NCBI GenBank assembly: GCA_014874455.1
Contig: JADBJL010000065.1
Coordinates: forward strand, 1-64,000
DNA from: Thermomicrobiaceae bacterium
GTDB taxonomy: Bacteria; Chloroflexota; Chloroflexia; Thermomicrobiales; Thermomicrobiaceae
DNA: 64,000 bases
Reading direction: 5' to 3'
How positions within the stretch are numbered: position 1 is the first letter of the stretch; each line of letters opens with the position of its first letter. Made by a program: the position numbers and the translations under genes. The notes beneath the pieces were generated by a model that was given only the letters and a program-made list of their open reading frames with translations, searched no databases and was not told where the DNA came from. Shown piece after piece: positions 1 to 64,000 of the stretch.

Positions 1-50
1 GGCACTCGCGCGCCGCCCCCAGCCACAGCCCCCGTCGCTGGCAAAGCCCG

Positions 51-74
51 GGCCCGGGGGGCGCCCCCCGGGCC
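51..74. repeat. Perfect 24-nt GC palindrome
   Basis: A fully self-complementary stretch made of two 12-nt arms, GGCCCGGGGGGC and its reverse complement. It lies in the non-coding segment beyond the leucine operon. The segment 1-259 otherwise shows no convincing gene: the reading frames there are short and lack a ribosome site. It could be a bidirectional transcription barrier or an intergenic repeat unit. There is no U-tract on either side. Confidence 0.55.
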
Positions 75-220
75 AGAGCGGCTGCATGACCTACGCGTGG
101 GATGGGAGTGACCGGCCCGACCGTGCCCCGCAGCTCGACCCGGTAACGACCCTCGCGATACCGATGAGCCGGAACACGAGTCACTCGAACCCGAACAACG
201 GCAGCACCCTCACGTGAGCA

Positions 221-239
221 CAGGCAGGAGTGCTGCCTG
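221..239 (-). terminator. Weak hairpin after leuB
   Basis: CAGGCAG pairs with CTGCCTG over 7 bp around a GAGTG loop, about 20 nt past the leuB stop codon. No T-run follows on the minus strand, so intrinsic termination is doubtful. It is the only hairpin close behind the operon end. Confidence 0.3.
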
Positions 240-259
240 CCCGGCAGTCGTCAGCAGAA

Positions 260-1387
260 CTAGGCTGTCGTAGCCAGGCGTACCAGCGCCCGTTCGCGCA
301 CCAGCCGTCCGAACTCGACCGTACCGACCAGCCGTGTCTCCGGGCCGGCGAGATCTGCCGTGCGGACACCAGCGTCGAGCACGTCGGCCACCGCGCCCTC
401 GACCGCGGCCGCCGCGGCCTCCAGCCCCAGCGTCCAGCGCAAGAGCATGGCGGCACTGAGGAGCGCGCCGATCGGGTTGGCGATGCCCCGGCCGGCGATG
501 TCCGGAGCCGAGCCGTGCACCGGCTCGTAGAGGCCGAAGAGCCGGGCCGGTGAGCCAGGCCGCTCTGGAGGCCCGCCGTGCAGGCTGGCCGAGGGCAGCA
601 TGCCGAGCGAGCCGGCCAGCACCGCCGCCTCGTCGCTTAGGATGTCGCCGAACAGGTTCTCCATCACCAGCACGTCGAAGTCGCGCGGCCGGCTCACCAG
701 GCGCATGGCGCAGGAGTCGACCAGCGCGTGCTCCAGCACGACGTCCGGGTAGCGAGCCGCCACCTCGGTCGCTACCTCCCGCCAGAGTTGCGAGGTGTTG
801 AGCACGTTGGCCTTGTCGACGCTGGTCACCTTGCGCCGCCGCTCGCGAGCCAGGCGGAACGCCAGATCCACGATGCGGGCAATCTCCTCTTCGGTGTAAG
901 GGAGGGTATCGACCGCGCGCCGCCCCTCCGGGCCCCGCACCAGCTCCGAGGGCTGGCCGAAGTACAGCCCGCCGGTCAGCTCGCGCACTACCAGCAGGTC
1001 GACTCCCCGCACGATCTCGGGCTTGAGCGGCGAGGCGCCGGCCAAGGCGTCGAAGACTTTGACCGGCCGCAGGTTGGCGAAGAGGCCCAGCTCCTTGCGC
1101 AGCCGGAGCAGCCCGGCCTCCGGCCGGGTCGCCTTCGGCAGGTGATCCCACTTCGGCCCGCCCACGGCACCCAGCAGCACCGCGTCGGACTGCCGTGCTG
1201 CCTCGATCGTCTCCTCGCGCAGCGGCGTGCCGTAGGCATCGATGGCCGCGCCGCCGATCAGATCCTCGCTGAAGTCGAAGCGCAGGCCGGTCGCTGGCCC
1301 GAGCGTCTCCAGCAGCGCCCGCGCCTCGGCCAGCACCTCCGGGCCGATGCCGTCGCCCGGCAGCAGCAGGATACGTACCTCGCTCAT
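260..1387 (-). CDS. leuB: 3-isopropylmalate dehydrogenase
   Basis: This 375-residue NAD-dependent enzyme oxidatively decarboxylates 3-isopropylmalate to 2-oxoisocaproate, the third step of leucine synthesis in the cytoplasm. The start motif GDGIGPEV is at residues 11-18, the substrate loop [10 protein letters not shown] at 135-144, VDKANVL at 190-196, and the NAD/isocitrate-family signature [17 protein letters not shown] at 244-260. Length is normal for bacterial LeuB. Its ATG overlaps the leuD stop in an ATGA arrangement, which indicates translational coupling. It is the last gene of leuA-leuC-leuD-leuB and is therefore expected to be controlled by the T-box upstream of leuA. Confidence 0.97.
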
Positions 1388-1893
1388 CCGGCCTGCTGCC
1401 TCGCCTTCACCCGCTCGGCCACCGCCTGCATCAGCCCGCCTGCCCGGATGATCTGCTGGATGAACTCGTCGTACTGGGTCGACTGGTAGACCTTGCCGGT
1501 GCGGGTGTTGCGCACGGTGCCCGCGTCGGTGTCGACCTCGATGACGTCGCCCGTCTCAGTCTCGGCAACCGCTTCGGGCGCCTCCACTACCGGCAGGCCG
1601 ATGTTGATCGCGTTGCGGAAGAAGATGCGCGCGAACGACTCGGCCACCACTGCCTGCACGCCCGCCGCCTTGATCGCGATCGGCGCGTGCTCCCGCGAGG
1701 AGCCGCACCCGAAGTTCCGGCCAGCGACGATGATATCGCCCGGCTGCACCTTGCCGGCGAATTCCGGGTCGATGTCCTCCATCACGTGCTGCGCCAGCTC
1801 CGCGGGGTCGATCGTGACCAGGTAGCGGGCGGGGATGATGACGTCGGTATCGATGTTGTCGCCGAACTTCCAGACCCTGCCACGGATCACCAT
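1384..1893 (-). CDS. leuD: 3-isopropylmalate dehydratase, small subunit
   Basis: This 169-residue swivel-domain subunit pairs with LeuC to isomerise 2- to 3-isopropylmalate. It begins [19 protein letters not shown], with the family motif [14 protein letters not shown] near the N-terminus and [14 protein letters not shown] around residues 57-70. The short length is the archaeal/thermophile type rather than the roughly 200-residue E. coli type. The ATG at 1893 is chosen because GAGGAG lies just upstream and homology begins there; an upstream in-frame ATG adds 49 unrelated residues overlapping leuC. Its stop overlaps the leuB start by four bases. Confidence 0.96.
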
Positions 1894-1904
1894 CAGACGC
1901 TCCT

Positions 1905-3164
1905 CTAGTCGAGCTGCGCCGGTGAGGCGACCCGGCCCAGCACCGCGCTGGCCGCTGCCACCGCCGGCCCGGCCAGAATGACCTCTGACTCCCGGTGCCC
2001 CATCCGTCCGCGGAAGTTGCGGTTCGTCGTCGAGACGCACCGCTCGCCCTTGGCCAGCACCCCCATGTAGCCGCCCAGGCAGGGGCCGCAGGTCGAGGTC
2101 GAGAAGACCGCGCCCGCCTCCAGGAAGATGTCGGCCAGCCCCTCGCGGGTCGCCTGCCGGGCCACCTCCTGGCTACCCGGCACGACGATGCAGCGCACCC
2201 GCGGGTGCACCTGCCGGCCCTTGAGGATCTCGGCGGCGATCCGGAGGTCGCTCAGACGGCCGTTGGTGCAGGAGCCGATCACCACCTGGTCGATCGGCAT
2301 GTCCTCGATCTCGTCAGCGGGGTAGACGTTAGAGGGCAGGTGCGGCAGCGCCACCAGCGGCCGCAGGTTGGAGACGTCGAACTCGATCACCTGCTGGTAG
2401 CGGGCGTCCGGGTCGCTATCCACCGGCTCGTAGGGCTTGTCGGTGACCCGGGCCAGCCACTCGCGCGTCTTCTCGTCGAAGCCGAAGATGCCGGTCTTGG
2501 CGCCGGCCTCGATCGCCATGTTGGCCATCGCAATGCGGTCGTCCATCGGCAGGTCGTCGATCACCTCGCCGGTGAACTCCATCACCGCGTAGAGCGCGCC
2601 GTCCACCCCGATCTGGCCGATGGTGTAGAGGATCAGATCCTTGCCGCCCACATCCGGCGGCAGCGTGCCCGTGTAGACGAACTTGATGGTCGGCGGCACC
2701 CGCACCCAGGTGGTACCCAGTGCCATTGCCGCCGCGATGTCGGTCGAGCCCATGCCGGTGGCGAAGCAGTTGAAGGCGCCGTAGGTGCAGGTGTGCGAGT
2801 CGGCACCGATGATCACCTGTCCGGGAAGCGTGAGCCCGTTCTCCGGCAGCACCACGTGTTCGATCCCGGCACGGCCGATCTCGAAGTAGATCGCCCCCTG
2901 GGCCAGCGCGAACTCCCGCATGACCTTCGATTGCTCGGCCGCCTTGATGTCCTTGGCCGGCACGAAGTGGTCGGGGACGAAGACCACCTTCTGCGGGTCG
3001 AAGACCCGCTCCAGGCCGAGCTTCTTGAACTCGGCGATCGAGAGGGGCGCGGTGATGTCGTTCGTCATCACCAGGTCGACCGCGACCTCGATGATCTCCC
3101 CCGGCTCGACCGACCGCCGGCCGGCCGCCCGCGCCAGGATCTTTTCGGTCATCGTCATGCCCAT
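1905..3164 (-). CDS. leuC: 3-isopropylmalate dehydratase, large subunit
   Basis: This 419-residue aconitase-superfamily subunit carries the catalytic [4Fe-4S] cluster. Candidate ligands are C299 in IGSCTNGR and C359/C362 in CGPCLGG, with [12 protein letters not shown] near 120-131. The length matches the archaeal/homoaconitase-like LeuC class. The start is preceded by GGAGGTGA; ATGs at codons 4 (ATGACG) and nearby are alternative starts. It follows leuA by 2 bp and precedes leuD by 11 bp, so the two subunits are made from one transcript. Confidence 0.97.
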
Positions 3165-3166
3165 AA

Positions 3167-4699
3167 TTAGCTCATCACCTCCGCTGATGACGTCAGGGCT
3201 GCACGGTTCAGGGCCATGAGATAGGCGCGCACGCTCGCCTCGATGACGTCCGTCGCCACACCCCGGCCATTATAGACGTGATCGCCGCAGCGCAGATGGA
3301 CGCTGACCTCTCCCTGAGCGTCCTCACCGGGCGTCACCGCGTCGACGTGGAACGACGCCAGCTCGCAGTGCCGGCCTACCAGCCGGTCGATCGCCTTGAA
3401 GAGCGCGTCGATCTGCCCGTTGCCCGAAGCCGAGGCCTCGCGCTCCACGCCGTTGACCAGCAGCTTCACCCAGGCCTCGGCCCGGCCGTCGGAGCCGGAG
3501 TGCGCCCGCCAGCCCTTGAGCACGTACTGCTCCGGCACCTGCGAGAGCTGCTCCTCGACGATAGCGACGATATCCGCATCGGTCACCGTCTTCTTGCGGT
3601 CGCAAAGCGCGATGAAACGCTGGTACAGCTCTTCGATCCGCTCTCGGGAGAGGTCGCTGTAGCCGAGCTCCTTCAGCCGGGCGCTGAAGCCGGCCCGGCC
3701 GGAGTGCTTGCCCAGCACCAGCCGGCTGGCCTCCCAGCCGACCGACTGCGGCGTCATGATCTCGTAGGTGGCCCGGTGCTTGAGCATGCCGTCCTGGTGG
3801 ATGCCGGCCTCGTGGGCGAAGGCATTGGCGCCGACGATCGCCTTGTTCGGCTGCACGTGGATCCCGGTGATCCGCTGCACCAGCTTGCTGGTCGGCACGA
3901 TCTGCTCGGTGACGATGCGGGGCAGCACGCCGCCGTAGATGTCCTTGCGGGTGTGCAGGGCCATCACCACCTCTTCGAGCGCGGTGTTGCCTGCCCGCTC
4001 GCCCAGCCCGTTGATCGTCACCTCAGCCTGCCTTGCGCCTACCTGGATGGCGGCCAGCGTGTTCGCTGTGGCCAGGCCGAGGTCGTTATGGCAGTGGACG
4101 CTGATAGTCACCTTCTCGATGCCGGGCGTGTGCTCCTGGATGTAGCGCACCAGCTCCGCGAACTCCTGCGGTGTGGCGTAGCCGACCGTGTCGGGGATAT
4201 TGATGGTAGTCGCGCCCTCCTCGATGGCCGCGGCGAAGATACGGCAGAGGAAGTCCCGGTCGCTCCGCGTCGCGTCCTCGGCCGAGAACTCGACGTCGCT
4301 GACGTAGCTCCGGGCGCGGCGGACGGCGGCCCGGGCAGCTTCGACCACCTCGTCCGGGGTCTTGCGCAGCTTGTACTCCATATGGATGGGCGAGGTGGCG
4401 ATAAAGGTGTGGATGCGCGGCTGCTCGGCGTCGCGCACGCCCTCCCAAGCGGCGTCGATGTCGGCGAAGTTGGCGCGCGCCAGCCCGCAGACCGTCACGC
4501 CCTTGATCTCCTGGCTGATCCGCTTCACCGCAGCCAGGTCACCCGGCGAGGCCGCCGGGAAGCCGGCCTCGATGATGTCTACCCCCAGCTTGGCGAGCTG
4601 GCGGGCTACCTCGACCTTCTCGTCCTCGGTCATGGTCGCGCCGGGGGACTGCTCCCCGTCGCGCAGCGTCGTGTCGAAGATGATCAACCGCTCGCTCAT
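3167..4699 (-). CDS. leuA: 2-isopropylmalate synthase
   Basis: This 510-residue enzyme condenses acetyl-CoA with 2-oxoisovalerate, the committed step of leucine synthesis. The HMGL-like catalytic motif FDTTLRDGEQSPG is at about residues 8-20, and metal/substrate motifs such as VHCHNDLGLATANTLA are in the TIM barrel. The last 130 or so residues form the LeuA allosteric dimer domain expected to bind leucine. The ATG at 4699 follows AGGAGG and aligns with the family start; an upstream in-frame ATG would add 30 unrelated residues. It is the first structural gene after the T-box leader, so both transcriptional and feedback control are expected. Confidence 0.97.
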   Translation of the reverse strand: MSERLIIFDTTLRDGEQSPGATMTEDEKVEVARQLAKLGVDIIEAGFPAASPGDLAAVKRISQEIKGVTVCGLARANFADIDAAWEGVRDAEQPRIHTFIATSPIHMEYKLRKTPDEVVEAARAAVRRARSYVSDVEFSAEDATRSDRDFLCRIFAAAIEEGATTINIPDTVGYATPQEFAELVRYIQEHTPGIEKVTISVHCHNDLGLATANTLAAIQVGARQAEVTINGLGERAGNTALEEVVMALHTRKDIYGGVLPRIVTEQIVPTSKLVQRITGIHVQPNKAIVGANAFAHEAGIHQDGMLKHRATYEIMTPQSVGWEASRLVLGKHSGRAGFSARLKELGYSDLSRERIEELYQRFIALCDRKKTVTDADIVAIVEEQLSQVPEQYVLKGWRAHSGSDGRAEAWVKLLVNGVEREASASGNGQIDALFKAIDRLVGRHCELASFHVDAVTPGEDAQGEVSVHLRCGDHVYNGRGVATDVIEASVRAYLMALNRAALTSSAEVMS

Positions 4700-4726
4700 C
4701 CTGCTCCCTCCTGCGTCTCTAACAGT

Positions 4727-4753
4727 ACCGGCCTCCCCAGTGGGGAGGCCGGT
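4727..4753 (-). promoter_or_regulatory. Strong hairpin just upstream of leuA
   Basis: A 12-bp perfect stem (ACCGGCCTCCCC with its complement) closes on a 3-nt loop 27 nt ahead of the leuA ATG. Read on the minus strand its left arm contains CCTCCC (4743-4748). That arm could pair instead with GGGAGG at 4792-4797, so the hairpin may be the terminator arm of an attenuator. Only a weak TACTGTT tail follows, so Rho-independent termination is uncertain; blocking of ribosome access is an alternative. Confidence 0.5.
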
Positions 4754-4776
4754 GCGCGAACCTGCATGCCTGTCCG

Positions 4777-4890
4777 TTACGACGAACACGACCTCCCAGC
4801 TCTCCGCGTGGCCCCTCCGCGGGGCCGACTAAGGGAGAGTCGAAGCAACCCGGCGAGTTGCTCCATCGGTGGGTATCGTCGTCGTGCCAT
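4777..4890 (-). CDS. Putative leucine-rich leader peptide
   Basis: A 37-codon ORF lies between the T-box terminator and leuA. It has five leucine codons among codons 12-20 (the segment LAGLLRLSL), using CTC, TTG and CTT. AGGAGA sits about 12 nt before the ATG at 4890; a second in-frame ATG at 4866 would give 29 codons. The Leu-codon segment (4833-4839, CTCTCCC on the message) can pair with GGAGAG at 4800-4805. Immediately after the Leu codons is a GGCCCC/GGGGCC hairpin (4810-4826). The layout is that of a ribosome-stalling attenuator. Whether the ORF is translated is inferred, and the tail is Arg/Ser-rich and nondescript. Confidence 0.45.
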   Translation of the reverse strand: MARRRYPPMEQLAGLLRLSLSRPRGGATRRAGRSCSS

Positions 4891-4954
4891 CGTCCGGCTC
4901 GCTCTCCTATCGATCAGGCTGGCCTGCACTCGGGTCGACCACCGGCCCGGAAAT

Positions 4955-5195
4955 CGAAGCGGCCCGTCCACGAAGGGACGGGCCGTGCCGTGGTACCACC
5001 CTACTTGACGCCGCACCGCCAGGGGTGCAGCGCCCACTCTCCGCGCGCTAACGGGCGCGACCCGGCGCCGGCTACGCAACCGCTTCGCCGACGCAGCTCC
5101 AGGGCGAGTTCGCGCGCTGGACTCGGGCCGGGCTTCCACCGCAACCCCGGCTCGCTGGCCGGCCAGGCGCGCTACTGCTCCCCATCTGCGCCTTT
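4955..5195 (-). ncRNA. T-box leader (leucine)
   Basis: The minus strand carries the canonical T-box AGGGTGGTACCACGG (4988-5002). It is followed by an intrinsic-terminator hairpin, GGCCCGTCC with GGACGGGCC (4961-4984), and the tail GCTTCGATTT. Upstream are stem I elements: GGGGAGCAGTA near 5172-5183, GCCGGGGTTGCGGTGGAAG near 5130-5152, and a specifier region GAACTCGCC near 5103-5112. The codon there reads CUC (Leu) followed by a purine. The variable T-box base is U, complementary to the A73 discriminator of tRNA-Leu. Uncharged tRNA-Leu should stabilise the antiterminator and allow leuACDB transcription. T-box identity is certain; leucine specificity is inferred from the specifier and operon content. 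Confidence 0.93.
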
Positions 5196-5201
5196 GCGGG
5201 C

Positions 5202-5231
5202 ATGCTAGCAGATACCGACGCGCCGTGTCAA
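5202..5231 (-). promoter_or_regulatory. Promoter of the leu operon
   Basis: On the minus strand TTGACA (5226-5231) and TAGCAT (5202-5207) are separated by 18 bp, a good sigma-70 arrangement. The predicted start near 5195 places the T-box stem I at the very 5' end of the transcript. Confidence 0.8.
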
Positions 5232-5392
5232 GTGACGCTCGGCCTGAGAGTCGAACAGTCTGCACGCATTCCCAGCGCGCCAGTCCGGCCCAACGCTGCA
5301 GCTCCAGGCTCAACGGCCTCCCCACGGCATCGCTGGATGCCATGGATCCCCTCACTCCACCTCCTGCTCCACCTGAACCCGCCCGTGGGGCA

Positions 5393-5605
5393 CCCCTCTC
5401 CCCTCACCCCGGCTTCGCCACCCCTCTCCCGCGCGGCGCGGGAGAGGGGAAGGGGATGAGGGGAGCTTCGGGCACCCCTCTCCCACCAAGCAGGCGAGGG
5501 GCCAGAGGCCGCACGAGGTGGTGCTGGTTCGACCACTGGCGCGGCACGCGTTCCCTCCCCTGAACCTTCGGGAGAGGGGGCAGGGGATGAGGGGAGCTGA
5601 GCCGG
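5393..5605. repeat. Palindromic CCCCTCTCCC repeat block
   Basis: An intergenic tract between the leu promoter and the ABC transporter. It contains a near-perfect palindrome with 14-nt arms CCCCTCTCCCGCGC (5421-5449). Two direct copies of a GGAGAGGGG-AGGGGATGAGGGGAGC module occur, at about 5440-5469 and 5572-5599, with further CACCCCTCTCCC halves near 5393 and 5474. No coding potential is convincing. It resembles a REP-like or MITE-type intergenic repeat. Spacing is irregular, so it is not a CRISPR array. It may also act as a transcription barrier behind the transporter operon. Confidence 0.65.
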
Positions 5606-5611
5606 CATCGC

Positions 5612-6684
5612 TTAGGGGCTCGACGTCGGCTCGTCCACCGCACCACTGGCCGCAACGGCCGGGCCGGCAACACCCGGTCGGGCGAACGCCTCGTCGAGGT
5701 ACTCGCCCGCCAGTACCGGAGCCTCCCGATAGAGGTAGCAAGCAGTCACGCGATACCGCTCGGTCTGGTACAGCGACGGGTGGCGCTCCAGGCACATCTC
5801 CATCGCGTAGGGGCACCGGCTGGCGAACTTGCATCCACTCCTCGGGTCGGCAAGGCGCCCGATCTCTGACGGGTCTTGCTCCTCGCTCCAGGCGCGGTCG
5901 GGGTCAGGCATCGGGATCGAGCCGATCAGCAGGCGGGTGTACGGGTGCTGCGGCTCCTGCACCACCGGCTCGGCGTGGCCGGCCTCGGCCACCGAGCCGC
6001 GATAGAGCACGATGATGTTGTCACTGATCTGGTACGCCGTGATCAGGTCGTGCGTGATGTAGATGAGCGAGACGCCGAAATCGCGAGTGAGCGTGCGCAA
6101 GCTCTCGAGGATCGTCGCCCGTAGCGACGCGTCGACCATGGAGACCGGCTCGTCGGCGATGATCAGTCGTGGCCGTACCAGGAGCGCCCGTGCCACCATG
6201 ACCCGCTGGCGCTGGCCGCCACTGAGCTGGTGCGGGTAGCGGCCCAGCGTTTCGTCCGGGCGCAGGCCGACGGCCTCGAGCGCCTCGACGATGCGCTCGC
6301 GCGCCTCTCGATCCGACTTCACCAGGCCGAACTTCTTCAGCGGCGTAAGCAACACGTGGTCGACCCGGTAGAAGGGGTTATAGACCTCGTACGGATCCTG
6401 GAAAATGGCCTGCACGTCGCGCCGGAACTCGCGCCACTCCCGCCGCGAGAGCTTCCGGAGGTCTTTCCCGTGGTAGAGGATCGCCCCAGACGTCGGTATC
6501 GTCATGCCGAGGAGCAGCCGGGCGAGTGTTGTCTTGCCGCTCCCGCTCTCACCGACGATCGCGGTGATCGTCGGTGGTTCGGTCTCGATCCGCAGCGAGA
6601 AGCCTTCGAGGGCAACGGTCTGCCCCCGGTGGAACAGCCCGGCGCCGTAAATCTTGGTTACGCCGCGGGCTTCCAGTAGCGTCG

Positions 6685-6688
<4 letters not shown>
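5612..6688 (-). CDS. Peptide ABC transporter ATP-binding protein (OppF/DppF type)
   Basis: This 358-residue ATPase energises import through the two permeases encoded upstream. It has Walker A GESGSGKTT, the ABC signature LSGGQRQR, Walker B LIIADEP, and the C-terminal oligo-transporter domain with the cysteine set CKFASRCPYAMEMCLERHP typical of OppF/DppF. The ATG at 6688 aligns with family starts and overlaps the preceding ATPase stop (ATGA). It is last in the operon: binding protein, permease, permease, ATPase, ATPase. The substrate is probably peptides or a similar small solute, which cannot be resolved from sequence. Confidence 0.93.
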
Positions 6689-7721
<1,033 letters not shown>

Positions 7722-7725
<4 letters not shown>

Positions 7726-8615
7726 GCTGCTCTCCTCAGCCGTGGATTGGCAACCTGGTCGAGGCCAGCCGAAATCAAGAACAGGCCCACGAAGATGATC
7801 ACGATCATGACAATCGGTGGCGACCACCACCACCAGAGGTTGCGGAGCACCGAGGTATAGTACAGGCTCCAATAGATCGTCATCCCCAGCGTCGGCTCGT
7901 TCTGTGGCCCGAGCCCCAGCGCCTCCAGCCCGATCGAGGCCAGAATGGCAGCCGAGACGGCGCTGACGAAGCTGGCCGCTAGGTAGGGCAGCAGGTTCGG
8001 CATGAGCTCCTTTACGATGATCTCCGGGCCGCTCATGCCGGAGAGCTTGGCGAGCTGGACGTAGCCGCGCTCGCGCATGCTCAGCACCTGCGAGCGGATG
8101 GTGCGCGTCGGGTACATCCAGGCCAGCGCCGAGACGACCAGCGCCTGGGTCATCACGCTGACGGCGCCTTTGAAGGTCGTCGCGATCACCACCAGGATCA
8201 ACAGTCCAGGGACGGTGAGAAAGACGTCGGCCGCGCCCCGGAAGAGGTGATCCAGCGCTCCGCCGTAGTAGCCGGCCACGAAGCCGAAGATCATGCCGAC
8301 GCCGAGCCCGATCGCCCCGGCGATCAGGCCGATCTGGAGGGTCAGTGGCGTGCCGTAGATGATGATCGCGAGGATCTGGCGGCCGACGGTATCCGTGCCG
8401 AGCAGGTACTCGCGCGATGGGCGCTGGTCGGGCGGCGCAGAACCGACCTGGACGCCCTCGCGAGGCACGAAGAGCGGCCCGATCAGGCTGATCAAGAGCA
8501 CGAGCAGGATCAGCATCAGGCCAGCGCTGAGCATCGGATAGGTCCGCAGGCCTCTCAATACCCGGCCGATCCGATCCTGCGCCTGCTCCAGGCTGAGAGG
8601 TACAGCGGTCACCAC
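7722..8615 (-). CDS. Peptide ABC transporter permease (DppC/OppC type)
   Basis: A 297-residue inner-membrane permease with an N-terminal helix (near 30-50), a periplasmic segment, and a C-terminal BPD_transp_1 core of about five helices. The EAA-loop region reads MRERGYVQLAKLSGMSGPEII, which contacts the ATPases. The GTG start at 8615 has GGGAGG upstream. It overlaps the downstream ATPase and lies 7 bp after the DppB-type permease. This family forms the heterodimeric channel for peptides, nickel or opines. Confidence 0.92.
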
Positions 8616-8622
8616 GGCCTCC

Positions 8623-9627
8623 CTACGTCCGGTGGTACGTGATCCGCGGGTCGAGTACCGGCAGTAAAAGGTCGAGGATCAAGGTCGCCAGGCCGATCGC
8701 GACGATCACCATGAAGGTGACTCCGTAGATAATCGGGTAGTCGAACGTCCGGATAGCCTGGTAGAGGAGATTACCGACACCGGGGTATCCGAACACGATT
8801 TCGACGAGCACCGCACCCGAGACCACGTGGCCGAGCGCCAGTGCGAGCGCCGTGGTCTGCGGCAGGATGGCGTTCCGCAGCGCATATCGCAGGAAGATAC
8901 GCCGCGGCCGTAAGCCCTTCGCCTCGGCGAAGGTCACGTAGTCCTCGCCCTGGGTCGTGACCATCATGCCCCGCATGCTGAGCGCCCAGAAGCCGACGCC
9001 CGACAGGATGATCGAGAGCGCTGGCAAGATCGAGTGATAGGCCGCATCCTGGATGAACGCCCAGCTCCAGGAAGGCTGGGTTCCCACCTTGTAGCCGCCG
9101 CCGAGCGGGAAAATGCGCCAGGTGAAAGCCAGGAAGTAGACGAGGATCAGCCCGAGCAGGTAGTACGGGATAGCCGAGAGCGTCAGCAGTGGCGGCGCGA
9201 GGACGTGGACGAACCGGGGCGCTCGCGGCCAGGCCACCAGCGCCCCGAACAGGCTGCCGATGGCGAAGGCCATCAGCGTCGCGACGGTGACCAGCACCAG
9301 CGTCCAGGGCAGGGCATCGAGGATCATCCCGGCCACGCTGTTAGGGAAGCGCGTGATCGACACGCCGAAGTCGAAGCGAACCATATCGGCGAGATAGAAG
9401 AGATACTGCTGCCAGAGTGGCTTGTCCAGCCCGAACTTCGCCTGGTAGCTCTTGACCACCTCTTCGACGGTACCGGTACCGGTGCCGCCGACAGCGGCCA
9501 TCTGCAAGAGCCGCTCGCGCACCGGATCGGCGCCGGAGAGGCGAGGGATGAAGAAGTTGACCGACGCCGCCACCCAGACGATGAGCAGGAAGACGGTGAG
9601 CCGCCTCAGCAGATATCCTAGCGGCAT
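8623..9627 (-). CDS. Peptide ABC transporter permease (DppB/OppB type)
   Basis: A 334-residue six-helix permease. The N-terminus GYLLRRLTVFLLIVWVAASVNFF is typical of OppB/DppB, followed by a large periplasmic loop (LDKPLWQQY, VRFDFGVS). The EAA loop TFAEAKGLRPRRIFLRYALRNA is near residues 230-255. It forms the channel with the downstream DppC-type subunit. The ATG at 9627 follows a GAGGGG ribosome site. Confidence 0.92.
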   Translation of the reverse strand: MPLGYLLRRLTVFLLIVWVAASVNFFIPRLSGADPVRERLLQMAAVGGTGTGTVEEVVKSYQAKFGLDKPLWQQYLFYLADMVRFDFGVSITRFPNSVAGMILDALPWTLVLVTVATLMAFAIGSLFGALVAWPRAPRFVHVLAPPLLTLSAIPYYLLGLILVYFLAFTWRIFPLGGGYKVGTQPSWSWAFIQDAAYHSILPALSIILSGVGFWALSMRGMMVTTQGEDYVTFAEAKGLRPRRIFLRYALRNAILPQTTALALALGHVVSGAVLVEIVFGYPGVGNLLYQAIRTFDYPIIYGVTFMVIVAIGLATLILDLLLPVLDPRITYHRT

Positions 9628-9717
9628 CGAGCGCTCAACCCCTCTCGCGCCTCACTTCCGGTGAGGGGGCCGGTGTGGATCCCCCTCGTCCATTCGGCCA
9701 CTTTCCGACGGCCCCCT

Positions 9718-11637
9718 CTACTTGGCAGGCTTCAGCCGGAGGATAGTCTTGAGGAATTCCTGCTGCCACGAATGCGGGAATCCGTACGGATCCTCCTGTG
9801 TCGGCCAGCCGGTCCAGTACTCCGTGCTCATCGGATAGCGGATGATGAGCTGGGCCACGAACACGTCCGGCATCTCGCGGAACCAGATATCCATGGCCTG
9901 CACGAAGAGTTCGAGCGTCTTCGGATCCTCCGGCTTGAGCGTGTCCATCTGAGCCACGATCCGGTCATACTCCTCGTTGCGCCAGCGGGACGTAGCCCAC
10001 CAGATCGGCGCTGGCTGGCCGGTCGGCCGGTAATATTGCGAGGTGTAGATCGAGAGCATGAAGTACGGATCCATGCCCTTCACGCCTGAGGGGCCTTTGC
10101 AGCCAAAACCGAGCGCCTGCTCGCCGGTCTGCACCTTGGTGCCGAGGCCGGGCGAGGGATCGAACTGGGCCTTGAAGCCGGCATTGTTGAGCTGCTGGGT
10201 CAAGGGCGGGCCGTAGGCCTTGAGCCAGTCCGGGACATAGATCGTCATGTCCAGCACTTGGCCGTCCTTGGCCCAGAAACCGTCCTTGTTCTTCTGGTAG
10301 CCCAGCTCGGTCATGAGCTGCTCGACCTTGTCCAGGTGCGCCTTGGTATCGAGGCCGTACTTCTCGTACAGCGGCTGGAGCGCCTCCTCGAACGGCTTGA
10401 ACCAGTCATAGGGGGTGAACTGGTGCAACGCAGTCACACCCGCACCGGCTTCGGCCAGCGCCACCAGCTTTTCGCGGTCGAGCGCGTAGTTGACGGCCCA
10501 GCGCAGCTTGGGGTTGTTCCACGGTTCGACATCACAGTTGAAGTTGAGGTCGATCGGGCACCAGTCGAGGTAGCCGTAGGGCGGCTTTTGCCCGCTGAAC
10601 GTGAAGATCTTCGGGTTCTGCGCGATCGCGCTCTGGATCGTCGGCACCGAGAGGATCTTCGACATGTCGATCTCGCCGGTGATGAGCATCTGGGCGGCCT
10701 GCGACTCGTCACGGATCGGGATGTAGATCACCCGCTCCACCTGAGGCAACTGCTTGAAGCCGGTCTTGGCCGCCCACCAGTCGTCGCGGCGGTCGAAGAT
10801 CTTCTGCTCCGGCGAGGTCGAGACCAGCTTGAAGGGGCCCGTTGCGATCGGCCAGCCCTTCGCTGGATCGTAGAAGCTGAAGGTCGTGACGTCCTGCCCT
10901 TCCCAGACATGCTTGGGCAGGATCTGCTCGGCGACGCCGTGGTTACTGGTCAGCGTCGTGGCCCACCAGCGTGGGTTGGCCTTGTTGAGCACGAAGCGGA
11001 CGGTCAGCTCGTCCTCGGCAATCGCCTCTTTGAGGAAGGAAATCTCAGCCGTGTTGATCAGCTCGTCCTGATGGTCACGCAGCAAGTTGAAGGTGAAGGC
11101 GACGTCCTCGGCCGTGAACGGGGTACCGTCACTCCACTCGATGCCCTGGCGAAGTTTCATCAAGAGTTCAGTAAAGTCGGAGTTGTACTCCCAGGACTCG
11201 GCCAGCCAGTTCTCGTACTCGCCGGTCAGCACGTTGAACATGATGAGCGGCTCGTTCATCGTCTGCAGCGGCCCGGCGTGCCAGCCGAATTGCGAGCCGG
11301 TGACGTAGAGGTTGAAGTTCGCGTAGTCGGGGTTCTGACCGGCATCACCGCCCTGCATCACGATCAGCGTCCGCTCCCGAGGAACCTGGCGCACCTGACC
11401 CGGGGCCGGCGTGGCCGCCGCCGCTGGCGTCGGCGTCGCGCCTGGTGCAGGCGTCTGAGCCGCTGGCGCGGTAGGAGTCGCCTCTGGAGCCCGCCGGCAG
11501 GCTGCTAGGAGCACTGAGATAGTCGACGCGCTCAGGCCCAGCGCGCCGGCACGCTTGAGCACATCGCGACGCGTCAGTCGCCCGCTCAGCGCGTCCGCAA
11601 TCAAGCGGGCTTCCAGAGCCTCGTCTCGCCGTCGCAT
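9718..11637 (-). CDS. Extracellular solute-binding lipoprotein, family 5
   Basis: A 639-residue SBP_bac_5 protein that captures the solute for the downstream importer. The N-terminus has a twin-arginine-like motif (TRRDVLKR), a hydrophobic stretch and a lipobox LLAAC, then a Pro/Thr/Ala-rich tether. This suggests Tat export and lipid anchoring outside the membrane. The mature domain has family motifs such as GIEWSDGTPFTAEDVAFTF. The ATG at 11637 follows GTGAGGAGGGG; longer starts lack this. It is first in the operon, with a good promoter at 11757-11786. It may bind longer peptides, but the ligand is not identifiable. Confidence 0.92.
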   Translation of the reverse strand: MRRRDEALEARLIADALSGRLTRRDVLKRAGALGLSASTISVLLAACRRAPEATPTAPAAQTPAPGATPTPAAAATPAPGQVRQVPRERTLIVMQGGDAGQNPDYANFNLYVTGSQFGWHAGPLQTMNEPLIMFNVLTGEYENWLAESWEYNSDFTELLMKLRQGIEWSDGTPFTAEDVAFTFNLLRDHQDELINTAEISFLKEAIAEDELTVRFVLNKANPRWWATTLTSNHGVAEQILPKHVWEGQDVTTFSFYDPAKGWPIATGPFKLVSTSPEQKIFDRRDDWWAAKTGFKQLPQVERVIYIPIRDESQAAQMLITGEIDMSKILSVPTIQSAIAQNPKIFTFSGQKPPYGYLDWCPIDLNFNCDVEPWNNPKLRWAVNYALDREKLVALAEAGAGVTALHQFTPYDWFKPFEEALQPLYEKYGLDTKAHLDKVEQLMTELGYQKNKDGFWAKDGQVLDMTIYVPDWLKAYGPPLTQQLNNAGFKAQFDPSPGLGTKVQTGEQALGFGCKGPSGVKGMDPYFMLSIYTSQYYRPTGQPAPIWWATSRWRNEEYDRIVAQMDTLKPEDPKTLELFVQAMDIWFREMPDVFVAQLIIRYPMSTEYWTGWPTQEDPYGFPHSWQQEFLKTILRLKPAK

Positions 11638-11756
11638 CGTCCCCTCCTCACCGGGCCTGACGGCCCGCACGCGTGAGACCGTAGAACTCCTGCGTCGCAC
11701 CGGATTCAGGGCGTGCATCAACGGGCACGCCGGTTGTCCGTGCTGTCTGCGGGCCC

Positions 11757-11786
11757 ATTGTAGCAAGCCTTTCCAGCGCTGGTCAA
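11757..11786 (-). promoter_or_regulatory. Promoter of the first ABC operon
   Basis: On the minus strand TTGACC (11781-11786), an 18-bp spacer and TACAAT (11757-11762) form a strong sigma-70 promoter, giving a leader of about 115 nt before the binding protein ATG. Confidence 0.75.
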
Positions 11787-11892
11787 GCGGTCTTCTACAT
11801 CACGCAAGGGCATTTCAGTCAGTGGAACCTCCGGCGGAGGCCATCTGGCCCCACACGAGGCCGACCCAGTTCGGCCTGATACCGTGAGTGGT

Positions 11893-11921
11893 TTGACAGC
11901 CCGTCGCCGTGCGACTATACT
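11893..11921 (+). promoter_or_regulatory. Strong promoter of the Cys-leader/OsmC unit
   Basis: TTGACA (11893-11898), a 17-bp spacer and TATACT (11916-11921) match the sigma-70 consensus almost fully. Transcription would start near 11928, about 405 nt before the OsmC-like gene. This leaves a long leader that holds the cysteine-rich ORF and several hairpins. Confidence 0.85.
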
Positions 11922-11980
11922 GTGGCGTCGTGTCGATCCGAGGCCGACTCGGTGAGGAATGGCGCTGGATCGAGGCGGAC

Positions 11981-12112
11981 ATGCGAGAGATTCGGCTTAC
12001 GCGACCAGTGTGCGATCACCAGTGCGTCTGCGACTGGCCGGTTCCGCCATGCCCGCCGATGATTGGCGTGTTCTCCTTCTGGCCCCGTATCTGCGGCTGT
12101 ACCTGCCGCTGA
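11981..12112 (+). CDS. Cysteine-rich mini-ORF (candidate attenuator leader peptide)
   Basis: A 43-codon ORF with seven cysteines (positions 11, 15, 17, 24, 38, 40, 42), including CxxxCxC and a C-terminal CGCTCR just before the stop. GAGGCGG lies 4 nt before the ATG. An earlier in-frame ATG at 11909 falls inside the promoter and is rejected. The TGA stop forms the base of a hairpin (TGATCGGC/GCCGATCA, 12110-12144). Clustering of Cys codons at the end, followed by hairpins and sulfur genes, fits a cysteine-responsive attenuator. Polycysteine leader ORFs of this kind are known ahead of rhodanese operons in mycobacteria. Alternatively it is a small metal-binding peptide. No homologue is recognised. 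Confidence 0.5.
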   Translation: MREIRLTRPVCDHQCVCDWPVPPCPPMIGVFSFWPRICGCTCR

Positions 12113-12144
12113 TCGGCCGCTCGGGAGCGCGAGCTCGCCGATCA
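12110..12144 (+). promoter_or_regulatory. Hairpin overlapping the mini-ORF stop codon
   Basis: TGATCGGC pairs with GCCGATCA (8 bp). The loop holds a smaller GCTC/GAGC stem. Because the first three bases are the stop codon of the cysteine-rich ORF, a ribosome paused near the terminal Cys codons would affect its folding. Confidence 0.45.
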
Positions 12145-12206
12145 GCTCCCCGGCATCTTCCAGCCCAACCGATCGCGTGAACGGTCAGTCTGTGACGCTC
12201 GCATGA

Positions 12207-12243
12207 GCGGGCAGTGTCCTGATGCAGTCAGGACATGACCCGC
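12207..12243 (+). promoter_or_regulatory. Second leader hairpin before the OsmC-like gene
   Basis: A perfect TGTCCTGA/TCAGGACA stem with a TGCAG loop is nested in an outer GCGGG/CCCGC stem. The following CCGTTCG is not U-rich. It could be the terminator or anti-terminator arm of the proposed attenuator, or simply a structured leader. Confidence 0.45.
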
Positions 12244-12332
12244 CCGTTCGAGCTCGTCGCTGGAACGCCCGGACGGTGAGTGACACCGAGTGGGTGATGT
12301 GCCAGTAACCAGAGCCGAGGAAGAGGGAGAGT

Positions 12333-12881
12333 ATGGCCAAAAACGGCCGTGTCACCGAAGCGATGAGCATGTTGAGCTCGGCCATCCAGGCCAACCCAGC
12401 GATGGCGGAGGGCCTTGTCCGGGTGCGTACCCGCTGGGCCGGCGGAACCAGGGTCATTGGCAACGCCCGCGACTTCGCGCCGATCACGGTCGACGAGCCA
12501 CCTGGTCTCGGCGGCGACGATCAGGGGCCGACGCCCGTCGAACTCCTGCTGATCGCGCTCGGCTCCTGCCAGGAGATCGTCTACGCTGCCTATGCGGAGC
12601 AGTTCGGCATCAAGCTCGACGCGATCGAGATCGAGCTCACCGGAACGATCGACCTGCGCGGCTTTCTCGGCATCGAGCCATCGGTGCGCCCCGGCTTGAC
12701 GCGCATCGAGACGCGGGTACGGCTGGTCAGCGATGCGCCCGAGGAGCGACTACGCGAGTTGACGGATCTGGTCGAACGGTTCTGCCCGGTTCAGGACATG
12801 CTGACCAACCCGGTACCGATCACGACGTCACTCGCGATCGAGCGACCGACCGCACACAGCGTGAGTGCCAGCCGGTCGTAA
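12333..12881 (+). CDS. OsmC/Ohr-family thiol-dependent protein
   Basis: This 182-residue protein belongs to the OsmC/Ohr peroxiredoxin-like superfamily, whose two cysteines reduce organic hydroperoxides. The reactive pair is visible as C79 in ALGSCQEIVYAAYA and C151 in RFCPVQDML. The GGxxQGPTPVELLLIALGSC segment is the usual helix start. The N-terminal 25 residues are extra and helical. GAGGAAGAGGGAGAG precedes the ATG. It stands first in a block of sulfur-related genes and behind the cysteine-rich leader ORF, so a role in thiol or sulfane-sulfur chemistry is as plausible as peroxide defence. Confidence 0.88.
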   Translation: MAKNGRVTEAMSMLSSAIQANPAMAEGLVRVRTRWAGGTRVIGNARDFAPITVDEPPGLGGDDQGPTPVELLLIALGSCQEIVYAAYAEQFGIKLDAIEIELTGTIDLRGFLGIEPSVRPGLTRIETRVRLVSDAPEERLRELTDLVERFCPVQDMLTNPVPITTSLAIERPTAHSVSASRS

Positions 12882-12899
12882 GGCTATGCCGGCCTCTGC

Positions 12900-12928
12900 T
12901 TGACAGTCATCTCATCAAGGGCTAGTAT
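12900..12928 (+). promoter_or_regulatory. Promoter of the rhodanese gene
   Basis: TTGACA (12900-12905), a 17-bp spacer and TAGTAT (12923-12928) lie 50 nt ahead of the rhodanese GTG. The rhodanese-SufU part can therefore be transcribed independently of the OsmC leader. Confidence 0.75.
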
Positions 12929-12977
12929 GGCCTTACATCGACGGTCACAGAAATAGATTCACGGAGGGAGGATCACC

Positions 12978-13871
12978 GTGAGCGTGTCGATCGATCCCCG
13001 GGTTGCAGGACGCGGGTACGCGCATCCCGAGGCGCTGGTGACGACCGAGTGGGTCGCTGAACACCTGGACGATCCGTCCATCCGCATCGTCGAGTCCGAC
13101 GAGGACGTGCTGCTCTACGAACTCGGGCACATCCCCGGCGCCGTCAAGGTCGACTGGCATACCGATCTCCAGGATCAACTGGTGCGCGACTTCATCGGCC
13201 CGGAGCAGTTTGCCCAGCTCTGCTCTCGGCTCGGCATCAGCCCGCAGACGCGGGTCATCTTCTACGGCGACAAGAACAACTGGTGGGCCGCCTACGCCTA
13301 CTGGTTCTTCCGCTACATGGGCCACGGGCCGCTCGCGATCATGGACGGTGGCCGCAAGAAGTGGGAGGCAGAAGGCCGGCCGCTGACCCGGGAGGTGCCG
13401 CAGTACCCGCCGACAGAGTACCCGGTACCGACGCCGAACCCGGAGCTGCGGGCTTTCCGCGACCAGGTACTGGCGCACATCGGCTACCGAGACCGGCGGA
13501 AAGTCGGCGAGGGGAAGCCGCTCGTCGACGTGCGCAGCCCGGGTGAGTACAGTGGCGAGCTCTTGCACATGCCCGACTATCCACAGGAGGGGGCGCTGCG
13601 CGGCGGGCACATCCCCGGCGCGGTGAACATCCCCTGGGCGCAAGCGGTCACGGAGGAGGGGACGTTCAAATCGCCCGAGGAGCTGCGCCAGCTCTACCAG
13701 AGCAAGGGGATCACGCCAGACGAGGAGATCGTCGTCTACTGCCGGATCGGGGAGCGGTCGTCGCACACCTGGTTTGTCCTGCACGAGCTACTCGGCTACC
13801 CGAAGGTGCGCAATTACGACGGCTCCTGGACAGAGTGGGGCAACGTCGTCGGCGTGCCGATCGAGCGGTAG
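12978..13871 (+). CDS. Two-domain rhodanese (thiosulfate sulfurtransferase)
   Basis: A 297-residue tandem rhodanese that transfers sulfane sulfur from thiosulfate to cyanide or thiol acceptors in the cytoplasm. The C-terminal domain has the catalytic loop [12 protein letters not shown] with C255. The N-terminal domain is the structural inactive copy, with FYGDKNNWW (D98) where the cysteine would be. The loop CRIGERS is closer to the thiosulfate-type CRxGxR than to the 3-mercaptopyruvate CGxG(S/T) type. The start is GTG after GGAGGGAGG. It sits 10 bp before a SufU-like gene, suggesting sulfur delivery to or from that protein. Confidence 0.93.
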
Positions 13872-13881
13872 GAGATGCGAA

Positions 13882-14298
13882 GTGGCGACGAGCGCGTTCG
13901 ACCGGCTGCGCGAGCACGCGCGGGAGCCGCATCACTACGGGCCCCTCGAGGACGCCGACGTCGTCCTCGAGGGAGGCAACCCCGAGTGCGGCGACGTCGT
14001 GACGGTCTACCTGAAGCTTGCGGAGGACGGCCACACCATCGCTGCAGCCCAGTTCTCCGGTGAGGGCTGTGGCGTGAGCCAGGCAGCGGCCTCGCTCCTC
14101 ATGGAGCACGTCAACCAGCACCACTGGACGGTCGACGACGTCGCCCAGGCCGACTTCCGGCTCGTCCAGGAGCTGGTCGGCCCCGAGGCCGCGCGCGCCC
14201 GCCCGCGCTGTGCGTCGTTGGCGCTGAGTGTGCTCAAGGCAGCCGTGCAGAAGCTCGCACGTACTCAGCGCCAGGCCGAGCTCGAACGCGAATCGTGA
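13882..14298 (+). CDS. SufU/IscU-like scaffold or sulfurtransferase
   Basis: A 138-residue IscU-fold protein. The metal/sulfur ligand set is complete: C36 and D38 in GNPECGDVV, C63 in GEGCGVSQAAASLL, and C110 in RPRCASLALSV. SufU proteins are zinc-dependent sulfurtransferases for SufS; IscU proteins are Fe-S scaffolds. The spacing is compatible with SufU, but no sufBCDS genes lie nearby, so a dedicated partner of the adjacent rhodanese is possible. The GTG start at 13882 follows GGAGATG; longer frames run into the rhodanese gene. Confidence 0.88.
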   Translation: MATSAFDRLREHAREPHHYGPLEDADVVLEGGNPECGDVVTVYLKLAEDGHTIAAAQFSGEGCGVSQAAASLLMEHVNQHHWTVDDVAQADFRLVQELVGPEAARARPRCASLALSVLKAAVQKLARTQRQAELERES

Positions 14299-14392
14299 AG
14301 AGTGCGGGAGCATCTGACCAGCGGATCGGGCTCCCCATCGAGCTCTGACCTGCCGGAGACGAGAGGACACCCGGCCCTCGGAGGAGGAAGCG

Positions 14393-14887
14393 ATGTCGGT
14401 GGTACCTCGATTTCTCGAGGCGAACGAGCGCTACGCCGCCACCTTCACCAAGGGCGATCTCGCCATGCCGCCGGCCAAGCGCGTGGCCATCCTGACCTGC
14501 ATGGACGCTCGGCTCGACCCGGCGAAGTTCCTCGGGCTGGACGAGGGAGACGCCCACGTGATTCGCAACGCTGGCGGGCGCGCCACAGCGGATGCGCTCC
14601 GCTCGCTGATCATCTCGCAACAATTGCTAGGCACGCGCGAGATCGTGGTCATCCACCATACCGACTGCGGCATGCTCACCTTTACCGATGACCAGCTCCG
14701 CCGGCAACTGCGGGAGCGTTTCGGCGCGCCTGCGGACGACTGGGCATTCCTACCGTTCACCGATCTCGCCCAGAGCGTGCGCGACGACATTGCGACGATC
14801 CGGCGCTCGCCCTTTATCCTGCCCGAGACCACCATCACCGGCTTCGTCTACGACGTGCGCACCGGCCGACTCTCGCAGGTGGAGTGA
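14393..14887 (+). CDS. Beta-class carbonic anhydrase
   Basis: A 164-residue zinc enzyme for CO2/bicarbonate interconversion. Ligands are C36, H89 and C92 (motifs LTCMDARLDP and IHHTDCGM), with the D38-R40 catalytic dyad. The short length and CMDAR/HTDCG forms match the compact cytosolic beta-CA subgroup seen in actinobacteria and thermophiles. GGAGGAAGC precedes the ATG. The gene lies between SufU-like and methanethiol oxidase genes. Bicarbonate supply or CS2/COS-type hydrolysis in a sulfur context is conceivable but not shown. Confidence 0.93.
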   Translation: MSVVPRFLEANERYAATFTKGDLAMPPAKRVAILTCMDARLDPAKFLGLDEGDAHVIRNAGGRATADALRSLIISQQLLGTREIVVIHHTDCGMLTFTDDQLRRQLRERFGAPADDWAFLPFTDLAQSVRDDIATIRRSPFILPETTITGFVYDVRTGRLSQVE

Positions 14888-14987
14888 GACGCTTGACGAC
14901 CGTTTCTCATGGTTCGAAACCGGCGTAAACCAGCAACCCGATGACGCCTACCCGCGCTCTGCGCGGCGATCCATGGAGGGAGGCACT

Positions 14988-16379
14988 ATGGCGACCTGGC
15001 GACCCGACCCGACCTTCTACCCGTCTCCACGCTCGGCGATGAAAGCCCCGCCGGAGGAGCTGGCGTTCGTCGTGCGCATCAACCCCAATGGAGATGGCCG
15101 ACCCGACGCGATCTGCGTGGTCGACGTCAACCCCCGGTCGAGCTCCTACGGCAAGGTCGTCGGCGAAGTCGAGATGCCGTACACCGGCGGCGAGCTGCAC
15201 CACTTCGGGTGGAATGCCTGCAGCTCGATGCTCTGCCCCAACGCGCCGCACCCGCATGTCGAGCGGCGCTACCTCGTGGTGCCCGACATCCGTAGCTCGC
15301 ACATCACGATCATCGATACCAAGCCGGATCCTACCCAGCCCAAGGTGGCGAAGGTCATCGAGCCGGAGGAGCTCTTCGAGCGCGCCTACTACGCCCGCCC
15401 GCACACGGTGCACTGCGGCCCCGACGGCATCTACATCTCCGCGCTCGGCACCCCGGAGGGCGACGGCCCCGGCGGCATCTTCATCCTCGACCACGATAGC
15501 TTCGATGTACTGGGCCGCTGGGAGATCGACCGCGGCGACCAGTACCTCCACTACGACTTCTGGTGGCATCTCGGCTACGACACCATGATTACCAGCGAGT
15601 GGGGTACGCCGAAGATGGTCGAGAACGGCGTACAGGGGGAGGCGTTGCTGGCTGGCCAGTACGGCCACCGGATCCATCTCTGGGATCTCCACCGGCGCCG
15701 CCGGCTCCAGGCACTCGACCTCGGCAGCGAGCACCAGATGGTGCTGGAGCTGCGCCCAGCCCACGACCCCACGAAGGCCTACGGCTTCGTCAACAGCGTC
15801 GTGAGCCTGAAAGATCTCTCCTCCGCCATCTGGCTGTGGCACCGGCAGAACGGATCCTGGGCCATCCAGAAGGTGATCGAGATCCCCGCCGAACCAGCAG
15901 AGGAAGAGCAGCTCCCGGACATCCTGAAGCCGTTCAAGGCGGTTCCGCCACTGGTGACTGATATCGATCTGAGCGTCGATGACCGGTTCCTCTACGTCTC
16001 TTGCTGGGGCACCGGCGAGCTGCGACAGTACGACGTCTCCGATCCGTTCAACCCCAGGCTCACCAGCTCGGTGCAGATCGGCGGGATCGTCCGGCGGGCA
16101 GGCCATCCGGCTCATCCCGCGCCGCTCAACGGCGGCCCGCAGATGGTCGAGGTCAGCCGCGACGGTCGGCGGGTCTACTTCACCAACTCGCTCTACCTGC
16201 CGTGGGACGCGCAGTTCTACCCGGACGGCATCCGGGGCTGGATGGTCAAGCTCGACGTCGACCCTGAGGGCGGGATGGCCTTCGACCCGAACTTCTTCCT
16301 CGATTTCGGCGACCAGCGGGCACACCAGGTTCGGCTGCAGGGCGGCGATGCCTCGACCGACTCGTACTGCTTCCCGTAG
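14988..16379 (+). CDS. Methanethiol oxidase / selenium-binding protein (SBP56 family)
   Basis: A 463-residue beta-propeller of the SBP56/SELENBP1 family. Bacterial members (MtoX) oxidise methanethiol to H2S, H2O2 and formaldehyde with copper. Family motifs include HHFGWNACSSM (71-81, with C78), RRYLVVPDIRSSHITIIDT and RPHTVHCGPDGIYISALG. The usual CSSC is CSSM here, keeping only the first cysteine of the selenium-binding pair, though C83 is close by. The ATG at 14988 has GGAGGGAGG upstream; no signal peptide is seen, whereas many MtoX proteins are exported. The context (rhodanese, SufU, OsmC) supports a C1-sulfur role. Confidence 0.9.
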   Translation: MATWRPDPTFYPSPRSAMKAPPEELAFVVRINPNGDGRPDAICVVDVNPRSSSYGKVVGEVEMPYTGGELHHFGWNACSSMLCPNAPHPHVERRYLVVPDIRSSHITIIDTKPDPTQPKVAKVIEPEELFERAYYARPHTVHCGPDGIYISALGTPEGDGPGGIFILDHDSFDVLGRWEIDRGDQYLHYDFWWHLGYDTMITSEWGTPKMVENGVQGEALLAGQYGHRIHLWDLHRRRRLQALDLGSEHQMVLELRPAHDPTKAYGFVNSVVSLKDLSSAIWLWHRQNGSWAIQKVIEIPAEPAEEEQLPDILKPFKAVPPLVTDIDLSVDDRFLYVSCWGTGELRQYDVSDPFNPRLTSSVQIGGIVRRAGHPAHPAPLNGGPQMVEVSRDGRRVYFTNSLYLPWDAQFYPDGIRGWMVKLDVDPEGGMAFDPNFFLDFGDQRAHQVRLQGGDASTDSYCFP

Positions 16380-16400
16380 GGCTGGTTGCTCACGGGCCGC

Positions 16401-16433
16401 GCCTACCCCTCCCGGCTACCGGGAGGGGTAGGC
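16401..16433. terminator. Strong hairpin after the SBP56 gene
   Basis: A perfect 15-bp stem (GCCTACCCCTCCCGG and its complement) around a CTA loop, 22 nt past the methanethiol oxidase stop. There is no T-run, so termination efficiency is unclear. It sits just 19 nt before the next gene start and may separate the two in expression. Confidence 0.5.
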
Positions 16434-16451
16434 GCACGCAACTGTGCGGCA

Positions 16452-17132
16452 ATGGTCGATCCTGGCGATATCTGGCCCTGGCTCTCGCTGGCCCTCCTGG
16501 GGGCGTTTCACGGGCTGAACCCCGCGATGGGCTGGCTTTTTGCCGTCGCGCTCGGCTTGCAGGAGCGCCGCTTACGCGCGGTCGTCGCGGCGCTCCTGCC
16601 GATCGCGATCGGCCATGCCGCCTCGATCGGCCTGGTCGCAGTCGCTGTCGGCATGCTGCAGCTCGTGGTTTCCCGAGCCGCGTTGCTTCTCGCGGGCGGA
16701 GTTGTGCTGCTGGCCTTCGCCGCCTACAAGGTCGCGACCCGCTTTCGTCACCGGCGGTGGGTCGGAATGCGCGTCGGGCCGCGCCAGCTCGCCCTCTGGT
16801 CGTTCCTGATGGCGACCGCCCACGGCGCAGGCCTGATGCTCGTGCCGGTGCTGGTTCACCTCTTCGGAGACGACGCCGGACTGACGATTTCGGGTACCGG
16901 GCATGCGAGCCATACGGGCGTCATCGGTGGTTCGCTCGAACTCGGGATGACCGCGGTCGCTGTCCACACGGCGGCCATGTTCCTGGTGATGGGTCTCATC
17001 GCGGTGACGGTCTACCAGGTCATCGGTGTGGAGGTGTTGCGCCGGGCCTGGATCAACCTGGATCTCATCTGGGTGAGCGCGCTCGCGCTGGCCGGCCTGG
17101 TCACGCTCGGGCTCGGCCTCTTGGCACTGTAA
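16452..17132 (+). CDS. Polytopic membrane protein with His-rich helices
   Basis: A 226-residue protein with about six transmembrane helices. Conserved-looking polar motifs sit inside the membrane: LGAFHGLNPAMGWLF (near residue 20), IGHAASIG (near 58) and MATAHGAGLMLVP (near 125). The pattern of histidines in helices resembles NicO/TauE-type small-solute or metal exporters. Family identity is not certain, and the protein should be called hypothetical. The ATG at 16452 is chosen because translation upstream runs through the hairpin. Its position after methanethiol oxidase suggests export or import of a sulfur, copper or related species. Confidence 0.7.
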   Translation: MVDPGDIWPWLSLALLGAFHGLNPAMGWLFAVALGLQERRLRAVVAALLPIAIGHAASIGLVAVAVGMLQLVVSRAALLLAGGVVLLAFAAYKVATRFRHRRWVGMRVGPRQLALWSFLMATAHGAGLMLVPVLVHLFGDDAGLTISGTGHASHTGVIGGSLELGMTAVAVHTAAMFLVMGLIAVTVYQVIGVEVLRRAWINLDLIWVSALALAGLVTLGLGLLAL

Positions 17133-17185
17133 CGATCCGCACAGCCTGACCAGCAGAAGACCTCCACCCGGTGGTGAAGGGCCAT

Positions 17186-18181
17186 TCACCCCGACGATTC
17201 CACCACCAGCACGGCGGCGCCGTGGATCCGGCCAGCGCGGAGATCCTCCAGCGCCCGGTTCGCCTGTTCCAGAGGATAGGCCTGAACCGTCGTCCGCACC
17301 GGCACCTGCGGCGCGAGTGCCAGGAACTCCTCGCCGTCTCGGCGGGTCAGGTTGGCGACCGATCGGAGCACCCGCTCGCCCCAGAGGAGCCTGTAGGGAA
17401 ACGACGGGATGTCGCTCATGTGGATTCCCGCGCAGACGACGACCCCACCTTTGGCGACCGCACCCAGCGCCAGCGGCACCAGCGTGCCGGCTGGGGCGAA
17501 GATGAGGGCGGCGTCGAGCGGCTCCGGCGGACGCTCGTCGGAGCCGCCGGCCCAGACGGCGCCCAACTCTCGAGCGAACTGCTGGCCCTCGGTATCGCCT
17601 GGCCGGGTGAAGGCGTACACCCGCTGGCCGCGGAAGCGGGCGACCTGCGCCACGATGTGCGCCGCCGCGCCGAAGCCGTAGAGGCCGAGACGTTCGGCCT
17701 CCCCCGCCAGCCGAAGGGCCCGGTATCCGATTAAGCCAGCGCACAGCAGCGGGGCGGCCTGCAAGTCCGGATAGCCCTCGGGGATCGGGAAACAGTAGCG
17801 GGCGTCGGCCACCGCGTACTCGGCATAGCCGCCGTCGAGCTGGTAACCGGTGAAGCGCGCCTCGTCGCAGAGGTTCTCGCGCCCGCTCAGACAGTAGCGG
17901 CAGTGTCCGCACGTCCAGCCCAGCCACGGCACGCCGACCCGGTCGCCGACCGTGAACCGGTCGACTCCCTCGCCCAGCTTCGTGATCACCCCGACAATCT
18001 GGTGGCCGAGCACGAGCGGCAGTTTCGGATCCGGCAGCTCGCCGTCGACGACGTGCAGGTCAGTCCGGCAGACGCCGCAGGCCCGCACGCGGAGCTGCAC
18101 CTGCCCCGGTCCAGGTTCGGGGAGCGGTAGCTCTCGCAGTTCGAGCGGCCGGCCAGGCTCGGTCAGCACCATCGCGCGCAC
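17186..18181 (-). CDS. Zinc-dependent alcohol dehydrogenase
   Basis: A 331-residue medium-chain dehydrogenase/reductase. Catalytic zinc ligands are C38 (CGVCRTDLHV) and H60 (GHQIVG); structural zinc ligands are C91, C94, C97 and C105 in the CGHCRYC...NLC lobe. The Rossmann region reads GLYGFGAAAHIVAQVA rather than the usual GxGxxG. The form is close to AdhA-type propanol-preferring enzymes. GTG at 18181 is preferred because GGGAGG precedes it; a GTG at 18208 and an ATG at 18172 are alternatives. The physiological alcohol is unknown. Confidence 0.9.
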   Translation of the reverse strand: MRAMVLTEPGRPLELRELPLPEPGPGQVQLRVRACGVCRTDLHVVDGELPDPKLPLVLGHQIVGVITKLGEGVDRFTVGDRVGVPWLGWTCGHCRYCLSGRENLCDEARFTGYQLDGGYAEYAVADARYCFPIPEGYPDLQAAPLLCAGLIGYRALRLAGEAERLGLYGFGAAAHIVAQVARFRGQRVYAFTRPGDTEGQQFARELGAVWAGGSDERPPEPLDAALIFAPAGTLVPLALGAVAKGGVVVCAGIHMSDIPSFPYRLLWGERVLRSVANLTRRDGEEFLALAPQVPVRTTVQAYPLEQANRALEDLRAGRIHGAAVLVVESSG

Positions 18182-18223
18182 CGCTGCGCCTCCCAACGGT
18201 ATGGACACTCGGTCGCCGGGAGT

Positions 18224-19039
18224 TTACTCCTCCGGGATGAAGGCGACGAGCCGGCAGAACGCAGCCTCACCGCCTTTGAAGCGCCAGGGGAAGCAGCCGA
18301 CCATCACGCGCCGGTCGAGCACCTGGTCGATCTCCCCGCCAGCGTTCTCGACGTAGATCACCCCACGCGGAAACAGTTGGACGTGCATGACCTGGTAGTC
18401 CTCGTCGGGAAAGAGCTGGCCCAGCGGGCGCCCCAGCTTGCGCTCGGCCTCGGCCGCCAAGTCCGGTCGCACCCGGCGGATGACCGTGTTCATCGGGTGA
18501 TCGGCCGAGCCGGCGTCGACCGCAAGCCAGGAAATGCCGCGTTCCAGCACCCACTCGGCGAAGGCGCGCGTCGGGCCCGGGTGCTTGATGAAGTAGCGGG
18601 TATCGTCGGGGTCGGACTCGGCGCAGGCCGTGGCCCAGTCGCTCGGATAGTGCCGGTGATAGCCGGTGTGGATCACCAGGATGTCGCCGGGCTGGATCCG
18701 GATCCCGGTGTCGCGCTCCCACTGCTCGAAGTGCTCGGGGCCGTAGATGTCGTAGTCGCCGACGCCGTAACGAGTCAGGTCGACGACGCAGGCCCAGCCG
18801 ACCAGCTTCGAGAGCGGGATCGAAGCGATATCCAGCCCGTTGGTCTGGAAGTGGAGCGGCGCGTCGAGGTGCGTCCCGACGTGGAGCGTCGAGGTAATTC
18901 GCTGGCCGCCCGCTCTCTCGAAGGCGAGCCGCTTGACCCAGGTCACCGTCGGCCCCTCGTAGAGGGCGAAGCCCGGGGTGTGGATATCCCAGTCCTGCGA
19001 GAGGTCGAGAACGCGCATCCTGTCCAGCGGTGCGCTCAC
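18224..19039 (-). CDS. Cyclase-family metal hydrolase (kynurenine formamidase-like)
   Basis: A 271-residue member of the PF04199 cyclase family, which includes arylformamidase KynB and other Mn/Zn amidohydrolases. The metal motif HVGTHLDAPLHF is clear, with a further conserved region GDILVIHTGYHRHY and a late YVENAGGEIDQV segment. The GTG start at 19039 follows GGAAGGGGATCG. The gene stops 42 bp before the alcohol dehydrogenase start. With no kynurenine genes nearby the substrate is open; a ring-opened or amide intermediate is possible. Confidence 0.85.
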   Translation of the reverse strand: MSAPLDRMRVLDLSQDWDIHTPGFALYEGPTVTWVKRLAFERAGGQRITSTLHVGTHLDAPLHFQTNGLDIASIPLSKLVGWACVVDLTRYGVGDYDIYGPEHFEQWERDTGIRIQPGDILVIHTGYHRHYPSDWATACAESDPDDTRYFIKHPGPTRAFAEWVLERGISWLAVDAGSADHPMNTVIRRVRPDLAAEAERKLGRPLGQLFPDEDYQVMHVQLFPRGVIYVENAGGEIDQVLDRRVMVGCFPWRFKGGEAAFCRLVAFIPEE

Positions 19040-19195
19040 GTTCGATCCCCTTCCCATACCCAGACGGTAGACGTGGCCGGTCTCATCGCCAATGACGACG
19101 ATCGGATCACTGGTCAGCCCTCTCACTGCTCCCTGGCGCGATCGCCCGCAAGCAGCAAACGGGTTCACCCTTCACTCGAGTGGACAGGAGCGGCC

Positions 19196-20431
19196 TCACT
19201 CGCTGCTCCTCGGTCGTACTGTGGAAACCGCCCTCGCGGGGGCCGTCTCCGCCGCCGGGTGACTCACCTGCGGGATCAACACCCAGCGGGGGATGAGGAA
19301 GCAGGCAGCCAGCGCTACCAGCAGCAACACGGAGGTGAGCAACAGCGCGCGCTGGATGCCGATCAGGTCGGCGACCGCGCCGGTGACCGGCGCGCCGATG
19401 CCCCCGGTGACGAATCCCATCCCCAGGATGAACCCAGAAGCGACACCGATACGTCCAGGGAGCAGCCGCTGGGCCGCCACCAGCGTCACCGAGATCGAGG
19501 CGTCGGCCAGCGCCCCGAAGAGCGCCCCGGTGAGCAACGCCAGAGGGCCGGGGAAACCAGCGAAGAGCAGGAGCGCGGGAATCGCCAGCGCCAGCGAGCT
19601 GACGAGGATCCGGTGTTGGCCGATCCGATCGGCCAGCATGCCGCCGAGCAGCGTTCCTATCGACCCGCTGGCGATGACGACGCTGGCGAGCAGTCCGTAG
19701 AAACGCACATCGTAGCCGAGATCACGGTACCAGACAGGCGCGAAGGTGACAACCGCCACGAAGACCCAGCTCCGCAGCATCACGACCGCCATGACCGGTG
19801 CAAGTGCGCTCCAGCGGATCGGCTGGCGCTGTGTCCGCTCGCGGGCGCGCAGCGTCGGCAGGCCGAGCTGGAACTGCCGGAGCGCCCACCGGAGCGAGAC
19901 CGCTACGCTCAGTCCCAGCGGCAGCATCGCCAGCGACCCACGCGTCCCGAGCGCGCCAAACAGCAGCGCAGCGATCAGCGGCCCGAGCGCGTACCCGGAC
20001 GTGCCGCTCACCGTGTACACCGACATCGCTGTGTTCCGGTGACGGTCGTCCACCAGCATCGAGGCGTTGGAAGCGCCGACCGGATGGTAGGCCCCCGAGC
20101 CGAGGCCGGCGAGCAGCGCGCCCACGTACAACAGCGCCGGGGCCTCGACCAGGCCGAGTGAGCTGACGAAGATCGACGACCAGGCCAGGCTGAGCGGCGC
20201 CAGGAGCTGTCCACCCCAGCGGTCGGCGACGTAGCCGAAAAGCGGTTGCGAGAGCGAGGACGCCGCCGTATAGCACAGCGCCAGGAGCCCGATATCGCGG
20301 TTGTCCAGGTGCAGCCGCTGGGCCGCGAGCGCGTACAGGATCGGCAGCAGGCCACTGTACAGATCAACCGTGAAGTGGCCGAGCATGAAGGTCAGCAGCC
20401 CCCGCCAGGCCCACAGCCGCGCCCGCCGCAT
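19196..20431 (-). CDS. MFS transporter (fosmidomycin-resistance-like)
   Basis: A 411-residue 12-helix major facilitator protein. The N-terminus WRGLLTFMLGHFTVDLYSGLLPILYALAA and FGYVADRWGG (loop 2-3) are characteristic of the Fsr/YfnC-type drug efflux branch. Loop 8-9 shows LGGMLADRIGQHR. The C-terminal 25 residues are polar and disordered. The ATG is preceded by AGGGAG. It follows the M42 peptidase gene by 13 bp and so is probably co-transcribed. Substrate unknown. Confidence 0.87.
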   Translation of the reverse strand: MRRARLWAWRGLLTFMLGHFTVDLYSGLLPILYALAAQRLHLDNRDIGLLALCYTAASSLSQPLFGYVADRWGGQLLAPLSLAWSSIFVSSLGLVEAPALLYVGALLAGLGSGAYHPVGASNASMLVDDRHRNTAMSVYTVSGTSGYALGPLIAALLFGALGTRGSLAMLPLGLSVAVSLRWALRQFQLGLPTLRARERTQRQPIRWSALAPVMAVVMLRSWVFVAVVTFAPVWYRDLGYDVRFYGLLASVVIASGSIGTLLGGMLADRIGQHRILVSSLALAIPALLLFAGFPGPLALLTGALFGALADASISVTLVAAQRLLPGRIGVASGFILGMGFVTGGIGAPVTGAVADLIGIQRALLLTSVLLLVALAACFLIPRWVLIPQVSHPAAETAPARAVSTVRPRSSE

Positions 20432-20444
20432 CGTGAGACGCTCC

Positions 20445-21503
20445 CTATCTCCGCGTGAAGTCAGGCGACGGACCCAGATCGCGTATAAAGCGCGCGATGA
20501 GCCGGATGGCGGCGTCGAGGTCGTCGAGGCTAATCAGCTCGTTCGGCGAGTGCATGTACCGGTTCGGGACGGACACCAGCCCGCAGGGGATACCGGCCCG
20601 CGCCGGCGCGATGGCGTCGGCGTCCGTGCCGGTGCGGGCAGGCGCTGCCGAGAGCTGTACCGGGATGTCCTCGGCCCTGGCCGCCGCCAGCAAGCGCTCG
20701 AAGACCAACGGATGCACCATCGAGCCTCGATCGAGCACCGGCCCGGCGCCGATCTTGATGTTCCCGCCACCGCGCTTGTCGGCCTCCGGGTGGTCGGTCG
20801 CGTGGGTGACGTCCAGGATGATGGCCACACTCGGGTTCAGGGCGAAGGCGCTGGTGCGCGCGCCGAGGAAGCTGATCTCTTCCTGTGTCGCCGCGATCGC
20901 ATAGACATCGGCTCGCGGCCGGTCGCCCGACAATGCGCGCAGCACCTCCAACGCCACGAACGCGCCCATCCGGTTATCGATTCCCCGCGCCACCAGCCGG
21001 TGGTTGCGCAGCTCCACGGGGGCGTGCTCCAGCACCACCGGGTCGCCCACCGAGACGAGCTCGCGAGCCTCGTCACCGCTCCTCGCGCCGATATCGATCC
21101 ACAAGTCTTTGATCCGGGCCGCCTTGCCTTTCTCCTCCTCGGTCAGGAGATGGGCTGGCTTCCGCCCGATCACGCCCAACACCGGCCCTCCACGCCCGAG
21201 CACTCGCACACGCTGACCTGTCAAAACCTGGTCGTCCCAGCCACCGATGCTGCGAAACCAGAGATAGCCCTCATCGTCGATGTGGGTGACCATCAAGCCG
21301 ATCTCGTCGATGTGTCCCTCGACCACAACGACCGGGCCCTCACCGCGGAGCCGGGCGAAACTGTTCCCGTTCTGGTCGACGGTGACCTCGTCAGCGAATG
21401 TCTCTGCCTCCTGACGCCAGACACGAGCCGCCAGCTCCTCGAATCCGGAGGGGCTCGGCGCTTCGAGCAGCCGGATCAAGAAGTCCTTGCGCTGTTGCTC
21501 CAC
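20445..21503 (-). CDS. M42-family metallo-aminopeptidase
   Basis: A 352-residue protein of the M42 (TET/FrvX, glutamyl aminopeptidase) family, which trims peptides in large dodecameric cytoplasmic particles. Dinuclear metal ligands are visible: EGHIDEIGLM, ARGIDNRMGAF, TQEEISFLGARTSA (catalytic Glu pair), ILDVTHATDHPE and NRYMHSPNELI. The start codon is GTG with GAGGTAGAGG before it. Some annotations call such proteins cellulase M, but the ligand set supports peptidase. Confidence 0.93.
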   Translation of the reverse strand: MEQQRKDFLIRLLEAPSPSGFEELAARVWRQEAETFADEVTVDQNGNSFARLRGEGPVVVVEGHIDEIGLMVTHIDDEGYLWFRSIGGWDDQVLTGQRVRVLGRGGPVLGVIGRKPAHLLTEEEKGKAARIKDLWIDIGARSGDEARELVSVGDPVVLEHAPVELRNHRLVARGIDNRMGAFVALEVLRALSGDRPRADVYAIAATQEEISFLGARTSAFALNPSVAIILDVTHATDHPEADKRGGGNIKIGAGPVLDRGSMVHPLVFERLLAAARAEDIPVQLSAAPARTGTDADAIAPARAGIPCGLVSVPNRYMHSPNELISLDDLDAAIRLIARFIRDLGPSPDFTRR

Positions 21504-21625
21504 GACCTCTACCTCCTGCTGTGCTGCACCGTGTGTCCTCTACCTCGCACAGCGACAGGCCGGTAACGATCGACCGGCGGCACGCGCGGTACTCGCGCCT
21601 CGATTCGAGTGAATCGAGCCGGTAC

Positions 21626-22579
21626 CTAGTTGACCTGGCAATGCGCGGGCAAACCATTGAGCACGTTCGTCACGTTGGTCAACGCGAGATAGAGCGTTCG
21701 CTCCAGCGCTTCCTGCGTCGACCCGCCGAGGTGCGGCGTCATGATGACGTTCTCGAACTGGATGAACGGGTTGTCGTCGATCGGCTCGACCTCGAAGACA
21801 TCGAGCCCCGCTCCCGCGATCTTGCCGTTGCGCAACGCCTCGACCAGAGCGGACTGCTTGACGACCGGGCCGCGGGCCAAGTTGATCAGGTAGGCGGTGG
21901 GTTTCATGAGACCGAGCGCACCCTCGTCGATCAGGTAGCGCGTCTGGGGCGTCAGCGGCACGTGGAGCGACACATAGTCAGCTTCACGCAGCAGCCGCTC
22001 CAGCGGCACGTAGCTGATCCCGTGCTCGTTGGCGAAGGTAATGTCCCAGCGGATATCGTAGGCCAGCACCCGCATCCCGAACGCTCGACCCAGCAGAGCC
22101 ACGCTCTTACCGGCACGCCCGAGGCCGATGATGCCGAGCGTCTTACCCCACAGTTCCTGGCCGAAAAACCGTCCCCACTCACCACGCCGCATGGCGCGAT
22201 CGGCCTCGAGCATCCGCCGCGAGAGGCCGATCATCATGCCGACCGCCAGCTCCGCGACCGAGTGGTTGTTACACCCGGCACAGATACAGACCGCGATGCC
22301 GCGGCGGCTCGCTTCCTCTACATCGATATGGTCGTAACCGACCCCGCTGGTGCTGATCACCTTCAGGCGGTTGGCGTGCGCGAGCACCTTCTTCGTTACC
22401 GGCTCGAGCCCGGTAATCAGCCCGTCGACGTCGAGGATCAGCTCTGCGAGCTGATCCTCGGTGACGGGATAGACGATCTCCCGCTCGGCGAGTCGGCAAC
22501 CGCGCGACTCGAGAAATCGTGCGATCTCCTCGCGCACTCCGCCGTATTTCCAGGACAGCACCAGCACGTCCTTCGCCAT
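21626..22579 (-). CDS. D-isomer 2-hydroxyacid dehydrogenase (SerA-like)
   Basis: A 317-residue NAD-dependent dehydrogenase. It has the nucleotide-binding GKTLGIIGLGRAGKSVA, the catalytic arginine in LINLARGPVV, a glutamate in DVFEVEPIDDNP, and the catalytic histidine in MTPHLGGST. It lacks the ACT domain of full-length SerA, so phosphoglycerate, glyoxylate or another hydroxyacid may be the substrate. The ATG at 22579 aligns with the family; the longer frame adds 30 low-complexity residues. It lies downstream of aromatic-degradation genes and may reduce a 2-oxoacid product. Confidence 0.87.
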   Translation of the reverse strand: MAKDVLVLSWKYGGVREEIARFLESRGCRLAEREIVYPVTEDQLAELILDVDGLITGLEPVTKKVLAHANRLKVISTSGVGYDHIDVEEASRRGIAVCICAGCNNHSVAELAVGMMIGLSRRMLEADRAMRRGEWGRFFGQELWGKTLGIIGLGRAGKSVALLGRAFGMRVLAYDIRWDITFANEHGISYVPLERLLREADYVSLHVPLTPQTRYLIDEGALGLMKPTAYLINLARGPVVKQSALVEALRNGKIAGAGLDVFEVEPIDDNPFIQFENVIMTPHLGGSTQEALERTLYLALTNVTNVLNGLPAHCQVN

Positions 22580-22685
22580 CAGAACCACGCTCCTTTCCCC
22601 CGACCAAGCGACGAGCGGCTCGCGCCATTCTACGCCATCATCCGAAGCGCTGGAGCTCAGCGCAACCACACCCTGCGGCTACTGG

Positions 22686-22910
22686 TCAGGCGGTCGGCTC
22701 GTCAGCCTGCTGGGCGCGCATCTCTGCTGGTGGCGCATCGAGAAGTCCAAGGCTCTCCTCCGGTTCGAGGTAGTAGAACGCGAGCCGGAGGCGCCCCACC
22801 GGCGTGCCGAGCACCTGGCGGAAGATCTCCACTGCCTCGCAGGCGAAAGCGCGCCGCCGCTCGACCGGCAGCGGCTCTTCCCGCGCGTAGACGACCTCGA
22901 GGAGCGGCAT
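22686..22910 (-). CDS. Small tautomerase-like protein
   Basis: A 74-residue protein starting MPLLEVVYAREEPLPVERR, with Pro-2 positioned to become the catalytic N-terminal proline of the 4-oxalocrotonate tautomerase superfamily. A helix with PVERRRAFACEAVEIFRQVL follows and then a beta-strand (LRLAFYYLEPEE), the expected beta-alpha-beta unit. AAGGAGGGGAG precedes the ATG. It lies directly after the ACMSD-like amidohydrolase in the aromatic cluster. Enzymatic role is inferred from fold features; conservation is weak. Confidence 0.65.
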   Translation of the reverse strand: MPLLEVVYAREEPLPVERRRAFACEAVEIFRQVLGTPVGRLRLAFYYLEPEESLGLLDAPPAEMRAQQADEPTA

Positions 22911-23026
22911 CCCTCTCCCCTCCTTCGGTTAGCTCAGCTCAGCCGTCACCTGTGTGCCACCGCTGCCGCCGACAGCGCGGCCACGAGCCCTTTTCCTTTC
23001 ACCGGATTGTGCCATGGAGGGTCGGA

Positions 23027-23965
23027 TTACCGAGCACGTGCCAGCAGCGTCTCACCGCCCAAAACCCCCTCACCGAGTGGCGGCCACACCGAGAGGTCGA
23101 ACGGATAGTCCGATCCGGGAGCCACGCGCTCCATTCCCACGAGGCTGATGAGGAGCTGGATCGCCTCCGGAGTCCATAGCACGGTATCGAACCAGAGGTG
23201 ACGGAGGTAGCCGCTGGGCTGAATCGATAACGCGCCCCGGACAGCCGGCCATACCCGGTATCCCTGGTCGAGTCGCCCGATCTGGTAGGGCAGAAAGCCG
23301 CCACCGTGCGCGACCAGCAGCTTGACGCGTGGGTAACGGTCGAGGAGTCCGCTCAAGATCAGGTCAGTCAGGGTTACCGTCGTCTCCCAGAGCACGCCGA
23401 TCAGGTTGGGCATCTGCGGGCGACGGAGCCGGGGATCCTGGCTCAGGAGCGGGTGGAGGAAGAGCACGGCCTCCAACCGGTCGGCGGTTTCCCACATGGG
23501 GGCGAAGGCCGGGTCGCTCAGCAGCCGGTCGCCGGGGCCGACGATGGCACCGCGGAGGCCAGCGTCGCAGACGCGCTCTAGTTCACGCGCTGCCAGATCC
23601 GGCGCATTGAGCGGCAGCGTCGCCAAGCCGGAGAGCCGGTCGGGTCGCTCCCGACAGCAGTCGGCAAGCTCGTCGTTGTAAAGGCGCGCGAGTTCGCACG
23701 TCAGCGCCGGCTCGGCGTCGTAGAGGAAGAGCTGCGGGACAGGTGAGACGAGGCTGTGCCGTACGCCGGCTCGCTCCTGGTCGGCCAGGAAGAGATCGGC
23801 ATCGTAAAAGGCCGGCTTCAGCTCGAAGGCCCACTTCCCGCCGACCGTGAGAAACGGCGCCTTCGCCGGGTCGCGCTGCTCCCAGCGGGCGTCCAGGGCA
23901 TCCGCATGCCCGCGCACCCAGTCCAGCACGGCCGGCGGGATGAAGTGCGCGTGGACATCCATCAT
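23027..23965 (-). CDS. Amidohydrolase_2 family (ACMSD-like) decarboxylase/hydrolase
   Basis: A 312-residue TIM-barrel metallo-enzyme of the PF04909 family, which includes aminocarboxymuconate-semialdehyde decarboxylase and resorcylate decarboxylases. The metal site shows MDVHAHFIPP at the N-terminus, LFLHPLL near 190, LLVAHGGGFLPYQ near 235 and GSDYPFD near 289. A start at the second Met is equally possible. It follows the first dioxygenase gene by 60 bp, so a role on a ring-cleavage product or an aromatic carboxylic acid is likely. Confidence 0.85.
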   Translation of the reverse strand: MMDVHAHFIPPAVLDWVRGHADALDARWEQRDPAKAPFLTVGGKWAFELKPAFYDADLFLADQERAGVRHSLVSPVPQLFLYDAEPALTCELARLYNDELADCCRERPDRLSGLATLPLNAPDLAARELERVCDAGLRGAIVGPGDRLLSDPAFAPMWETADRLEAVLFLHPLLSQDPRLRRPQMPNLIGVLWETTVTLTDLILSGLLDRYPRVKLLVAHGGGFLPYQIGRLDQGYRVWPAVRGALSIQPSGYLRHLWFDTVLWTPEAIQLLISLVGMERVAPGSDYPFDLSVWPPLGEGVLGGETLLARAR

Positions 23966-24025
23966 GGGTTACTGCTCCGTGAGTACTCCCGCGTCCTCGT
24001 CCAAGACATCCCCCAAATCGTCAGG

Positions 24026-25009
24026 CTACGGCGAGGTGACGGCGGCTCGCTCGGGCGTGCCGTAGGTGTAGAACGACTCAGGCATCGTAGGCGCCCCGAT
24101 CCAGATGGTGCTGTGGTAGAGATCTGACTCGTTCGCGACATCCCACACCACGGTCTTCCAGTCTGGATCGAAGATCAGGTATCCCGTGTCCCCGAACAGC
24201 TCGACGCGGTTACCGCCCGGCTCGAAGAGGTAGAGGAAGAACGCCTGGGTGGTCCCATGCTTGCCGGGGCCAGCCTCGATGCGCACGCCCCAATCCATGC
24301 ACAGCTCGGCGACGTCGTACAGGTGCTGCGGGTAGCCGTGCCAGTAAGCGACGTGGTGGAGCCGGTTGCCCTGCCCCGTGCCGTCGCGCATGACCGCGAT
24401 CTCGTGCACCATCGGGCTGACGCTGAGCCAGGATCCCACCTTGAGCCGATCCCGGCCGATCTTGGTCTCGCGCAGCTTGAAGCCCAGCGCCTCGCGCAGG
24501 AACGCCTCGTGCGGCTCCACCTGGCTCACGAAGCAGTTGACGTGGTCGAGCCGCCTGACCGGGACACCGCGTAGCGGCCGGCGCTGGGGCCGGTTGCGGA
24601 GCGGGCTGCGCTGCTCCTCCGGCGCTTGATAGTACTCGAGGTCCCAGACCAGCTCCATCTGGTGGCCGTCGGGCATGCGGAACCGGAAGCTCGCCCCCTG
24701 GCCGAGCTCGCCCTCGCTCCAGCCCAGACCCAGCCCGCGCCGCTCGATCTCCTCGGCCCCGGCCTGCAACAGCTCGGGCGCCGAGACCCGCCAGGCCACG
24801 TGCCCCAGCCCCGCGTCCGGCGCTTCGGTCAGCTTCAGCGTGTAGAGGTACCAGTCCTCATAGGCGCGAAGGTAAACCGATTGTCCCTCGCGCGCGACCT
24901 CGGTCATCCCCAGCACCCCGGTGAAGAACCACGAGCTCTCCACCGGCTTCGGCGTCAGCAGCTCGACGTGCGCGAGCTGCGCGACGACCGGCACCTGCGC
25001 CTCGCCCAT
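24026..25009 (-). CDS. Catechol 2,3-dioxygenase, copy 1
   Basis: A 327-residue type I extradiol dioxygenase that cleaves catechols next to the diol. Two vicinal-oxygen-chelate domains are visible. The Fe(II) ligands are the His of VRRLDHVNCFV (about 155), the His of NRLHHVAYWHGYP (about 220) and the Glu of [13 protein letters not shown] (about 272). It is about 50 percent identical by eye to copy 2 at 26809. It lies 14 bp after an HpaB-type monooxygenase, the arrangement of thermophilic phenol-degradation operons (pheA-pheB). Confidence 0.93.
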   Translation of the reverse strand: MGEAQVPVVAQLAHVELLTPKPVESSWFFTGVLGMTEVAREGQSVYLRAYEDWYLYTLKLTEAPDAGLGHVAWRVSAPELLQAGAEEIERRGLGLGWSEGELGQGASFRFRMPDGHQMELVWDLEYYQAPEEQRSPLRNRPQRRPLRGVPVRRLDHVNCFVSQVEPHEAFLREALGFKLRETKIGRDRLKVGSWLSVSPMVHEIAVMRDGTGQGNRLHHVAYWHGYPQHLYDVAELCMDWGVRIEAGPGKHGTTQAFFLYLFEPGGNRVELFGDTGYLIFDPDWKTVVWDVANESDLYHSTIWIGAPTMPESFYTYGTPERAAVTSP

Positions 25010-25023
25010 CGCTCGAACCCTCC

Positions 25024-26562
25024 CTACAACTCAGCGGAACCATCCGGCGCCCACGACCAGGCCGGATCTTTCCACCCATCCAGGTCATACTGTGCGAGAC
25101 ACTCGTCCACCAGCGTCTCGAACTGATTCATCAGCCCGCGCTTCTCCGCCCAGCTCAGGGCATCGAGGTACTTCTGCTCGTGGTTGCCGGCGTAGTTCAG
25201 CTCGTACAGCCCGTGCCGGCCCGCGAACTCGGAGTACATCGCGTCCCACACTAGCTTGTAGAGCTTGCTCCGCTCCTTGGCCGGCATACCGGTCCCGCGC
25301 AAGTAGCGCTCGAGGATCGGCTGCACCTCCGGGTTGAGCAGGTCGCGGTAGCTCGACACGTTGATGATCGGCGCCCCGCCCAGCAGCCGCTCGTAGATCT
25401 GCCGGATGCGATCCCAGGCGAAGTTGGTGTAGATCCGCGCCGCCGCTGCGTACTCCAGCCGCGGCACCACCGACCTGCCGAGGCTGGGCTCGGGGTCGTG
25501 CGCCATCGCGGTCACGATGCTCCAGAACAGGTGGCGCATCGCTACGATCTCGCCCACCAGCACCTGGTTGCCGCGGAAGTCGGCCGTGCCGTTGCACTCC
25601 AGACTCTTCTGCAACAGGCCGATCATGAACTCGGTCTTGATCGCCATCCGGATCGTGGTCTGGAAGTTGAAGCGGTTGAAGAACCCGGAGTCGGCGTAGA
25701 AGCGCTTGGCCCTGGGCACGTCCCGGTAGACCAGCACGTCCTCCCAGGGGATGAAGGCCTCGTCCAGCACCAGAAACGCGTCGTTCTCGTCGAACCGGCT
25801 GGCCAGCGGGCTATCGAACGGGCTCTCGGCCTTCAGCTCGTAGGACGCCCGCGAGATCAGGATCTGCCGCGGGTTGTCCATGCGCACGAAGAAGACCAGC
25901 GCCAGGTCCTCGTCGCGCCCCTCCTGCAAGCGCGCCGCGCTGCCGCTGTTGACCCCCACGAAGGTCGCGTGCGTCAGCGCCGAGGCGGTCGCCACCTGCT
26001 TGGCGCCGCTCACCACGATCCCGCCATCGGTCTCCTTGACCACGTGGACGTAGACGTCGCGCGCCTCGCTCGGCGGGCGGTTGCGGTCGACCGGCGGGTC
26101 GACGATCACATGGTTCATGAAGAGCACCTTGGAAGCGAACTCCTGGTACCAGTTGCGCGCCGTATCGGCGAAGGGCGCGTAATAGTCGGGGTCGGCACCG
26201 AGCGTGGCCATAAAGGCGGCCTTGTACTCCGGTGTGCGGCCCATCCAGCCGAAGCTCAGCCGCTGCCACAGCGCGATGGCGTCCCGAGCGCCGAGCAGGT
26301 CGGCCGGCGAGTAGGCAGGGGCGAAGAACTTGTGGGTGACGATCCCCCAGCGGTCGGTGGCGAGGAGCGTGTCCTTCGTCTCGGGCGCATGAAGGGTGTC
26401 GTAGCGGCGAGCCATCGAGCGGGCCGCGTTCCGGAATGCGGAATGAGTCGTGACGTCCTTGACCCATTCACCCTGGAAGAGCACGCGTCGCCCGTCTTGC
26501 AGGCTTTCCAGGTACTCCTCGCCGGTCAGCGGCCTAAAGACCGGCTTCACGAGGTCTTCCAT
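25024..26562 (-). CDS. HpaB-type flavin monooxygenase, large component, copy 1
   Basis: A 512-residue FADH2-dependent hydroxylase of the 4-hydroxyphenylacetate 3-monooxygenase/phenol hydroxylase family, which ortho-hydroxylates phenols to catechols. Characteristic segments include [16 protein letters not shown] at the N-terminus, [36 protein letters not shown] (middle, FAD/substrate region; read in parts) and a C-terminal NYAGNHEQKYLDAL. GAGGAGGAACG precedes the ATG. It needs a separate flavin reductase, likely the one at 32493. The exact phenolic substrate cannot be read from the sequence. Confidence 0.93.
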   Translation of the reverse strand: MEDLVKPVFRPLTGEEYLESLQDGRRVLFQGEWVKDVTTHSAFRNAARSMARRYDTLHAPETKDTLLATDRWGIVTHKFFAPAYSPADLLGARDAIALWQRLSFGWMGRTPEYKAAFMATLGADPDYYAPFADTARNWYQEFASKVLFMNHVIVDPPVDRNRPPSEARDVYVHVVKETDGGIVVSGAKQVATASALTHATFVGVNSGSAARLQEGRDEDLALVFFVRMDNPRQILISRASYELKAESPFDSPLASRFDENDAFLVLDEAFIPWEDVLVYRDVPRAKRFYADSGFFNRFNFQTTIRMAIKTEFMIGLLQKSLECNGTADFRGNQVLVGEIVAMRHLFWSIVTAMAHDPEPSLGRSVVPRLEYAAAARIYTNFAWDRIRQIYERLLGGAPIINVSSYRDLLNPEVQPILERYLRGTGMPAKERSKLYKLVWDAMYSEFAGRHGLYELNYAGNHEQKYLDALSWAEKRGLMNQFETLVDECLAQYDLDGWKDPAWSWAPDGSAEL

Positions 26563-26575
26563 AGCGTTCCTCCTC

Positions 26576-26620
26576 GGTTCGCGTGCGAGATGTCGAGCCT
26601 GACAGTAGCATACGCGAACC
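26576..26620 (-). promoter_or_regulatory. Inverted repeat upstream of HpaB copy 1
   Basis: GGTTCGCGT (26576-26584) and ACGCGAACC (26612-26620) form a 9-bp inverted repeat with a 27-bp interval, just upstream of the monooxygenase ribosome site. It could be a leader stem or a protein site. It is unlike the TGTTCA-type operators near 29619, so this unit may have separate control. Confidence 0.35.
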
Positions 26621-26748
26621 TAGTGAGGTCACCGCAGCCAACAGGCGGAGGCTCGGTGTGGACGATCGACCTGTGCACTCGCCTAGGGGTCACCCACTAC
26701 AGACGCTGATGGTGCCGCGGGCAGCAAGTGTCCGAGGGAACCACGAGT

Positions 26749-26780
26749 ATGGGGGTCGCGGTGCTGGCCGCGACCCCCAT
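26749..26780. terminator. Bidirectional hairpin terminator between the two monooxygenase units
   Basis: ATGGGGGTCGCGG pairs with CCGCGACCCCCAT over 13 bp with a TGCTGG loop, 29 nt beyond the stop of dioxygenase copy 2. T-richness is weak on both sides. The position suggests that the HpaB2-dioxygenase2 unit ends here and the HpaB1 unit is transcribed separately. Confidence 0.65.
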
Positions 26781-26808
26781 TTCGTCAGTCTCGGGGCGGT
26801 TCAGCAGG

Positions 26809-27801
26809 TCAATCGTCGGCGTGAGCCGGCTCGGCGGGGACTTCGACCGGCGGTGTGCCATAGAGGAAGAACTCGGCCGGCAACGGCGATCCGAACCAGA
26901 TGATCCCCTTATCGAGCTCCTCTTCGCGCCAAGTGATCGGCTTCCAGTCCGGATCGAAGATCAGGTATCCCGCGTCGCCGAAGAGCTCGACGCGGTTGCC
27001 GCCCGGCTCGATGACGTACATGAACATCGCCTGACTGATCCCGTGCTTGCCAGGGCCGGCCTCGATCTTGATCCCGACCTCGCTGAAGATGTCGGCGATG
27101 TCGCTGAGGTGTTGCGGGTAGCCGTACCAGTAACAGACGTGATGGAGTCGCCCCCGGCTGCCGGTCTGGTCCATCATAAAGGCGATCTCGTGCACCAGCG
27201 GGCTGACGCTCAGCCAGGCGCCGGCCTCCTTGCCGTTGTTGAGCTGGATATTCTCCCGCAGCCGGAAGCCCAGCACATCCATCAGGAACTGCTTGTTGGA
27301 GGTCACGTCAGACGCGAGCAGGTTGACGTGGTCGATCCGCCGCACCGGCACGCCACGCAGGGGCCGGCGCTGCGGCCGGTTGATCAGCTTGGTCTTGGCC
27401 TCCGCAGGCGTGCGGTAGTATTCGACCTCCCACAGCAGCTCCATCGGGTGGCCGTCCGGCGTGCGGAAGCGATAGGCCCGCCCGTGCCCGAGGTCCCCGT
27501 CGTGCCAGCCCTCACCGAGCCCGGCCGCCTCGATCGCCTTCACGCGCCGCTCGAGCGCCTGCGGTGAGGTCGTCCGCCAGGCCACGTGCCCCAACCCTGG
27601 CTTAGGGGCTTTCGTGACCTTCAGCGTGTGGTGGTACCAGTCCTCGTAGGCCCGCAGGTACACCGAGTCGCCACGTCGCTCGGTTTCCTCCAGCCCGATC
27701 AGATCCTTGAAGAACCAGAGCGTCCCCTGAAGGTCAGGAGTGAGGATCTCGGTGTGGGCGAGTTGTGCTACATCGAAGATCGGCTCACTGTTTGCGGTCA
27801 T
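26809..27801 (-). CDS. Catechol 2,3-dioxygenase, copy 2
   Basis: A 330-residue extradiol dioxygenase paralogous to the copy at 24026. It has the same ligand framework: [24 protein letters not shown] and [13 protein letters not shown]. Shared blocks include RAYEDWYxxTLKxTxAP and [15 protein letters not shown]. The catalytic residues are all present, so both copies should be active; divergence suggests different catechol preferences. CGGGAGGGAG precedes the ATG. It is the second gene of the unit starting with HpaB copy 2, 144 bp after it. Confidence 0.93.
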
Positions 27802-27945
27802 GGAACTCCCTCCCGTCCTGACTCGGTACTGAACCGCACTCGGCTGGGGGCCGAACCCTCTCCCGGCGGTGCTATGCCTCCCCGCTCCGCCGTTGCCGGG
27901 CGAGCAGGCAATCTGCCCTGGCCGCCCGCCCGGCCGGCAGAGATC

Positions 27946-29514
27946 TTATGCCTGCTGCTCATGGAATTGCCTTAGCACCCAACTGACGTCGTCGTTGTTG
28001 ATGAGGTCGGGTGCCAGCCAGCCATCCAAGTCGTACTCCGCCATGCACTGTTCAGCGAAGCCACGCATCTGCTGTGCCCGACCAACGGCTTCGGCCACGA
28101 CCAGGCATTCGAGCCGGATGTTCTCGTGGTTCCCAGCGTAGTTACGCTCGTACAGCTCGTGGCGCCCCGCAAATTCAGAGACCGTCGAGTCGTAGAGCAG
28201 CTTCATCAGCTTGACTCGATCGTGGGCGTCGTAGCCGTGCGAGCCGCGCACGAACTTCTCCAGGTATGGCCGCTCCGCTGGGTTCTTGAAGTCCAGCGCG
28301 TGGCTCGGGAGGTAGACTAAGCCGCTCGCGACGTTATCCAGGATGATCTGCCGCACCCGCGACCAAGCGGTCGGCGCGAGCGCCCGGTAGGCCATGCCGT
28401 ACTCGATGTTCGGGTGAACGTAGCCGTCAGTCCAGGGGATCGGGTTAAGACACATTGCATCGGTGAGCGCCCAGAAGATGTTGCGCCATGCGATGACCTC
28501 ACCCACCTGGGCCTGGACACCGCGGAAGTCCTTCACCCCAGTCGCCTCAATCGCCTTCAGCAGCACACCAGCGATGAAGTCGAGTTTGACCGCAAAGCGC
28601 GTGCAGCCGTGGAGTGTGAAGCGCGGGATGAAGCCGGATGCCGGGAAGAAGTTGTTCACCTTCTCCACATCGCCGTAGACGAAGACGTTCTCCCAGGGCA
28701 CGAACACGTTGTCGAAGATAAACACGGCATCGTTCTCGTCGAGCCGGCTGGAGAGCGGGTAGTCCCACGGGCTTCCCATCACCGCCGCAGTGTACTCGTA
28801 CGACGGCCGGCTGATCAGCTTAACCCCCGGCGCGTCCATCGGCACCGTGAAGATGAGGGCGAACTTCTTGTCCTTGATCGGTAAGGGGCCGTAGTGGGCG
28901 ATAAAGTTGTAGTGGGTGAGCACTGAGCCGGTCGCGACCACCTTGGCACCGCTGACATAAATGCCGCCATCGGTCTCGCGTTCGACGTGCATGTATACGT
29001 CGCCGACCTCGTCCGGCGGCCGGTTGCGGTCGACCGGCGGGTTGATGATCGCGTGGTTCCAGAAGAGCACCCGTTCCTGCCCGAGCTTGTACCAGCGACG
29101 CGCGTTCTCGCTGTACGGCTCGTAGAAGGCAGTATTGGCGCCGAGCGTGCCCAGGAAGCTGGCCTTGTAGTCAGGGCTCCGCCCGAGCCATCCGTAGGTC
29201 ATACGCGCCCACTCCGCGATCGCATTGCGGGCACGGATGAGCTCGTCCGCTGAGCGCGGCGCGCGGAAAAACGGGTGGGTGAAGCCTCCATTGCCGGTGT
29301 CGGTCTCCATCGTGAGAGCCTCACGCTTGGCCGGGTCATGGAGTGAGTCGTAGAGTCGGGCCACCATCCGTGCGGCGTTGCGGAAAGCCGGATGAGTCGT
29401 CACGTCCTTGACGCGCTCGCCGTAAACGTACACCTCCCTCCCGTCGCGCAGGCTCTCTAGGTACTCCTCGCCGGTGAAGGGGCGAGTGACTGCTTGAACG
29501 GTTCCCTGGGCCAC
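27946..29514 (-). CDS. HpaB-type flavin monooxygenase, large component, copy 2
   Basis: A 522-residue paralogue of the hydroxylase at 25024. It shares the [18 protein letters not shown] start, the [27 protein letters not shown]-like central segment (read in parts) and [14 protein letters not shown] near the C-terminus. The start codon is GTG with GGAGGGAGG before it. It is the gene next to the divergent IclR regulator, and its promoter abuts an IclR-type operator. The paired copies probably hydroxylate different phenolics. Confidence 0.93.
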
Positions 29515-29573
29515 AGCCTGCCTCCCTCCATTTGCACAGGTGGCTCTGGGAGCTTGATCATGGATTCCACTTC

Positions 29574-29603
29574 ACTCTAGCGGGGTGGCGCGGTGTACGT
29601 CAA
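29574..29603 (-). promoter_or_regulatory. Promoter of HpaB copy 2
   Basis: On the minus strand TTGACG (29598-29603), an 18-bp spacer and TAGAGT (29574-29579). A 19-bp inverted repeat begins 6 bp upstream of the -35, a position usual for an activator or for an IclR regulator that acts by recruiting polymerase. Confidence 0.65.
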
Positions 29604-29609
29604 GACTAT

Positions 29610-29628
29610 TGTTCATGTATGATGAACA
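29610..29628. promoter_or_regulatory. Operator O1 (IclR-type inverted repeat)
   Basis: TGTTCATGTATGATGAACA has 7-nt arms around a 5-nt centre. It matches the second site at 29682 in both arms and overall length. Centre-to-centre distance is 72 bp, near seven helical turns, so the two dimers would lie on the same DNA face. Confidence 0.75.
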
Positions 29629-29681
29629 GAGCGCGCGATCAGTGCCATCGTTAACGCCTTTGCCCTCGCTCGTCTCCTATA

Positions 29682-29700
29682 TGTTCAACATAGATGAACA
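29682..29700. promoter_or_regulatory. Operator O2 (IclR-type inverted repeat)
   Basis: TGTTCAACATAGATGAACA shares the consensus TGTTCA-N7-TGAACA with O1. It sits 54 nt before the IclR gene ATG, so autoregulation is expected. Confidence 0.75.
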
Positions 29701-29754
29701 CCGGACTTGCGAGTCGGGTTTGCATGACGTATGGTGGGAAGGGGAAGGTCAGCG

Positions 29755-30576
29755 ATGCTCCAGACGGTACGGCGGGCTGCTCAGGTACTGCGATTGTTCA
29801 CCCCGGAGCAGGCGGAGTGGGGCGTGACTGAGGTGGCGGCGGCACTCGGCCTGCCGAAGTCCGGGGCCCACCTGCTCCTCCGCACCCTCGCTGCCGAGGG
29901 GTTGCTGCAGCGTACTGCGAGCGGTCGCTACCGCCTCGGTTGGAGCTTGTTCGAGCTCTCCCAGACCAAGCTGGAGACGACCGACTTTCTGCTCGTCGCC
30001 CGCCGGGTCATGGAGCAGCTCGTCGCTGGCTGGGGCGAAACGACACACCTCGCGGTGTTGGTCGACGGTCAGGTGTTGTACGTTGAGAAGCTCCAGGGGG
30101 ATCGAGCGCTCGAGATCGTGCTCTCCCGCGTTGGCAAGCGCCTCCCGGCCCACTGTAGCGGCGTGGGCAAGGTGCTGCTGGCCCACCGCCCCTGGGAGGA
30201 AGTCGTGGCGATCGTCGAGCGCCAGGGCTTGCCTGCCCTCACGCCGAACACCATCACCACCATTGAGCGCCTGCGCGCTGAGCTCGAGGCAGTTCGTCAC
30301 CAGGGGTTCGCGTACGACCAGGAAGAGGTGATGGTAGGCTTGTGCTGTGCCGCCGCACCGATCCGCGATGAGACAGGCGAGGTCGTCGCTGCGATGAGCC
30401 TGTCGGTACCCGCCTACCGCTTCTATCCCTACCGGCAGCGGTTGACGACCGCAATCGTCGAGGCCGCCCGCCGGATCTCCACTCAGCTCGGCTACGACGG
30501 AGAGGGGTCGCAATGGAACGACACAGCAGGGTCAAGGTCGCGATCCTCGGCTCGGGCAACATCGGGACGGACTTGA
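29755..30576 (+). CDS. IclR-family transcriptional regulator
   Basis: A 273-residue regulator with an N-terminal winged helix-turn-helix (about residues 1-65, including [22 protein letters not shown]) and a C-terminal effector-binding domain with [14 protein letters not shown] and [20 protein letters not shown]. IclR proteins commonly sense aromatic acids. The start at 29755 follows GGAAGG; an ATG at 29731 is possible. Its 3' end overlaps the next gene by 64 bp, and the last 30 or so residues look like a non-conserved read-through tail. It is divergent from the monooxygenase genes and likely controls both directions through O1 and O2. Confidence 0.92.
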
Positions 30577-31436
30577 TGTACAAGCTCCTGCGCGATCCCG
30601 GCCACATGGAGCTGGCGCTGGTGGCCGGGATCGACCCACAATCGGAGGGCTTGGCCCGCGCCCGCGCGCTCGGCATCCCGGCCAGCCACGAGGGCATCAC
30701 GGCCGTCCTCGCCGACCCGGAGATCAAGATCGTCTTCGACGCCACCAGCGCCAAGGCGCACGTGCGCCACGCCAAGCTGCTGCGCGAGGCCGGCAAGATC
30801 GCGGTCGACCTCACGCCGGCAGCCCGCGGCCCCTACGTGGTGCCGCCGGTCAACCTCGGCCAGCACCTCGACGAGCCCAACGTCAACCTGATCACCTGCG
30901 GCGGCCAGGCGACGATCCCGCTGATCTACGCGGTCAGCCGGGTCACGCCGGTGCGCTACGCCGAGATCGTCAGCACGGTGGCCAGCCGCTCAGCCGGGCC
31001 AGGCACGCGCCAGAACATCGACGAGTTCACGTACACGACCGCGCGTGGCCTGGAGGCGATCGGCGGCGCCGAGCAGGGCAAGGCGATCATCATCCTCAAC
31101 CCGGCCGAGCCGCCGATCCTGATGCGCAACACGATCTACGTGATCCCGGCTGGCGACTTCGACCAGGGCGCGGTCGTCGCCTCGGTCGAGCAGATGGTCG
31201 CCGATGTTCAGCGCTACGTCCCTGGCTACCGGCTCAAGAGCGCGCCCGTCTTCGACCGGCGCTCGACCCCCTGGGGCGGGCGGGTCGTCATCGCGATGCT
31301 GCTCGAGGTCACCGGTGCCGGCGACTTCCTGCCGCCCTACGCCGGCAACCTGGACATCATGACCGCGGCCGCCCGACAGGTTGGCGAGCTGTTCGCCCGG
31401 CACCTGCTCGGCGTGCGCGAGGAGGTGGCGGCATGA
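30513..31436 (+). CDS. dmpF: Acetaldehyde dehydrogenase (acylating)
   Basis: A 307-residue enzyme that converts acetaldehyde, NAD and CoA to acetyl-CoA at the end of the meta-cleavage pathway. The NAD site is [20 protein letters not shown], and the catalytic cysteine lies in [10 protein letters not shown] (about residue 129). GGAGAGGGG precedes the ATG, inside the IclR coding region. The stop overlaps the aldolase start as ATGA. In this family the dehydrogenase and aldolase form a channelling complex, consistent with the coupling. Confidence 0.96.
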
Positions 31437-32446
31437 ACGCCCCACGGGTGACCGACACGACCCTGCGCGACGGCTCGCACGCGATGAAACACCAGTTCAC
31501 CCGCGAGCAGGTGCAAAAGATCGTCCAGGCGCTGGATGCCGCTGGCGTCCCGGTGATCGAGGTGACCCACGGCGATGGGCTCGCGGGGAGCTCGATCCAG
31601 TACGGCTTCTCCGGCACCTCAGAGATGGAGCTGATCGAGACCGCGCGCCAGGCCGCCAGCCGGGCCAAGATCGCCGCCCTGCTCATCCCCGGTATCGGCA
31701 CGCGGCAGGAGCTGCGGGAGGCCGCCGCGCGCGGGGTCCAGGTCGTCCGGATCGCCACGCACTGCACCGAGGCCGACATCTCCGAGCAGCACTTCGGCCT
31801 GGCCAAGGAGCTGGGGCTGGAGACGGTCGGCTTCCTGATGATGGCCCACATGCGGCCCCCGGAGTTCCTGGCCGAGCAGGCCGCGCTGATGCAGTCGTAC
31901 GGCGCCGACTGCGTCTACATCGTCGACTCGGCCGGCGCGATGCTGCCCGACGACGCGCGGGCGCGCGTGCGCGCGCTGAAGGAGCGGCTCTCGGTCCAGG
32001 TCGGCTTCCACGCGCATAACAACCTGGGGCTGGCGATCGGCAACACGCTGGCCGCCCTCGAGGCCGGGGCCGATCAGGTCGACGGTTGCCTCCGGGGGCT
32101 GGGCGCCGGGGCCGGCAACGCGCCGACCGAACTCATCGCCGCCGTGCTGGACCGGCTGGGGATCAACCCGGGGCTCGACGTCTTCGCGCTGATGGATGCC
32201 GCCGAGTACATCGTCGCGCCGATCATGCCCTACCAGCCGATCCCCGATCGCGACGCCATCACGATCGGCTACGCCGGGGTCTACTCGACCTTCCTCCTGC
32301 ACGCCCGCCACATCGCGGCCGAGTTCGGCCTCGACCCGCGGGAGCTGCTGGTCGAGCTGGGCCGGCGCCAGGCCGTCGCGGGGCAGGAGGACTGGATCTT
32401 GGACGTGGCGGTCGACCTGGTGCAGGCGAAGCAGCAGGTGGCGTAA
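31433..32446 (+). CDS. dmpG: 4-hydroxy-2-oxovalerate aldolase
   Basis: A 337-residue HMGL-like TIM barrel that splits 4-hydroxy-2-oxovalerate into pyruvate and acetaldehyde. Family motifs are [16 protein letters not shown] at the N-terminus, [31 protein letters not shown] and the metal-binding [17 protein letters not shown]. The C-terminal DmpG communication domain is present. It is translationally coupled to the acylating dehydrogenase, its known partner for acetaldehyde channelling. Confidence 0.96.
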
Positions 32447-32492
32447 GCTCCAAAGATCTGCCGTCGGCGTGCGCGTATGAGAGGAGAGCGCG

Positions 32493-33062
32493 ATGACCCC
32501 TCGGGCCAGATACCAGACGCCGGCCGCTGCCCAACCAGGCCCCGCCGAGCCACCGGCCGCCGCGCCCAGCATCGACCCGCGCGATTTCCGGCGCACGCTC
32601 GGCCGCTTCGCCACCGGCGTCACCGTGATCACCACGGTCAGCGGAGAGACGGTTCACGGGATGACGGCCAATGCCTTCATGTCCGTGTCACTCGACCCGC
32701 CGCTGGTGGCGGTGGCAGTCGATCATCGGGCGCGCATGCACCGGTTGCTGGAGGAGACCGGCCGTTACGGCGTCAGCATCCTGGGCGAAGACCAGGAGCT
32801 CTTGGCCCGGCACTTCGGCGGGCGCCCGCAGGTGAGCGGGGAGCCCCGCTTCGAGTGGCACCATGGCCTGCCGCTGATCGCGGGGGCAGTGGCCCACCTG
32901 GCCTGCCGGGTCGTGCAGGCGGTGCCGGCTGGGGACCACACGCTGTTCATCGGGCGGGTCGAGCACCTCGACTGCCGCGACGGCGCGCCGCTGCTGTTCT
33001 ACGGCGGCAACTACCGGTGCCTGGAGGTACAGTTGCACGACTCCGGCGCCTGGTGGTGGTAA
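32493..33062 (+). CDS. Flavin reductase (HpaC-type)
   Basis: A 189-residue FMN/FAD-binding split-barrel protein of the flavin reductase family. Visible motifs are FRRTLGRFATGVTVITT, GMTANAFMSVSLDPPLVAVAVD and a late GDHTLFIGRVE. It would supply reduced flavin to the HpaB-type hydroxylases. It is the only reductase in the locus, so it may serve both. An extra 25 residues rich in Pro/Ala precede the domain. GAGAGGAGAG precedes the ATG. Confidence 0.92.
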   Translation: MTPRARYQTPAAAQPGPAEPPAAAPSIDPRDFRRTLGRFATGVTVITTVSGETVHGMTANAFMSVSLDPPLVAVAVDHRARMHRLLEETGRYGVSILGEDQELLARHFGGRPQVSGEPRFEWHHGLPLIAGAVAHLACRVVQAVPAGDHTLFIGRVEHLDCRDGAPLLFYGGNYRCLEVQLHDSGAWWW

Positions 33063-33082
33063 GGGCGAAGGAGACGAGCGCC

Positions 33083-33949
33083 ATGGACGCGTCGACCGTG
33101 CCGGTCGAGCGCACGACGTTGCACACCGGCCCGTATCGCACCTACCTGTACCGTGCCGGCGCCGGGAGAGAGCCGGCGGTGCTGTTCCTCCACGGCTCCG
33201 GGCCCGGCGTGAGCGCCTGGGCCAACTGGCAGTTCGCGCTGCCGGCGCTGGGCCAGCGGTTCGACTGCCTGGCGCCGGACCTGGTCGGCTTCGGCCAGAG
33301 CGAGCACCCGGATCCACCGCTCCAGGGCATGGGCGCCTGGATGCAGGCCTGGCTGGAGCAGTTGATCGCCCTCCTCGACGCGCTGGGCATCGAGCGCGCG
33401 CACCTGGTCGGCAACTCCATGGGCGGGGCGGTCGCGCTGCACCTGCTCTGGCGGCACCCCGAGCGCGTGGAGTCGGCCGTCTTGATGGGAACGGTCGGCG
33501 TGCCGTTCCGGATCACCCCAGGCCTCGACGGCACCTGGGGCTTCTACGACGATCCGACCCTCGAGCGCCTCACCCAGATCTTCCGCTGGTTCGTCTACGA
33601 CCCCGAGCGCGTGGGAGGCGATCTGGAGGCGATCGCCCGCCAGCGCTATGAATCGACCCAGGATCCCAACGCGCGCCGCAGCTTCGCCGCCATGTTCCCC
33701 GCCCCGCGCCAGCGTCACCTGGATGAGCTGGTCGTCCCCGACGACGTCCTGGCAGGTATTCGGCAGCGGGTGCTGCTCGTCCACGGGCGCGACGACCAGA
33801 TCATCCCGCTGGACACTAGTCTCTACCTGCTCCAGCGGCTCCCCCGCGTGCAGTTGCACGTCTTCGGGCAGTGCAGCCACTGGACGCAGATCGAGCACCG
33901 CGACGCCTTCAACCGGCTCATCGCGGGCTTCATCGCCGGGGAGCTATAA
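33083..33949 (+). CDS. Alpha/beta hydrolase, 2-hydroxymuconic semialdehyde hydrolase-like
   Basis: A 288-residue meta-cleavage-product hydrolase (DmpD/HsaD/BphD type). The oxyanion region is FLHGSGPGVSAWANW, the nucleophile elbow is GNSMGGAVALHL (Ser about 113), the acid is in VHGRDDQIIP, and the histidine is in CSHWTQIEHRDAF. It hydrolyses ring-fission products to 2-hydroxypenta-2,4-dienoate plus an acid, feeding the hydratases downstream. The ATG at 33083 follows GAAGGAG; the longer frame overlaps the reductase and is not real. Confidence 0.93.
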   Translation: MDASTVPVERTTLHTGPYRTYLYRAGAGREPAVLFLHGSGPGVSAWANWQFALPALGQRFDCLAPDLVGFGQSEHPDPPLQGMGAWMQAWLEQLIALLDALGIERAHLVGNSMGGAVALHLLWRHPERVESAVLMGTVGVPFRITPGLDGTWGFYDDPTLERLTQIFRWFVYDPERVGGDLEAIARQRYESTQDPNARRSFAAMFPAPRQRHLDELVVPDDVLAGIRQRVLLVHGRDDQIIPLDTSLYLLQRLPRVQLHVFGQCSHWTQIEHRDAFNRLIAGFIAGEL

Positions 33950-33951
33950 GC

Positions 33952-34167
33952 ATGCTGCTCCTGAAGGTCACGATGCTCGAAGGTCGTACGACCGAGCAGA
34001 AGGCGGAGTTGATCCGGCGGCTCACCGCGGCCGCTGCCGAGCACCTCGGCTGGCCGGCGGAGGAGATCCGGGTGATCATCTACGAGGTGGGCCGTGACGA
34101 GTGGGGCAGTGGAGGACGAACGATGGCGGAGCGAGCGGGAGGCGAGGACGATGCTCAGCGCCGCTGA
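33952..34167 (+). CDS. 4-oxalocrotonate tautomerase-like protein lacking Pro-1
   Basis: A 71-residue protein with the 4-OT core: a first strand LLLKVTMLEGRTTEQKAELIRR, a helix to EHLGWPAEEI, then the strand VRVIIYEVGRDEWGSGG with the usual E-V-xxxxW-GxGG ending. The residue after the initiator Met is Leu, not the catalytic Pro that defines active 4-OT. The C-terminal 20 residues are charged. It starts 2 bp after the hydrolase stop and overlaps the next gene by 17 bp. It may be an inactive partner or use another mechanism. Confidence 0.8.
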   Translation: MLLLKVTMLEGRTTEQKAELIRRLTAAAAEHLGWPAEEIRVIIYEVGRDEWGSGGRTMAERAGGEDDAQRR

Positions 34168-34879
34168 GCGAGCGCTACTCGATCTGATCCGGTCGGCGCG
34201 CCAGGCCGGCCGGCTGCTCGACGCGAGCCAGGAACCTGGCGGCGTCGACCTGGAGGGCGCCTATCGCGTGCAGGCAGCGCTGCTGGAGGGCCAGAAGCTG
34301 CGCGGCTACAAGCTGGGCCTGACCAGCCCCGCCAAGCAGGCGCAGATGGGGATCGCCGAGCCGATCTACGGCCGGGTGACGGCAGGCATGCTGCTGGAGA
34401 GCTCGGTGCCGCTCGGCCGCTTCCGGCAGCCCCGGATCGAGCCTGAGCTGGCGGTTGTGCTGCGCGAGGACCTCCCGCCGAACGCCACGCCCGGCGCTGC
34501 CCGGCTGGCCGCCGGCGCGGCCTTCCTGGCGATCGACATCCTCGACAGCGTCTGGAAAGACTATCGTTTCAGCATCACCGGGGTGGTGGCCGACAACGCC
34601 TCGGGTGGCGGCTTCCTGCTGGGCGAGCGCGCGCTGCCGCTGCAACCCGACGGCGAGCTCCGCCTCTATCTGGACGGGGAGCTGCTGGCCGAAGGGCCGC
34701 TGGGCAGTCTCGGTAACCCGGAGGAGCGGCTGTGCTGGCTGGCGCGCGCCACCGGTGGCTTACAGGCCGGCCAGGTCGTCTTTCTCGGCGCGCCGGCCGC
34801 GGCTGTCCCTGCCCGGCCAGGCGTGCTCGAGGTGCACGGGCCGGAGGGGAGCCTCTTGCTCGCCCGGCTCGAGCCGTGA
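34151..34879 (+). CDS. 2-hydroxypentadienoate hydratase / 4-oxalocrotonate decarboxylase family, paralogue 1
   Basis: A 242-residue FAH-superfamily enzyme. Family motifs are KLGLTSPAKQAQMGI, IEPELAVVL and DNASGGGFLLGE. The family covers the hydratase (DmpE/MhpD) that adds water to 2-hydroxypenta-2,4-dienoate and the decarboxylase (DmpH). The two neighbours are probably one of each, since these enzymes form a complex, but the assignment cannot be made reliably by eye. The ATG at 34151 follows GGCGAGGACG. Confidence 0.88.
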   Translation: MLSAAERALLDLIRSARQAGRLLDASQEPGGVDLEGAYRVQAALLEGQKLRGYKLGLTSPAKQAQMGIAEPIYGRVTAGMLLESSVPLGRFRQPRIEPELAVVLREDLPPNATPGAARLAAGAAFLAIDILDSVWKDYRFSITGVVADNASGGGFLLGERALPLQPDGELRLYLDGELLAEGPLGSLGNPEERLCWLARATGGLQAGQVVFLGAPAAAVPARPGVLEVHGPEGSLLLARLEP

Positions 34880-34894
34880 GGAAGGAGCGGAGCG

Positions 34895-35696
<802 letters not shown>

Positions 35697-35704
<8 letters not shown>

Positions 35705-36647
35705 GCGGTGGGCTACACCCCGTCTCGTCGGGCAGGAGCGGACGCACCACCAGCCCGTACTCCTTCCCTTCGCTCTCCCAGCGGGTGAGGGTATTTGCTT
35801 GCTGGAGCTCCTGGAGCAGTCGCGGCAGCTCTTTGCGGCTCGAGACGACGCCACAACGCGCTTGCGGCGAGAACCAGGGCGCGGGCTCGCCGAACGTCGC
35901 CAGCGGGGTCGCCAAGGGCCACGGCTTCGACCGCGCCGGGCTCCACTCCGGCGGTTGCTGCAGCAGCTCTGCTGGTATCACGACCACCTGGAGCTTCGTG
36001 ATGAGGTAGGGGACATCCCTCTCGATCACCTCGTCGGCCGGTAACCAGTCGAGGAGATTGCTCGCCGTCTCGTAGAAGGCGGCCAGGCGCTGGCGAGCGG
36101 CACGTTGTTCCGGCGAGAGCGCGGACGTATCGGCTCCCTCGTCGAGGCCTAAGCCGTAGACCGATACCCGACTAGTTCGGCCGCCCGCGTTCACGGTGAA
36201 GAAGGTCGTCGGAGCATCGTAGACCCCAGGCAGGGGATAATCGGCGTCGCCAGCTAGCAGGCCGGCGGCCTGGGCTTCACGGAGCAAGCGCTGGAGGCCC
36301 GCCTCACTGATTCGGCTCTGGAGGACATTGGGCAGCGCGGGCGGGGGATAGATCGTCACCTGAGGGCCGAGTTGGATAACCGTGCCGTCACCGTAGACCG
36401 AGAGCTTCGGAGGCCAGGTGACCGAATACAGCGGCGGTAGCCAGCCCCCGCCGACATCGATGCGGAGTACCAGCTCGTCAGGCCCACTGGGGTGGGCGAT
36501 CGGGGTCGGCGTCGGGGTCGCCCCCGGAACGCCGATGCCAGTACACGCCGTGAGGAGCAGCAGGGCAGCCAGCACGACGACCCGTACGCCTCGCAGCCAT
36601 CTCTGGCCGCGCTGGCGGTGGTGTCCCCGCGCTGCGCTCGGTTCCAT
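35697..36647 (-). CDS. Lipoprotein of unknown function, paralogue A
   Basis: A 316-residue protein with an N-terminal hydrophobic stretch and lipobox LLTAC (Cys about 35), then a Pro/Thr tether. It shares many blocks with the lipoprotein at 42309: HPSGPDELVLRID, YGDGTVIQLGP, IYPPPALPNVL, FTVNAGGRTS, QARCGVV, ANTLTRWES and the C-terminal RPLLPDETGC. Two conserved cysteines near the end may form a disulfide. GAGGGACGC precedes the ATG at 36647. No enzymatic motif is evident; an extracytoplasmic binding or scaffold role is a guess. Confidence 0.8.
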
Positions 36648-36932
36648 GCGCGTCCCTCTGCGGCCGGCGTGCTCCAGGATCGCCCCCTCGGCCACTAGCG
36701 GCAACCGGTGACGCGTTCAAGAGTATAAACCAGTAGACGCTTGTGCTCCCATGAAGGCCAGCACTGGCACAGCGAGGCCCAGCATCCGCTGCTCAGCGCT
36801 CTTCTGCGAGCACTGCCACAGCAGCGGCTCGACCATCCGAGAGCGTTGCCGACGGGGTCGAGCTTCTGCTGCCACAGCGAGTCGACCAGCGACCGAGCAG
36901 CTACACAAGCTGCCGAGCAAACGGGACAGCGC

Positions 36933-37487
36933 TCAGCGCCAGCGCTCGCCGTAGCGATTCAAGCTGACCAGTTCGGCCAGCGGCTTGCGACCGCCGCGAG
37001 CCGGGCTCGGGCGAGGGTCGCGCGCCGTCCGGGGATAGCCGATGGTCACGATCGAGCGCGCCGTGCGTTCCGGCGGAATACCGAGGATCCGCTTGGCCTC
37101 GGCCTGCTGGCTGGCATCGCCGTACCAGGCGACGCCACCACCGAGGCCGAGCAGCTTCGCCGCGATCAGCAGGCGCTCGCTGACCCGTCCCTCGTCATAG
37201 GCTTCACTGATCTCACTAGCGCCATCGAGCACGATGGCGATCCCCAGCGAGGCCTCGGCGACCCAGTTGATCGGCGCGCGGAGCCGGCTGATCTGGCGCA
37301 GGATCTCCCGGTCGTCGACCACGATGAAGTGCCAGGGCTGGATATTCCGCGAACTGCCCGTCCAGCGGGCCACCTCCAGGAGCTCGGTTACCACGTCCGC
37401 GGGGACTGGATCAGGCCGGTACTGCCGGATCTGCCGCACCTTCCGGATCTGCTCCAGCACCTGATGGGCGTTCGACCGCGTTGCCAT
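36933..37487 (-). CDS. Nitroreductase-family FMN oxidoreductase
   Basis: A 184-residue flavoprotein of the nitroreductase superfamily. The N-terminal RKVRQIRQYRPDPVPADVV motif binds FMN phosphate, WTGSSRNIQPWHFIVVDD is the substrate/FMN loop, and GLGGGVAWYG lies in the C-terminal half. The C-terminal 30 residues are basic. GGAGG lies 11 nt before the ATG at 37487. It is divergent from hemE. Substrate unknown. The interval 36648-36932 shows no gene. Confidence 0.85.
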   Translation of the reverse strand: MATRSNAHQVLEQIRKVRQIRQYRPDPVPADVVTELLEVARWTGSSRNIQPWHFIVVDDREILRQISRLRAPINWVAEASLGIAIVLDGASEISEAYDEGRVSERLLIAAKLLGLGGGVAWYGDASQQAEAKRILGIPPERTARSIVTIGYPRTARDPRPSPARGGRKPLAELVSLNRYGERWR

Positions 37488-37618
37488 CGCGTCGCTCACC
37501 TCCGAATCCACTCGTGCCCCTCGCGCGGTCGCGGTAGCGCAGGATGCTGCCTCAACCGACCGCAGCATGCTTGCGACTCGAATCATCGGGCAGCAATCCC
37601 GGTTTTTCCAGCCCGCCG

Positions 37619-37641
37619 CAGTGCGGTCGCACTGGTAGAAT
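37619..37641 (+). promoter_or_regulatory. Palindrome overlapping a candidate hemE promoter
   Basis: CAGTGCG-GT-CGCACTG (37619-37634) is a perfect 7-bp inverted repeat. A -10-like TAGAAT follows at 37636-37641, 76 nt before the hemE ATG. No good -35 is visible, so the promoter may need an activator or the palindrome may be an operator in the -35 region. Confidence 0.4.
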
Positions 37642-37716
37642 TGCGCGTGCACCGGTGGTGCGAGTCCGTGTCGCGACGCCGGTTTCTTCATAGCCGCCTG
37701 GGAACGGTGGAGCACA

Positions 37717-38808
37717 ATGGGAGATTCACGCTTCCTCCGGGCCTGCCGGCGGGAGCGAACCGATACGACGCCAGTTTGGCTGATGCGCCAGGCCGGCCGC
37801 TATCTGCCCGAGTATCGAGCGATCCGCGCGCGAGCCTCGCTGCTCGACATCTGCAACCGAGCGGAGCTGGCGGCCGAGGTAACACTCCAGCCGGTGCGTC
37901 GGCTCGGCGTCGACGCCGCGATCATCTTCGCCGACATCCTCTTGCCGGTGGTATCAATGGGGATCCAGCTCGAGTTCGCGGCCGGCGAGGGGCCGGTCAT
38001 CCGCGACCCGGTGCGCGCTCCGGAAGCGGTCGCGCGCCTTCGCCGACCGGAGACCGAGGAGATCGCGCCAGCGATCTACGACGCGATTCGGCTGGTGCGG
38101 CGGGAGCTGGACGGGAAGGTGCCGGTGATCGGCTTCGCTGGCGCGCCCTTCACCGTCGCCAGCTACCTGATCGAAGGAGGCAGCTCGCGACACTATCTCG
38201 AAACGAAACGCTTCATGTTCACCGAGCCGCGGGCCTGGGACGCGCTCATGGACACACTGTCCGACGTCACCACGCGCTACCTCCGCGCTCAGGTCACGGC
38301 TGGCGCCCAGGCAGTGCAGCTCTTCGATAGCTGGGCTGGCGCGCTGAGTCCGCTGGATTACCAGGAGCGCGTCCTGCCCTGGGTCAGGCGGATCGTCGCT
38401 GAGCTGCGCCCGCTCGGCGTGCCGGTGATCCTGTTCGGCACCGGCACCGCTGGCTTCCTCCCGGCACTGGCCGCGAGCGGGGCCGACGTGATCGGTGTGG
38501 ACTGGCGCGTCCGCCTCGATGACGCCTGGGCGACGATCGGGCTCGAACGGGCCATCCAGGGAAACCTCGACCCGGCGGTGCTCTTGGCGCCGCGCGACGA
38601 GATCGCCCGGCAAGCGCGGGCGGTGCTGGAGCAGGCCGGCGGCCGCCCCGGGCATATCTTCAACCTGGGCCACGGCGTCCTCCCGGAGACGCCAGCCGAG
38701 AACGTGCGCTACCTGGTCGAACTCGTGCACGAACTCGGAGCCTCCTCCACCGCTGCTGGTGACGGCGGGGAACAGGCTGCGGTAGACGAGGTCACGAGAG
38801 AAAGGTAG
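37717..38808 (+). CDS. hemE: Uroporphyrinogen decarboxylase
   Basis: A 363-residue cytoplasmic enzyme that decarboxylates uroporphyrinogen III to coproporphyrinogen III. The hallmark PVWLMRQAGRYLPEYR is at about residues 18-33. VIGFAGAPFTVASYLIEGG (read in parts), the conserved LFDSWAG, and late HIFNLGHGVLPETP with the conserved His are all present. It is first of three heme genes, with 8 bp to hemH. The C-terminal 20 residues exceed the family norm and are acidic. Confidence 0.96.
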   Translation: MGDSRFLRACRRERTDTTPVWLMRQAGRYLPEYRAIRARASLLDICNRAELAAEVTLQPVRRLGVDAAIIFADILLPVVSMGIQLEFAAGEGPVIRDPVRAPEAVARLRRPETEEIAPAIYDAIRLVRRELDGKVPVIGFAGAPFTVASYLIEGGSSRHYLETKRFMFTEPRAWDALMDTLSDVTTRYLRAQVTAGAQAVQLFDSWAGALSPLDYQERVLPWVRRIVAELRPLGVPVILFGTGTAGFLPALAASGADVIGVDWRVRLDDAWATIGLERAIQGNLDPAVLLAPRDEIARQARAVLEQAGGRPGHIFNLGHGVLPETPAENVRYLVELVHELGASSTAAGDGGEQAAVDEVTRER

Positions 38809-38816
38809 GAGTCGTG

Positions 38817-39788
38817 ATGACGGCGAGGCGTGGCGAGACGGTGGCGGTGCTGCTGATGGCCTACGGCGGCCCGGACAAGCTTGAGGACATTCCTGCCTAC
38901 CTGGCCGATGTCCGGCACGGCAGGCCCTTCTCACAGGAGCTCCTCGTGGAGATCACCGAGCGCTACCGCCTCATTGGCGGCCGCTCGCCGATCGTGGAGC
39001 TGACCCGTGCCCAGGCCGCTGGAGTCGAGCGGCTGCTCAACAGCTCCAAGGCTGCCACGGAGGACATCCGGTACCGGATCTACGTCGGCATGCGCCACTG
39101 GCATCCCTACATCCACGAGGTCGTACCGGAGATCCTGCGCGACGGCGCCGACCGGCTGGTGGCAGTGGTGATGGCGCCGCACTACTCGAAGATGAGCGTC
39201 GGTGCCTACCTACAGCGGTTGTCCGAGGCGCTGGAGGCTCACCGCGCTGATCTCCCAGTGCTGACCGTGGAGAGCTGGAAGGACGAGCCGACCTTCATCG
39301 ACGCGGTGGTCGACCGGATCGCTGAGGGTCTGGCTCGTTTCCCGGAAGAGCAACGCGACGGCGTTGTCCTCCTCTTCACCGCGCACAGTCTGCCGGAGCG
39401 CATCCTGGGCTGGGGCGACCCCTACCGCGAGGAGATCCTCGCCTCGGTCGAGCAGGTCACCCAGCGGTTCCCGGCGCATCGCTGGGTCTTCGCCTTCCAG
39501 AGCCAGGGCGCCAGCGAGGAGCCCTGGCTCGGCCCGACGGTCGAGGAGACGCTTGACCGGCTGGCAGCGGAGGGCATCGAGAACGTGCTGCTGGTGCCGA
39601 TCGGGTTCGTCTGCGACCACGTCGAGGTGCTGTATGACGTCGACATCGAGCACCGCCAGTACGCAGCCGGGCTGGGCATCCGCCTGGAGCGCACCGCGTC
39701 GCTCAACGACCACCCGCTGCTGTGCCAGGCGATCGCCGACGTGGTTCGCCGTCGGGTAGCCGGGGCGCGCGCGGTGGCAGCGAGCTGA
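38817..39788 (+). CDS. hemH: Ferrochelatase (coproporphyrin or protoporphyrin type)
   Basis: A 323-residue ferrochelatase that inserts Fe2+ into a porphyrin. It begins VAVLLMAYGGPDKLEDIPAYL, has IGGRSPI, and has the catalytic histidine segment LFTAHSLPERI (about 182-192), followed by WVFAFQSQGASEEPWLGPTVE and PIGFVCDHVEVLYDVD. AGGAG precedes tandem GTG-ATG codons, and the ATG at 38817 is preferred. With hemE and hemY but no hemN/hemF nearby, the pathway may be the coproporphyrin-dependent one, in which case the product is coproheme. Confidence 0.94.
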   Translation: MTARRGETVAVLLMAYGGPDKLEDIPAYLADVRHGRPFSQELLVEITERYRLIGGRSPIVELTRAQAAGVERLLNSSKAATEDIRYRIYVGMRHWHPYIHEVVPEILRDGADRLVAVVMAPHYSKMSVGAYLQRLSEALEAHRADLPVLTVESWKDEPTFIDAVVDRIAEGLARFPEEQRDGVVLLFTAHSLPERILGWGDPYREEILASVEQVTQRFPAHRWVFAFQSQGASEEPWLGPTVEETLDRLAAEGIENVLLVPIGFVCDHVEVLYDVDIEHRQYAAGLGIRLERTASLNDHPLLCQAIADVVRRRVAGARAVAAS

Positions 39789-39790
39789 GG

Positions 39791-41209
39791 ATGGCTGGGG
39801 CAATTGCTCGCCACATCGTGGTCATCGGCGGTGGGATCGCCGGCCTGACCGCCGCCTACCGGCTGCAGGCAGCGACCCTTTCGGCACCGCTCCGCATTAC
39901 CCTGGTCGAAGCGACGGAGCGACTGGGCGGCTGGGTGCGCACCGATCGCCGGGGCGACATACTGATCGAAGCTGGGCCCGACTCCTTCCTGGCCGCCAAG
40001 CCGGCCGCGAAATCCCTGGCGCTCGAACTCGGGCTAGGCGATGAACTCATCGGACTCCGGCAGGGCTACAAAGGAGCGTTCATCGCGTGCCGCGGCCGGC
40101 TGGAACCGCTGCCGGAAGGCTTCTCGCTGATGATCCCCACCCGGCTGCGACCGCTCCTTACCACTGGCTTGCTCTCGATCCAGGGGAAACTGCGGCTCGC
40201 CCTCGACCTGGTCGTAGCCCCACGCCGAGATGACGGGGACGAGTCGGTCGCGGCGTTCGTGCGCCGCCGCCTGGGGCGTGAGGCTTACGAGCGGATCGCC
40301 CAACCGTTGCTCGCGGGGATCTATGCCAGTGACGCCGAGCGACTCAGCCTGCTCGCGACCTTCCCCCAGCTCCGCGAGCTGGAATTGCGTTACGGGAGCC
40401 TGATCCGCGGGACACTCGCCCGGCGCCACACCGGCCAGCGAGGCGGGTCGGCCTTCCTCACGCTGCGGCGCGGCATGGGCGCGTTGATCGAAGGGCTGGT
40501 GAACCAGCTCGATCCTGTCGACCTGCGTCTGGGCGAGACGGCCACGGCACTCACGGGCCGCCAGGGGAGTTACCGGGTCAGGCTCTCGCGCGGCGGCGAG
40601 CTCGAGGCCGACGCCGTCCTGGTGGCCACGCCGGCCTACGCCGCCGCGGAGTTGCTGGAGCAACTGGATCCCGAGCTGTCCAGGCTCCTGTGCGGTATCC
40701 CCTACGCATCCAGCGCCACCGTCACGCTCGTCTACCGCGCGCGTGACGTCGCGCCGGTAGCCCGCGGCCGAGGCGTCGTCGTGCCGGCAGTCGAAGGGCG
40801 GCAGGTGACCGCCGTTACTTGGGTCGCGAACAAGTTCGAGGGCCGCGCGCCGCCCGACCTCGCTCCGGTTCGGGTCTTCCTCGGGCGCTACGGGCAGGAA
40901 GGGATCCTCGAACGACCAGATGACCGCCTGGTCGAGCTCGCGCTTGAGGAACTGCACGGGCTGCTGGGGCTCCGAGCCGAGCCCCTCTCTGCCGTCGTCC
41001 ATCGATTACCACGCTCGATGCCGCAGTACCTTGTCGGTCACCTCGACCGCCTGGCCAGTATCGATGAACGGCTCGCACGGTGGCCGGGACTCTTGCTGAT
41101 CGGGGCGGCATACCGCGGAGTCGGCGTGCCTGACTGTATCGCGAGCGCTGAGCAGGCCGCTCGAGCTACCCTGGCAACACTGCAAATCCAGGCGTCCGCG
41201 GTCTCCTGA
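39791..41209 (+). CDS. hemY: Protoporphyrinogen/coproporphyrinogen oxidase, HemY type
   Basis: A 472-residue FAD flavoenzyme. The dinucleotide motif VIGGGIAGLTAAYRLQ is at the N-terminus. ERLGGWVRTDRRGDILIEAGPDSF and LLAGIYASDAERLS are PPO-family signatures, and the C-terminal GLLLIGAAYRGVGVPDCIASAEQAA closes the FAD site. It uses oxygen as electron acceptor. In monoderm-type pathways HemY makes coproporphyrin III. It begins 2 bp after hemH and ends the operon. Confidence 0.95.
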   Translation: MAGAIARHIVVIGGGIAGLTAAYRLQAATLSAPLRITLVEATERLGGWVRTDRRGDILIEAGPDSFLAAKPAAKSLALELGLGDELIGLRQGYKGAFIACRGRLEPLPEGFSLMIPTRLRPLLTTGLLSIQGKLRLALDLVVAPRRDDGDESVAAFVRRRLGREAYERIAQPLLAGIYASDAERLSLLATFPQLRELELRYGSLIRGTLARRHTGQRGGSAFLTLRRGMGALIEGLVNQLDPVDLRLGETATALTGRQGSYRVRLSRGGELEADAVLVATPAYAAAELLEQLDPELSRLLCGIPYASSATVTLVYRARDVAPVARGRGVVVPAVEGRQVTAVTWVANKFEGRAPPDLAPVRVFLGRYGQEGILERPDDRLVELALEELHGLLGLRAEPLSAVVHRLPRSMPQYLVGHLDRLASIDERLARWPGLLLIGAAYRGVGVPDCIASAEQAARATLATLQIQASAVS

Positions 41210-41232
41210 TCGAGGCGGCCAGCGATGCTCGC

Positions 41233-42114
41233 CTAGGGGTTCGCCAACCAGTCCCGGATGCGCTCGAGCCACGACTCGCGCAGGCGTAGCGCTTCCAGGT
41301 CTGGCTCCGGTAGCTCGACCGGTTCTCCAGTAACGATCCGCATCGCGGCCCCGCGCATCCAGCGGACATACTCCTCTCCTGCCAGCGCAGCGGCGCGCGC
41401 GAGGGCAGCGGAGACGCGCGGCGGCCGAGCCTCGGGATGATGCGCGTCGCTCGCGATGAGGTGAGCAGCTCGCGCGGTGAGAAGCAGCACAGCGGCACGC
41501 TGGGCTTCCCGGCCGTTGTAGCCGAGAAGCGAGCTCGCGTTGAGCTGCACGAGCGCACCGCCCTGTACGGCCTCGAGTACGAGTTCCGGACAGCGCTGGA
41601 CGGGCGGATGGCGCTCAGGATGGGCGAGAACCGGCCACAGTCCATCGTCCCTGAGAGACGCGATCGACTCACCAACCGAGTTCGGCCACTGGTTCCAGTC
41701 CGGCAACTCCACCAGCACGTAGGGCGTCCCGTTTAAGGTCATCAGCCGGCCCAGCTTGTGCTCGTCGCCCAGAGCGCGGCTGAGCTTGTACTCGCACCCT
41801 GGTATCACCTCGATGGGGATCTCCGCCGCTCGTGCTAGCTCGTTGAGACGCCGTACTGCGCCCGGGATCGCCTCGGGGTGCACCTCACCGGCATGGGGCG
41901 TCGCCGCGATGATCCGCGTGCCGTCGGCCGCGGCCACTCGCAGCATCACGAGGGCCATCGCCTCGTCTCTCGCGCCGTCGTCCACACCAGGAATCAGGTG
42001 GCTGTGCACGTCGACCTGCGGGATCCCAGCGCCCGGCACCAGTGAAGGCACTCCGGCGACCGAGGTCGCCCCGCAGGCCCCACCTGCCGGCAGGCCAGAC
42101 TCACCTTCTGTCAT
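41233..42114 (-). CDS. CpsB/YwqE-like PHP-domain phosphatase
   Basis: A 293-residue metal-dependent PHP protein resembling CpsB/YwqE tyrosine phosphatases that control capsule polymerisation. The metal motifs are DVHSHLIPGVDDGARDE, ATPHAGEVHPEA, VLAHPERHP and ASDAHHPEARPP. The family's regular DxHxHxxPxxDDG start is intact. GGAGAGTCA precedes the ATG at 42114; a GTG at 42135 is also possible. No tyrosine kinase gene lies within the window, but a glycosyltransferase follows at 43420. Confidence 0.88.
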   Translation of the reverse strand: MTEGESGLPAGGACGATSVAGVPSLVPGAGIPQVDVHSHLIPGVDDGARDEAMALVMLRVAAADGTRIIAATPHAGEVHPEAIPGAVRRLNELARAAEIPIEVIPGCEYKLSRALGDEHKLGRLMTLNGTPYVLVELPDWNQWPNSVGESIASLRDDGLWPVLAHPERHPPVQRCPELVLEAVQGGALVQLNASSLLGYNGREAQRAAVLLLTARAAHLIASDAHHPEARPPRVSAALARAAALAGEEYVRWMRGAAMRIVTGEPVELPEPDLEALRLRESWLERIRDWLANP

Positions 42115-42308
42115 TGACTCTCCGCTCGTCGACACCAGGCGCTTGCCGGGCAGTCCACCGACTTCTATCCACGAGACAAGCTGTCATCGTCCAGGGCCAG
42201 ATTATACGAGGGTACCAACCAGTGGCCAGCACAGTCCGAACGCGGGCAGGAGCGCGTGCGGCGGCCGCTGGCGCCTCCGGGCCGCCATCTCCCGCGACAG
42301 CATGCCGC

Positions 42309-43265
42309 TTAGCGCTGGACGCAGCCCGTCTCATCCGGTAGGAGCGGGCGGGGGAAGATCACAAAGAGCGTGCCGTCGCTGCGCCAGCGGGTCAGCGTGT
42401 TCGCCTTGCTCATGGCGTCCGCCACGGCTGCCAACTCCTCGCGCTCGACGACTCCGCAGCGTGCCTGCCGGCCCAGCACCTGGTAGGGCGAGCCGAACTC
42501 GGCCAGCGGTGCCGTCAGCGGCCAGTCCATCTCCGAGGGCTGGACATCGGTCGGCTCCTCGATCGCCTGGTCGGCCGGAAGCACGATCAGTTGCAGGCGC
42601 TCGATCGTGTACGATCGTTCCGGTAGCGCGATCGCCGTCCGCGGCAGCCAGGAGCTGAGGCTGAGCGCCTTGTCCAGAAACTCCCGCAGCCGGCGCCGGG
42701 CTTCGCGCTCTTCCACGGGAATCCTCGCATCGTCCACCTCGGCCTCCATGAGCGCGTAGACGGACACGACCGAGGTGCGACCGCCGGCATTGACCGTGAA
42801 GATCGTCACCGGCGCGTCGGCGATAAGGGGGAACTCGTAGCGCCGGTCACCCTCGAGCAGGCCGGCGATCTCCGCCTCCCGCAAGATCGCCTGCACACCC
42901 TCCTCGGTGAGCCCGGTCACCAGCAGGTTCGGGAGCGCTGGCGGCGGGTAGATCATGATCTGCGGCCCCTGCGTGATCACGCTGCCGTCACCGTAAAGTG
43001 CGAACAGTGGGAATTCCGTTAGCGCCCAAAACGGCGGCAACAGGCCACCTGTACGGTCGATCCGGAGCACCAGTTCATCCGCCCCCGTCGGATGAGCGAT
43101 TCTGCCCGTTTCAGCAGTCGGGCTCGGTGGTGAGCTGGGGGTAGGCGAGGGCAGTCGTTGGGTTCCCGCACCACCGCCGGTGTCCGCCTGCGCACAGGCG
43201 GCGAGGAGGGGCAAGATCAGCACCGCGCTCGCACGAGCGAGGAATTGCCTTCGGGTCGAGAGCAC
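42309..43265 (-). CDS. Lipoprotein of unknown function, paralogue B
   Basis: A 318-residue paralogue of the lipoprotein at 35697. The N-terminus has a twin-arginine-like RRQFLARA, a hydrophobic stretch and a lipobox LLAAC, then a Ser/Pro/Thr tether. Shared blocks: HPTGADELVLRID, YGDGSVITQGP, IYPPPALPNLL, FTVNAGGRTS, QARCGVV, ANTLTRWRS and RPLLPDETGC. The GTG at 43265 is chosen because AAGGAG lies 9 nt before it; ATG at 43301 lacks a ribosome site. Tat export of one paralogue and Sec-like export of the other is a visible difference. Function unknown. Confidence 0.82.
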   Translation of the reverse strand: MLSTRRQFLARASAVLILPLLAACAQADTGGGAGTQRLPSPTPSSPPSPTAETGRIAHPTGADELVLRIDRTGGLLPPFWALTEFPLFALYGDGSVITQGPQIMIYPPPALPNLLVTGLTEEGVQAILREAEIAGLLEGDRRYEFPLIADAPVTIFTVNAGGRTSVVSVYALMEAEVDDARIPVEEREARRRLREFLDKALSLSSWLPRTAIALPERSYTIERLQLIVLPADQAIEEPTDVQPSEMDWPLTAPLAEFGSPYQVLGRQARCGVVEREELAAVADAMSKANTLTRWRSDGTLFVIFPRPLLPDETGCVQR

Positions 43266-43419
43266 TCGCCTTCTCCTTTCGGCGCGACTCTGTGTCTTCA
43301 TCGAGCAGACGACCCAGCGCCTCTGAATGTTCCTCCAGACGAGGCAGACGAGATCCCGCACCGGCGCCAGCTCATAGCACGCACCAGGAAACCAGCCCCA
43401 CGCGCGCTCATCCTGTAAG

Positions 43420-44523
43420 ATGTCTGAGAGGACGAGATCGTCGTGGGAGGGGAAGGGGGTGCTCCTGGCAAGCTCGCCGTCGCCGACCCTGCCGGCCGCA
43501 CACCCGGACGAGTTCAACGGCGGAGCAGTCCCGGAGCCGCCAGCGCTCTCGGTCGTCATCCCGGTTTACGATGAGGCCGAGAGCTTGCCGCTGCTCTACG
43601 ACGAACTCCGGGAAACCCTGGACACGCTTCCCTGGCTAGCCGAGGTCATCTTTGTCGACGACGGTAGCCGGGACGGTTCGGCCGTCGTTCTGCGCCAGCT
43701 CTTCGAGCGCGACGGGCGCGTGCAGGTGATCGAGCTGCGGCGCAATTTCGGGAAAGCCGCAGCGCTGCAAGCCGGCTTCGCGGCCGCCCGCGGCAAGTGG
43801 GTCGTGACGCTGGATGCCGACCTGCAGGACGTGCCAGCCGAGATCCCTCGACTGCTCGAGGGTCTCGAGCACGCCGACCTGGTGAGCGGCTGGAAGCGGC
43901 CACGCCGCGACCCGCTGTCCAAACGCCTACCCTCGTTGTGGTTCAACCTCGTCGTCCGCGTGCTGACCGGTGTGCCGCTTCACGACTTCAACAGCGGGCT
44001 CAAGGCCTATCGGGCCGAAGTGCTGCGCGAGCTGCCGCTCTACGGTGAGTTGCACCGCTATATTCCCGTCTTGGCCTACGCGCGCGGCTTTCGAGTGACC
44101 GAACTCCCGGTCGCGCACCGACCGAGGCGCTTCGGACGCTCCAAGTTCGGAGCCAGGCGCTTCGCCAGCGGCTTCTTCGACCTCTTGACCGTCCTCTTCC
44201 TGACCCAGTTCATCCGCCGGCCGCTCCACCTGTTCGGCTGGTTCGGCCTGCTGTCGCTCGGCCTGGGCACGTTGATCAATGCCTATCTCAGCGCGCTCTG
44301 GTTCCTCGGCCAGCCCATCGGGCACCGGCCACTACTGACGCTCGGCGTGCTGCTGATGACGATCGGCGCGCAGTTCTTCCTCACCGGCCTCCTGGCCGAG
44401 CTCATCGCTCACGCGGCACCACGGCCGGACTACGGTGTCCGACGCCACCTTCGCCACCACACGCCAGCCACCGGAGCCGCTCCTCCGGCCACCAGTGGCG
44501 GAACCCACCCACATGACGCCTAG
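43420..44523 (+). CDS. Family 2 glycosyltransferase with C-terminal membrane helices
   Basis: A 367-residue GT2 enzyme of the dolichol/undecaprenyl-phosphate sugar transferase type (GtrB/DPM1). The nucleotide-sugar site begins LSVVIPVYDEAESL. VIFVDDGSRDGSA and VVTLDADLQD (DxD) follow, and KYGRSKFG-like RRFGRSKFG is the lipid-phosphate region. Two transmembrane helices lie between about 265 and 330. A GTG at 43459 with GGAGG upstream is an alternative start that would remove 13 residues. It overlaps the next gene by 11 bp. Confidence 0.88.
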   Translation: MSERTRSSWEGKGVLLASSPSPTLPAAHPDEFNGGAVPEPPALSVVIPVYDEAESLPLLYDELRETLDTLPWLAEVIFVDDGSRDGSAVVLRQLFERDGRVQVIELRRNFGKAAALQAGFAAARGKWVVTLDADLQDVPAEIPRLLEGLEHADLVSGWKRPRRDPLSKRLPSLWFNLVVRVLTGVPLHDFNSGLKAYRAEVLRELPLYGELHRYIPVLAYARGFRVTELPVAHRPRRFGRSKFGARRFASGFFDLLTVLFLTQFIRRPLHLFGWFGLLSLGLGTLINAYLSALWFLGQPIGHRPLLTLGVLLMTIGAQFFLTGLLAELIAHAAPRPDYGVRRHLRHHTPATGAAPPATSGGTHPHDA

Positions 44524-45511
44524 GATCGGAAGCGGCCACCGCACAGATCGACCAGGCGAGAGCGCGGCCCGCGTGCCGAGCGCGTCGAGCCCCCCTCTCG
44601 AGGTCGAATGGGTCGCCTGCGATCTCTGCGGTGCCGACGACGCCGAGCCAATCCTTGCCCTGCGCGACCTGATGCACCGAACCACGGCGGAGCAGTTCAC
44701 GCTCTCACGGTGCCGGTGCTGCGGCCTGCGCTACCTGAATCCCCGCCCTGCCCCGAACCAGCTCGACCGCTTCTATCCAGCGGCCTACACCCCCCACCGG
44801 CGAACTGGCCTCTCGGCCGGGGCGCGTCGCCGGCTCCTTCGCCGGGAGTTGCGCAGCCTGTGGCCGCTGCTCGCTCCCCCGCGCCGAGTGCTCGAACTCG
44901 GCTGCGGCTCCGGTGACCTGCTCCAGCTCGTGCGTGAACTCGGCAACCCGAACGTCGTCGGCATCGAGCCGAGCGGAGCCGCGGCGGACTACGCCCGAAG
45001 CCGCTGGGGGCTGGACGTGGTGACCGGCACGCTTGAGACAGCACGGTTGCCCTCCCTGAGCTTCGAGGTAGCGCTGGCACAGCACGTGCTGGAACACGTG
45101 CCCTCGCCGTCAGCGACGCTTGCCGAGCTGAGGCGCGTGCTGCGCCCAGGCGGCGTCCTCGTCCTCTGGCTGCCCAATGCCGACTCATGGGCGGCGCGCG
45201 TGTGGAAGGGTGCCTGGATGGGCTACGACGCGCCACGTCACCTCTACACCTTCGACCTCCGCACTCTGCCCGCCCTCCTCAAGCGGCAGGGGTTCAGTGT
45301 GGTTGCCGTGCGCCACGAGTGGGTGGGCATCGAATGGTCGTGGGGGCTGCGGCTGGCCCTGCGTCAGCGCGGAGACCACCACGACCTGCTGGATCGACTA
45401 CTCAGCCGGCTGCACGTGCCGCTCGCGGTAAGTGCGACACCCGTTTCCCTGGCGGCAGCCGTCGCCAGGCGTTCCGGCCGGGTCCGCATCGTGGCCCGGC
45501 GGCTGGACTGA
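44513..45511 (+). CDS. SAM-dependent methyltransferase with N-terminal zinc ribbon
   Basis: A 332-residue class I methyltransferase. An N-terminal CDLCG...CRCCG pair of zinc-ribbon knuckles precedes the SAM site VLELGCGSGDLLQLV. FEVALAQHVLEHVPSP and the LRRVLRPGGVLVLWLPN strand follow. This architecture is typical of sugar or lipid-linked intermediate methyltransferases near glycosyltransferases. The ATG at 44513 overlaps the GT2 stop; an upstream GTG at 44435 would add 26 residues. No clear ribosome site helps to choose. Confidence 0.83.
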   Translation: MTPRIGSGHRTDRPGESAARVPSASSPPLEVEWVACDLCGADDAEPILALRDLMHRTTAEQFTLSRCRCCGLRYLNPRPAPNQLDRFYPAAYTPHRRTGLSAGARRRLLRRELRSLWPLLAPPRRVLELGCGSGDLLQLVRELGNPNVVGIEPSGAAADYARSRWGLDVVTGTLETARLPSLSFEVALAQHVLEHVPSPSATLAELRRVLRPGGVLVLWLPNADSWAARVWKGAWMGYDAPRHLYTFDLRTLPALLKRQGFSVVAVRHEWVGIEWSWGLRLALRQRGDHHDLLDRLLSRLHVPLAVSATPVSLAAAVARRSGRVRIVARRLD

Positions 45512-45538
45512 CCGTGTTTTGCTGGGCATAACAGAAGC

Positions 45539-45568
45539 TTGTTCTACTCCCTTCCTGCCTGCTATAAC
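45539..45568 (+). promoter_or_regulatory. Promoter of the M24/ABC unit
   Basis: TTGTTC (45539-45544), an 18-bp spacer and TATAAC (45563-45568) precede the M24-family gene by 82 nt. Confidence 0.65.
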
Positions 45569-45650
45569 GGGCCCGGCACCCTGGAGCCGTCCTCCTTGGT
45601 GCCGCCTGAACCAGAAGGCGCGCGTATCGTAGGGAAAGGAGAACGGCGCG

Positions 45651-46838
45651 ATGCCCCGCTTGCGCCTGAGCGACGGTGAGTACACTCGCCGACGCGGCAG
45701 GATCCTCGAGCGTCTCGGCGCCCGCGATATCACCGCCCTCGTGGTGTTCGGCCCCAACAACGTCTCCTACTTCAGTCGTTTCGGGTTCATCCCCACCGAG
45801 CGCCCCATCGCCTTCGTCCTGACGCGCGACACCTCGGCCCTCCTGGTGCCGCGCCTGGAGCTGGAGCACGCGCAGGAGTTCGCCCTGGTCGACCGGATCG
45901 TGGCCTATCCCGAATACCCCGATGAACGTCACCCGATGCAGTTCCTCAAGGACATCCTGACCGACCTGCGGCTCAGCCGGGCAAAGATCGGTGTCGACTC
46001 CGACGGCTACGGCCAGCTCTACGGATACCGCGGCCCGAAGGTCAGCGAGCTGCTCCCCGAGGCCGAGGTCGTCAACGTCGCCGACGATGTCGAGTACCTG
46101 CAGATGATCAATTCCGAAGAGGAACTCGAGCTCCTGCGAGAGAGCGCCCGCTGGGCCAACCTCGCCCACGCCTACCTGCAGGAGTACTGCCGCGTCGGTG
46201 CCACCGAGACCGAGATCTCGATGCGCGCCTCCTACGAGGCATCGCAAGCGATGATCCGGACGCTCGGCCCGGAGTATCGCCCGCTCGGCCGGGGTCTCGC
46301 GTCTGCTGGCTTCCGGGGCCAGATCGGCAAGGATTCCGCGTTGCCACACGCGATGACGAGCAACGCCCGGCTCAAGCCCGGCGACATCCTGGTCACCGGG
46401 GCGACCGCCTACATCTGGGGATATAGCTGCGAGCTGGAGCGCACCATGATCATGGGCGAGCCGACGCCCGAGCAGGAACGCTTCTTCAACCTGATGCTCC
46501 AGGTGCAGACCCTCGCGATCCAGACGATCAGGCCGGGGATCCCCTGTTCGGCGGTCGACAAGGTGGTGCGCGACTTTTTCAAGGAGAACGGGCTGGAGCA
46601 GTACTGGCGGCATCACACTGGGCATGCCAAGTCGACGCTCGTGCACGAGGCCCCCTTCCTCGATATCGGCGACCACCGCACGATCGAGGTCGGCATGGTC
46701 TTTACGGTCGAGCCAGGGATCTACGTGCCGGGGCTGGGTGGGTTCCGCCACTCCGACACCGTCGCCGTGACGCCGGACGGGGTCGAGATGATTACCTACT
46801 ACCCGCGCGACCTCGCGAGCCTGACCATCCCGATCTGA
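45651..46838 (+). CDS. M24-fold hydrolase (creatinase/prolidase-like) with altered metal ligands
   Basis: A 395-residue pita-bread protein with a creatinase N-domain and a C-terminal M24 domain. Canonical M24 peptidases bind two metals by D, D, H, E, E. Here the first Asp position lies in LVTGATAYIWGY with no Asp, the second is Glu in SCELERT, the His is kept (HHTGHAKS), the first Glu is kept (VEPGIYVPG), and the RIED Glu becomes Ser in FRHSDT. This resembles metal-independent or DoeA/creatinase-type members rather than aminopeptidase P. AAAGGAGAACGG precedes the ATG. It is followed by a peptide-type ABC importer, suggesting it processes the imported solute. Confidence 0.85.
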   Translation: MPRLRLSDGEYTRRRGRILERLGARDITALVVFGPNNVSYFSRFGFIPTERPIAFVLTRDTSALLVPRLELEHAQEFALVDRIVAYPEYPDERHPMQFLKDILTDLRLSRAKIGVDSDGYGQLYGYRGPKVSELLPEAEVVNVADDVEYLQMINSEEELELLRESARWANLAHAYLQEYCRVGATETEISMRASYEASQAMIRTLGPEYRPLGRGLASAGFRGQIGKDSALPHAMTSNARLKPGDILVTGATAYIWGYSCELERTMIMGEPTPEQERFFNLMLQVQTLAIQTIRPGIPCSAVDKVVRDFFKENGLEQYWRHHTGHAKSTLVHEAPFLDIGDHRTIEVGMVFTVEPGIYVPGLGGFRHSDTVAVTPDGVEMITYYPRDLASLTIPI

Positions 46839-46910
46839 CCAGTGAACCGAGGCCCGGAGCCTGTGTGCTGAGTCCCGATCGATGAGGAAGCGTAGAAGTG
46901 GAGGAGGACG

Positions 46911-48707
46911 ATGCCCGAGCGGATCTCGCGCGAGCGAGCTGAGACGATCGTACGCCAGTTCCGTCGCTACGAAGAGTATTTCGCCGAGCGCGGCATCGAC
47001 CGGCGGCAATTCCTGCGCCTGATCGCGGCAGGCAGCGCCGCAGCGACCGTCATACCGGTGCTGGTCGCGTGCGGCCAGGTGAGCGAGCGCGAGGCGACCG
47101 AAGCGGCGACCCCAGCGCCGACCACACCGGCGGCTGCTCAGACCCCGGCCACCGGCGCGGCGCCCACCCCGGCCGCGGGCGCGACACCGACAGCCGCAGC
47201 CGGCGGGCCACAGCGGGGCGGCACGATCGTCATCGGCACGCTCGGCGAGGCGCAGACCATCAACCCGCTGTTGACCAACGAGAGCGAAGGCCAGTGGCGG
47301 GCCCGCATGCTCTTCGACGAGTTCCTCAAGCTCGACCTCGAGACCCTCGAGCCGGTGCCGAACATCGCCAAGGAATGGAAGGTCGAGGGAGACACGACCT
47401 ATACCTTCACGCTGCAGGACGGTGTCACGTTCAGCGATGGCACGCCGCTGACCGCCGACGACATCGCTTTCACGCTGCACGCGATCCTGAAGAAGGAGAC
47501 GGCGAGCCCCTTCGTACCGCGCTTTATCGGCATCCAGGGCGCCGAAGAGTACAACAAGGGCCAGGCCGATACGATCAGCGGGATCGAAGTCATCGACGAG
47601 AAGACGATCAAGATCACGCTCAAGGAGCCGAACGCTGCGTTCCTCGCCAACCTGCGCTGGCTGCGGCCCTTGCCCAAGCACCTACTGGAGGGAAAGAGCC
47701 TCACTGACGATCCCTTCTTCCAGCAACCCGTCGGTGCCGGGCCGTTCATCTTCAAGAGCTGGAACATCGGCGGCGATTTCGTTGCCGAGCGCAACCCGCA
47801 CTACTGGCAGCAGGGTCTACCGTACCTCGACGGCTTCACCCATCGCACCATCGCCGACTCCCAGTCGCTCGTGATCGCGCTCGAGACCGGCGATATCGAA
47901 GCCTCGATGTACGCCCAGCCGACGCTGGCCGATCAGTTGCGAGCGCGCGAGAACCTCGTCGTGCTGGTGCGGCCGCCGGGGGTCGACATCAACGGCTGGA
48001 ACTTCGGGGAGAAGAACGTCGAGGCGCTCGCCGATCCCCGGGTGCGCCGGGCCATCGCGATGGCGATCGACGTCGATCGGTTCGCGAACGACTTCCTGTT
48101 GGGGCTCGGTAAGCCGGCGATCGGGCCGGTTCCTCCCGGGCATTGGGCGTTCAAGCAAGGTCTCCAGCGCATCCCCTATGACCCGCAGGCGGCCAAGCAA
48201 TTGATCCAGGAGGCCGGCGCCACTGGCCTGCGCGTGCGGCTCACGGCGAACGCCGGGAACAAGTTCCGGGAAGACTGGGTCACCTTCACCCAGCAGGCCC
48301 TCGCTGAGATCGGCATCGAAGGCGTGCCCGACCTCAAGGAGTGGACACAAGTCGTCCAGGAAGGCACCAAAGGTACCTTCGAGCTCATCTGCCCCACCTT
48401 CGCGAGCATGACGGTCGACCCCGACGAGCTGTACCTGTGGTTCCACTCCAGCTCGCCGCGCAATGTCTCGGGGTACTCCAACCCGGAGATGGATCGCCTG
48501 CTCGAAGAGGGGCGGCGCACGCTCGATACCGAGAAGCGGAAGGAGATCTACGGGCGCGTCCAAGAGTTGATCCAGCAGGACGTGCCAGTCTTCTACGCGT
48601 GGGATCGGCCGTTCATCAACGTCGTCACCAAGGACTTCGCTGGTTATGTCAATACCGTACTCTCGTTCTTCGAGCGCCTCGAGGAGTGGTACCGGGTCAG
48701 GAGCTAG
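46911..48707 (+). CDS. Extracellular solute-binding lipoprotein, family 5 (second importer)
   Basis: A 598-residue SBP_bac_5 protein. It has a long polar N-terminus, a twin-arginine-like motif (DRRQFLRL), a hydrophobic segment and lipobox LVAC, then an Ala/Thr/Pro tether. Family motifs include GVTFSDGTPLTADDIAFTLHA and a mature domain ending in ERLEEWYRV. GGAGGAGG-type ribosome site precedes the ATG. It is followed by two permeases at 48812 and 49813. The ligand is not determinable; the preceding M24-fold hydrolase suggests a peptide, amidine or compatible solute. Confidence 0.92.
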   Translation: MPERISRERAETIVRQFRRYEEYFAERGIDRRQFLRLIAAGSAAATVIPVLVACGQVSEREATEAATPAPTTPAAAQTPATGAAPTPAAGATPTAAAGGPQRGGTIVIGTLGEAQTINPLLTNESEGQWRARMLFDEFLKLDLETLEPVPNIAKEWKVEGDTTYTFTLQDGVTFSDGTPLTADDIAFTLHAILKKETASPFVPRFIGIQGAEEYNKGQADTISGIEVIDEKTIKITLKEPNAAFLANLRWLRPLPKHLLEGKSLTDDPFFQQPVGAGPFIFKSWNIGGDFVAERNPHYWQQGLPYLDGFTHRTIADSQSLVIALETGDIEASMYAQPTLADQLRARENLVVLVRPPGVDINGWNFGEKNVEALADPRVRRAIAMAIDVDRFANDFLLGLGKPAIGPVPPGHWAFKQGLQRIPYDPQAAKQLIQEAGATGLRVRLTANAGNKFREDWVTFTQQALAEIGIEGVPDLKEWTQVVQEGTKGTFELICPTFASMTVDPDELYLWFHSSSPRNVSGYSNPEMDRLLEEGRRTLDTEKRKEIYGRVQELIQQDVPVFYAWDRPFINVVTKDFAGYVNTVLSFFERLEEWYRVRS

Positions 48708-48811
48708 CGCAGCCGCGTAAGGAAACCTCGGCGGGGTGAGCCAGTCCCGGGGCCGGGAGTGCGCTCGCTCCGTCGAGGCCGACCGTAGCTCGCTGGGGAG
48801 GCCGTCGCCTC

Positions 48812-49771
48812 GTGACGCCAGGAAGCCGTGCCTACATCGTGCGTCGCATCCTGCTCCTGCCGTTCCTGCTGGTCGGCTTGAGCATCGTCGTCTTCACCCT
48901 CATCCACCTCGCCCCGGGCGACCCAGCACTCGCCTTCATCTCCGAGCAAGCCATCGACCCTGAACTGGTCGCGCAAGTGCGCCGGAACCTCGGACTCGAT
49001 AAGCCGCTCCCCGTCCAGTACGCGATCTGGGCCTCACGCGTCGCTCGGCTCGACTTCGGCACCGCGTATACGTTCAACCGCACTCCGGTCATCGATCTCA
49101 TCCGGGCACGGCTGTGGGTGACGGTACAGCTCCAGAGCCTCGCCCTCCTGATCGCGCTGGCACTCGCGATCCCGATCGGCGTGATTTCCGCCCAGCGGCG
49201 CTACTCCCTCTTCGACCATACGACGACGGTCGGCGTGCTGCTCGGCCTCGCGATGCCCAACTTCTGGATCGCGCTGCTCCTCCAGCTCCTGTTCGCGGTC
49301 AAACTGGGCTGGCTACCGCCATTCGGCTCCGGCGCAGGCACGCAGGGGTTGCAACGCGTCGCGCACTACGTCATGCCCATTACCGTCCTGGTCACGGCCG
49401 TGTTGCCGATCTTCGTTCGCTTCATGCGCTCGAGCATGCTCGACGTGATCGCGCAAGACTACGTCAGGACAGCGCGCGCCAAGGGCTTACCCGAGCACGT
49501 GGTGATCTACGGGCACGCGCTCCGGAACGCGCTGATCCCGATGGTCACCGTCGTCGGCAACCAGCTCGCCGGACTGCTCAGCGGTTCCGTGATCGTGGAG
49601 TACATCTTCGGATGGCCGGGGCTCGGCTCGCTCGCCTACGAATCCATCCTCCGCCGCGACTACCCGGTCATCCTCGCGCTCACGCTGCTGGCCGGCAGCT
49701 TCATCCTGATCGTGAACGTGCTGGTCGATATCGTCTACGCGCTGGTCGACCCGCGCATTGCATTCGACTAG
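48812..49771 (+). CDS. Peptide ABC transporter permease (DppB type, second importer)
   Basis: A 319-residue six-helix permease with the N-terminal IVRRILLLPFLLVGLSIVVFTLIHLAPGDP, periplasmic LDKPLPVQYAIW, and the EAA loop YVRTARAKGLPEHVVIYGHALRNA. The GTG start follows GGGGAGG. It pairs with the permease at 49813. Both are intact. Confidence 0.92.
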   Translation: MTPGSRAYIVRRILLLPFLLVGLSIVVFTLIHLAPGDPALAFISEQAIDPELVAQVRRNLGLDKPLPVQYAIWASRVARLDFGTAYTFNRTPVIDLIRARLWVTVQLQSLALLIALALAIPIGVISAQRRYSLFDHTTTVGVLLGLAMPNFWIALLLQLLFAVKLGWLPPFGSGAGTQGLQRVAHYVMPITVLVTAVLPIFVRFMRSSMLDVIAQDYVRTARAKGLPEHVVIYGHALRNALIPMVTVVGNQLAGLLSGSVIVEYIFGWPGLGSLAYESILRRDYPVILALTLLAGSFILIVNVLVDIVYALVDPRIAFD

Positions 49772-49812
49772 GTGCGCGCACCCGGGTCACGGACTGGAGG
49801 CGTAAAGGGGTT

Positions 49813-50712
49813 ATGGCCGAGACCGTTGCGACGCCTTCCCTGAGAGTCGACCGGTTGAGCCGTCCACCAGAATCGCAGTTGCGCCTGGCCTGGCGAAGCT
49901 TCAGGCGCAACCGGCTGGCCGTCGCGGGCGGCGTGGTGCTCCTGCTCCTCTACCTGACCGCGATCCTCGCACCTCTCCTCGCTCCGTACGACTACCGCGC
50001 CTTCAACCCGGGTCAGCCGCTGAAGCCCCCGAGCGCCCAGCACTGGATGGGAACCGATCGGCAGACGCGTGACGTCTTCAGTCGGGTACTGGTCGGCTCC
50101 CGGGTCTCTCTTTCAGTCGGTTTCGCCTCGGTCTCGCTCATTATGCTGATCGGGATCACACTCGGCGCACTGGCCGGCTACCTCGGCGGAATCGTGGACA
50201 ATGTGATCATGCGCTTGACCGACATTATGTTGGCGATACCCTTGCTCTTCTTGCTCATCGCTGCAGCGGCTCTCTTCACGCCGGGTATCAAGACGACGGT
50301 CATCGTGATCGGCTTCACCTCATGGATGACGACTGCCAGGCTCGTGCGCGGCGAGTTCCTGCGCTTGAAGGCCCTGGACTACGTGCTTGCCGCGCGGGCG
50401 CTGGGGGCCTCGACGGCGCGGATCATGGTGCGGCACCTGCTGCCGAACGCGTTGCCGGCCATCATTGTCCAGGCCACGCTCTGGCTCTCCTACGCCATCC
50501 TGCTCGAGTCGAGCCTCTCGTTCCTCGGCCTCGGCGTGCAGCCGCCCACGCCCTCCTGGGGCAACATGCTGGCCGATGGGCGAGTCGATATGCGGATGGG
50601 CTGGTGGGTCGCGGTCTTCCCGGGCATGGCCATCTTTCTCACTGTGCTCGCGTTCAATCTCGTCGGCGATGGGCTGCGCGACGCGCTCGACCCCTGGCGA
50701 CGGGAACGGTAA
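49813..50712 (+). CDS. Peptide ABC transporter permease (DppC type, second importer)
   Basis: A 299-residue permease: one N-terminal helix, a periplasmic segment with the family motif HWMGTDRQTRDVFSRVLVGSR, and five C-terminal helices with an EAA loop DYVLAARALGASTARIMVRH. GGAGGCGTAAAGGGG precedes the ATG. No ATP-binding subunit follows: a tRNA and then cinA come next. The importer must use ATPases encoded elsewhere, for example those at 5612-7725. Confidence 0.92.
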   Translation: MAETVATPSLRVDRLSRPPESQLRLAWRSFRRNRLAVAGGVVLLLLYLTAILAPLLAPYDYRAFNPGQPLKPPSAQHWMGTDRQTRDVFSRVLVGSRVSLSVGFASVSLIMLIGITLGALAGYLGGIVDNVIMRLTDIMLAIPLLFLLIAAAALFTPGIKTTVIVIGFTSWMTTARLVRGEFLRLKALDYVLAARALGASTARIMVRHLLPNALPAIIVQATLWLSYAILLESSLSFLGLGVQPPTPSWGNMLADGRVDMRMGWWVAVFPGMAIFLTVLAFNLVGDGLRDALDPWRRER

Positions 50713-50784
50713 GGAGCAGTTCCAGCGTATCGTCTGGCCAGATCGCGGCTCCGTGTGCTACACTATGCGCTGAAGAGTGAGCGG

Positions 50785-50857
50785 GCCCTCGTAGCTCAAT
50801 GGACAGAGCACTTGGCTTCGGACCAAGGGGTTGGGGGTTCGAATCCCTCCGAGGGTA
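50785..50857 (+). tRNA. tRNA-Arg (anticodon UCG)
   Basis: A complete cloverleaf can be folded: acceptor GCCCTCG/CGAGGGT with a G1-U72 pair, D stem GCTC/GAGC, anticodon stem CTTGG/CCAAG with loop CTTCGGA (anticodon TCG, reading CGA), T stem GGGGG/CCCTC with TTCGAAT loop, discriminator A. CCA is not encoded. Confidence 0.95.
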
Positions 50858-50862
50858 CTCCA

Positions 50863-50896
50863 GAGCGGGCGCAGCCGAGCGCCCGCTCGGTTTTTT
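50863..50896 (+). terminator. Rho-independent terminator of tRNA-Arg
   Basis: GAGCGGGCGC pairs with GCGCCCGCTC over 10 bp with an AGCCGA loop, followed by GG and six T residues. Confidence 0.93.
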
Positions 50897-50968
50897 CCTC
50901 AACCTGCACGCGCCACCGCGTGCTAAGATCGGCCGCGCAACTGAGCCGTGCCTGCCTGGAGGTCACCG

Positions 50969-52168
50969 ATGCGCGCAGTCGTGCTCTCGATCGGCTCCGA
51001 GCTCCTCGACGGCCACCTCACCGATACGAACGCCACGTTTCTCGCTCAGGAGTTGACTGGTCTCGGCGTCGAGCTGCTCGGCGTCTGCCAGGTCGGTGAC
51101 ACGCTCGAACACATCCTCCGCGCGCTCCAGCGCGCCTGGGGGGACGCCGAGCTCATCATCACCACCGGCGGTATCGGCCCGACGGCCGACGACCTCACCC
51201 GAGAAGCCATCGCCGCCCTGCTCGGCGAGCCGGTCACGGTCGACCCCGAGTTGCTCGAGCAGATCCGGGCCTTCTTCGCCGCTCGCGGCCTGGTCATGCC
51301 CGAGCAGAACGCCAAGCAGGCCTGGCTCATCCCTTCGGCGGAACCGCTGCCGAACCCGATCGGTACCGCACCAGGGTGGCTCGTCCGCCGGGATGGCCAC
51401 TTCATCGTCACCATGCCCGGCGTGCCGCGGGAGATGATGCGGATGTGGCGCGAGCAAGCCGTACCCCGCCTCATACCGTACCTCGGTGGCGGGGCTATCC
51501 GCTCGGTCACGCTCAAGACGATCGGACTGGGCGAGTCGGCCGTCGAGCAGGCCATCGCCGACCTGGTCGCGGCTGGCTATCCAGTCGTCGCCACCTATGC
51601 AAAGGATGACGGCGTCCACGTGAGGATCACCGCCCAGGCCGCGGCCACCGTCGCGCGCGTCGCTCAGGAGATCCGCTCCAGGCTGGGCGACCACGTGTAC
51701 GGCGACGAGGCGACCTCGCTGGGCGCCGCGGTGCTGGAACCGCTGCTCCGGTTGCGGTGGCGGCTCGGCGTCGTCGAGGTCGACAGCGGCGGCCGGATCT
51801 CGAACTTGCTGGTCGAAGAGCCACTCGCGAGGGATACGCTCGTCGGTTGTCTGGTCTACCCTTGCTGGCCCGCGAGCGACACGCTCGCTCCGGAGGCGCT
51901 GGCTCAGGAGGCGATCGCGCTGGGGCGCGCCAACCTCGAGAGGGCCGACTGTCTCTACGCCGTGGTGATCAGGATGACACCGGGCGCGACACCCGACCAC
52001 ACGCGCGGCGAGGCGATCCTCTGGCTGGAAACCCCTGCAGGGGCTCTGGAGCGACGACATCAGGTCACGTCACCCGCCTCCGAGATCCGAAGGCGTGTCA
52101 GCCTGTGGGCAGCCGAGTTTCTCCGGCTGGCGTTACTCCAGCAGGCACGCCAGCATCTGCCAGGTTGA
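50969..52168 (+). CDS. cinA: CinA-like protein (degenerate C-terminal domain)
   Basis: A 399-residue CinA-family protein. The N-terminal MoaB-like COG1058 domain (MRAVVLSIGSELLDGHLTDTNATFLA, TGGIGPTADDLT, GTAPGW) carries the ADP-ribose pyrophosphatase activity known in the family. The C-terminal nicotinamide-nucleotide amidase domain normally has ESCTGG; here the region reads VVEVDSGGRISNLL, so the catalytic Ser/Cys-type loop is altered. TGGAGGTCACC precedes the ATG at 50969. Amidase activity is doubtful. Its 3' end overlaps the convergent glycosyltransferase by 71 bp. Confidence 0.9.
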   Translation: MRAVVLSIGSELLDGHLTDTNATFLAQELTGLGVELLGVCQVGDTLEHILRALQRAWGDAELIITTGGIGPTADDLTREAIAALLGEPVTVDPELLEQIRAFFAARGLVMPEQNAKQAWLIPSAEPLPNPIGTAPGWLVRRDGHFIVTMPGVPREMMRMWREQAVPRLIPYLGGGAIRSVTLKTIGLGESAVEQAIADLVAAGYPVVATYAKDDGVHVRITAQAAATVARVAQEIRSRLGDHVYGDEATSLGAAVLEPLLRLRWRLGVVEVDSGGRISNLLVEEPLARDTLVGCLVYPCWPASDTLAPEALAQEAIALGRANLERADCLYAVVIRMTPGATPDHTRGEAILWLETPAGALERRHQVTSPASEIRRRVSLWAAEFLRLALLQQARQHLPG

Positions 52169-53168
52169 CCGGCTCGGCGATGGTACGCCAGGTGCGCCGG
52201 GGGCCGTAGCGTCGCACCCGCCAGGCGACGCCGGCTGGGTAGCCGGCCATCTTGGCGAGATCGCCCACGAGCCGGATCAGGGGCACCAGCAGCGCGGCAA
52301 CCACGAGGCGCTCGGGGCCGACCTCGCGGCGCCGCCAGAGCCGCCACAGCGGGCGACGCAGGTAGGCCAGCGCGCCCAGCCCAGCCACCAGCGCGAGCCA
52401 GCGGTCGCGCGTGAGCAGCACCGCCGGGATCAGACCCAGGTACGTCGCGTAACGGATCAGGTGCCGGCCAGTGAACAGGCCAGCTTTGCCGTCGCCGCGT
52501 GCGTACCGGTAATACTGGCGCCAGAACTCCGTGAGGGAGTGCCGCGGGCGAAACCAGACGACCGCCTCGGGTCGGAAGCGGAAGCGGGCACCTGCGCGGC
52601 GCAGGCGCAGGTCGAACACCACGTCTTCGCAGTAGTCGAGCCATTCCGGATAGCGGATCCCGGCCAGGAACCAGCTCCGCCGGAACGCCACGGAGCGGCT
52701 CGAAGGAAGGAATCGCTCCGGCCGGATCTCCTCGACGTCAGGCAGCGTGGTCACACCCAGGGCCAGCTCGAAGAGCGTGTGCGGTGCCGCCCGGAAGAAC
52801 CCCGACACGACGTCCGGCTGCTCGCGCTCGTCCACCAGGAATGGCTCGACAAGCCGTTGCAGCCAGTCCGGCTCTAGCACCACCCCGCCGTCAGTCACCG
52901 CCACCAGCTCACCGCGCGCTCGCTCCAGCGCCGCGTTCCGCCCCCGGGCGATCGAGGCTCCCGGCAGCTCGACGACGGTCAGCGGCAGCCTGGCGATCCA
53001 CTCCCGCAGGATCGCCACCGTCTGGTCGCGTGAGCCGCCGTCCACGACGATGACCTCATCGGGCAGCCAGGTCTGCGCGGCGATCGACGCCAGGAGTCCG
53101 GGCAGTGACGCCGCCTCGTCTTTGACGGTTAGGATCAGGCTAATGGTCGGACGCTTCTTCCCACGCAC
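52098..53168 (-). CDS. Family 2 glycosyltransferase with C-terminal helices
   Basis: A 356-residue GT2 protein: ISLILTVKDEAASLPGLLASI start, VIVVDGGSRDQTVA, VAVTDGGVVLEPDWL (DxD-like), and EDVVFDLRLRRAGARF acceptor loop. Several hydrophobic helices follow at about 250-330. The GTG at 53168 follows CAGGAG and overlaps the ybeY stop by 29 bp. The last 20 or so residues (GVPAGVTPAGETRL) sit over the 3' end of cinA and may be a read-through tail. It shares an operon with yqeY, the 7TM-HD gene and ybeY. Confidence 0.87.
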   Translation of the reverse strand: MRGKKRPTISLILTVKDEAASLPGLLASIAAQTWLPDEVIVVDGGSRDQTVAILREWIARLPLTVVELPGASIARGRNAALERARGELVAVTDGGVVLEPDWLQRLVEPFLVDEREQPDVVSGFFRAAPHTLFELALGVTTLPDVEEIRPERFLPSSRSVAFRRSWFLAGIRYPEWLDYCEDVVFDLRLRRAGARFRFRPEAVVWFRPRHSLTEFWRQYYRYARGDGKAGLFTGRHLIRYATYLGLIPAVLLTRDRWLALVAGLGALAYLRRPLWRLWRRREVGPERLVVAALLVPLIRLVGDLAKMAGYPAGVAWRVRRYGPRRTWRTIAEPVNLADAGVPAGVTPAGETRLPTG

Positions 53169-53592
53169 CTGGATGCTCCTGCTCGAACGCCTGGAGCAGC
53201 TCGTCTTGCCGAGCCAGCATGCGTGCGCGGCTGGCCTCGTCCAGGTCATCATAGCCGAGCAAGTGGAGCAAGCCATGCAGCGCAAGGTAGGCGATCTCGC
53301 GATTGGCACTGTGGCCGACCTCCCGCGCCTGCGCCGCAGCCGTATCGGCCGACACCGCAATGTCCCCCAGATAGGGAGGGTCGCCGGGGAAGCTCAGCAC
53401 ATCGGTAGGGCCGGGTATCCCCTGGTACCGCTCGTGGAGCTCGGCGATTTCCTCGTCCCGGCAGATCCAGAGGCCGAGCTCACCCGAGGCACCCTCCTGC
53501 TCGGCGGCGAACTGCAGGAGTTCCTTCAGTCGTTCAATCGAGGGAGGAAGGATGCCGGGGCTGACCTGGAGCTCAACGGTCAACCTGCCCAT
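53140..53592 (-). CDS. ybeY: Endoribonuclease YbeY with altered zinc site
   Basis: A 150-residue UPF0054 metalloprotein, the single-strand-specific RNase used in 16S rRNA 3'-end maturation and ribosome quality control. The zinc motif HGxLHLxGYDH appears as HGLLHLLGYDD, so the third His is replaced by Asp (codon GAC). TDVLSFPGD and LGDIAVS are normal. The downstream gene starts within it. The usual order is ybeY near a 7TM-HD gene, as here. The variant still could bind metal through Asp. Confidence 0.93.
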   Translation of the reverse strand: MGRLTVELQVSPGILPPSIERLKELLQFAAEQEGASGELGLWICRDEEIAELHERYQGIPGPTDVLSFPGDPPYLGDIAVSADTAAAQAREVGHSANREIAYLALHGLLHLLGYDDLDEASRARMLARQDELLQAFEQEHPGAWEEASDH

Positions 53593-53604
53593 CGGCGTCG
53601 CTCA

Positions 53605-55797
53605 CTAGTCGGCCTCAGCCATCGCCGGTGCCGTCGTCTCCTCGACAGCGGGATACCGTCCTGGCTGGCGCACGAGCTCCGGGTACTCGATGCGCGGATG
53701 GTAGATCCCCTCGAGGATGCTGAGGAATACCCGGCGGATCTCACCGACCTGTCGCAGGGTCAGGTCGCACTCATCGAGCTGGCCGTCCTCCAGCCGCTCG
53801 CGGATGATCCGGTCGACGAGCTCTTCCAGCTTGCTCCCCGGGCGGGCCGCCTCGCCTTCGGCCGCGTCTTCGTAGAGCTTGCCCGACTGCGCCGCCGCCC
53901 TCACCGTCGCCTCCACGCTGTCGGCCAGGAGGATCACCCCTGCCTCCTTCGTCTGCGGCTTGGGGCCTGGGTAGCGGAACTCAGCCTCGTCCACCGGTTC
54001 GCCACTCGCCAGGGCCTTCGAGTAGAAGTACCGGATCAGCGAGGTACCGTGGTGCTGCTGGATCACGTCGACGATCGGCTTCGGCAGGCGGGCCTTGCGT
54101 GCCAGCCGGACGCCGTCTGACACGTGCTCCTTGATGAGCTGCACGCTGGTGCGCGGGTCGAGCGTCTCGTGGACGTTCGTCCGGTTGGCCTGGTTCTCGA
54201 CGAAGAAGGTGGGCCGGATCACCTTACCGATATCGTGGTAGAGCACCGCGACCCGCGTCAAGAGCGGGTCACCACCGACCACCTCGGCGGCTGCCTCGGC
54301 GAGGTTACTCACCACCAGACTGTGGTGGTAGGTGCCTGGAGCCTCGCGGGCGAGGCGGGCCAGCAACGGCTGGTTGGGGTGCGCCAGCTCCAAGAGCTGG
54401 AGGTGCGTGGTAATGCCCAGCAGCCTGCCCAGCAGGCTGAACGACAGGAAGCACAGGCTAGCCGACAGCGCGCCGTTCACCGCCGCATACACCAGAAACG
54501 TCACCGCCTGCGCAGCAGCGACACGGCTGTCGACCAGCTCGAACAGGAGGGCGGTCGTGCCCGTCGCGGCGGCGACCGCCAACCCGCTCCACAGGAAGGT
54601 CACGGTTCGCTCGGCCCGCCAGATCACCGCAGCGCCAGCCAAGCTGCTCACGAACGCGAACAGCGTGATCTCGTACGAGAGCCCGGCGACAGCACCGAGG
54701 TACAAGCTGGTGAAGGCGGCGGTGATGGCAGCGATCCGGAAATCGAGCAGGATTGCCAGGAGCATGATCGCGCTGGCGATCGGGAACATGTAGCGCAGTT
54801 CCGGGTGGGGCAGCACCAGCCGGCCGAGGGAGACCGAAGCGACCACCATCACCGCGATCAGGAGAAGCTGCCGCATCTGGCGCGTATGGCGCAAGAACCG
54901 ATGCAAGGAGAACGTCAGCCCGGCTGTGATCAGCGCCAGTATACCGAGCAGGCCGATGAACTGCTGCCAGGACTGCCGCGGGGTGAGCAGCCCGAAATAC
55001 TCGAGCTTCTCGATCACCTCTGGAGTCACGACATCCCCATCGCGCACGATGACCTGCCCAGCCTGCACCGTGATGAGCACCGGTTCCACCTGCTTCGCGG
55101 CCGCCTCACGCGCTGCCTTGGTGCGCTCCTCGTCGACCTGCACGTTGGCGCGGATGAACGGCCGTGCCAGGGTGATCGCGAGCCGGCGCTCGGTGGAGGT
55201 CAACGACGGATCAGCCAGGCCGAAGAGCGACTCTTTCGCCGCAGCGACGTTCTCCGGGCGCACCTCCCCGTCCATCACCGCCATCAGCAGCCGGCGTGCC
55301 TCGGCTTCGATCCGTAACCACGACGCGTCGCTGACACTGACCAAGAGCTGCGCATCGTCTGCGGTGAGGCCCTCGAGAGCCGCCTGGGCTTTCTGGGTCG
55401 CCGCGGCGAGATCCCCTCCCCGCTCGGCGCGGATCGTCTCGACCTGCGCCAGGAGCCGGTTCAGCGCCTCGAGCTGTGCCGTCGCGATCAGCGGGTCGTG
55501 GACGAGGACGATGTTGCGCGCATCGTCGTAGGCTTCTTTACGCGCCTGCTCCGTCAGGAGCTTGCTCTCGAACGTGGCGGTACGAGGAGCTTTGACCGTT
55601 CGGTCGGCAATCTGGCCGGCGCGCAGGTTCAGCTCGCCCGACTCCCAGGTCGTGTAGAGGACGGCCGTGAGGACGAGGGCGACCAGGGAGAAGAACGCTG
55701 CCATCGCGAGCAACGATCCCGCCCAGGGATGCTGACGCTGGATCGCCACGAGCTGGGCCAGCCCGGGGAGTCGGATTGTGTGACGACGGCGGGGCAT
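53605..55797 (-). CDS. 7TM-HD phosphodiesterase (PgpH-like)
   Basis: A 730-residue membrane protein. An N-terminal helix (about 27-50) precedes an extracellular 7TMR-HDED sensor domain, then seven helices at about 280-470, then a cytoplasmic HD domain with THHSLVVSNLAE, LYHDIGKVIRPTFFVENQ and a later IQQHHGTSLIRYFY. PgpH-type proteins hydrolyse c-di-AMP to pApA. The HD metal ligands are complete. It sits 12 bp before ybeY, a common neighbourhood in Gram-positives and Chloroflexi. Confidence 0.92.
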   Translation of the reverse strand: MPRRRHTIRLPGLAQLVAIQRQHPWAGSLLAMAAFFSLVALVLTAVLYTTWESGELNLRAGQIADRTVKAPRTATFESKLLTEQARKEAYDDARNIVLVHDPLIATAQLEALNRLLAQVETIRAERGGDLAAATQKAQAALEGLTADDAQLLVSVSDASWLRIEAEARRLLMAVMDGEVRPENVAAAKESLFGLADPSLTSTERRLAITLARPFIRANVQVDEERTKAAREAAAKQVEPVLITVQAGQVIVRDGDVVTPEVIEKLEYFGLLTPRQSWQQFIGLLGILALITAGLTFSLHRFLRHTRQMRQLLLIAVMVVASVSLGRLVLPHPELRYMFPIASAIMLLAILLDFRIAAITAAFTSLYLGAVAGLSYEITLFAFVSSLAGAAVIWRAERTVTFLWSGLAVAAATGTTALLFELVDSRVAAAQAVTFLVYAAVNGALSASLCFLSFSLLGRLLGITTHLQLLELAHPNQPLLARLAREAPGTYHHSLVVSNLAEAAAEVVGGDPLLTRVAVLYHDIGKVIRPTFFVENQANRTNVHETLDPRTSVQLIKEHVSDGVRLARKARLPKPIVDVIQQHHGTSLIRYFYSKALASGEPVDEAEFRYPGPKPQTKEAGVILLADSVEATVRAAAQSGKLYEDAAEGEAARPGSKLEELVDRIIRERLEDGQLDECDLTLRQVGEIRRVFLSILEGIYHPRIEYPELVRQPGRYPAVEETTAPAMAEAD

Positions 55798-55880
55798 CTC
55801 TCGGGTTCCCTCCGGCAGATCGCGTCGCGGGAGCGGAAAGCTGGGGCTCTACACGCCTCCGGAGGCATCCAGACTCAGCT

Positions 55881-56342
55881 CTACCCGCTCGCCAGCTCGG
55901 CCAGCGCCCGCCGAGCCGCTTCGGCGATGGCCCGGCCTTCTGCCCGCGCACCGACACGCTCGCGCAAGATCGGCATCAGCCGGCCCATGTCCCGCGGGCC
56001 GCTGGCTCCCAGTTCGCGCGCCACCTCTCTTGCGAGGTGCAAGAGTTCCTCGTCCGAGAGCTGGGGCGGCAGGTACTCCTGGAGCACAGCGATCTGCGCC
56101 TGCTCGCGCTCGACCAGATCCTGGCGTCCGCCCTGCGCGAACTGCTCGATGGCATCGCGGCGCAGCTTGATCTGGCGCCGGATCACCTCGATGATCTCCT
56201 CGTCGGTGAGCGGCCTGCCCCGCTCGATCTCGGCATTCTTGATATCGGCCCGCAGAAAGCGGAGCGTCTCACGCCGGGTCACGTCCCCGGCTCGGACTGC
56301 CTGCTGCAGATCGTCCAGCAGGCGCTGGGCTAGTGCGCTCAC
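55881..56342 (-). CDS. yqeY: GatB/YqeY-domain protein
   Basis: A 153-residue helical YqeY protein resembling the tail of GatB, which binds tRNA in the amidotransferase. It has the typical opening ALAQRLLDDLQQAVRAGD, ETLRFLRADIKNAEIERG and the LQEYLPPQLSDEEL segment. It precedes the 7TM-HD gene by 83 bp and is first of the operon. The product probably acts on charged tRNA; exact activity is not established. Confidence 0.92.
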   Translation of the reverse strand: MSALAQRLLDDLQQAVRAGDVTRRETLRFLRADIKNAEIERGRPLTDEEIIEVIRRQIKLRRDAIEQFAQGGRQDLVEREQAQIAVLQEYLPPQLSDEELLHLAREVARELGASGPRDMGRLMPILRERVGARAEGRAIAEAARRALAELASG

Positions 56343-56588
56343 CGCTCGTCCTTCTCACACGTCACAGCCGCGCAACCGGGCGGAGCACGCGACCCTCGAG
56401 TGCCACCGCCCACGAGCGAACCGACGGACTGACCTCGCCGCTCGCCGGAATCACCCGGCTCAGGGATCACCGCGCTCAGCCAGGCGGCCGTGGATGCGGC
56501 ACCGACCAGCCCCAGGGTCTGCGGATACGCCGCGCATGGACGGCTTCGGAAGACTCGAGCTCCATGCGCGAGATCCCGTCAGCCAGGT
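56343..56588 (-). other. Long leader of the yqeY operon
   Basis: A stretch of about 246 nt without a convincing gene, between a good promoter and yqeY. It contains a 10-bp perfect hairpin stem CGCGCATGGA/TCCATGCGCG (56531-56570) with a 20-nt loop that has an inner CTTC/GGAAG stem. The message also shows GGGTGATTCCGGC (about 56444-56456). The rest shows nothing recognisable. A structured regulatory RNA is possible but I could not match it to a known riboswitch. Confidence 0.4.
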
Positions 56589-56594
56589 CAACGC

Positions 56595-56624
56595 AGTATA
56601 CGCTATGTCCAGAAGGCGCGTCAA
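56595..56624 (-). promoter_or_regulatory. Promoter of the yqeY operon
   Basis: On the minus strand TTGACG (56619-56624), an 18-bp spacer and TATACT (56595-56600). The start would be near 56588, giving a long 5' leader. Confidence 0.7.
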
Positions 56625-56814
56625 ACGGCGCTGACAACTCACCCGGCTGGTCGCTGTGGAGGCGGACACCCGCCTCGTTGTACAGGCCTCCAGACAGCGC
56701 TGGTCGATACGCTGCGTGTGGCTGTGGACGAGCCGCAGCGCCTGTCCAAGGCAAGACAGATCTGGCTCAGCTTGGCGGCCACCGAATCTGTCCTCCAGAC
56801 TGGCAGCCATCGAG

Positions 56815-56844
56815 TGGACGGCGAAATTGCCAGTGTGGTATAGT
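56815..56844 (+). promoter_or_regulatory. Promoter of tRNA-Glu
   Basis: TGGACG (56815-56820), an 18-bp spacer and TATAGT (56839-56844), ending 17 nt before the mature tRNA. Confidence 0.6.
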
Positions 56845-56861
56845 AGTTTGCGGCCTTTTGG

Positions 56862-56935
56862 GGCGCATTCGTCTAGCGGCCTAGGACACCGCCCTCTCAA
56901 GGCGGAGATCACGGGTTCGAATCCCGTATGCGCCA
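56862..56935 (+). tRNA. tRNA-Glu (anticodon CUC)
   Basis: Acceptor GGCGCAT/ATGCGCC, anticodon stem CCGCC/GGCGG with loop CTCTCAA (anticodon CTC), T stem CGGGT-type arm with TTCGAAT loop, discriminator A. The 3' CCA is not encoded. Confidence 0.95.
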
Positions 56936-56942
56936 CCCCACG

Positions 56943-56969
56943 ATCCCCCGCCGGCCTGGCGGGGATTTT
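56943..56969 (+). terminator. Terminator of tRNA-Glu
   Basis: CCCCGCC pairs with GGCGGGG (7 bp) with a GGCCT loop, followed by ATTTT. Confidence 0.85.
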
Positions 56970-57013
56970 CGTTCACACCGCGCTGCGCCAGCCTCGAACC
57001 ACGCCTCGCAGCC

Positions 57014-58648
57014 CTAGAAACCGAGCGCCAATCCCTCGACTCGCGGGTCAGAGCCACCGGTCAGCACCCTGGTCTCCGGATCCACCGCGATGACCTGGGC
57101 CGCCCCACCGGAACCCCAGTCACCGAGCCGCTGCACCCGGTGGCCACGGCGTTCCAGGTCGGCTAATACCGCGTCACCGTAACGGTCTTCGATCCGCAGC
57201 ACGAAGTCGTTCGGCAGGTTGATCGGGTCGGTGCCGGGGAAGCTGTACCAGCGCGGGTGCTCGACCGCCTGCTGGGGATCCATCCCGAAGTCGATCAGGT
57301 TGACGATGACTTGCAGGTTCCACTGCGGCTGCTGGTCACCGCCCGGCGTGCCGCCGACCCAGCGCAGACGGTCGCCCTGAGTGATCAGCCAGCAGTTGAG
57401 CGTGTGCATCGTCCGCTTGCCGGGGGCGATAACGTTCGGGTGCCCCTCTTCCAGCGTGAAGCCTCGCCCAGCGCGATTGTTGAGCAGGATGCCGGTGCGC
57501 CCGGCCACCACCTGGCTGCCGAAAGCCGCGGACAAGCTGTGGATGAAGGAGGCGGCATTGCCCCACCGGTCGACGACACAGAGGTAGGTCGTCTCGCCGT
57601 CGCGCTCGATGGCGCCGGGCGAGACCTCGTCCTGTGCCCGCTCCGGGTCGATCCGGGCGAAGCGGCTCCGGGCGAACTCCTTGCTCAAGAGCGTGGTGAG
57701 CGGCACGTCGACGAAGCGCGGATCGCCCGAGTAGGCCAGCCGGTCGGCGAAGGCCAGCTTCTTGGCTTCGACGAGCAGGTGGATCAGGTCGGGGCTCGCG
57801 GGCCCGAGCCGGCCCAGGTCGGCCTGCTCCACGATGTTCAGCTCCTCGAGGACGATGTGCCCCTGCGTCGGCAACCCGGTCTCGTAGACCGTGTAACCGC
57901 GATAGGTCGTCTGGATCGGCTCGCCGACCTCGCAGCGGTAGCCGGCCAGATCGTCCATCGTCAACAGCCCGCCGCTCTCGGCCATGAAGCGCGAGATCTC
58001 CTCAGCGATCTCTCCCTGGTAGAAGACGCCGGGGCCGCCTTCGGCGACGAGCCGGAGCGAGCGCGCCAGGTCGGGCTGGCGGAAGAGCGTACCGGGCCGT
58101 GGGACATCGCCGCCGGGCAGGAAGATCGCGGCCGAGGTGGGATACTTCGCCAGCTCGGCGGCGTTGGCGGCGATGGTTCGGCTCCCCTGCTCGGTCAGCG
58201 GGAACCCCTCCTCGGCATACTGGATGGCCCGCTCGAACAGCGGGCCTGGCTTCCAGGTACCGAAGCGCTCGATGGCGGTGAAGTAGACCGAGACCGCGCC
58301 GGGTACCGAGACCGAGAGCTGGCCGTAGAAGGGCATCTTCTGGTAGCCGCGATCCACGAAGAAGTCGCGGGTCGCGGTAGCCGGCGCCGGCCCGGAGCCG
58401 TAGAAGGCCGTGACCTTCCGGCTCGCTGCCTCGTAGTAGAGTACGAAGGCGTCGCCACCCAGGCCGCACATCGCTGGTAGGACGACACCAGTCACCAGCG
58501 CGGCCGCGACCGCCGCGTCCATCGCGTTACCGCCGCGCTGGAGCACCTCCAGCCCGGCTGCCGTTGCCAGCGGGTGCGCGGTCGCCACCATACCGTTCCG
58601 CGCCAGCACCGCCGCTCGCCGCGTCTCGCTTACCCGCCGACTCGACAT
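57014..58648 (-). CDS. Gamma-glutamyltransferase family protein
   Basis: A 544-residue Ntn-hydrolase of the Ggt/cephalosporin-acylase family. Expected autocleavage is just before T353 in DGETTYLCVVD; most Ggts read TTHxSVVD, so His and Ser are replaced by Tyr and Cys here. Substrate motifs NRAGRGFT and GGTPGGDQQ are present. There is no signal peptide, so a cytoplasmic hydrolase/transferase is implied. The ATG at 58648 follows AGGAGG; longer frames add 22 residues of no homology. Catalysis is likely retained because the Thr pair is kept. Substrate preference is open (glutathione, gamma-glutamyl peptide or acyl amide). Confidence 0.88.
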   Translation of the reverse strand: MSSRRVSETRRAAVLARNGMVATAHPLATAAGLEVLQRGGNAMDAAVAAALVTGVVLPAMCGLGGDAFVLYYEAASRKVTAFYGSGPAPATATRDFFVDRGYQKMPFYGQLSVSVPGAVSVYFTAIERFGTWKPGPLFERAIQYAEEGFPLTEQGSRTIAANAAELAKYPTSAAIFLPGGDVPRPGTLFRQPDLARSLRLVAEGGPGVFYQGEIAEEISRFMAESGGLLTMDDLAGYRCEVGEPIQTTYRGYTVYETGLPTQGHIVLEELNIVEQADLGRLGPASPDLIHLLVEAKKLAFADRLAYSGDPRFVDVPLTTLLSKEFARSRFARIDPERAQDEVSPGAIERDGETTYLCVVDRWGNAASFIHSLSAAFGSQVVAGRTGILLNNRAGRGFTLEEGHPNVIAPGKRTMHTLNCWLITQGDRLRWVGGTPGGDQQPQWNLQVIVNLIDFGMDPQQAVEHPRWYSFPGTDPINLPNDFVLRIEDRYGDAVLADLERRGHRVQRLGDWGSGGAAQVIAVDPETRVLTGGSDPRVEGLALGF

Positions 58649-58821
58649 CGAGTGTCCTCCTTCGTAGTACCTAACCCCGCTCAGCATAACCCAACCATCG
58701 TCCCAGTAGAGCATCTGACCGCAAGCGGATCTCGATTACGCTTATGCTAGGATTACAGGGCCACGAGCCGGAGGATTCTCCACGATGCGGCTCACCGAGT
58801 CGACAGCGAAAGGTGCCCAAG

Positions 58822-59700
58822 GTGGCAACCGATGGACAGCTCCGCTTCGGTATTAAGACGTCTCCGCAGCAGACCACCTACGAGGATATCCTGCGTGTCT
58901 GGCAGGAGGCCGACGCTAACCCGGCCATCGAGCACGCCTGGGTGTTCGATCACTTCATCCCGCTCGGCCCGGATCCGACAGGGCCCTGCCTGGAGGGCTG
59001 GGCGCTGCTGGCAGCCCTCGCCGCCAGTACCGAGCGGCTGCGCATCGGGGTGATGGTGACCGGCAACACGTACCGTCACCCGGCGGTGCTGGCCAACATC
59101 GCCGCGACTGTTGACGTGATCTCGCGTGGGCGGCTGGACTTCGGCATCGGCGCGGGCTGGAATGAACTCGAGCATTCGATGTACGGGATCGATCTCCCCG
59201 CTCCTGGCCGCCGTATCCGGATGCTCGGCGAGGCTTGCGAGGTTATTCGCCGGCTCTGGACCGAGGGGACACCCAGCTTCGAAGGCCGCTACTACCGGCT
59301 GCGGGAGGCGCGCTGCGAGCCCAAGCCTGTCCAGAAGCCTTATCCACCCTTCGTGATCGGCGGGAGCGGCGAGCAACTGACGCTCCGGGTCGCGGCCAGG
59401 TACGCCGACATCTGGAACTTCGCCGGTGGTCCCGTCGAGACGTTCCGCCACAAGAGCGCGGTGCTGGATCGCCACTGCCAGGAGATCGGCCGCGATCCCC
59501 GGTCGATCGTGCGCTCGGTGCAGCTCCGAGTCGACGACGCCGATCTGGCGGCGACGCGCGAGCTGGTGCGCCGCTACATCGATGCCGGAGCGACCCACCT
59601 CGTGCTCATCCTGAGGCCCCCCTTCCCCGAGGGCATCACCCATCGCCTGGCCGATGAGGTGATCGAGCCGCTCCGCGCGGCCTACCAGCCCGGTCATTGA
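58822..59700 (+). CDS. F420-dependent LLM-class oxidoreductase
   Basis: A 292-residue luciferase-like TIM barrel. Motifs are LRFGIKTSPQQTTYEDI at the start, EHAWVFDHFIPLG, RLRIGVMVTGNTYRHPAVLANIAATVDVISRGRLDFGIGAGWNELEH (read in parts) and PFVIGGSGEQLTLRVAARYADIWN. This is the F420-binding LLM subgroup common in actinobacteria and Chloroflexi. The GTG at 58822 is preferred because AAAGGTG lies 7 nt upstream; a GTG at 58813 is possible. Substrate unknown. Confidence 0.87.
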   Translation: MATDGQLRFGIKTSPQQTTYEDILRVWQEADANPAIEHAWVFDHFIPLGPDPTGPCLEGWALLAALAASTERLRIGVMVTGNTYRHPAVLANIAATVDVISRGRLDFGIGAGWNELEHSMYGIDLPAPGRRIRMLGEACEVIRRLWTEGTPSFEGRYYRLREARCEPKPVQKPYPPFVIGGSGEQLTLRVAARYADIWNFAGGPVETFRHKSAVLDRHCQEIGRDPRSIVRSVQLRVDDADLAATRELVRRYIDAGATHLVLILRPPFPEGITHRLADEVIEPLRAAYQPGH

Positions 59701-59707
59701 GCGGCGC

Positions 59708-60508
59708 TCACCGGCGATGGGCGACTACTTCGAGATGCGGCCGCAGCCAGGGCGGCAGCCGGCCGACGGGAAGGCGCCCGGCCAGCGGCCGCAGCGCGCG
59801 TAGCGGGATCTTGCGGAGCTGGGCCGGAGTCAGCCCGGGCTGCGCCACGAAGCGGCAGGCAAAGCCGCTTGCAGCCAGGCGGGCACGCAGGTCGCCCGGC
59901 GAGAACATCGAGGGGTGCCAGAAGTGGTAGTCGTACAGCCCGGCGAGCCGGTAGTACGGCACTGCCAGCAGGCGGTTCGGCGTCTTGAACAGGTAGAGCC
60001 CGCCGGGCCGCAGCACTCGGGCCACCTCCTGGAAATGGCGATCCGGATCAGGCAGGTGCTCGACCAGGTCGCTCGAGATCACGATGTCCAAGCTGCCGTC
60101 GGCGAACGGCAGGCGCTCGGCGTCGCCGCAGACCGCGAGCGCCCCGCACACCCGTCCCCGCAGCGGCTCGAGCGCCGTGCGGGCCAGATCGAGCCCGATC
60201 AGCTTGCGGTATCCCAACCGCTCGAGCGCCTGCAGTAGGAACCCACCCCCAGCGCCGAGCTCGAGTATCGAGAGATGGCGCGGCAGCGACTCCAGCACGC
60301 GCAAGAGGCCGCGCGGCAGGTTGTGGTCGCCATAGGTATTCGCCCAGTCCGGGTAGACCCGGTCGACCGCTTCGTAGAACTGGCGGCGCACCGCGGGCGG
60401 GGGGGGCTCGCAGCGGTAGCGGGCAGCACAGCCGCGACAGAGGAACGCCCGCCCGACGAAGGCGACCCCGCAGAGGAGACAGCATCGCCGCGAGCGCTCA
60501 ACCACCAT
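59708..60508 (-). CDS. SAM-dependent methyltransferase with zinc-ribbon start
   Basis: A 266-residue class I methyltransferase. The N-terminus has CCLLCG...FLCRGC, then the SAM motif LSILELGAGGGFLLQAL, DIVISSDLVEHLPDPD and ARVLRPGGLYLFKTPN. The ATG at 60508 overlaps the preceding gene stop by 11 bp. Its zinc-ribbon-plus-SAM layout matches the methyltransferase at 44513, and like that one it sits beside glycan-related genes. Confidence 0.85.
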   Translation of the reverse strand: MVVERSRRCCLLCGVAFVGRAFLCRGCAARYRCEPPPPAVRRQFYEAVDRVYPDWANTYGDHNLPRGLLRVLESLPRHLSILELGAGGGFLLQALERLGYRKLIGLDLARTALEPLRGRVCGALAVCGDAERLPFADGSLDIVISSDLVEHLPDPDRHFQEVARVLRPGGLYLFKTPNRLLAVPYYRLAGLYDYHFWHPSMFSPGDLRARLAASGFACRFVAQPGLTPAQLRKIPLRALRPLAGRLPVGRLPPWLRPHLEVVAHRR

Positions 60509-61883
60509 GCGTCCAGTCCTCTCGCAGGCGCCGCGCGCCCCACGCCAGTGTGCTGAGAAGCACGAGAGCGTAGCCTGCAGACAGCCAGGGGTCGCGCCAG
60601 AACAGGCGCGCGTAGCCACGAGCCAGGCCGCCGAGCACGGAGAACAGCGGCACCTCGTCCGCGTAGAGCGCGTTCAGTACCAGCCCGCCGGCCGGCGCGC
60701 CGGGGTCGTCGGCGCTCGAGAGCGGCAGCCCGCCCGGTGGCCGCACCCACGACCAGTGCACGACCACCGGCCGCTCCCCAGCCTCGATCGTGACGCGCAG
60801 GTAGCAGTCGCGCGTTGGGCCGGTGGGGTCGAACCTCGCCTCCAGCACCCCGGTTAGCCCTGACCACTGGGCCTGATCCAGCGGCGTCTCGACCAGCACG
60901 CGCTCGGCATAGGTCGGCCGGAAGATCAGGTCGCCGTCGGCCTCAGCATCGCCCTCGAGCCGATGGCCTTCCGGATAGACATCGCTGGGGCTGAAGCGGA
61001 AAGTGACCGCGCTCCCTGGCCGCGCGCCGACGGCAGTCAGGGTGAAGCGGTACTCCTGCCGGTAGGAGTCGGGCAGCGGCTCGAAGGAGAAAGTCACGTG
61101 GCTCTGATCGTGGAGCGCGGACGCTGGCAGCCGCGACTCGCGGAGCAGCGCGCCGTCGGAGAGCCGGTAGAGCCGCAGCACTACCTCCCCCGTGTTCTGA
61201 CGCGCTGGCGGCGGCAGGCTGGCGAACTGACCCTGATCGACGTAGCCCCGTCGCCCGTCCGGCAAGATGACCTCGGCCCAGCCTTCGCGGGCCGAGCCGA
61301 CCTGTACCTCCGTGCCGCCCGGGAGCACTGTCACCTCGCGGCCGGCGATGGGCGCCTCGCGGACGATGGCGGGCTCACCCTCGCGCAGCCGCCCGATGCC
61401 GGGCGAGAAGTCGGCGCCGTACGTCGAGACCCTCAGGGTAATGCCGTTCAGTCCGGGGTAGAGTGAGAGGAACGTCTGCCCGACCGTCCGGCCATCGACC
61501 AGCTCGCCGAGCCACTCCTCGCTCTCCGGCCAGGCGTAGAAGTCGCGGTCGGGATAGCGCGGGTCGAGGTGCGGCTCGTAGGTGACGCGGAGCACGGCGC
61601 CCCCGGTCAGCGCTGGCCTCTGGCCGGGCAAGAACTCGTTGGGCACGTTTACGCGAAGCTGGACGCCGCGCAGGCCATCGTACGCCGAGTAGAACGGCTG
61701 GCTGGCGCTCGTGTACACCGTGATGGTGCTGGCGCTCGGCGGGAGCGCGGAGACGAGCGCGAGCGGAGCCCGGCAGCCGGCCAGGAAGAGCGCCAGCCCG
61801 AGCAGCGCGGCCGGCCTCAGGTGCGAGCGGCCCTTGAGGTATCCCCCGGTGCAGCGAGTGGTTGTGGGCATCGGCCTCAGCAT
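60498..61883 (-). CDS. SH3-domain lipoprotein with C-terminal anchor
   Basis: A 461-residue exported protein. A lipobox-like LALFLAGC is near the start (about residue 37). A bacterial SH3 region (VREAPIAGREVTVLPGGTEVQVG, GRRGYVDQGQF) lies at about 170-220, two beta-rich segments follow, and a transmembrane helix (AGYALVLLSTLAWG) precedes a basic tail. The family is not recognised. It could sense or bind cell-wall glycan. GGGAGG precedes the ATG at 61883, which overlaps the upstream stop by 7 bp. Operonic with the glycosyltransferase-like and flippase-like genes. Confidence 0.7.
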   Translation of the reverse strand: MLRPMPTTTRCTGGYLKGRSHLRPAALLGLALFLAGCRAPLALVSALPPSASTITVYTSASQPFYSAYDGLRGVQLRVNVPNEFLPGQRPALTGGAVLRVTYEPHLDPRYPDRDFYAWPESEEWLGELVDGRTVGQTFLSLYPGLNGITLRVSTYGADFSPGIGRLREGEPAIVREAPIAGREVTVLPGGTEVQVGSAREGWAEVILPDGRRGYVDQGQFASLPPPARQNTGEVVLRLYRLSDGALLRESRLPASALHDQSHVTFSFEPLPDSYRQEYRFTLTAVGARPGSAVTFRFSPSDVYPEGHRLEGDAEADGDLIFRPTYAERVLVETPLDQAQWSGLTGVLEARFDPTGPTRDCYLRVTIEAGERPVVVHWSWVRPPGGLPLSSADDPGAPAGGLVLNALYADEVPLFSVLGGLARGYARLFWRDPWLSAGYALVLLSTLAWGARRLREDWTHGG

Positions 61884-63232
61884 GCCCTCCCCTCGTCCCC
61901 CGGCGCGTGATCGGTCGAGCCTCCACCCGCCGCGCCCGCAACCGGTACCCCGGCCTGCCAGAGTACCAGCACGCGCCAGGCCAGCCACAGCGTCACCGCG
62001 GCGAAAAGCCCGCGCACGACCGGCTGCCAGACCTCAGCCGGCAGCAACGCTGCGGCCACGAGCTGCGGGTCGGGCAGGCGCTCGACCAGGTCTTTGCCCA
62101 GTGGCTGGAAGAGTTCCCAGGTGACGCTGCTGCCCCAGCGTGCCAGCCAGATCGCATAGAGTACTACCTGCGCCGCATGCGCCAGGATCAGACGCCTCTC
62201 GACGACGAGCCAGGGCACCAGGAGCGGCACGGCCCAGATCACGTACTGCGGGTTGAACGGCATCAGGGCGATCAAGAGGAGCAACGTCGCCGCGCCGCCG
62301 GCCAGGAAGGCGTTGGTGCCCTGGTTCGGCTCGTGGAGCCACCAGAGGAGCAGCAGTGCGTAGCCCAGCGGCAAGAGCGGTAGTAGCTCATCGCCGACCG
62401 GCAGGCTCAGGCTGACCAGATACCGGATGTGCGGGTAGCGCCCGAGCAAGGCCAGCGTCGGGCTCTCCCCGGTCAGGCCGAGGACAGCCAGGTCGACACC
62501 TGCCCAAATTCCGACCGCCAGCCCTCCCAGCGCGACGGCCTGCCGCCACGAGCGGCGGTAGGCGACCGCGTAGAACGGCAGGGCGAAGAACGGGAAGAAG
62601 CGGGCGAGCCCGCCCAGGCCGAGCAGCAGCAGCCCGGGCAGGCGCTGGCCCCGCCGGGCCAGCATCACGGCAGCAACCAGAGCGAGGATGGAGAGCGAAT
62701 CGTGGCGGCCGAAGACCATGCTCGTATAGATGACCAGCGGGTTCAGCCACCAGAGCGCCAGCGCGCGCCCTCGCCACGCCGGAGCGACCAGCCGGGTCAG
62801 CAGCCAGCCGGTCGCCAGGTCGGCGAGCAGATAGGGCAGCTTCATCAGGACTAATGCCCGGCCCAGATACGCATACGAGAGGAAACGCTCCAGATCGTCC
62901 GGCTGCGCTCCGACCCCGGCGACGCCGGAGTAGGCCGACCAGATCCCGGCATTGCCGGGGAGCAACCGCTCGATGACGAGGAACCAGACGTTGTGCACCT
63001 GCTGGATCACCACCTGCCCGCTCCAGCTCAACCAGGCGCCGTGGATGACGGCGTCGTTGGCGCGGGAGTAGATCTGGTAGAGATCGCTGTGGAACGTTGC
63101 CGGCATCAGCGCCAGCCTGACGAGCAGGCCAGCGAGCCAGACAGCAGTGACCAGCGTCACACCCGCCTCAGGAGCTTCTGCCGGATACCGGCCAGACTCG
63201 CGCGCGGGCTGCGTAGCGGCGCTCGTCCTCAT
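61877..63232 (-). CDS. Polytopic glycosyltransferase-like membrane protein
   Basis: A 451-residue protein with about ten membrane helices. It resembles GT87/PIG-M-type polyprenyl-phosphate-sugar-dependent transferases: a first-loop acidic motif FHSDLYQIYSRAND follows helix 1, and a DLATGWLLTRL/WWLNPLVIY stretch is typical of such families. Assignment is moderate. The ATG at 63232 overlaps the upstream stop as ATGA. Likely role is adding sugars to a lipid or exported glycan outside the membrane. Confidence 0.72.
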   Translation of the reverse strand: MRTSAATQPARESGRYPAEAPEAGVTLVTAVWLAGLLVRLALMPATFHSDLYQIYSRANDAVIHGAWLSWSGQVVIQQVHNVWFLVIERLLPGNAGIWSAYSGVAGVGAQPDDLERFLSYAYLGRALVLMKLPYLLADLATGWLLTRLVAPAWRGRALALWWLNPLVIYTSMVFGRHDSLSILALVAAVMLARRGQRLPGLLLLGLGGLARFFPFFALPFYAVAYRRSWRQAVALGGLAVGIWAGVDLAVLGLTGESPTLALLGRYPHIRYLVSLSLPVGDELLPLLPLGYALLLLWWLHEPNQGTNAFLAGGAATLLLLIALMPFNPQYVIWAVPLLVPWLVVERRLILAHAAQVVLYAIWLARWGSSVTWELFQPLGKDLVERLPDPQLVAAALLPAEVWQPVVRGLFAAVTLWLAWRVLVLWQAGVPVAGAAGGGSTDHAPGDEGRAC

Positions 63233-64000
63233 CGTCGGCTCCGGGAGACCAGCGAGGACACGACGAGCGCCAGCGGTAAGCCGGCGAGCAGCACCGTCCG
63301 GTGCAACAGTGCCACCAGCGCCAGTGTGCCAGCAGACAGACCCAGCGCCGACCCGGCGGCCAGGACGCTCCCCTCGCGGATGCCGAGCCCACCGGGAACC
63401 GGCGACACCATGCCGGCCAGCGCTGGCAGATTCGTCAGCACGAGGAGCCGGCCGAATTCGAGCCTGAGCCCGAGCGCCGCGGCGACCAGCCAAAAAGAGG
63501 CGAGATCAGCGACCCAGCGGAGAAGCGACAGGCTAGCCAGCCACGGATAGAGCGACCGCGCGCGGAGCAATTGGTATCCACTCGAGCGCAGTACGGAGAA
63601 CCTCGGGTGTCTACGCCTCCCTCCTACCACCAGCGCGGCGAGCGCAGCTCCCACGAGGACAGCGACGCCGAGTGCCGCGAACGGCGGGCGCAGACTCCAC
63701 CCGCCCACGAGACCCGGCGCCAGCACGAAACCGAACCCTGCACCGACCACGAGCATCGCAGCGTCCAGCGCCTGCTCGATCACGAGCGTGGGGGCCGACC
63801 GCAGCAGTCCCACACCGTAGGCCTGCCGGGCGACCAGCCCCTTCACCGGAGCCCACGCGTACCCGGGTGCCGCGTAGTTCGCCACCGTCGCCGCGACCGT
63901 CGCACCGAGCGCCGAGCGCAGCGGCAGCGTCTGTCCGAGCACCAGGAGCATCCGTTTCCATCGCCAGGCATGGGCGACCGGGGCGACCGACGCTGGTAGC
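63229..64000 (-). CDS. Flippase-like UPF0104 (YbhN/MprF-like) membrane protein, truncated by window edge
   Basis: The visible 256 residues are the C-terminal part of a lysylphosphatidylglycerol-synthase-TM/UPF0104 protein. Conserved segments are NYAAPGYAWAPVKGLVARQAYG, corresponding to the family's PxRxGE region, and LAGMVSPVPGGLGIREG, a signature of the flippase-like group. At least six helices are visible. The reading frame is open to the window end, so the start is beyond 64000. The neighbourhood supports transport of a lipid-linked precursor. Confidence 0.8.
   Translation of the reverse strand, partial: LPASVAPVAHAWRWKRMLLVLGQTLPLRSALGATVAATVANYAAPGYAWAPVKGLVARQAYGVGLLRSAPTLVIEQALDAAMLVVGAGFGFVLAPGLVGGWSLRPPFAALGVAVLVGAALAALVVGGRRRHPRFSVLRSSGYQLLRARSLYPWLASLSLLRWVADLASFWLVAAALGLRLEFGRLLVLTNLPALAGMVSPVPGGLGIREGSVLAAGSALGLSAGTLALVALLHRTVLLAGLPLALVVSSLVSRSRR

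Follow-up and report, generated by a model that had tools for sequence, protein, structure and literature searches.

A short, cysteine-rich open reading frame (ORF) ahead of an OsmC-family gene in a Thermomicrobiaceae contig was found to belong to a previously undescribed leader-peptide family with 42 intact copies in 18 genomes; conservation of the ORF, on which the initial annotation of this DNA had made its proposal depend, is thus evident. The reading we favour, at a probability of roughly 0.6, is that these are cysteine-responsive leader peptides which would act in cis and link multiple sulfur-scavenging operons to the cysteine supply. As judged from the genome searches, the family is confined to the Thermomicrobiales, a mostly heat-loving and little-studied group of the Chloroflexota, and if the reading is true it would amount to an unannotated, ribosome-read regulon outside the Actinobacteria. 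Searches of the open-access literature turned up no description of these leaders in Thermomicrobia.

The stretch of DNA analysed (the window) is 64,000 nt long. The initial annotation, made from its letters alone, had described a consensus promoter, a ribosome site, a 43-codon ORF with seven Cys and a CGCTC cluster near its end, a hairpin that includes the stop codon, a second strong hairpin, and OsmC-like, rhodanese and SufU-like genes downstream. All of these were recovered, together with two further genes, encoding carbonic-anhydrase-like (Pro_CA) and SBP56 proteins. The features are as follows.

11893–11921, + strand: promoter-like site TTGACA-17-TATACT, an 11/12 match to the consensus
11983–12112, + strand: leader ORF, 43 aa, MREIRLTRPVCDHQCVCDWPVPPCPPMIGVFSFWPRICGCTCR, with ATG at 11983, stop codon at 12110–12112 and ribosome site GAGGCGG upstream; relatives and paralogous copies retain it
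12044–12100, + strand: conserved peptide motif PPCPPMIGVFSFWPRICGC, from the family comparison
12080–12100, + strand: invariant core WPRICxC, from the family comparison
12098–12100, + strand: last conserved Cys codon, the presumed pause codon
12108–12146, + strand: predicted hairpin of 10 bp (12108–12117 with 12137–12146) that includes the stop codon
12142–12180, + strand: C-rich stretch after the stop codon, a rut-like candidate (C-G difference 0.23)
about 12205–12249, + strand: second strong predicted hairpin, its sequence not conserved past the closest relative
12320–12331, + strand: OsmC Shine-Dalgarno region GAAGAGGGAGAG, with predicted pairing to the F-S-F-W codons of the leader
12333–12881, + strand: OsmC-family protein, the first gene behind the leader (PF02566, 6.6e-24)
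12978–13871, + strand: two-domain rhodanese, 3-mercaptopyruvate-sulfurtransferase-like (domain and family matches)
13882–14298, + strand: SufU/NifU_N-like protein (domain and family matches)
14393–14887, + strand: beta-carbonic-anhydrase-like protein (PF00484)
14988–16379, + strand: SBP56-family (methanethiol oxidase family) protein, scoring under the NCBIfam cut-off for MtoX

The predicted peptide ends in CGCTCR before the stop codon, and the region contained three promoter-like sites compared with 0.2 in shuffled sequences. A leaderless GTG start at 11930 would be possible in the window; because this codon is missing from the sister species (G003), the ATG at 11983 is the likely start. In most copies of the family the spacing between a promoter-like site and the motif is similar, and an in-frame start typically lies 25–65 nt downstream of the predicted transcription start site; these start sites and most of the start codons are predictions, some copies have low promoter scores, and the downstream gene starts were in most copies set by a simple rule. 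A second promoter-like site in the window (TTGACA-17-TAGTAT, 12900–12928) lies between the OsmC and rhodanese genes, and is also visible in G003; it is not seen in the same-genus genome G001, in which only a few bases separate the two genes. Since the rhodanese gene has this site of its own, the leader would bear first on OsmC, and with the window genes split in this way and those of G001 nearly adjacent, the reach of leader control would differ between species.

When 40 relatives were searched with the peptide as query, matches stood far clear of noise, with several to a genome. Among 61 genomes of the order, a profile search returned 45 matches at E < 1e-5 and, between 1e-5 and 1e-3, two decayed copies, the next match having E = 0.02; the 44 copies read in detail comprise the 42 intact ones and two that are decayed. 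In 61 genomes a DNA pattern of the signature had 50 matches, compared with 2 for a reversed control. That the ORF is a functionless product of chance has its small size as the sole point in favour, and is refuted by the conservation of the ORF, with profile matches clear of noise and such an excess over the control. When a tighter pattern was run against 84,980 species, for which a rough estimate of the chance expectation is about 11, it found 34 stretches. Thermomicrobia or close relatives accounted for 26 of these; the remaining eight lay inside other genes or did not have the shape of a leader. Presence of the family beyond the Thermomicrobiales was considered on the basis of these outside matches and rejected, as they do not resemble leaders and are about as many as chance would give. 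A profile search of 400 genomes across the phylum, among which few represented the other families of the order, gave no match outside the family of the window organism.

The copies share a C-terminal motif, PPC-P-x-M-I-G-V-F-x-F-W-P-R-I-C-x-C, in which conservation spans about 15 residues ahead of the last Cys. With the Trp numbered 0, residues W, P, R and I (0 to 3) are present in 42/42 copies, and Cys is found at +6 in all 42 and at +4 and -10 in 40/42 each; position -1 is mostly Phe, Tyr or Leu, -4 is Val or Leu, -6 is Ile, Asn or Val, and -7 is mostly Met. The conserved Cys residues therefore correspond to three of the seven in the window peptide, the Cys of PPC and both of ICxC, so that the predicted conservation of Cys codons held for these three and failed for the other four. 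The accompanying expectation, that the Cys codons would be conserved without their amino-acid neighbours, was contradicted: WPRI and the stretch preceding it are kept while synonymous change is free. Pairwise codon differences at the P (616) and the R (670) were all synonymous, and selection therefore acts on the peptide.

The codon for the last conserved Cys (+6) is TGT in 42/42 copies, a codon used by neighbouring genes in about 21%, and the TGC:TGT ratio is 36:4 at Cys -10 and 25:15 at Cys +4. Raw counts of this kind overstate independence, as the copies are related by descent; grouped by operon class and genus, the codon is TGT in all 18 groups (0.21^18, about 5e-13, a figure that ignores shared descent). 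The fixation is not an artefact of the search, because the first search used protein and TGC was permitted in the pattern run across the order. Furthermore, the two copies that have no Cys at +4 retain the UGU at +6, which makes +6 look like the key position. Conserved neighbours with free synonymous change, taken together with a single Cys codon fixed as UGU, argue for a contribution of the nascent peptide, and whether the chain takes part is in our judgement evenly balanced.

The same mini-ORF was found ahead of other sulfur genes, a prospect raised in the initial annotation, with up to four copies in one genome. The copies precede at least ten non-homologous operon classes, mostly with sulfur functions. 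These include OsmC with rhodanese, SufU-like, carbonic-anhydrase-like and SBP56 genes, as in the window; SsuA-type sulfonate ABC transporters (SsuABC; TIGR01728 above cut-off); an SCO4226-like gene with an NMT1_2 ABC transporter; a YeeE/YedE sulfur transporter (PF04143); a carbonic-anhydrase-like gene with an SBP56-like gene (the latter read by eye); and an MFS transporter with an acyl-CoA ligase, an O-acetylhomoserine sulfhydrylase (MetY) and an enoyl-CoA hydratase. Classes without a clear sulfur role by sequence are those with a Liv-type ABC transporter, ATP-grasp ligases or a beta-propeller protein. Decayed copies, in which the Trp or a Cys is lost and TGC stands in place of TGT, were seen in G000 (contig 96, about 37558–37649; L066, L100) and G003 (contig 4, 19761–19847; L065), and there the next gene is uvrB, which behind its P-loop holds an intein bearing a LAGLIDADG domain (Pfam Intein_splicing). 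Because one motif heads non-homologous operons and decays where the next gene is unrelated, regulation by the leader is very probably exerted in cis.

How the leader might control its operon was approached through RNA structure. The whole leader of the window folds better than shuffled sequences (z = -3.7), and the stop-codon hairpin is also found in the OsmC leaders of g1 and G005 and is absent in Thermomicrobium. Scans across the family showed modestly more stable folding at the stop codon (mean z -1.05), an effect that is marked in g1, g3, parts of g4 and G032b and missing from Thermomicrobium. Across five sequences the hairpin has a single compensated pair, which does not clearly exceed shuffled controls, and consensus folds of orthologous leaders revealed no structure common beyond the genus. 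Since the hairpins are lineage-specific, they cannot be the common mechanism. No convincing intrinsic terminator was found in the window leader, the other copies being checked for T runs only, and at the Rfam gathering score the window contains two tRNAs and no riboswitch or leader match. In the window, pairing of the OsmC Shine-Dalgarno region with the Phe-Ser-Phe codons of the leader is predicted with P = 0.80. Masking of the Shine-Dalgarno sequence by the leader ORF was rejected as a general mechanism, being strong in the window and weak across the family. In base composition, the family mean of C minus G is 0.121 in the motif and 0.080 in the 40 nt after the stop codon, with no excess of C over G where the ORF encodes the N-terminus, in the remaining intergenic stretch or in the downstream coding sequence. 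Part of this C > G bias follows from the Pro- and Cys-rich motif itself.

These features are compatible with a mechanism in which a ribosome with the UGU codon in its A site, and the ...FWPRIC-x chain in its exit tunnel, would be slowed there. A single tRNA-Cys(GCA) is expected to decode UGU by wobble, and the step could therefore be sensitive to tRNA charging; scarcity of Cys-tRNA would then turn the slow step into a long pause. The paused ribosome would cover the C-rich stretch near the stop codon and keep Rho away, so that the operon is expressed, and in the window the pause may also stop the OsmC Shine-Dalgarno region from base-pairing with the leader ORF. With cysteine sufficient, the ribosome would finish and leave, and expression would be attenuated. 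Cysteine supply is probably the signal, and Rho as the output is a tentative assignment that we hold to be somewhat doubtful. The leaders may even represent a new class of arrest peptide, in which the FWPRI-C-x-C chain primes the pause and a single UGU codon reads Cys-tRNA, coordinating a multi-operon sulfur regulon without a transcription factor, although we consider this rather less than an even chance. The family supplies sharp, testable sequence rules, namely WPRI and one fixed UGU codon, and a pause, if confirmed, would contribute another nascent-peptide arrest motif.

A related possibility is that the chain itself binds or reacts with a ligand (cysteine, sulfide, persulfide, or a metal via the CxC) and stalls or releases the ribosome, the signal then being something other than the level of Cys-tRNA. 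The roughly 15 conserved residues before the last Cys are in line with tunnel contacts, CruR detects copper via a Cys motif of its nascent chain, and in one variant copy (G025, contig 191, L165; from another family of the order) the leader ends WPRICA-stop, with UGA replacing the last Cys codon, so that a Cys-tRNA step may be dispensable there. However, this explanation does not predict fixation at the codon level, and under it the loss of Cys +4 from copies that keep UGU +6 is awkward; we regard it as unlikely. An attenuator of the mycobacterial type that depends on Cys codons only, and to which the neighbouring residues would be incidental, agrees with the terminal Cys cluster and the downstream sulfur genes, and in the window ribosome stalling could release the OsmC Shine-Dalgarno region, but it leaves the invariance of neighbours free to change synonymously without explanation, and the conservation of three Cys residues with no polycysteine run also makes it very unlikely. 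Finally, the peptide might act in trans, as a thiol or metal carrier or the precursor of a modified peptide, its position at the head of operons being incidental. Conservation at the peptide level, with a CxC, would fit; the presence of up to four copies in a genome before unrelated operons, the fixed UGU and the finding of no common modifying enzyme adjoining the copies render this highly improbable.

Canestrari and colleagues reportedly described, in 2020, polycysteine leaderless short ORFs of mycobacteria. For such ORFs, a common signal via translation speed at Cys codons has been proposed, as a further article sets out (PMC9031893). The Thermomicrobiales leaders resemble them in being short Cys leaders, one per operon, on several sulfur operons of a genome. 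They differ in having a C-x-C and one Cys 14 codons earlier and no contiguous Cys codons, in the conserved WPRI and the tunnel-length conservation of the peptide, and in a start that is probably led by a ribosome site. Five members had no match at E <= 10 among NCBIfam models including Ms4527A (NF042936) and Ms5788A (NF042933), and in a positive control the NCBIfam Cys-leader models did respond to consensus sequences. The Actinobacterial model NF042934 (cis_reg_atten, 'putative leader peptide') is likewise short, with C-terminal Cys and conserved residues before it, but these residues differ in the Thermomicrobiales peptide, and no member of NF042934 above cut-off was found in 41 relatives. 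By these sequence criteria the family is like the Actinobacterial Cys leader peptides in outline and is not a member of them. As it lies outside the Actinobacteria and its peptide is unrelated, it has apparently arisen independently. The suggestion of an independent cysteine attenuator in a distant phylum is therefore upheld as regards a conserved, multi-copy leader ahead of sulfur genes, and not as regards a plain Cys-codon mode or a shared hairpin mechanism.

Upstream ORFs of the CruR/RAPP type have a conserved C-terminal Pro/Arg motif, and arrest of the ribosome keeps Rho off a C > G stretch, so that the operon is transcribed; CruR is a longer, DUF2946 protein whose CXXC copper site is well N-terminal to the arrest motif (PMC9426467, PMC12992588). 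The Thermomicrobiales leaders are likewise upstream ORFs with Pro and Arg in a conserved C-terminal motif, and on average they have a C > G bias, due in part to motif composition, within the motif and directly behind the stop codon, of the kind described for the Rho-controlled cruR operon. Unlike the RAPP-type peptides they have no RAPP or RGPP, the end being WPRICxC, and unlike CruR the Cys residues of the peptide, about 40 aa long, are at the presumed pause site. Peptide conservation near the C-terminus with synonymous freedom is shared with nascent-chain arrest peptides generally.

Several copies and their neighbours merit separate mention. In G030 (contig 2, 4426–4506; L064) a damaged second copy, in which the last Cys has become Trp, lies about 0.8 kb upstream of an intact one. 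The variant leader of G025 precedes a cupin gene (Pfam Cupin_1, a weak match) whose product, by eye, resembles cysteine dioxygenases. Leader position is likely a hint of sulfur functions for the ATP-grasp, SCO4226-like, beta-propeller and Liv-type ABC genes. The unnamed ATP-grasp ligases behind leaders (L073:208-1194, L076:350-1339, L095:1629-2768) could possibly join a thiol or other sulfur compound, and beta-propeller proteins of no named family stand directly behind leaders in genus g4 (L059:1144-2592, L051:1782-3224). At L046 and paralogous Thermomicrobium loci, the O-acetylhomoserine sulfhydrylase in the operon with the MFS transporter, acyl-CoA ligase and enoyl-CoA hydratase carries a CoA-binding domain; the matches of the acyl-CoA ligase of this class include a 3-(methylthio)propionyl-CoA ligase model, below cut-off, and the operon might serve methylthiopropionate use.
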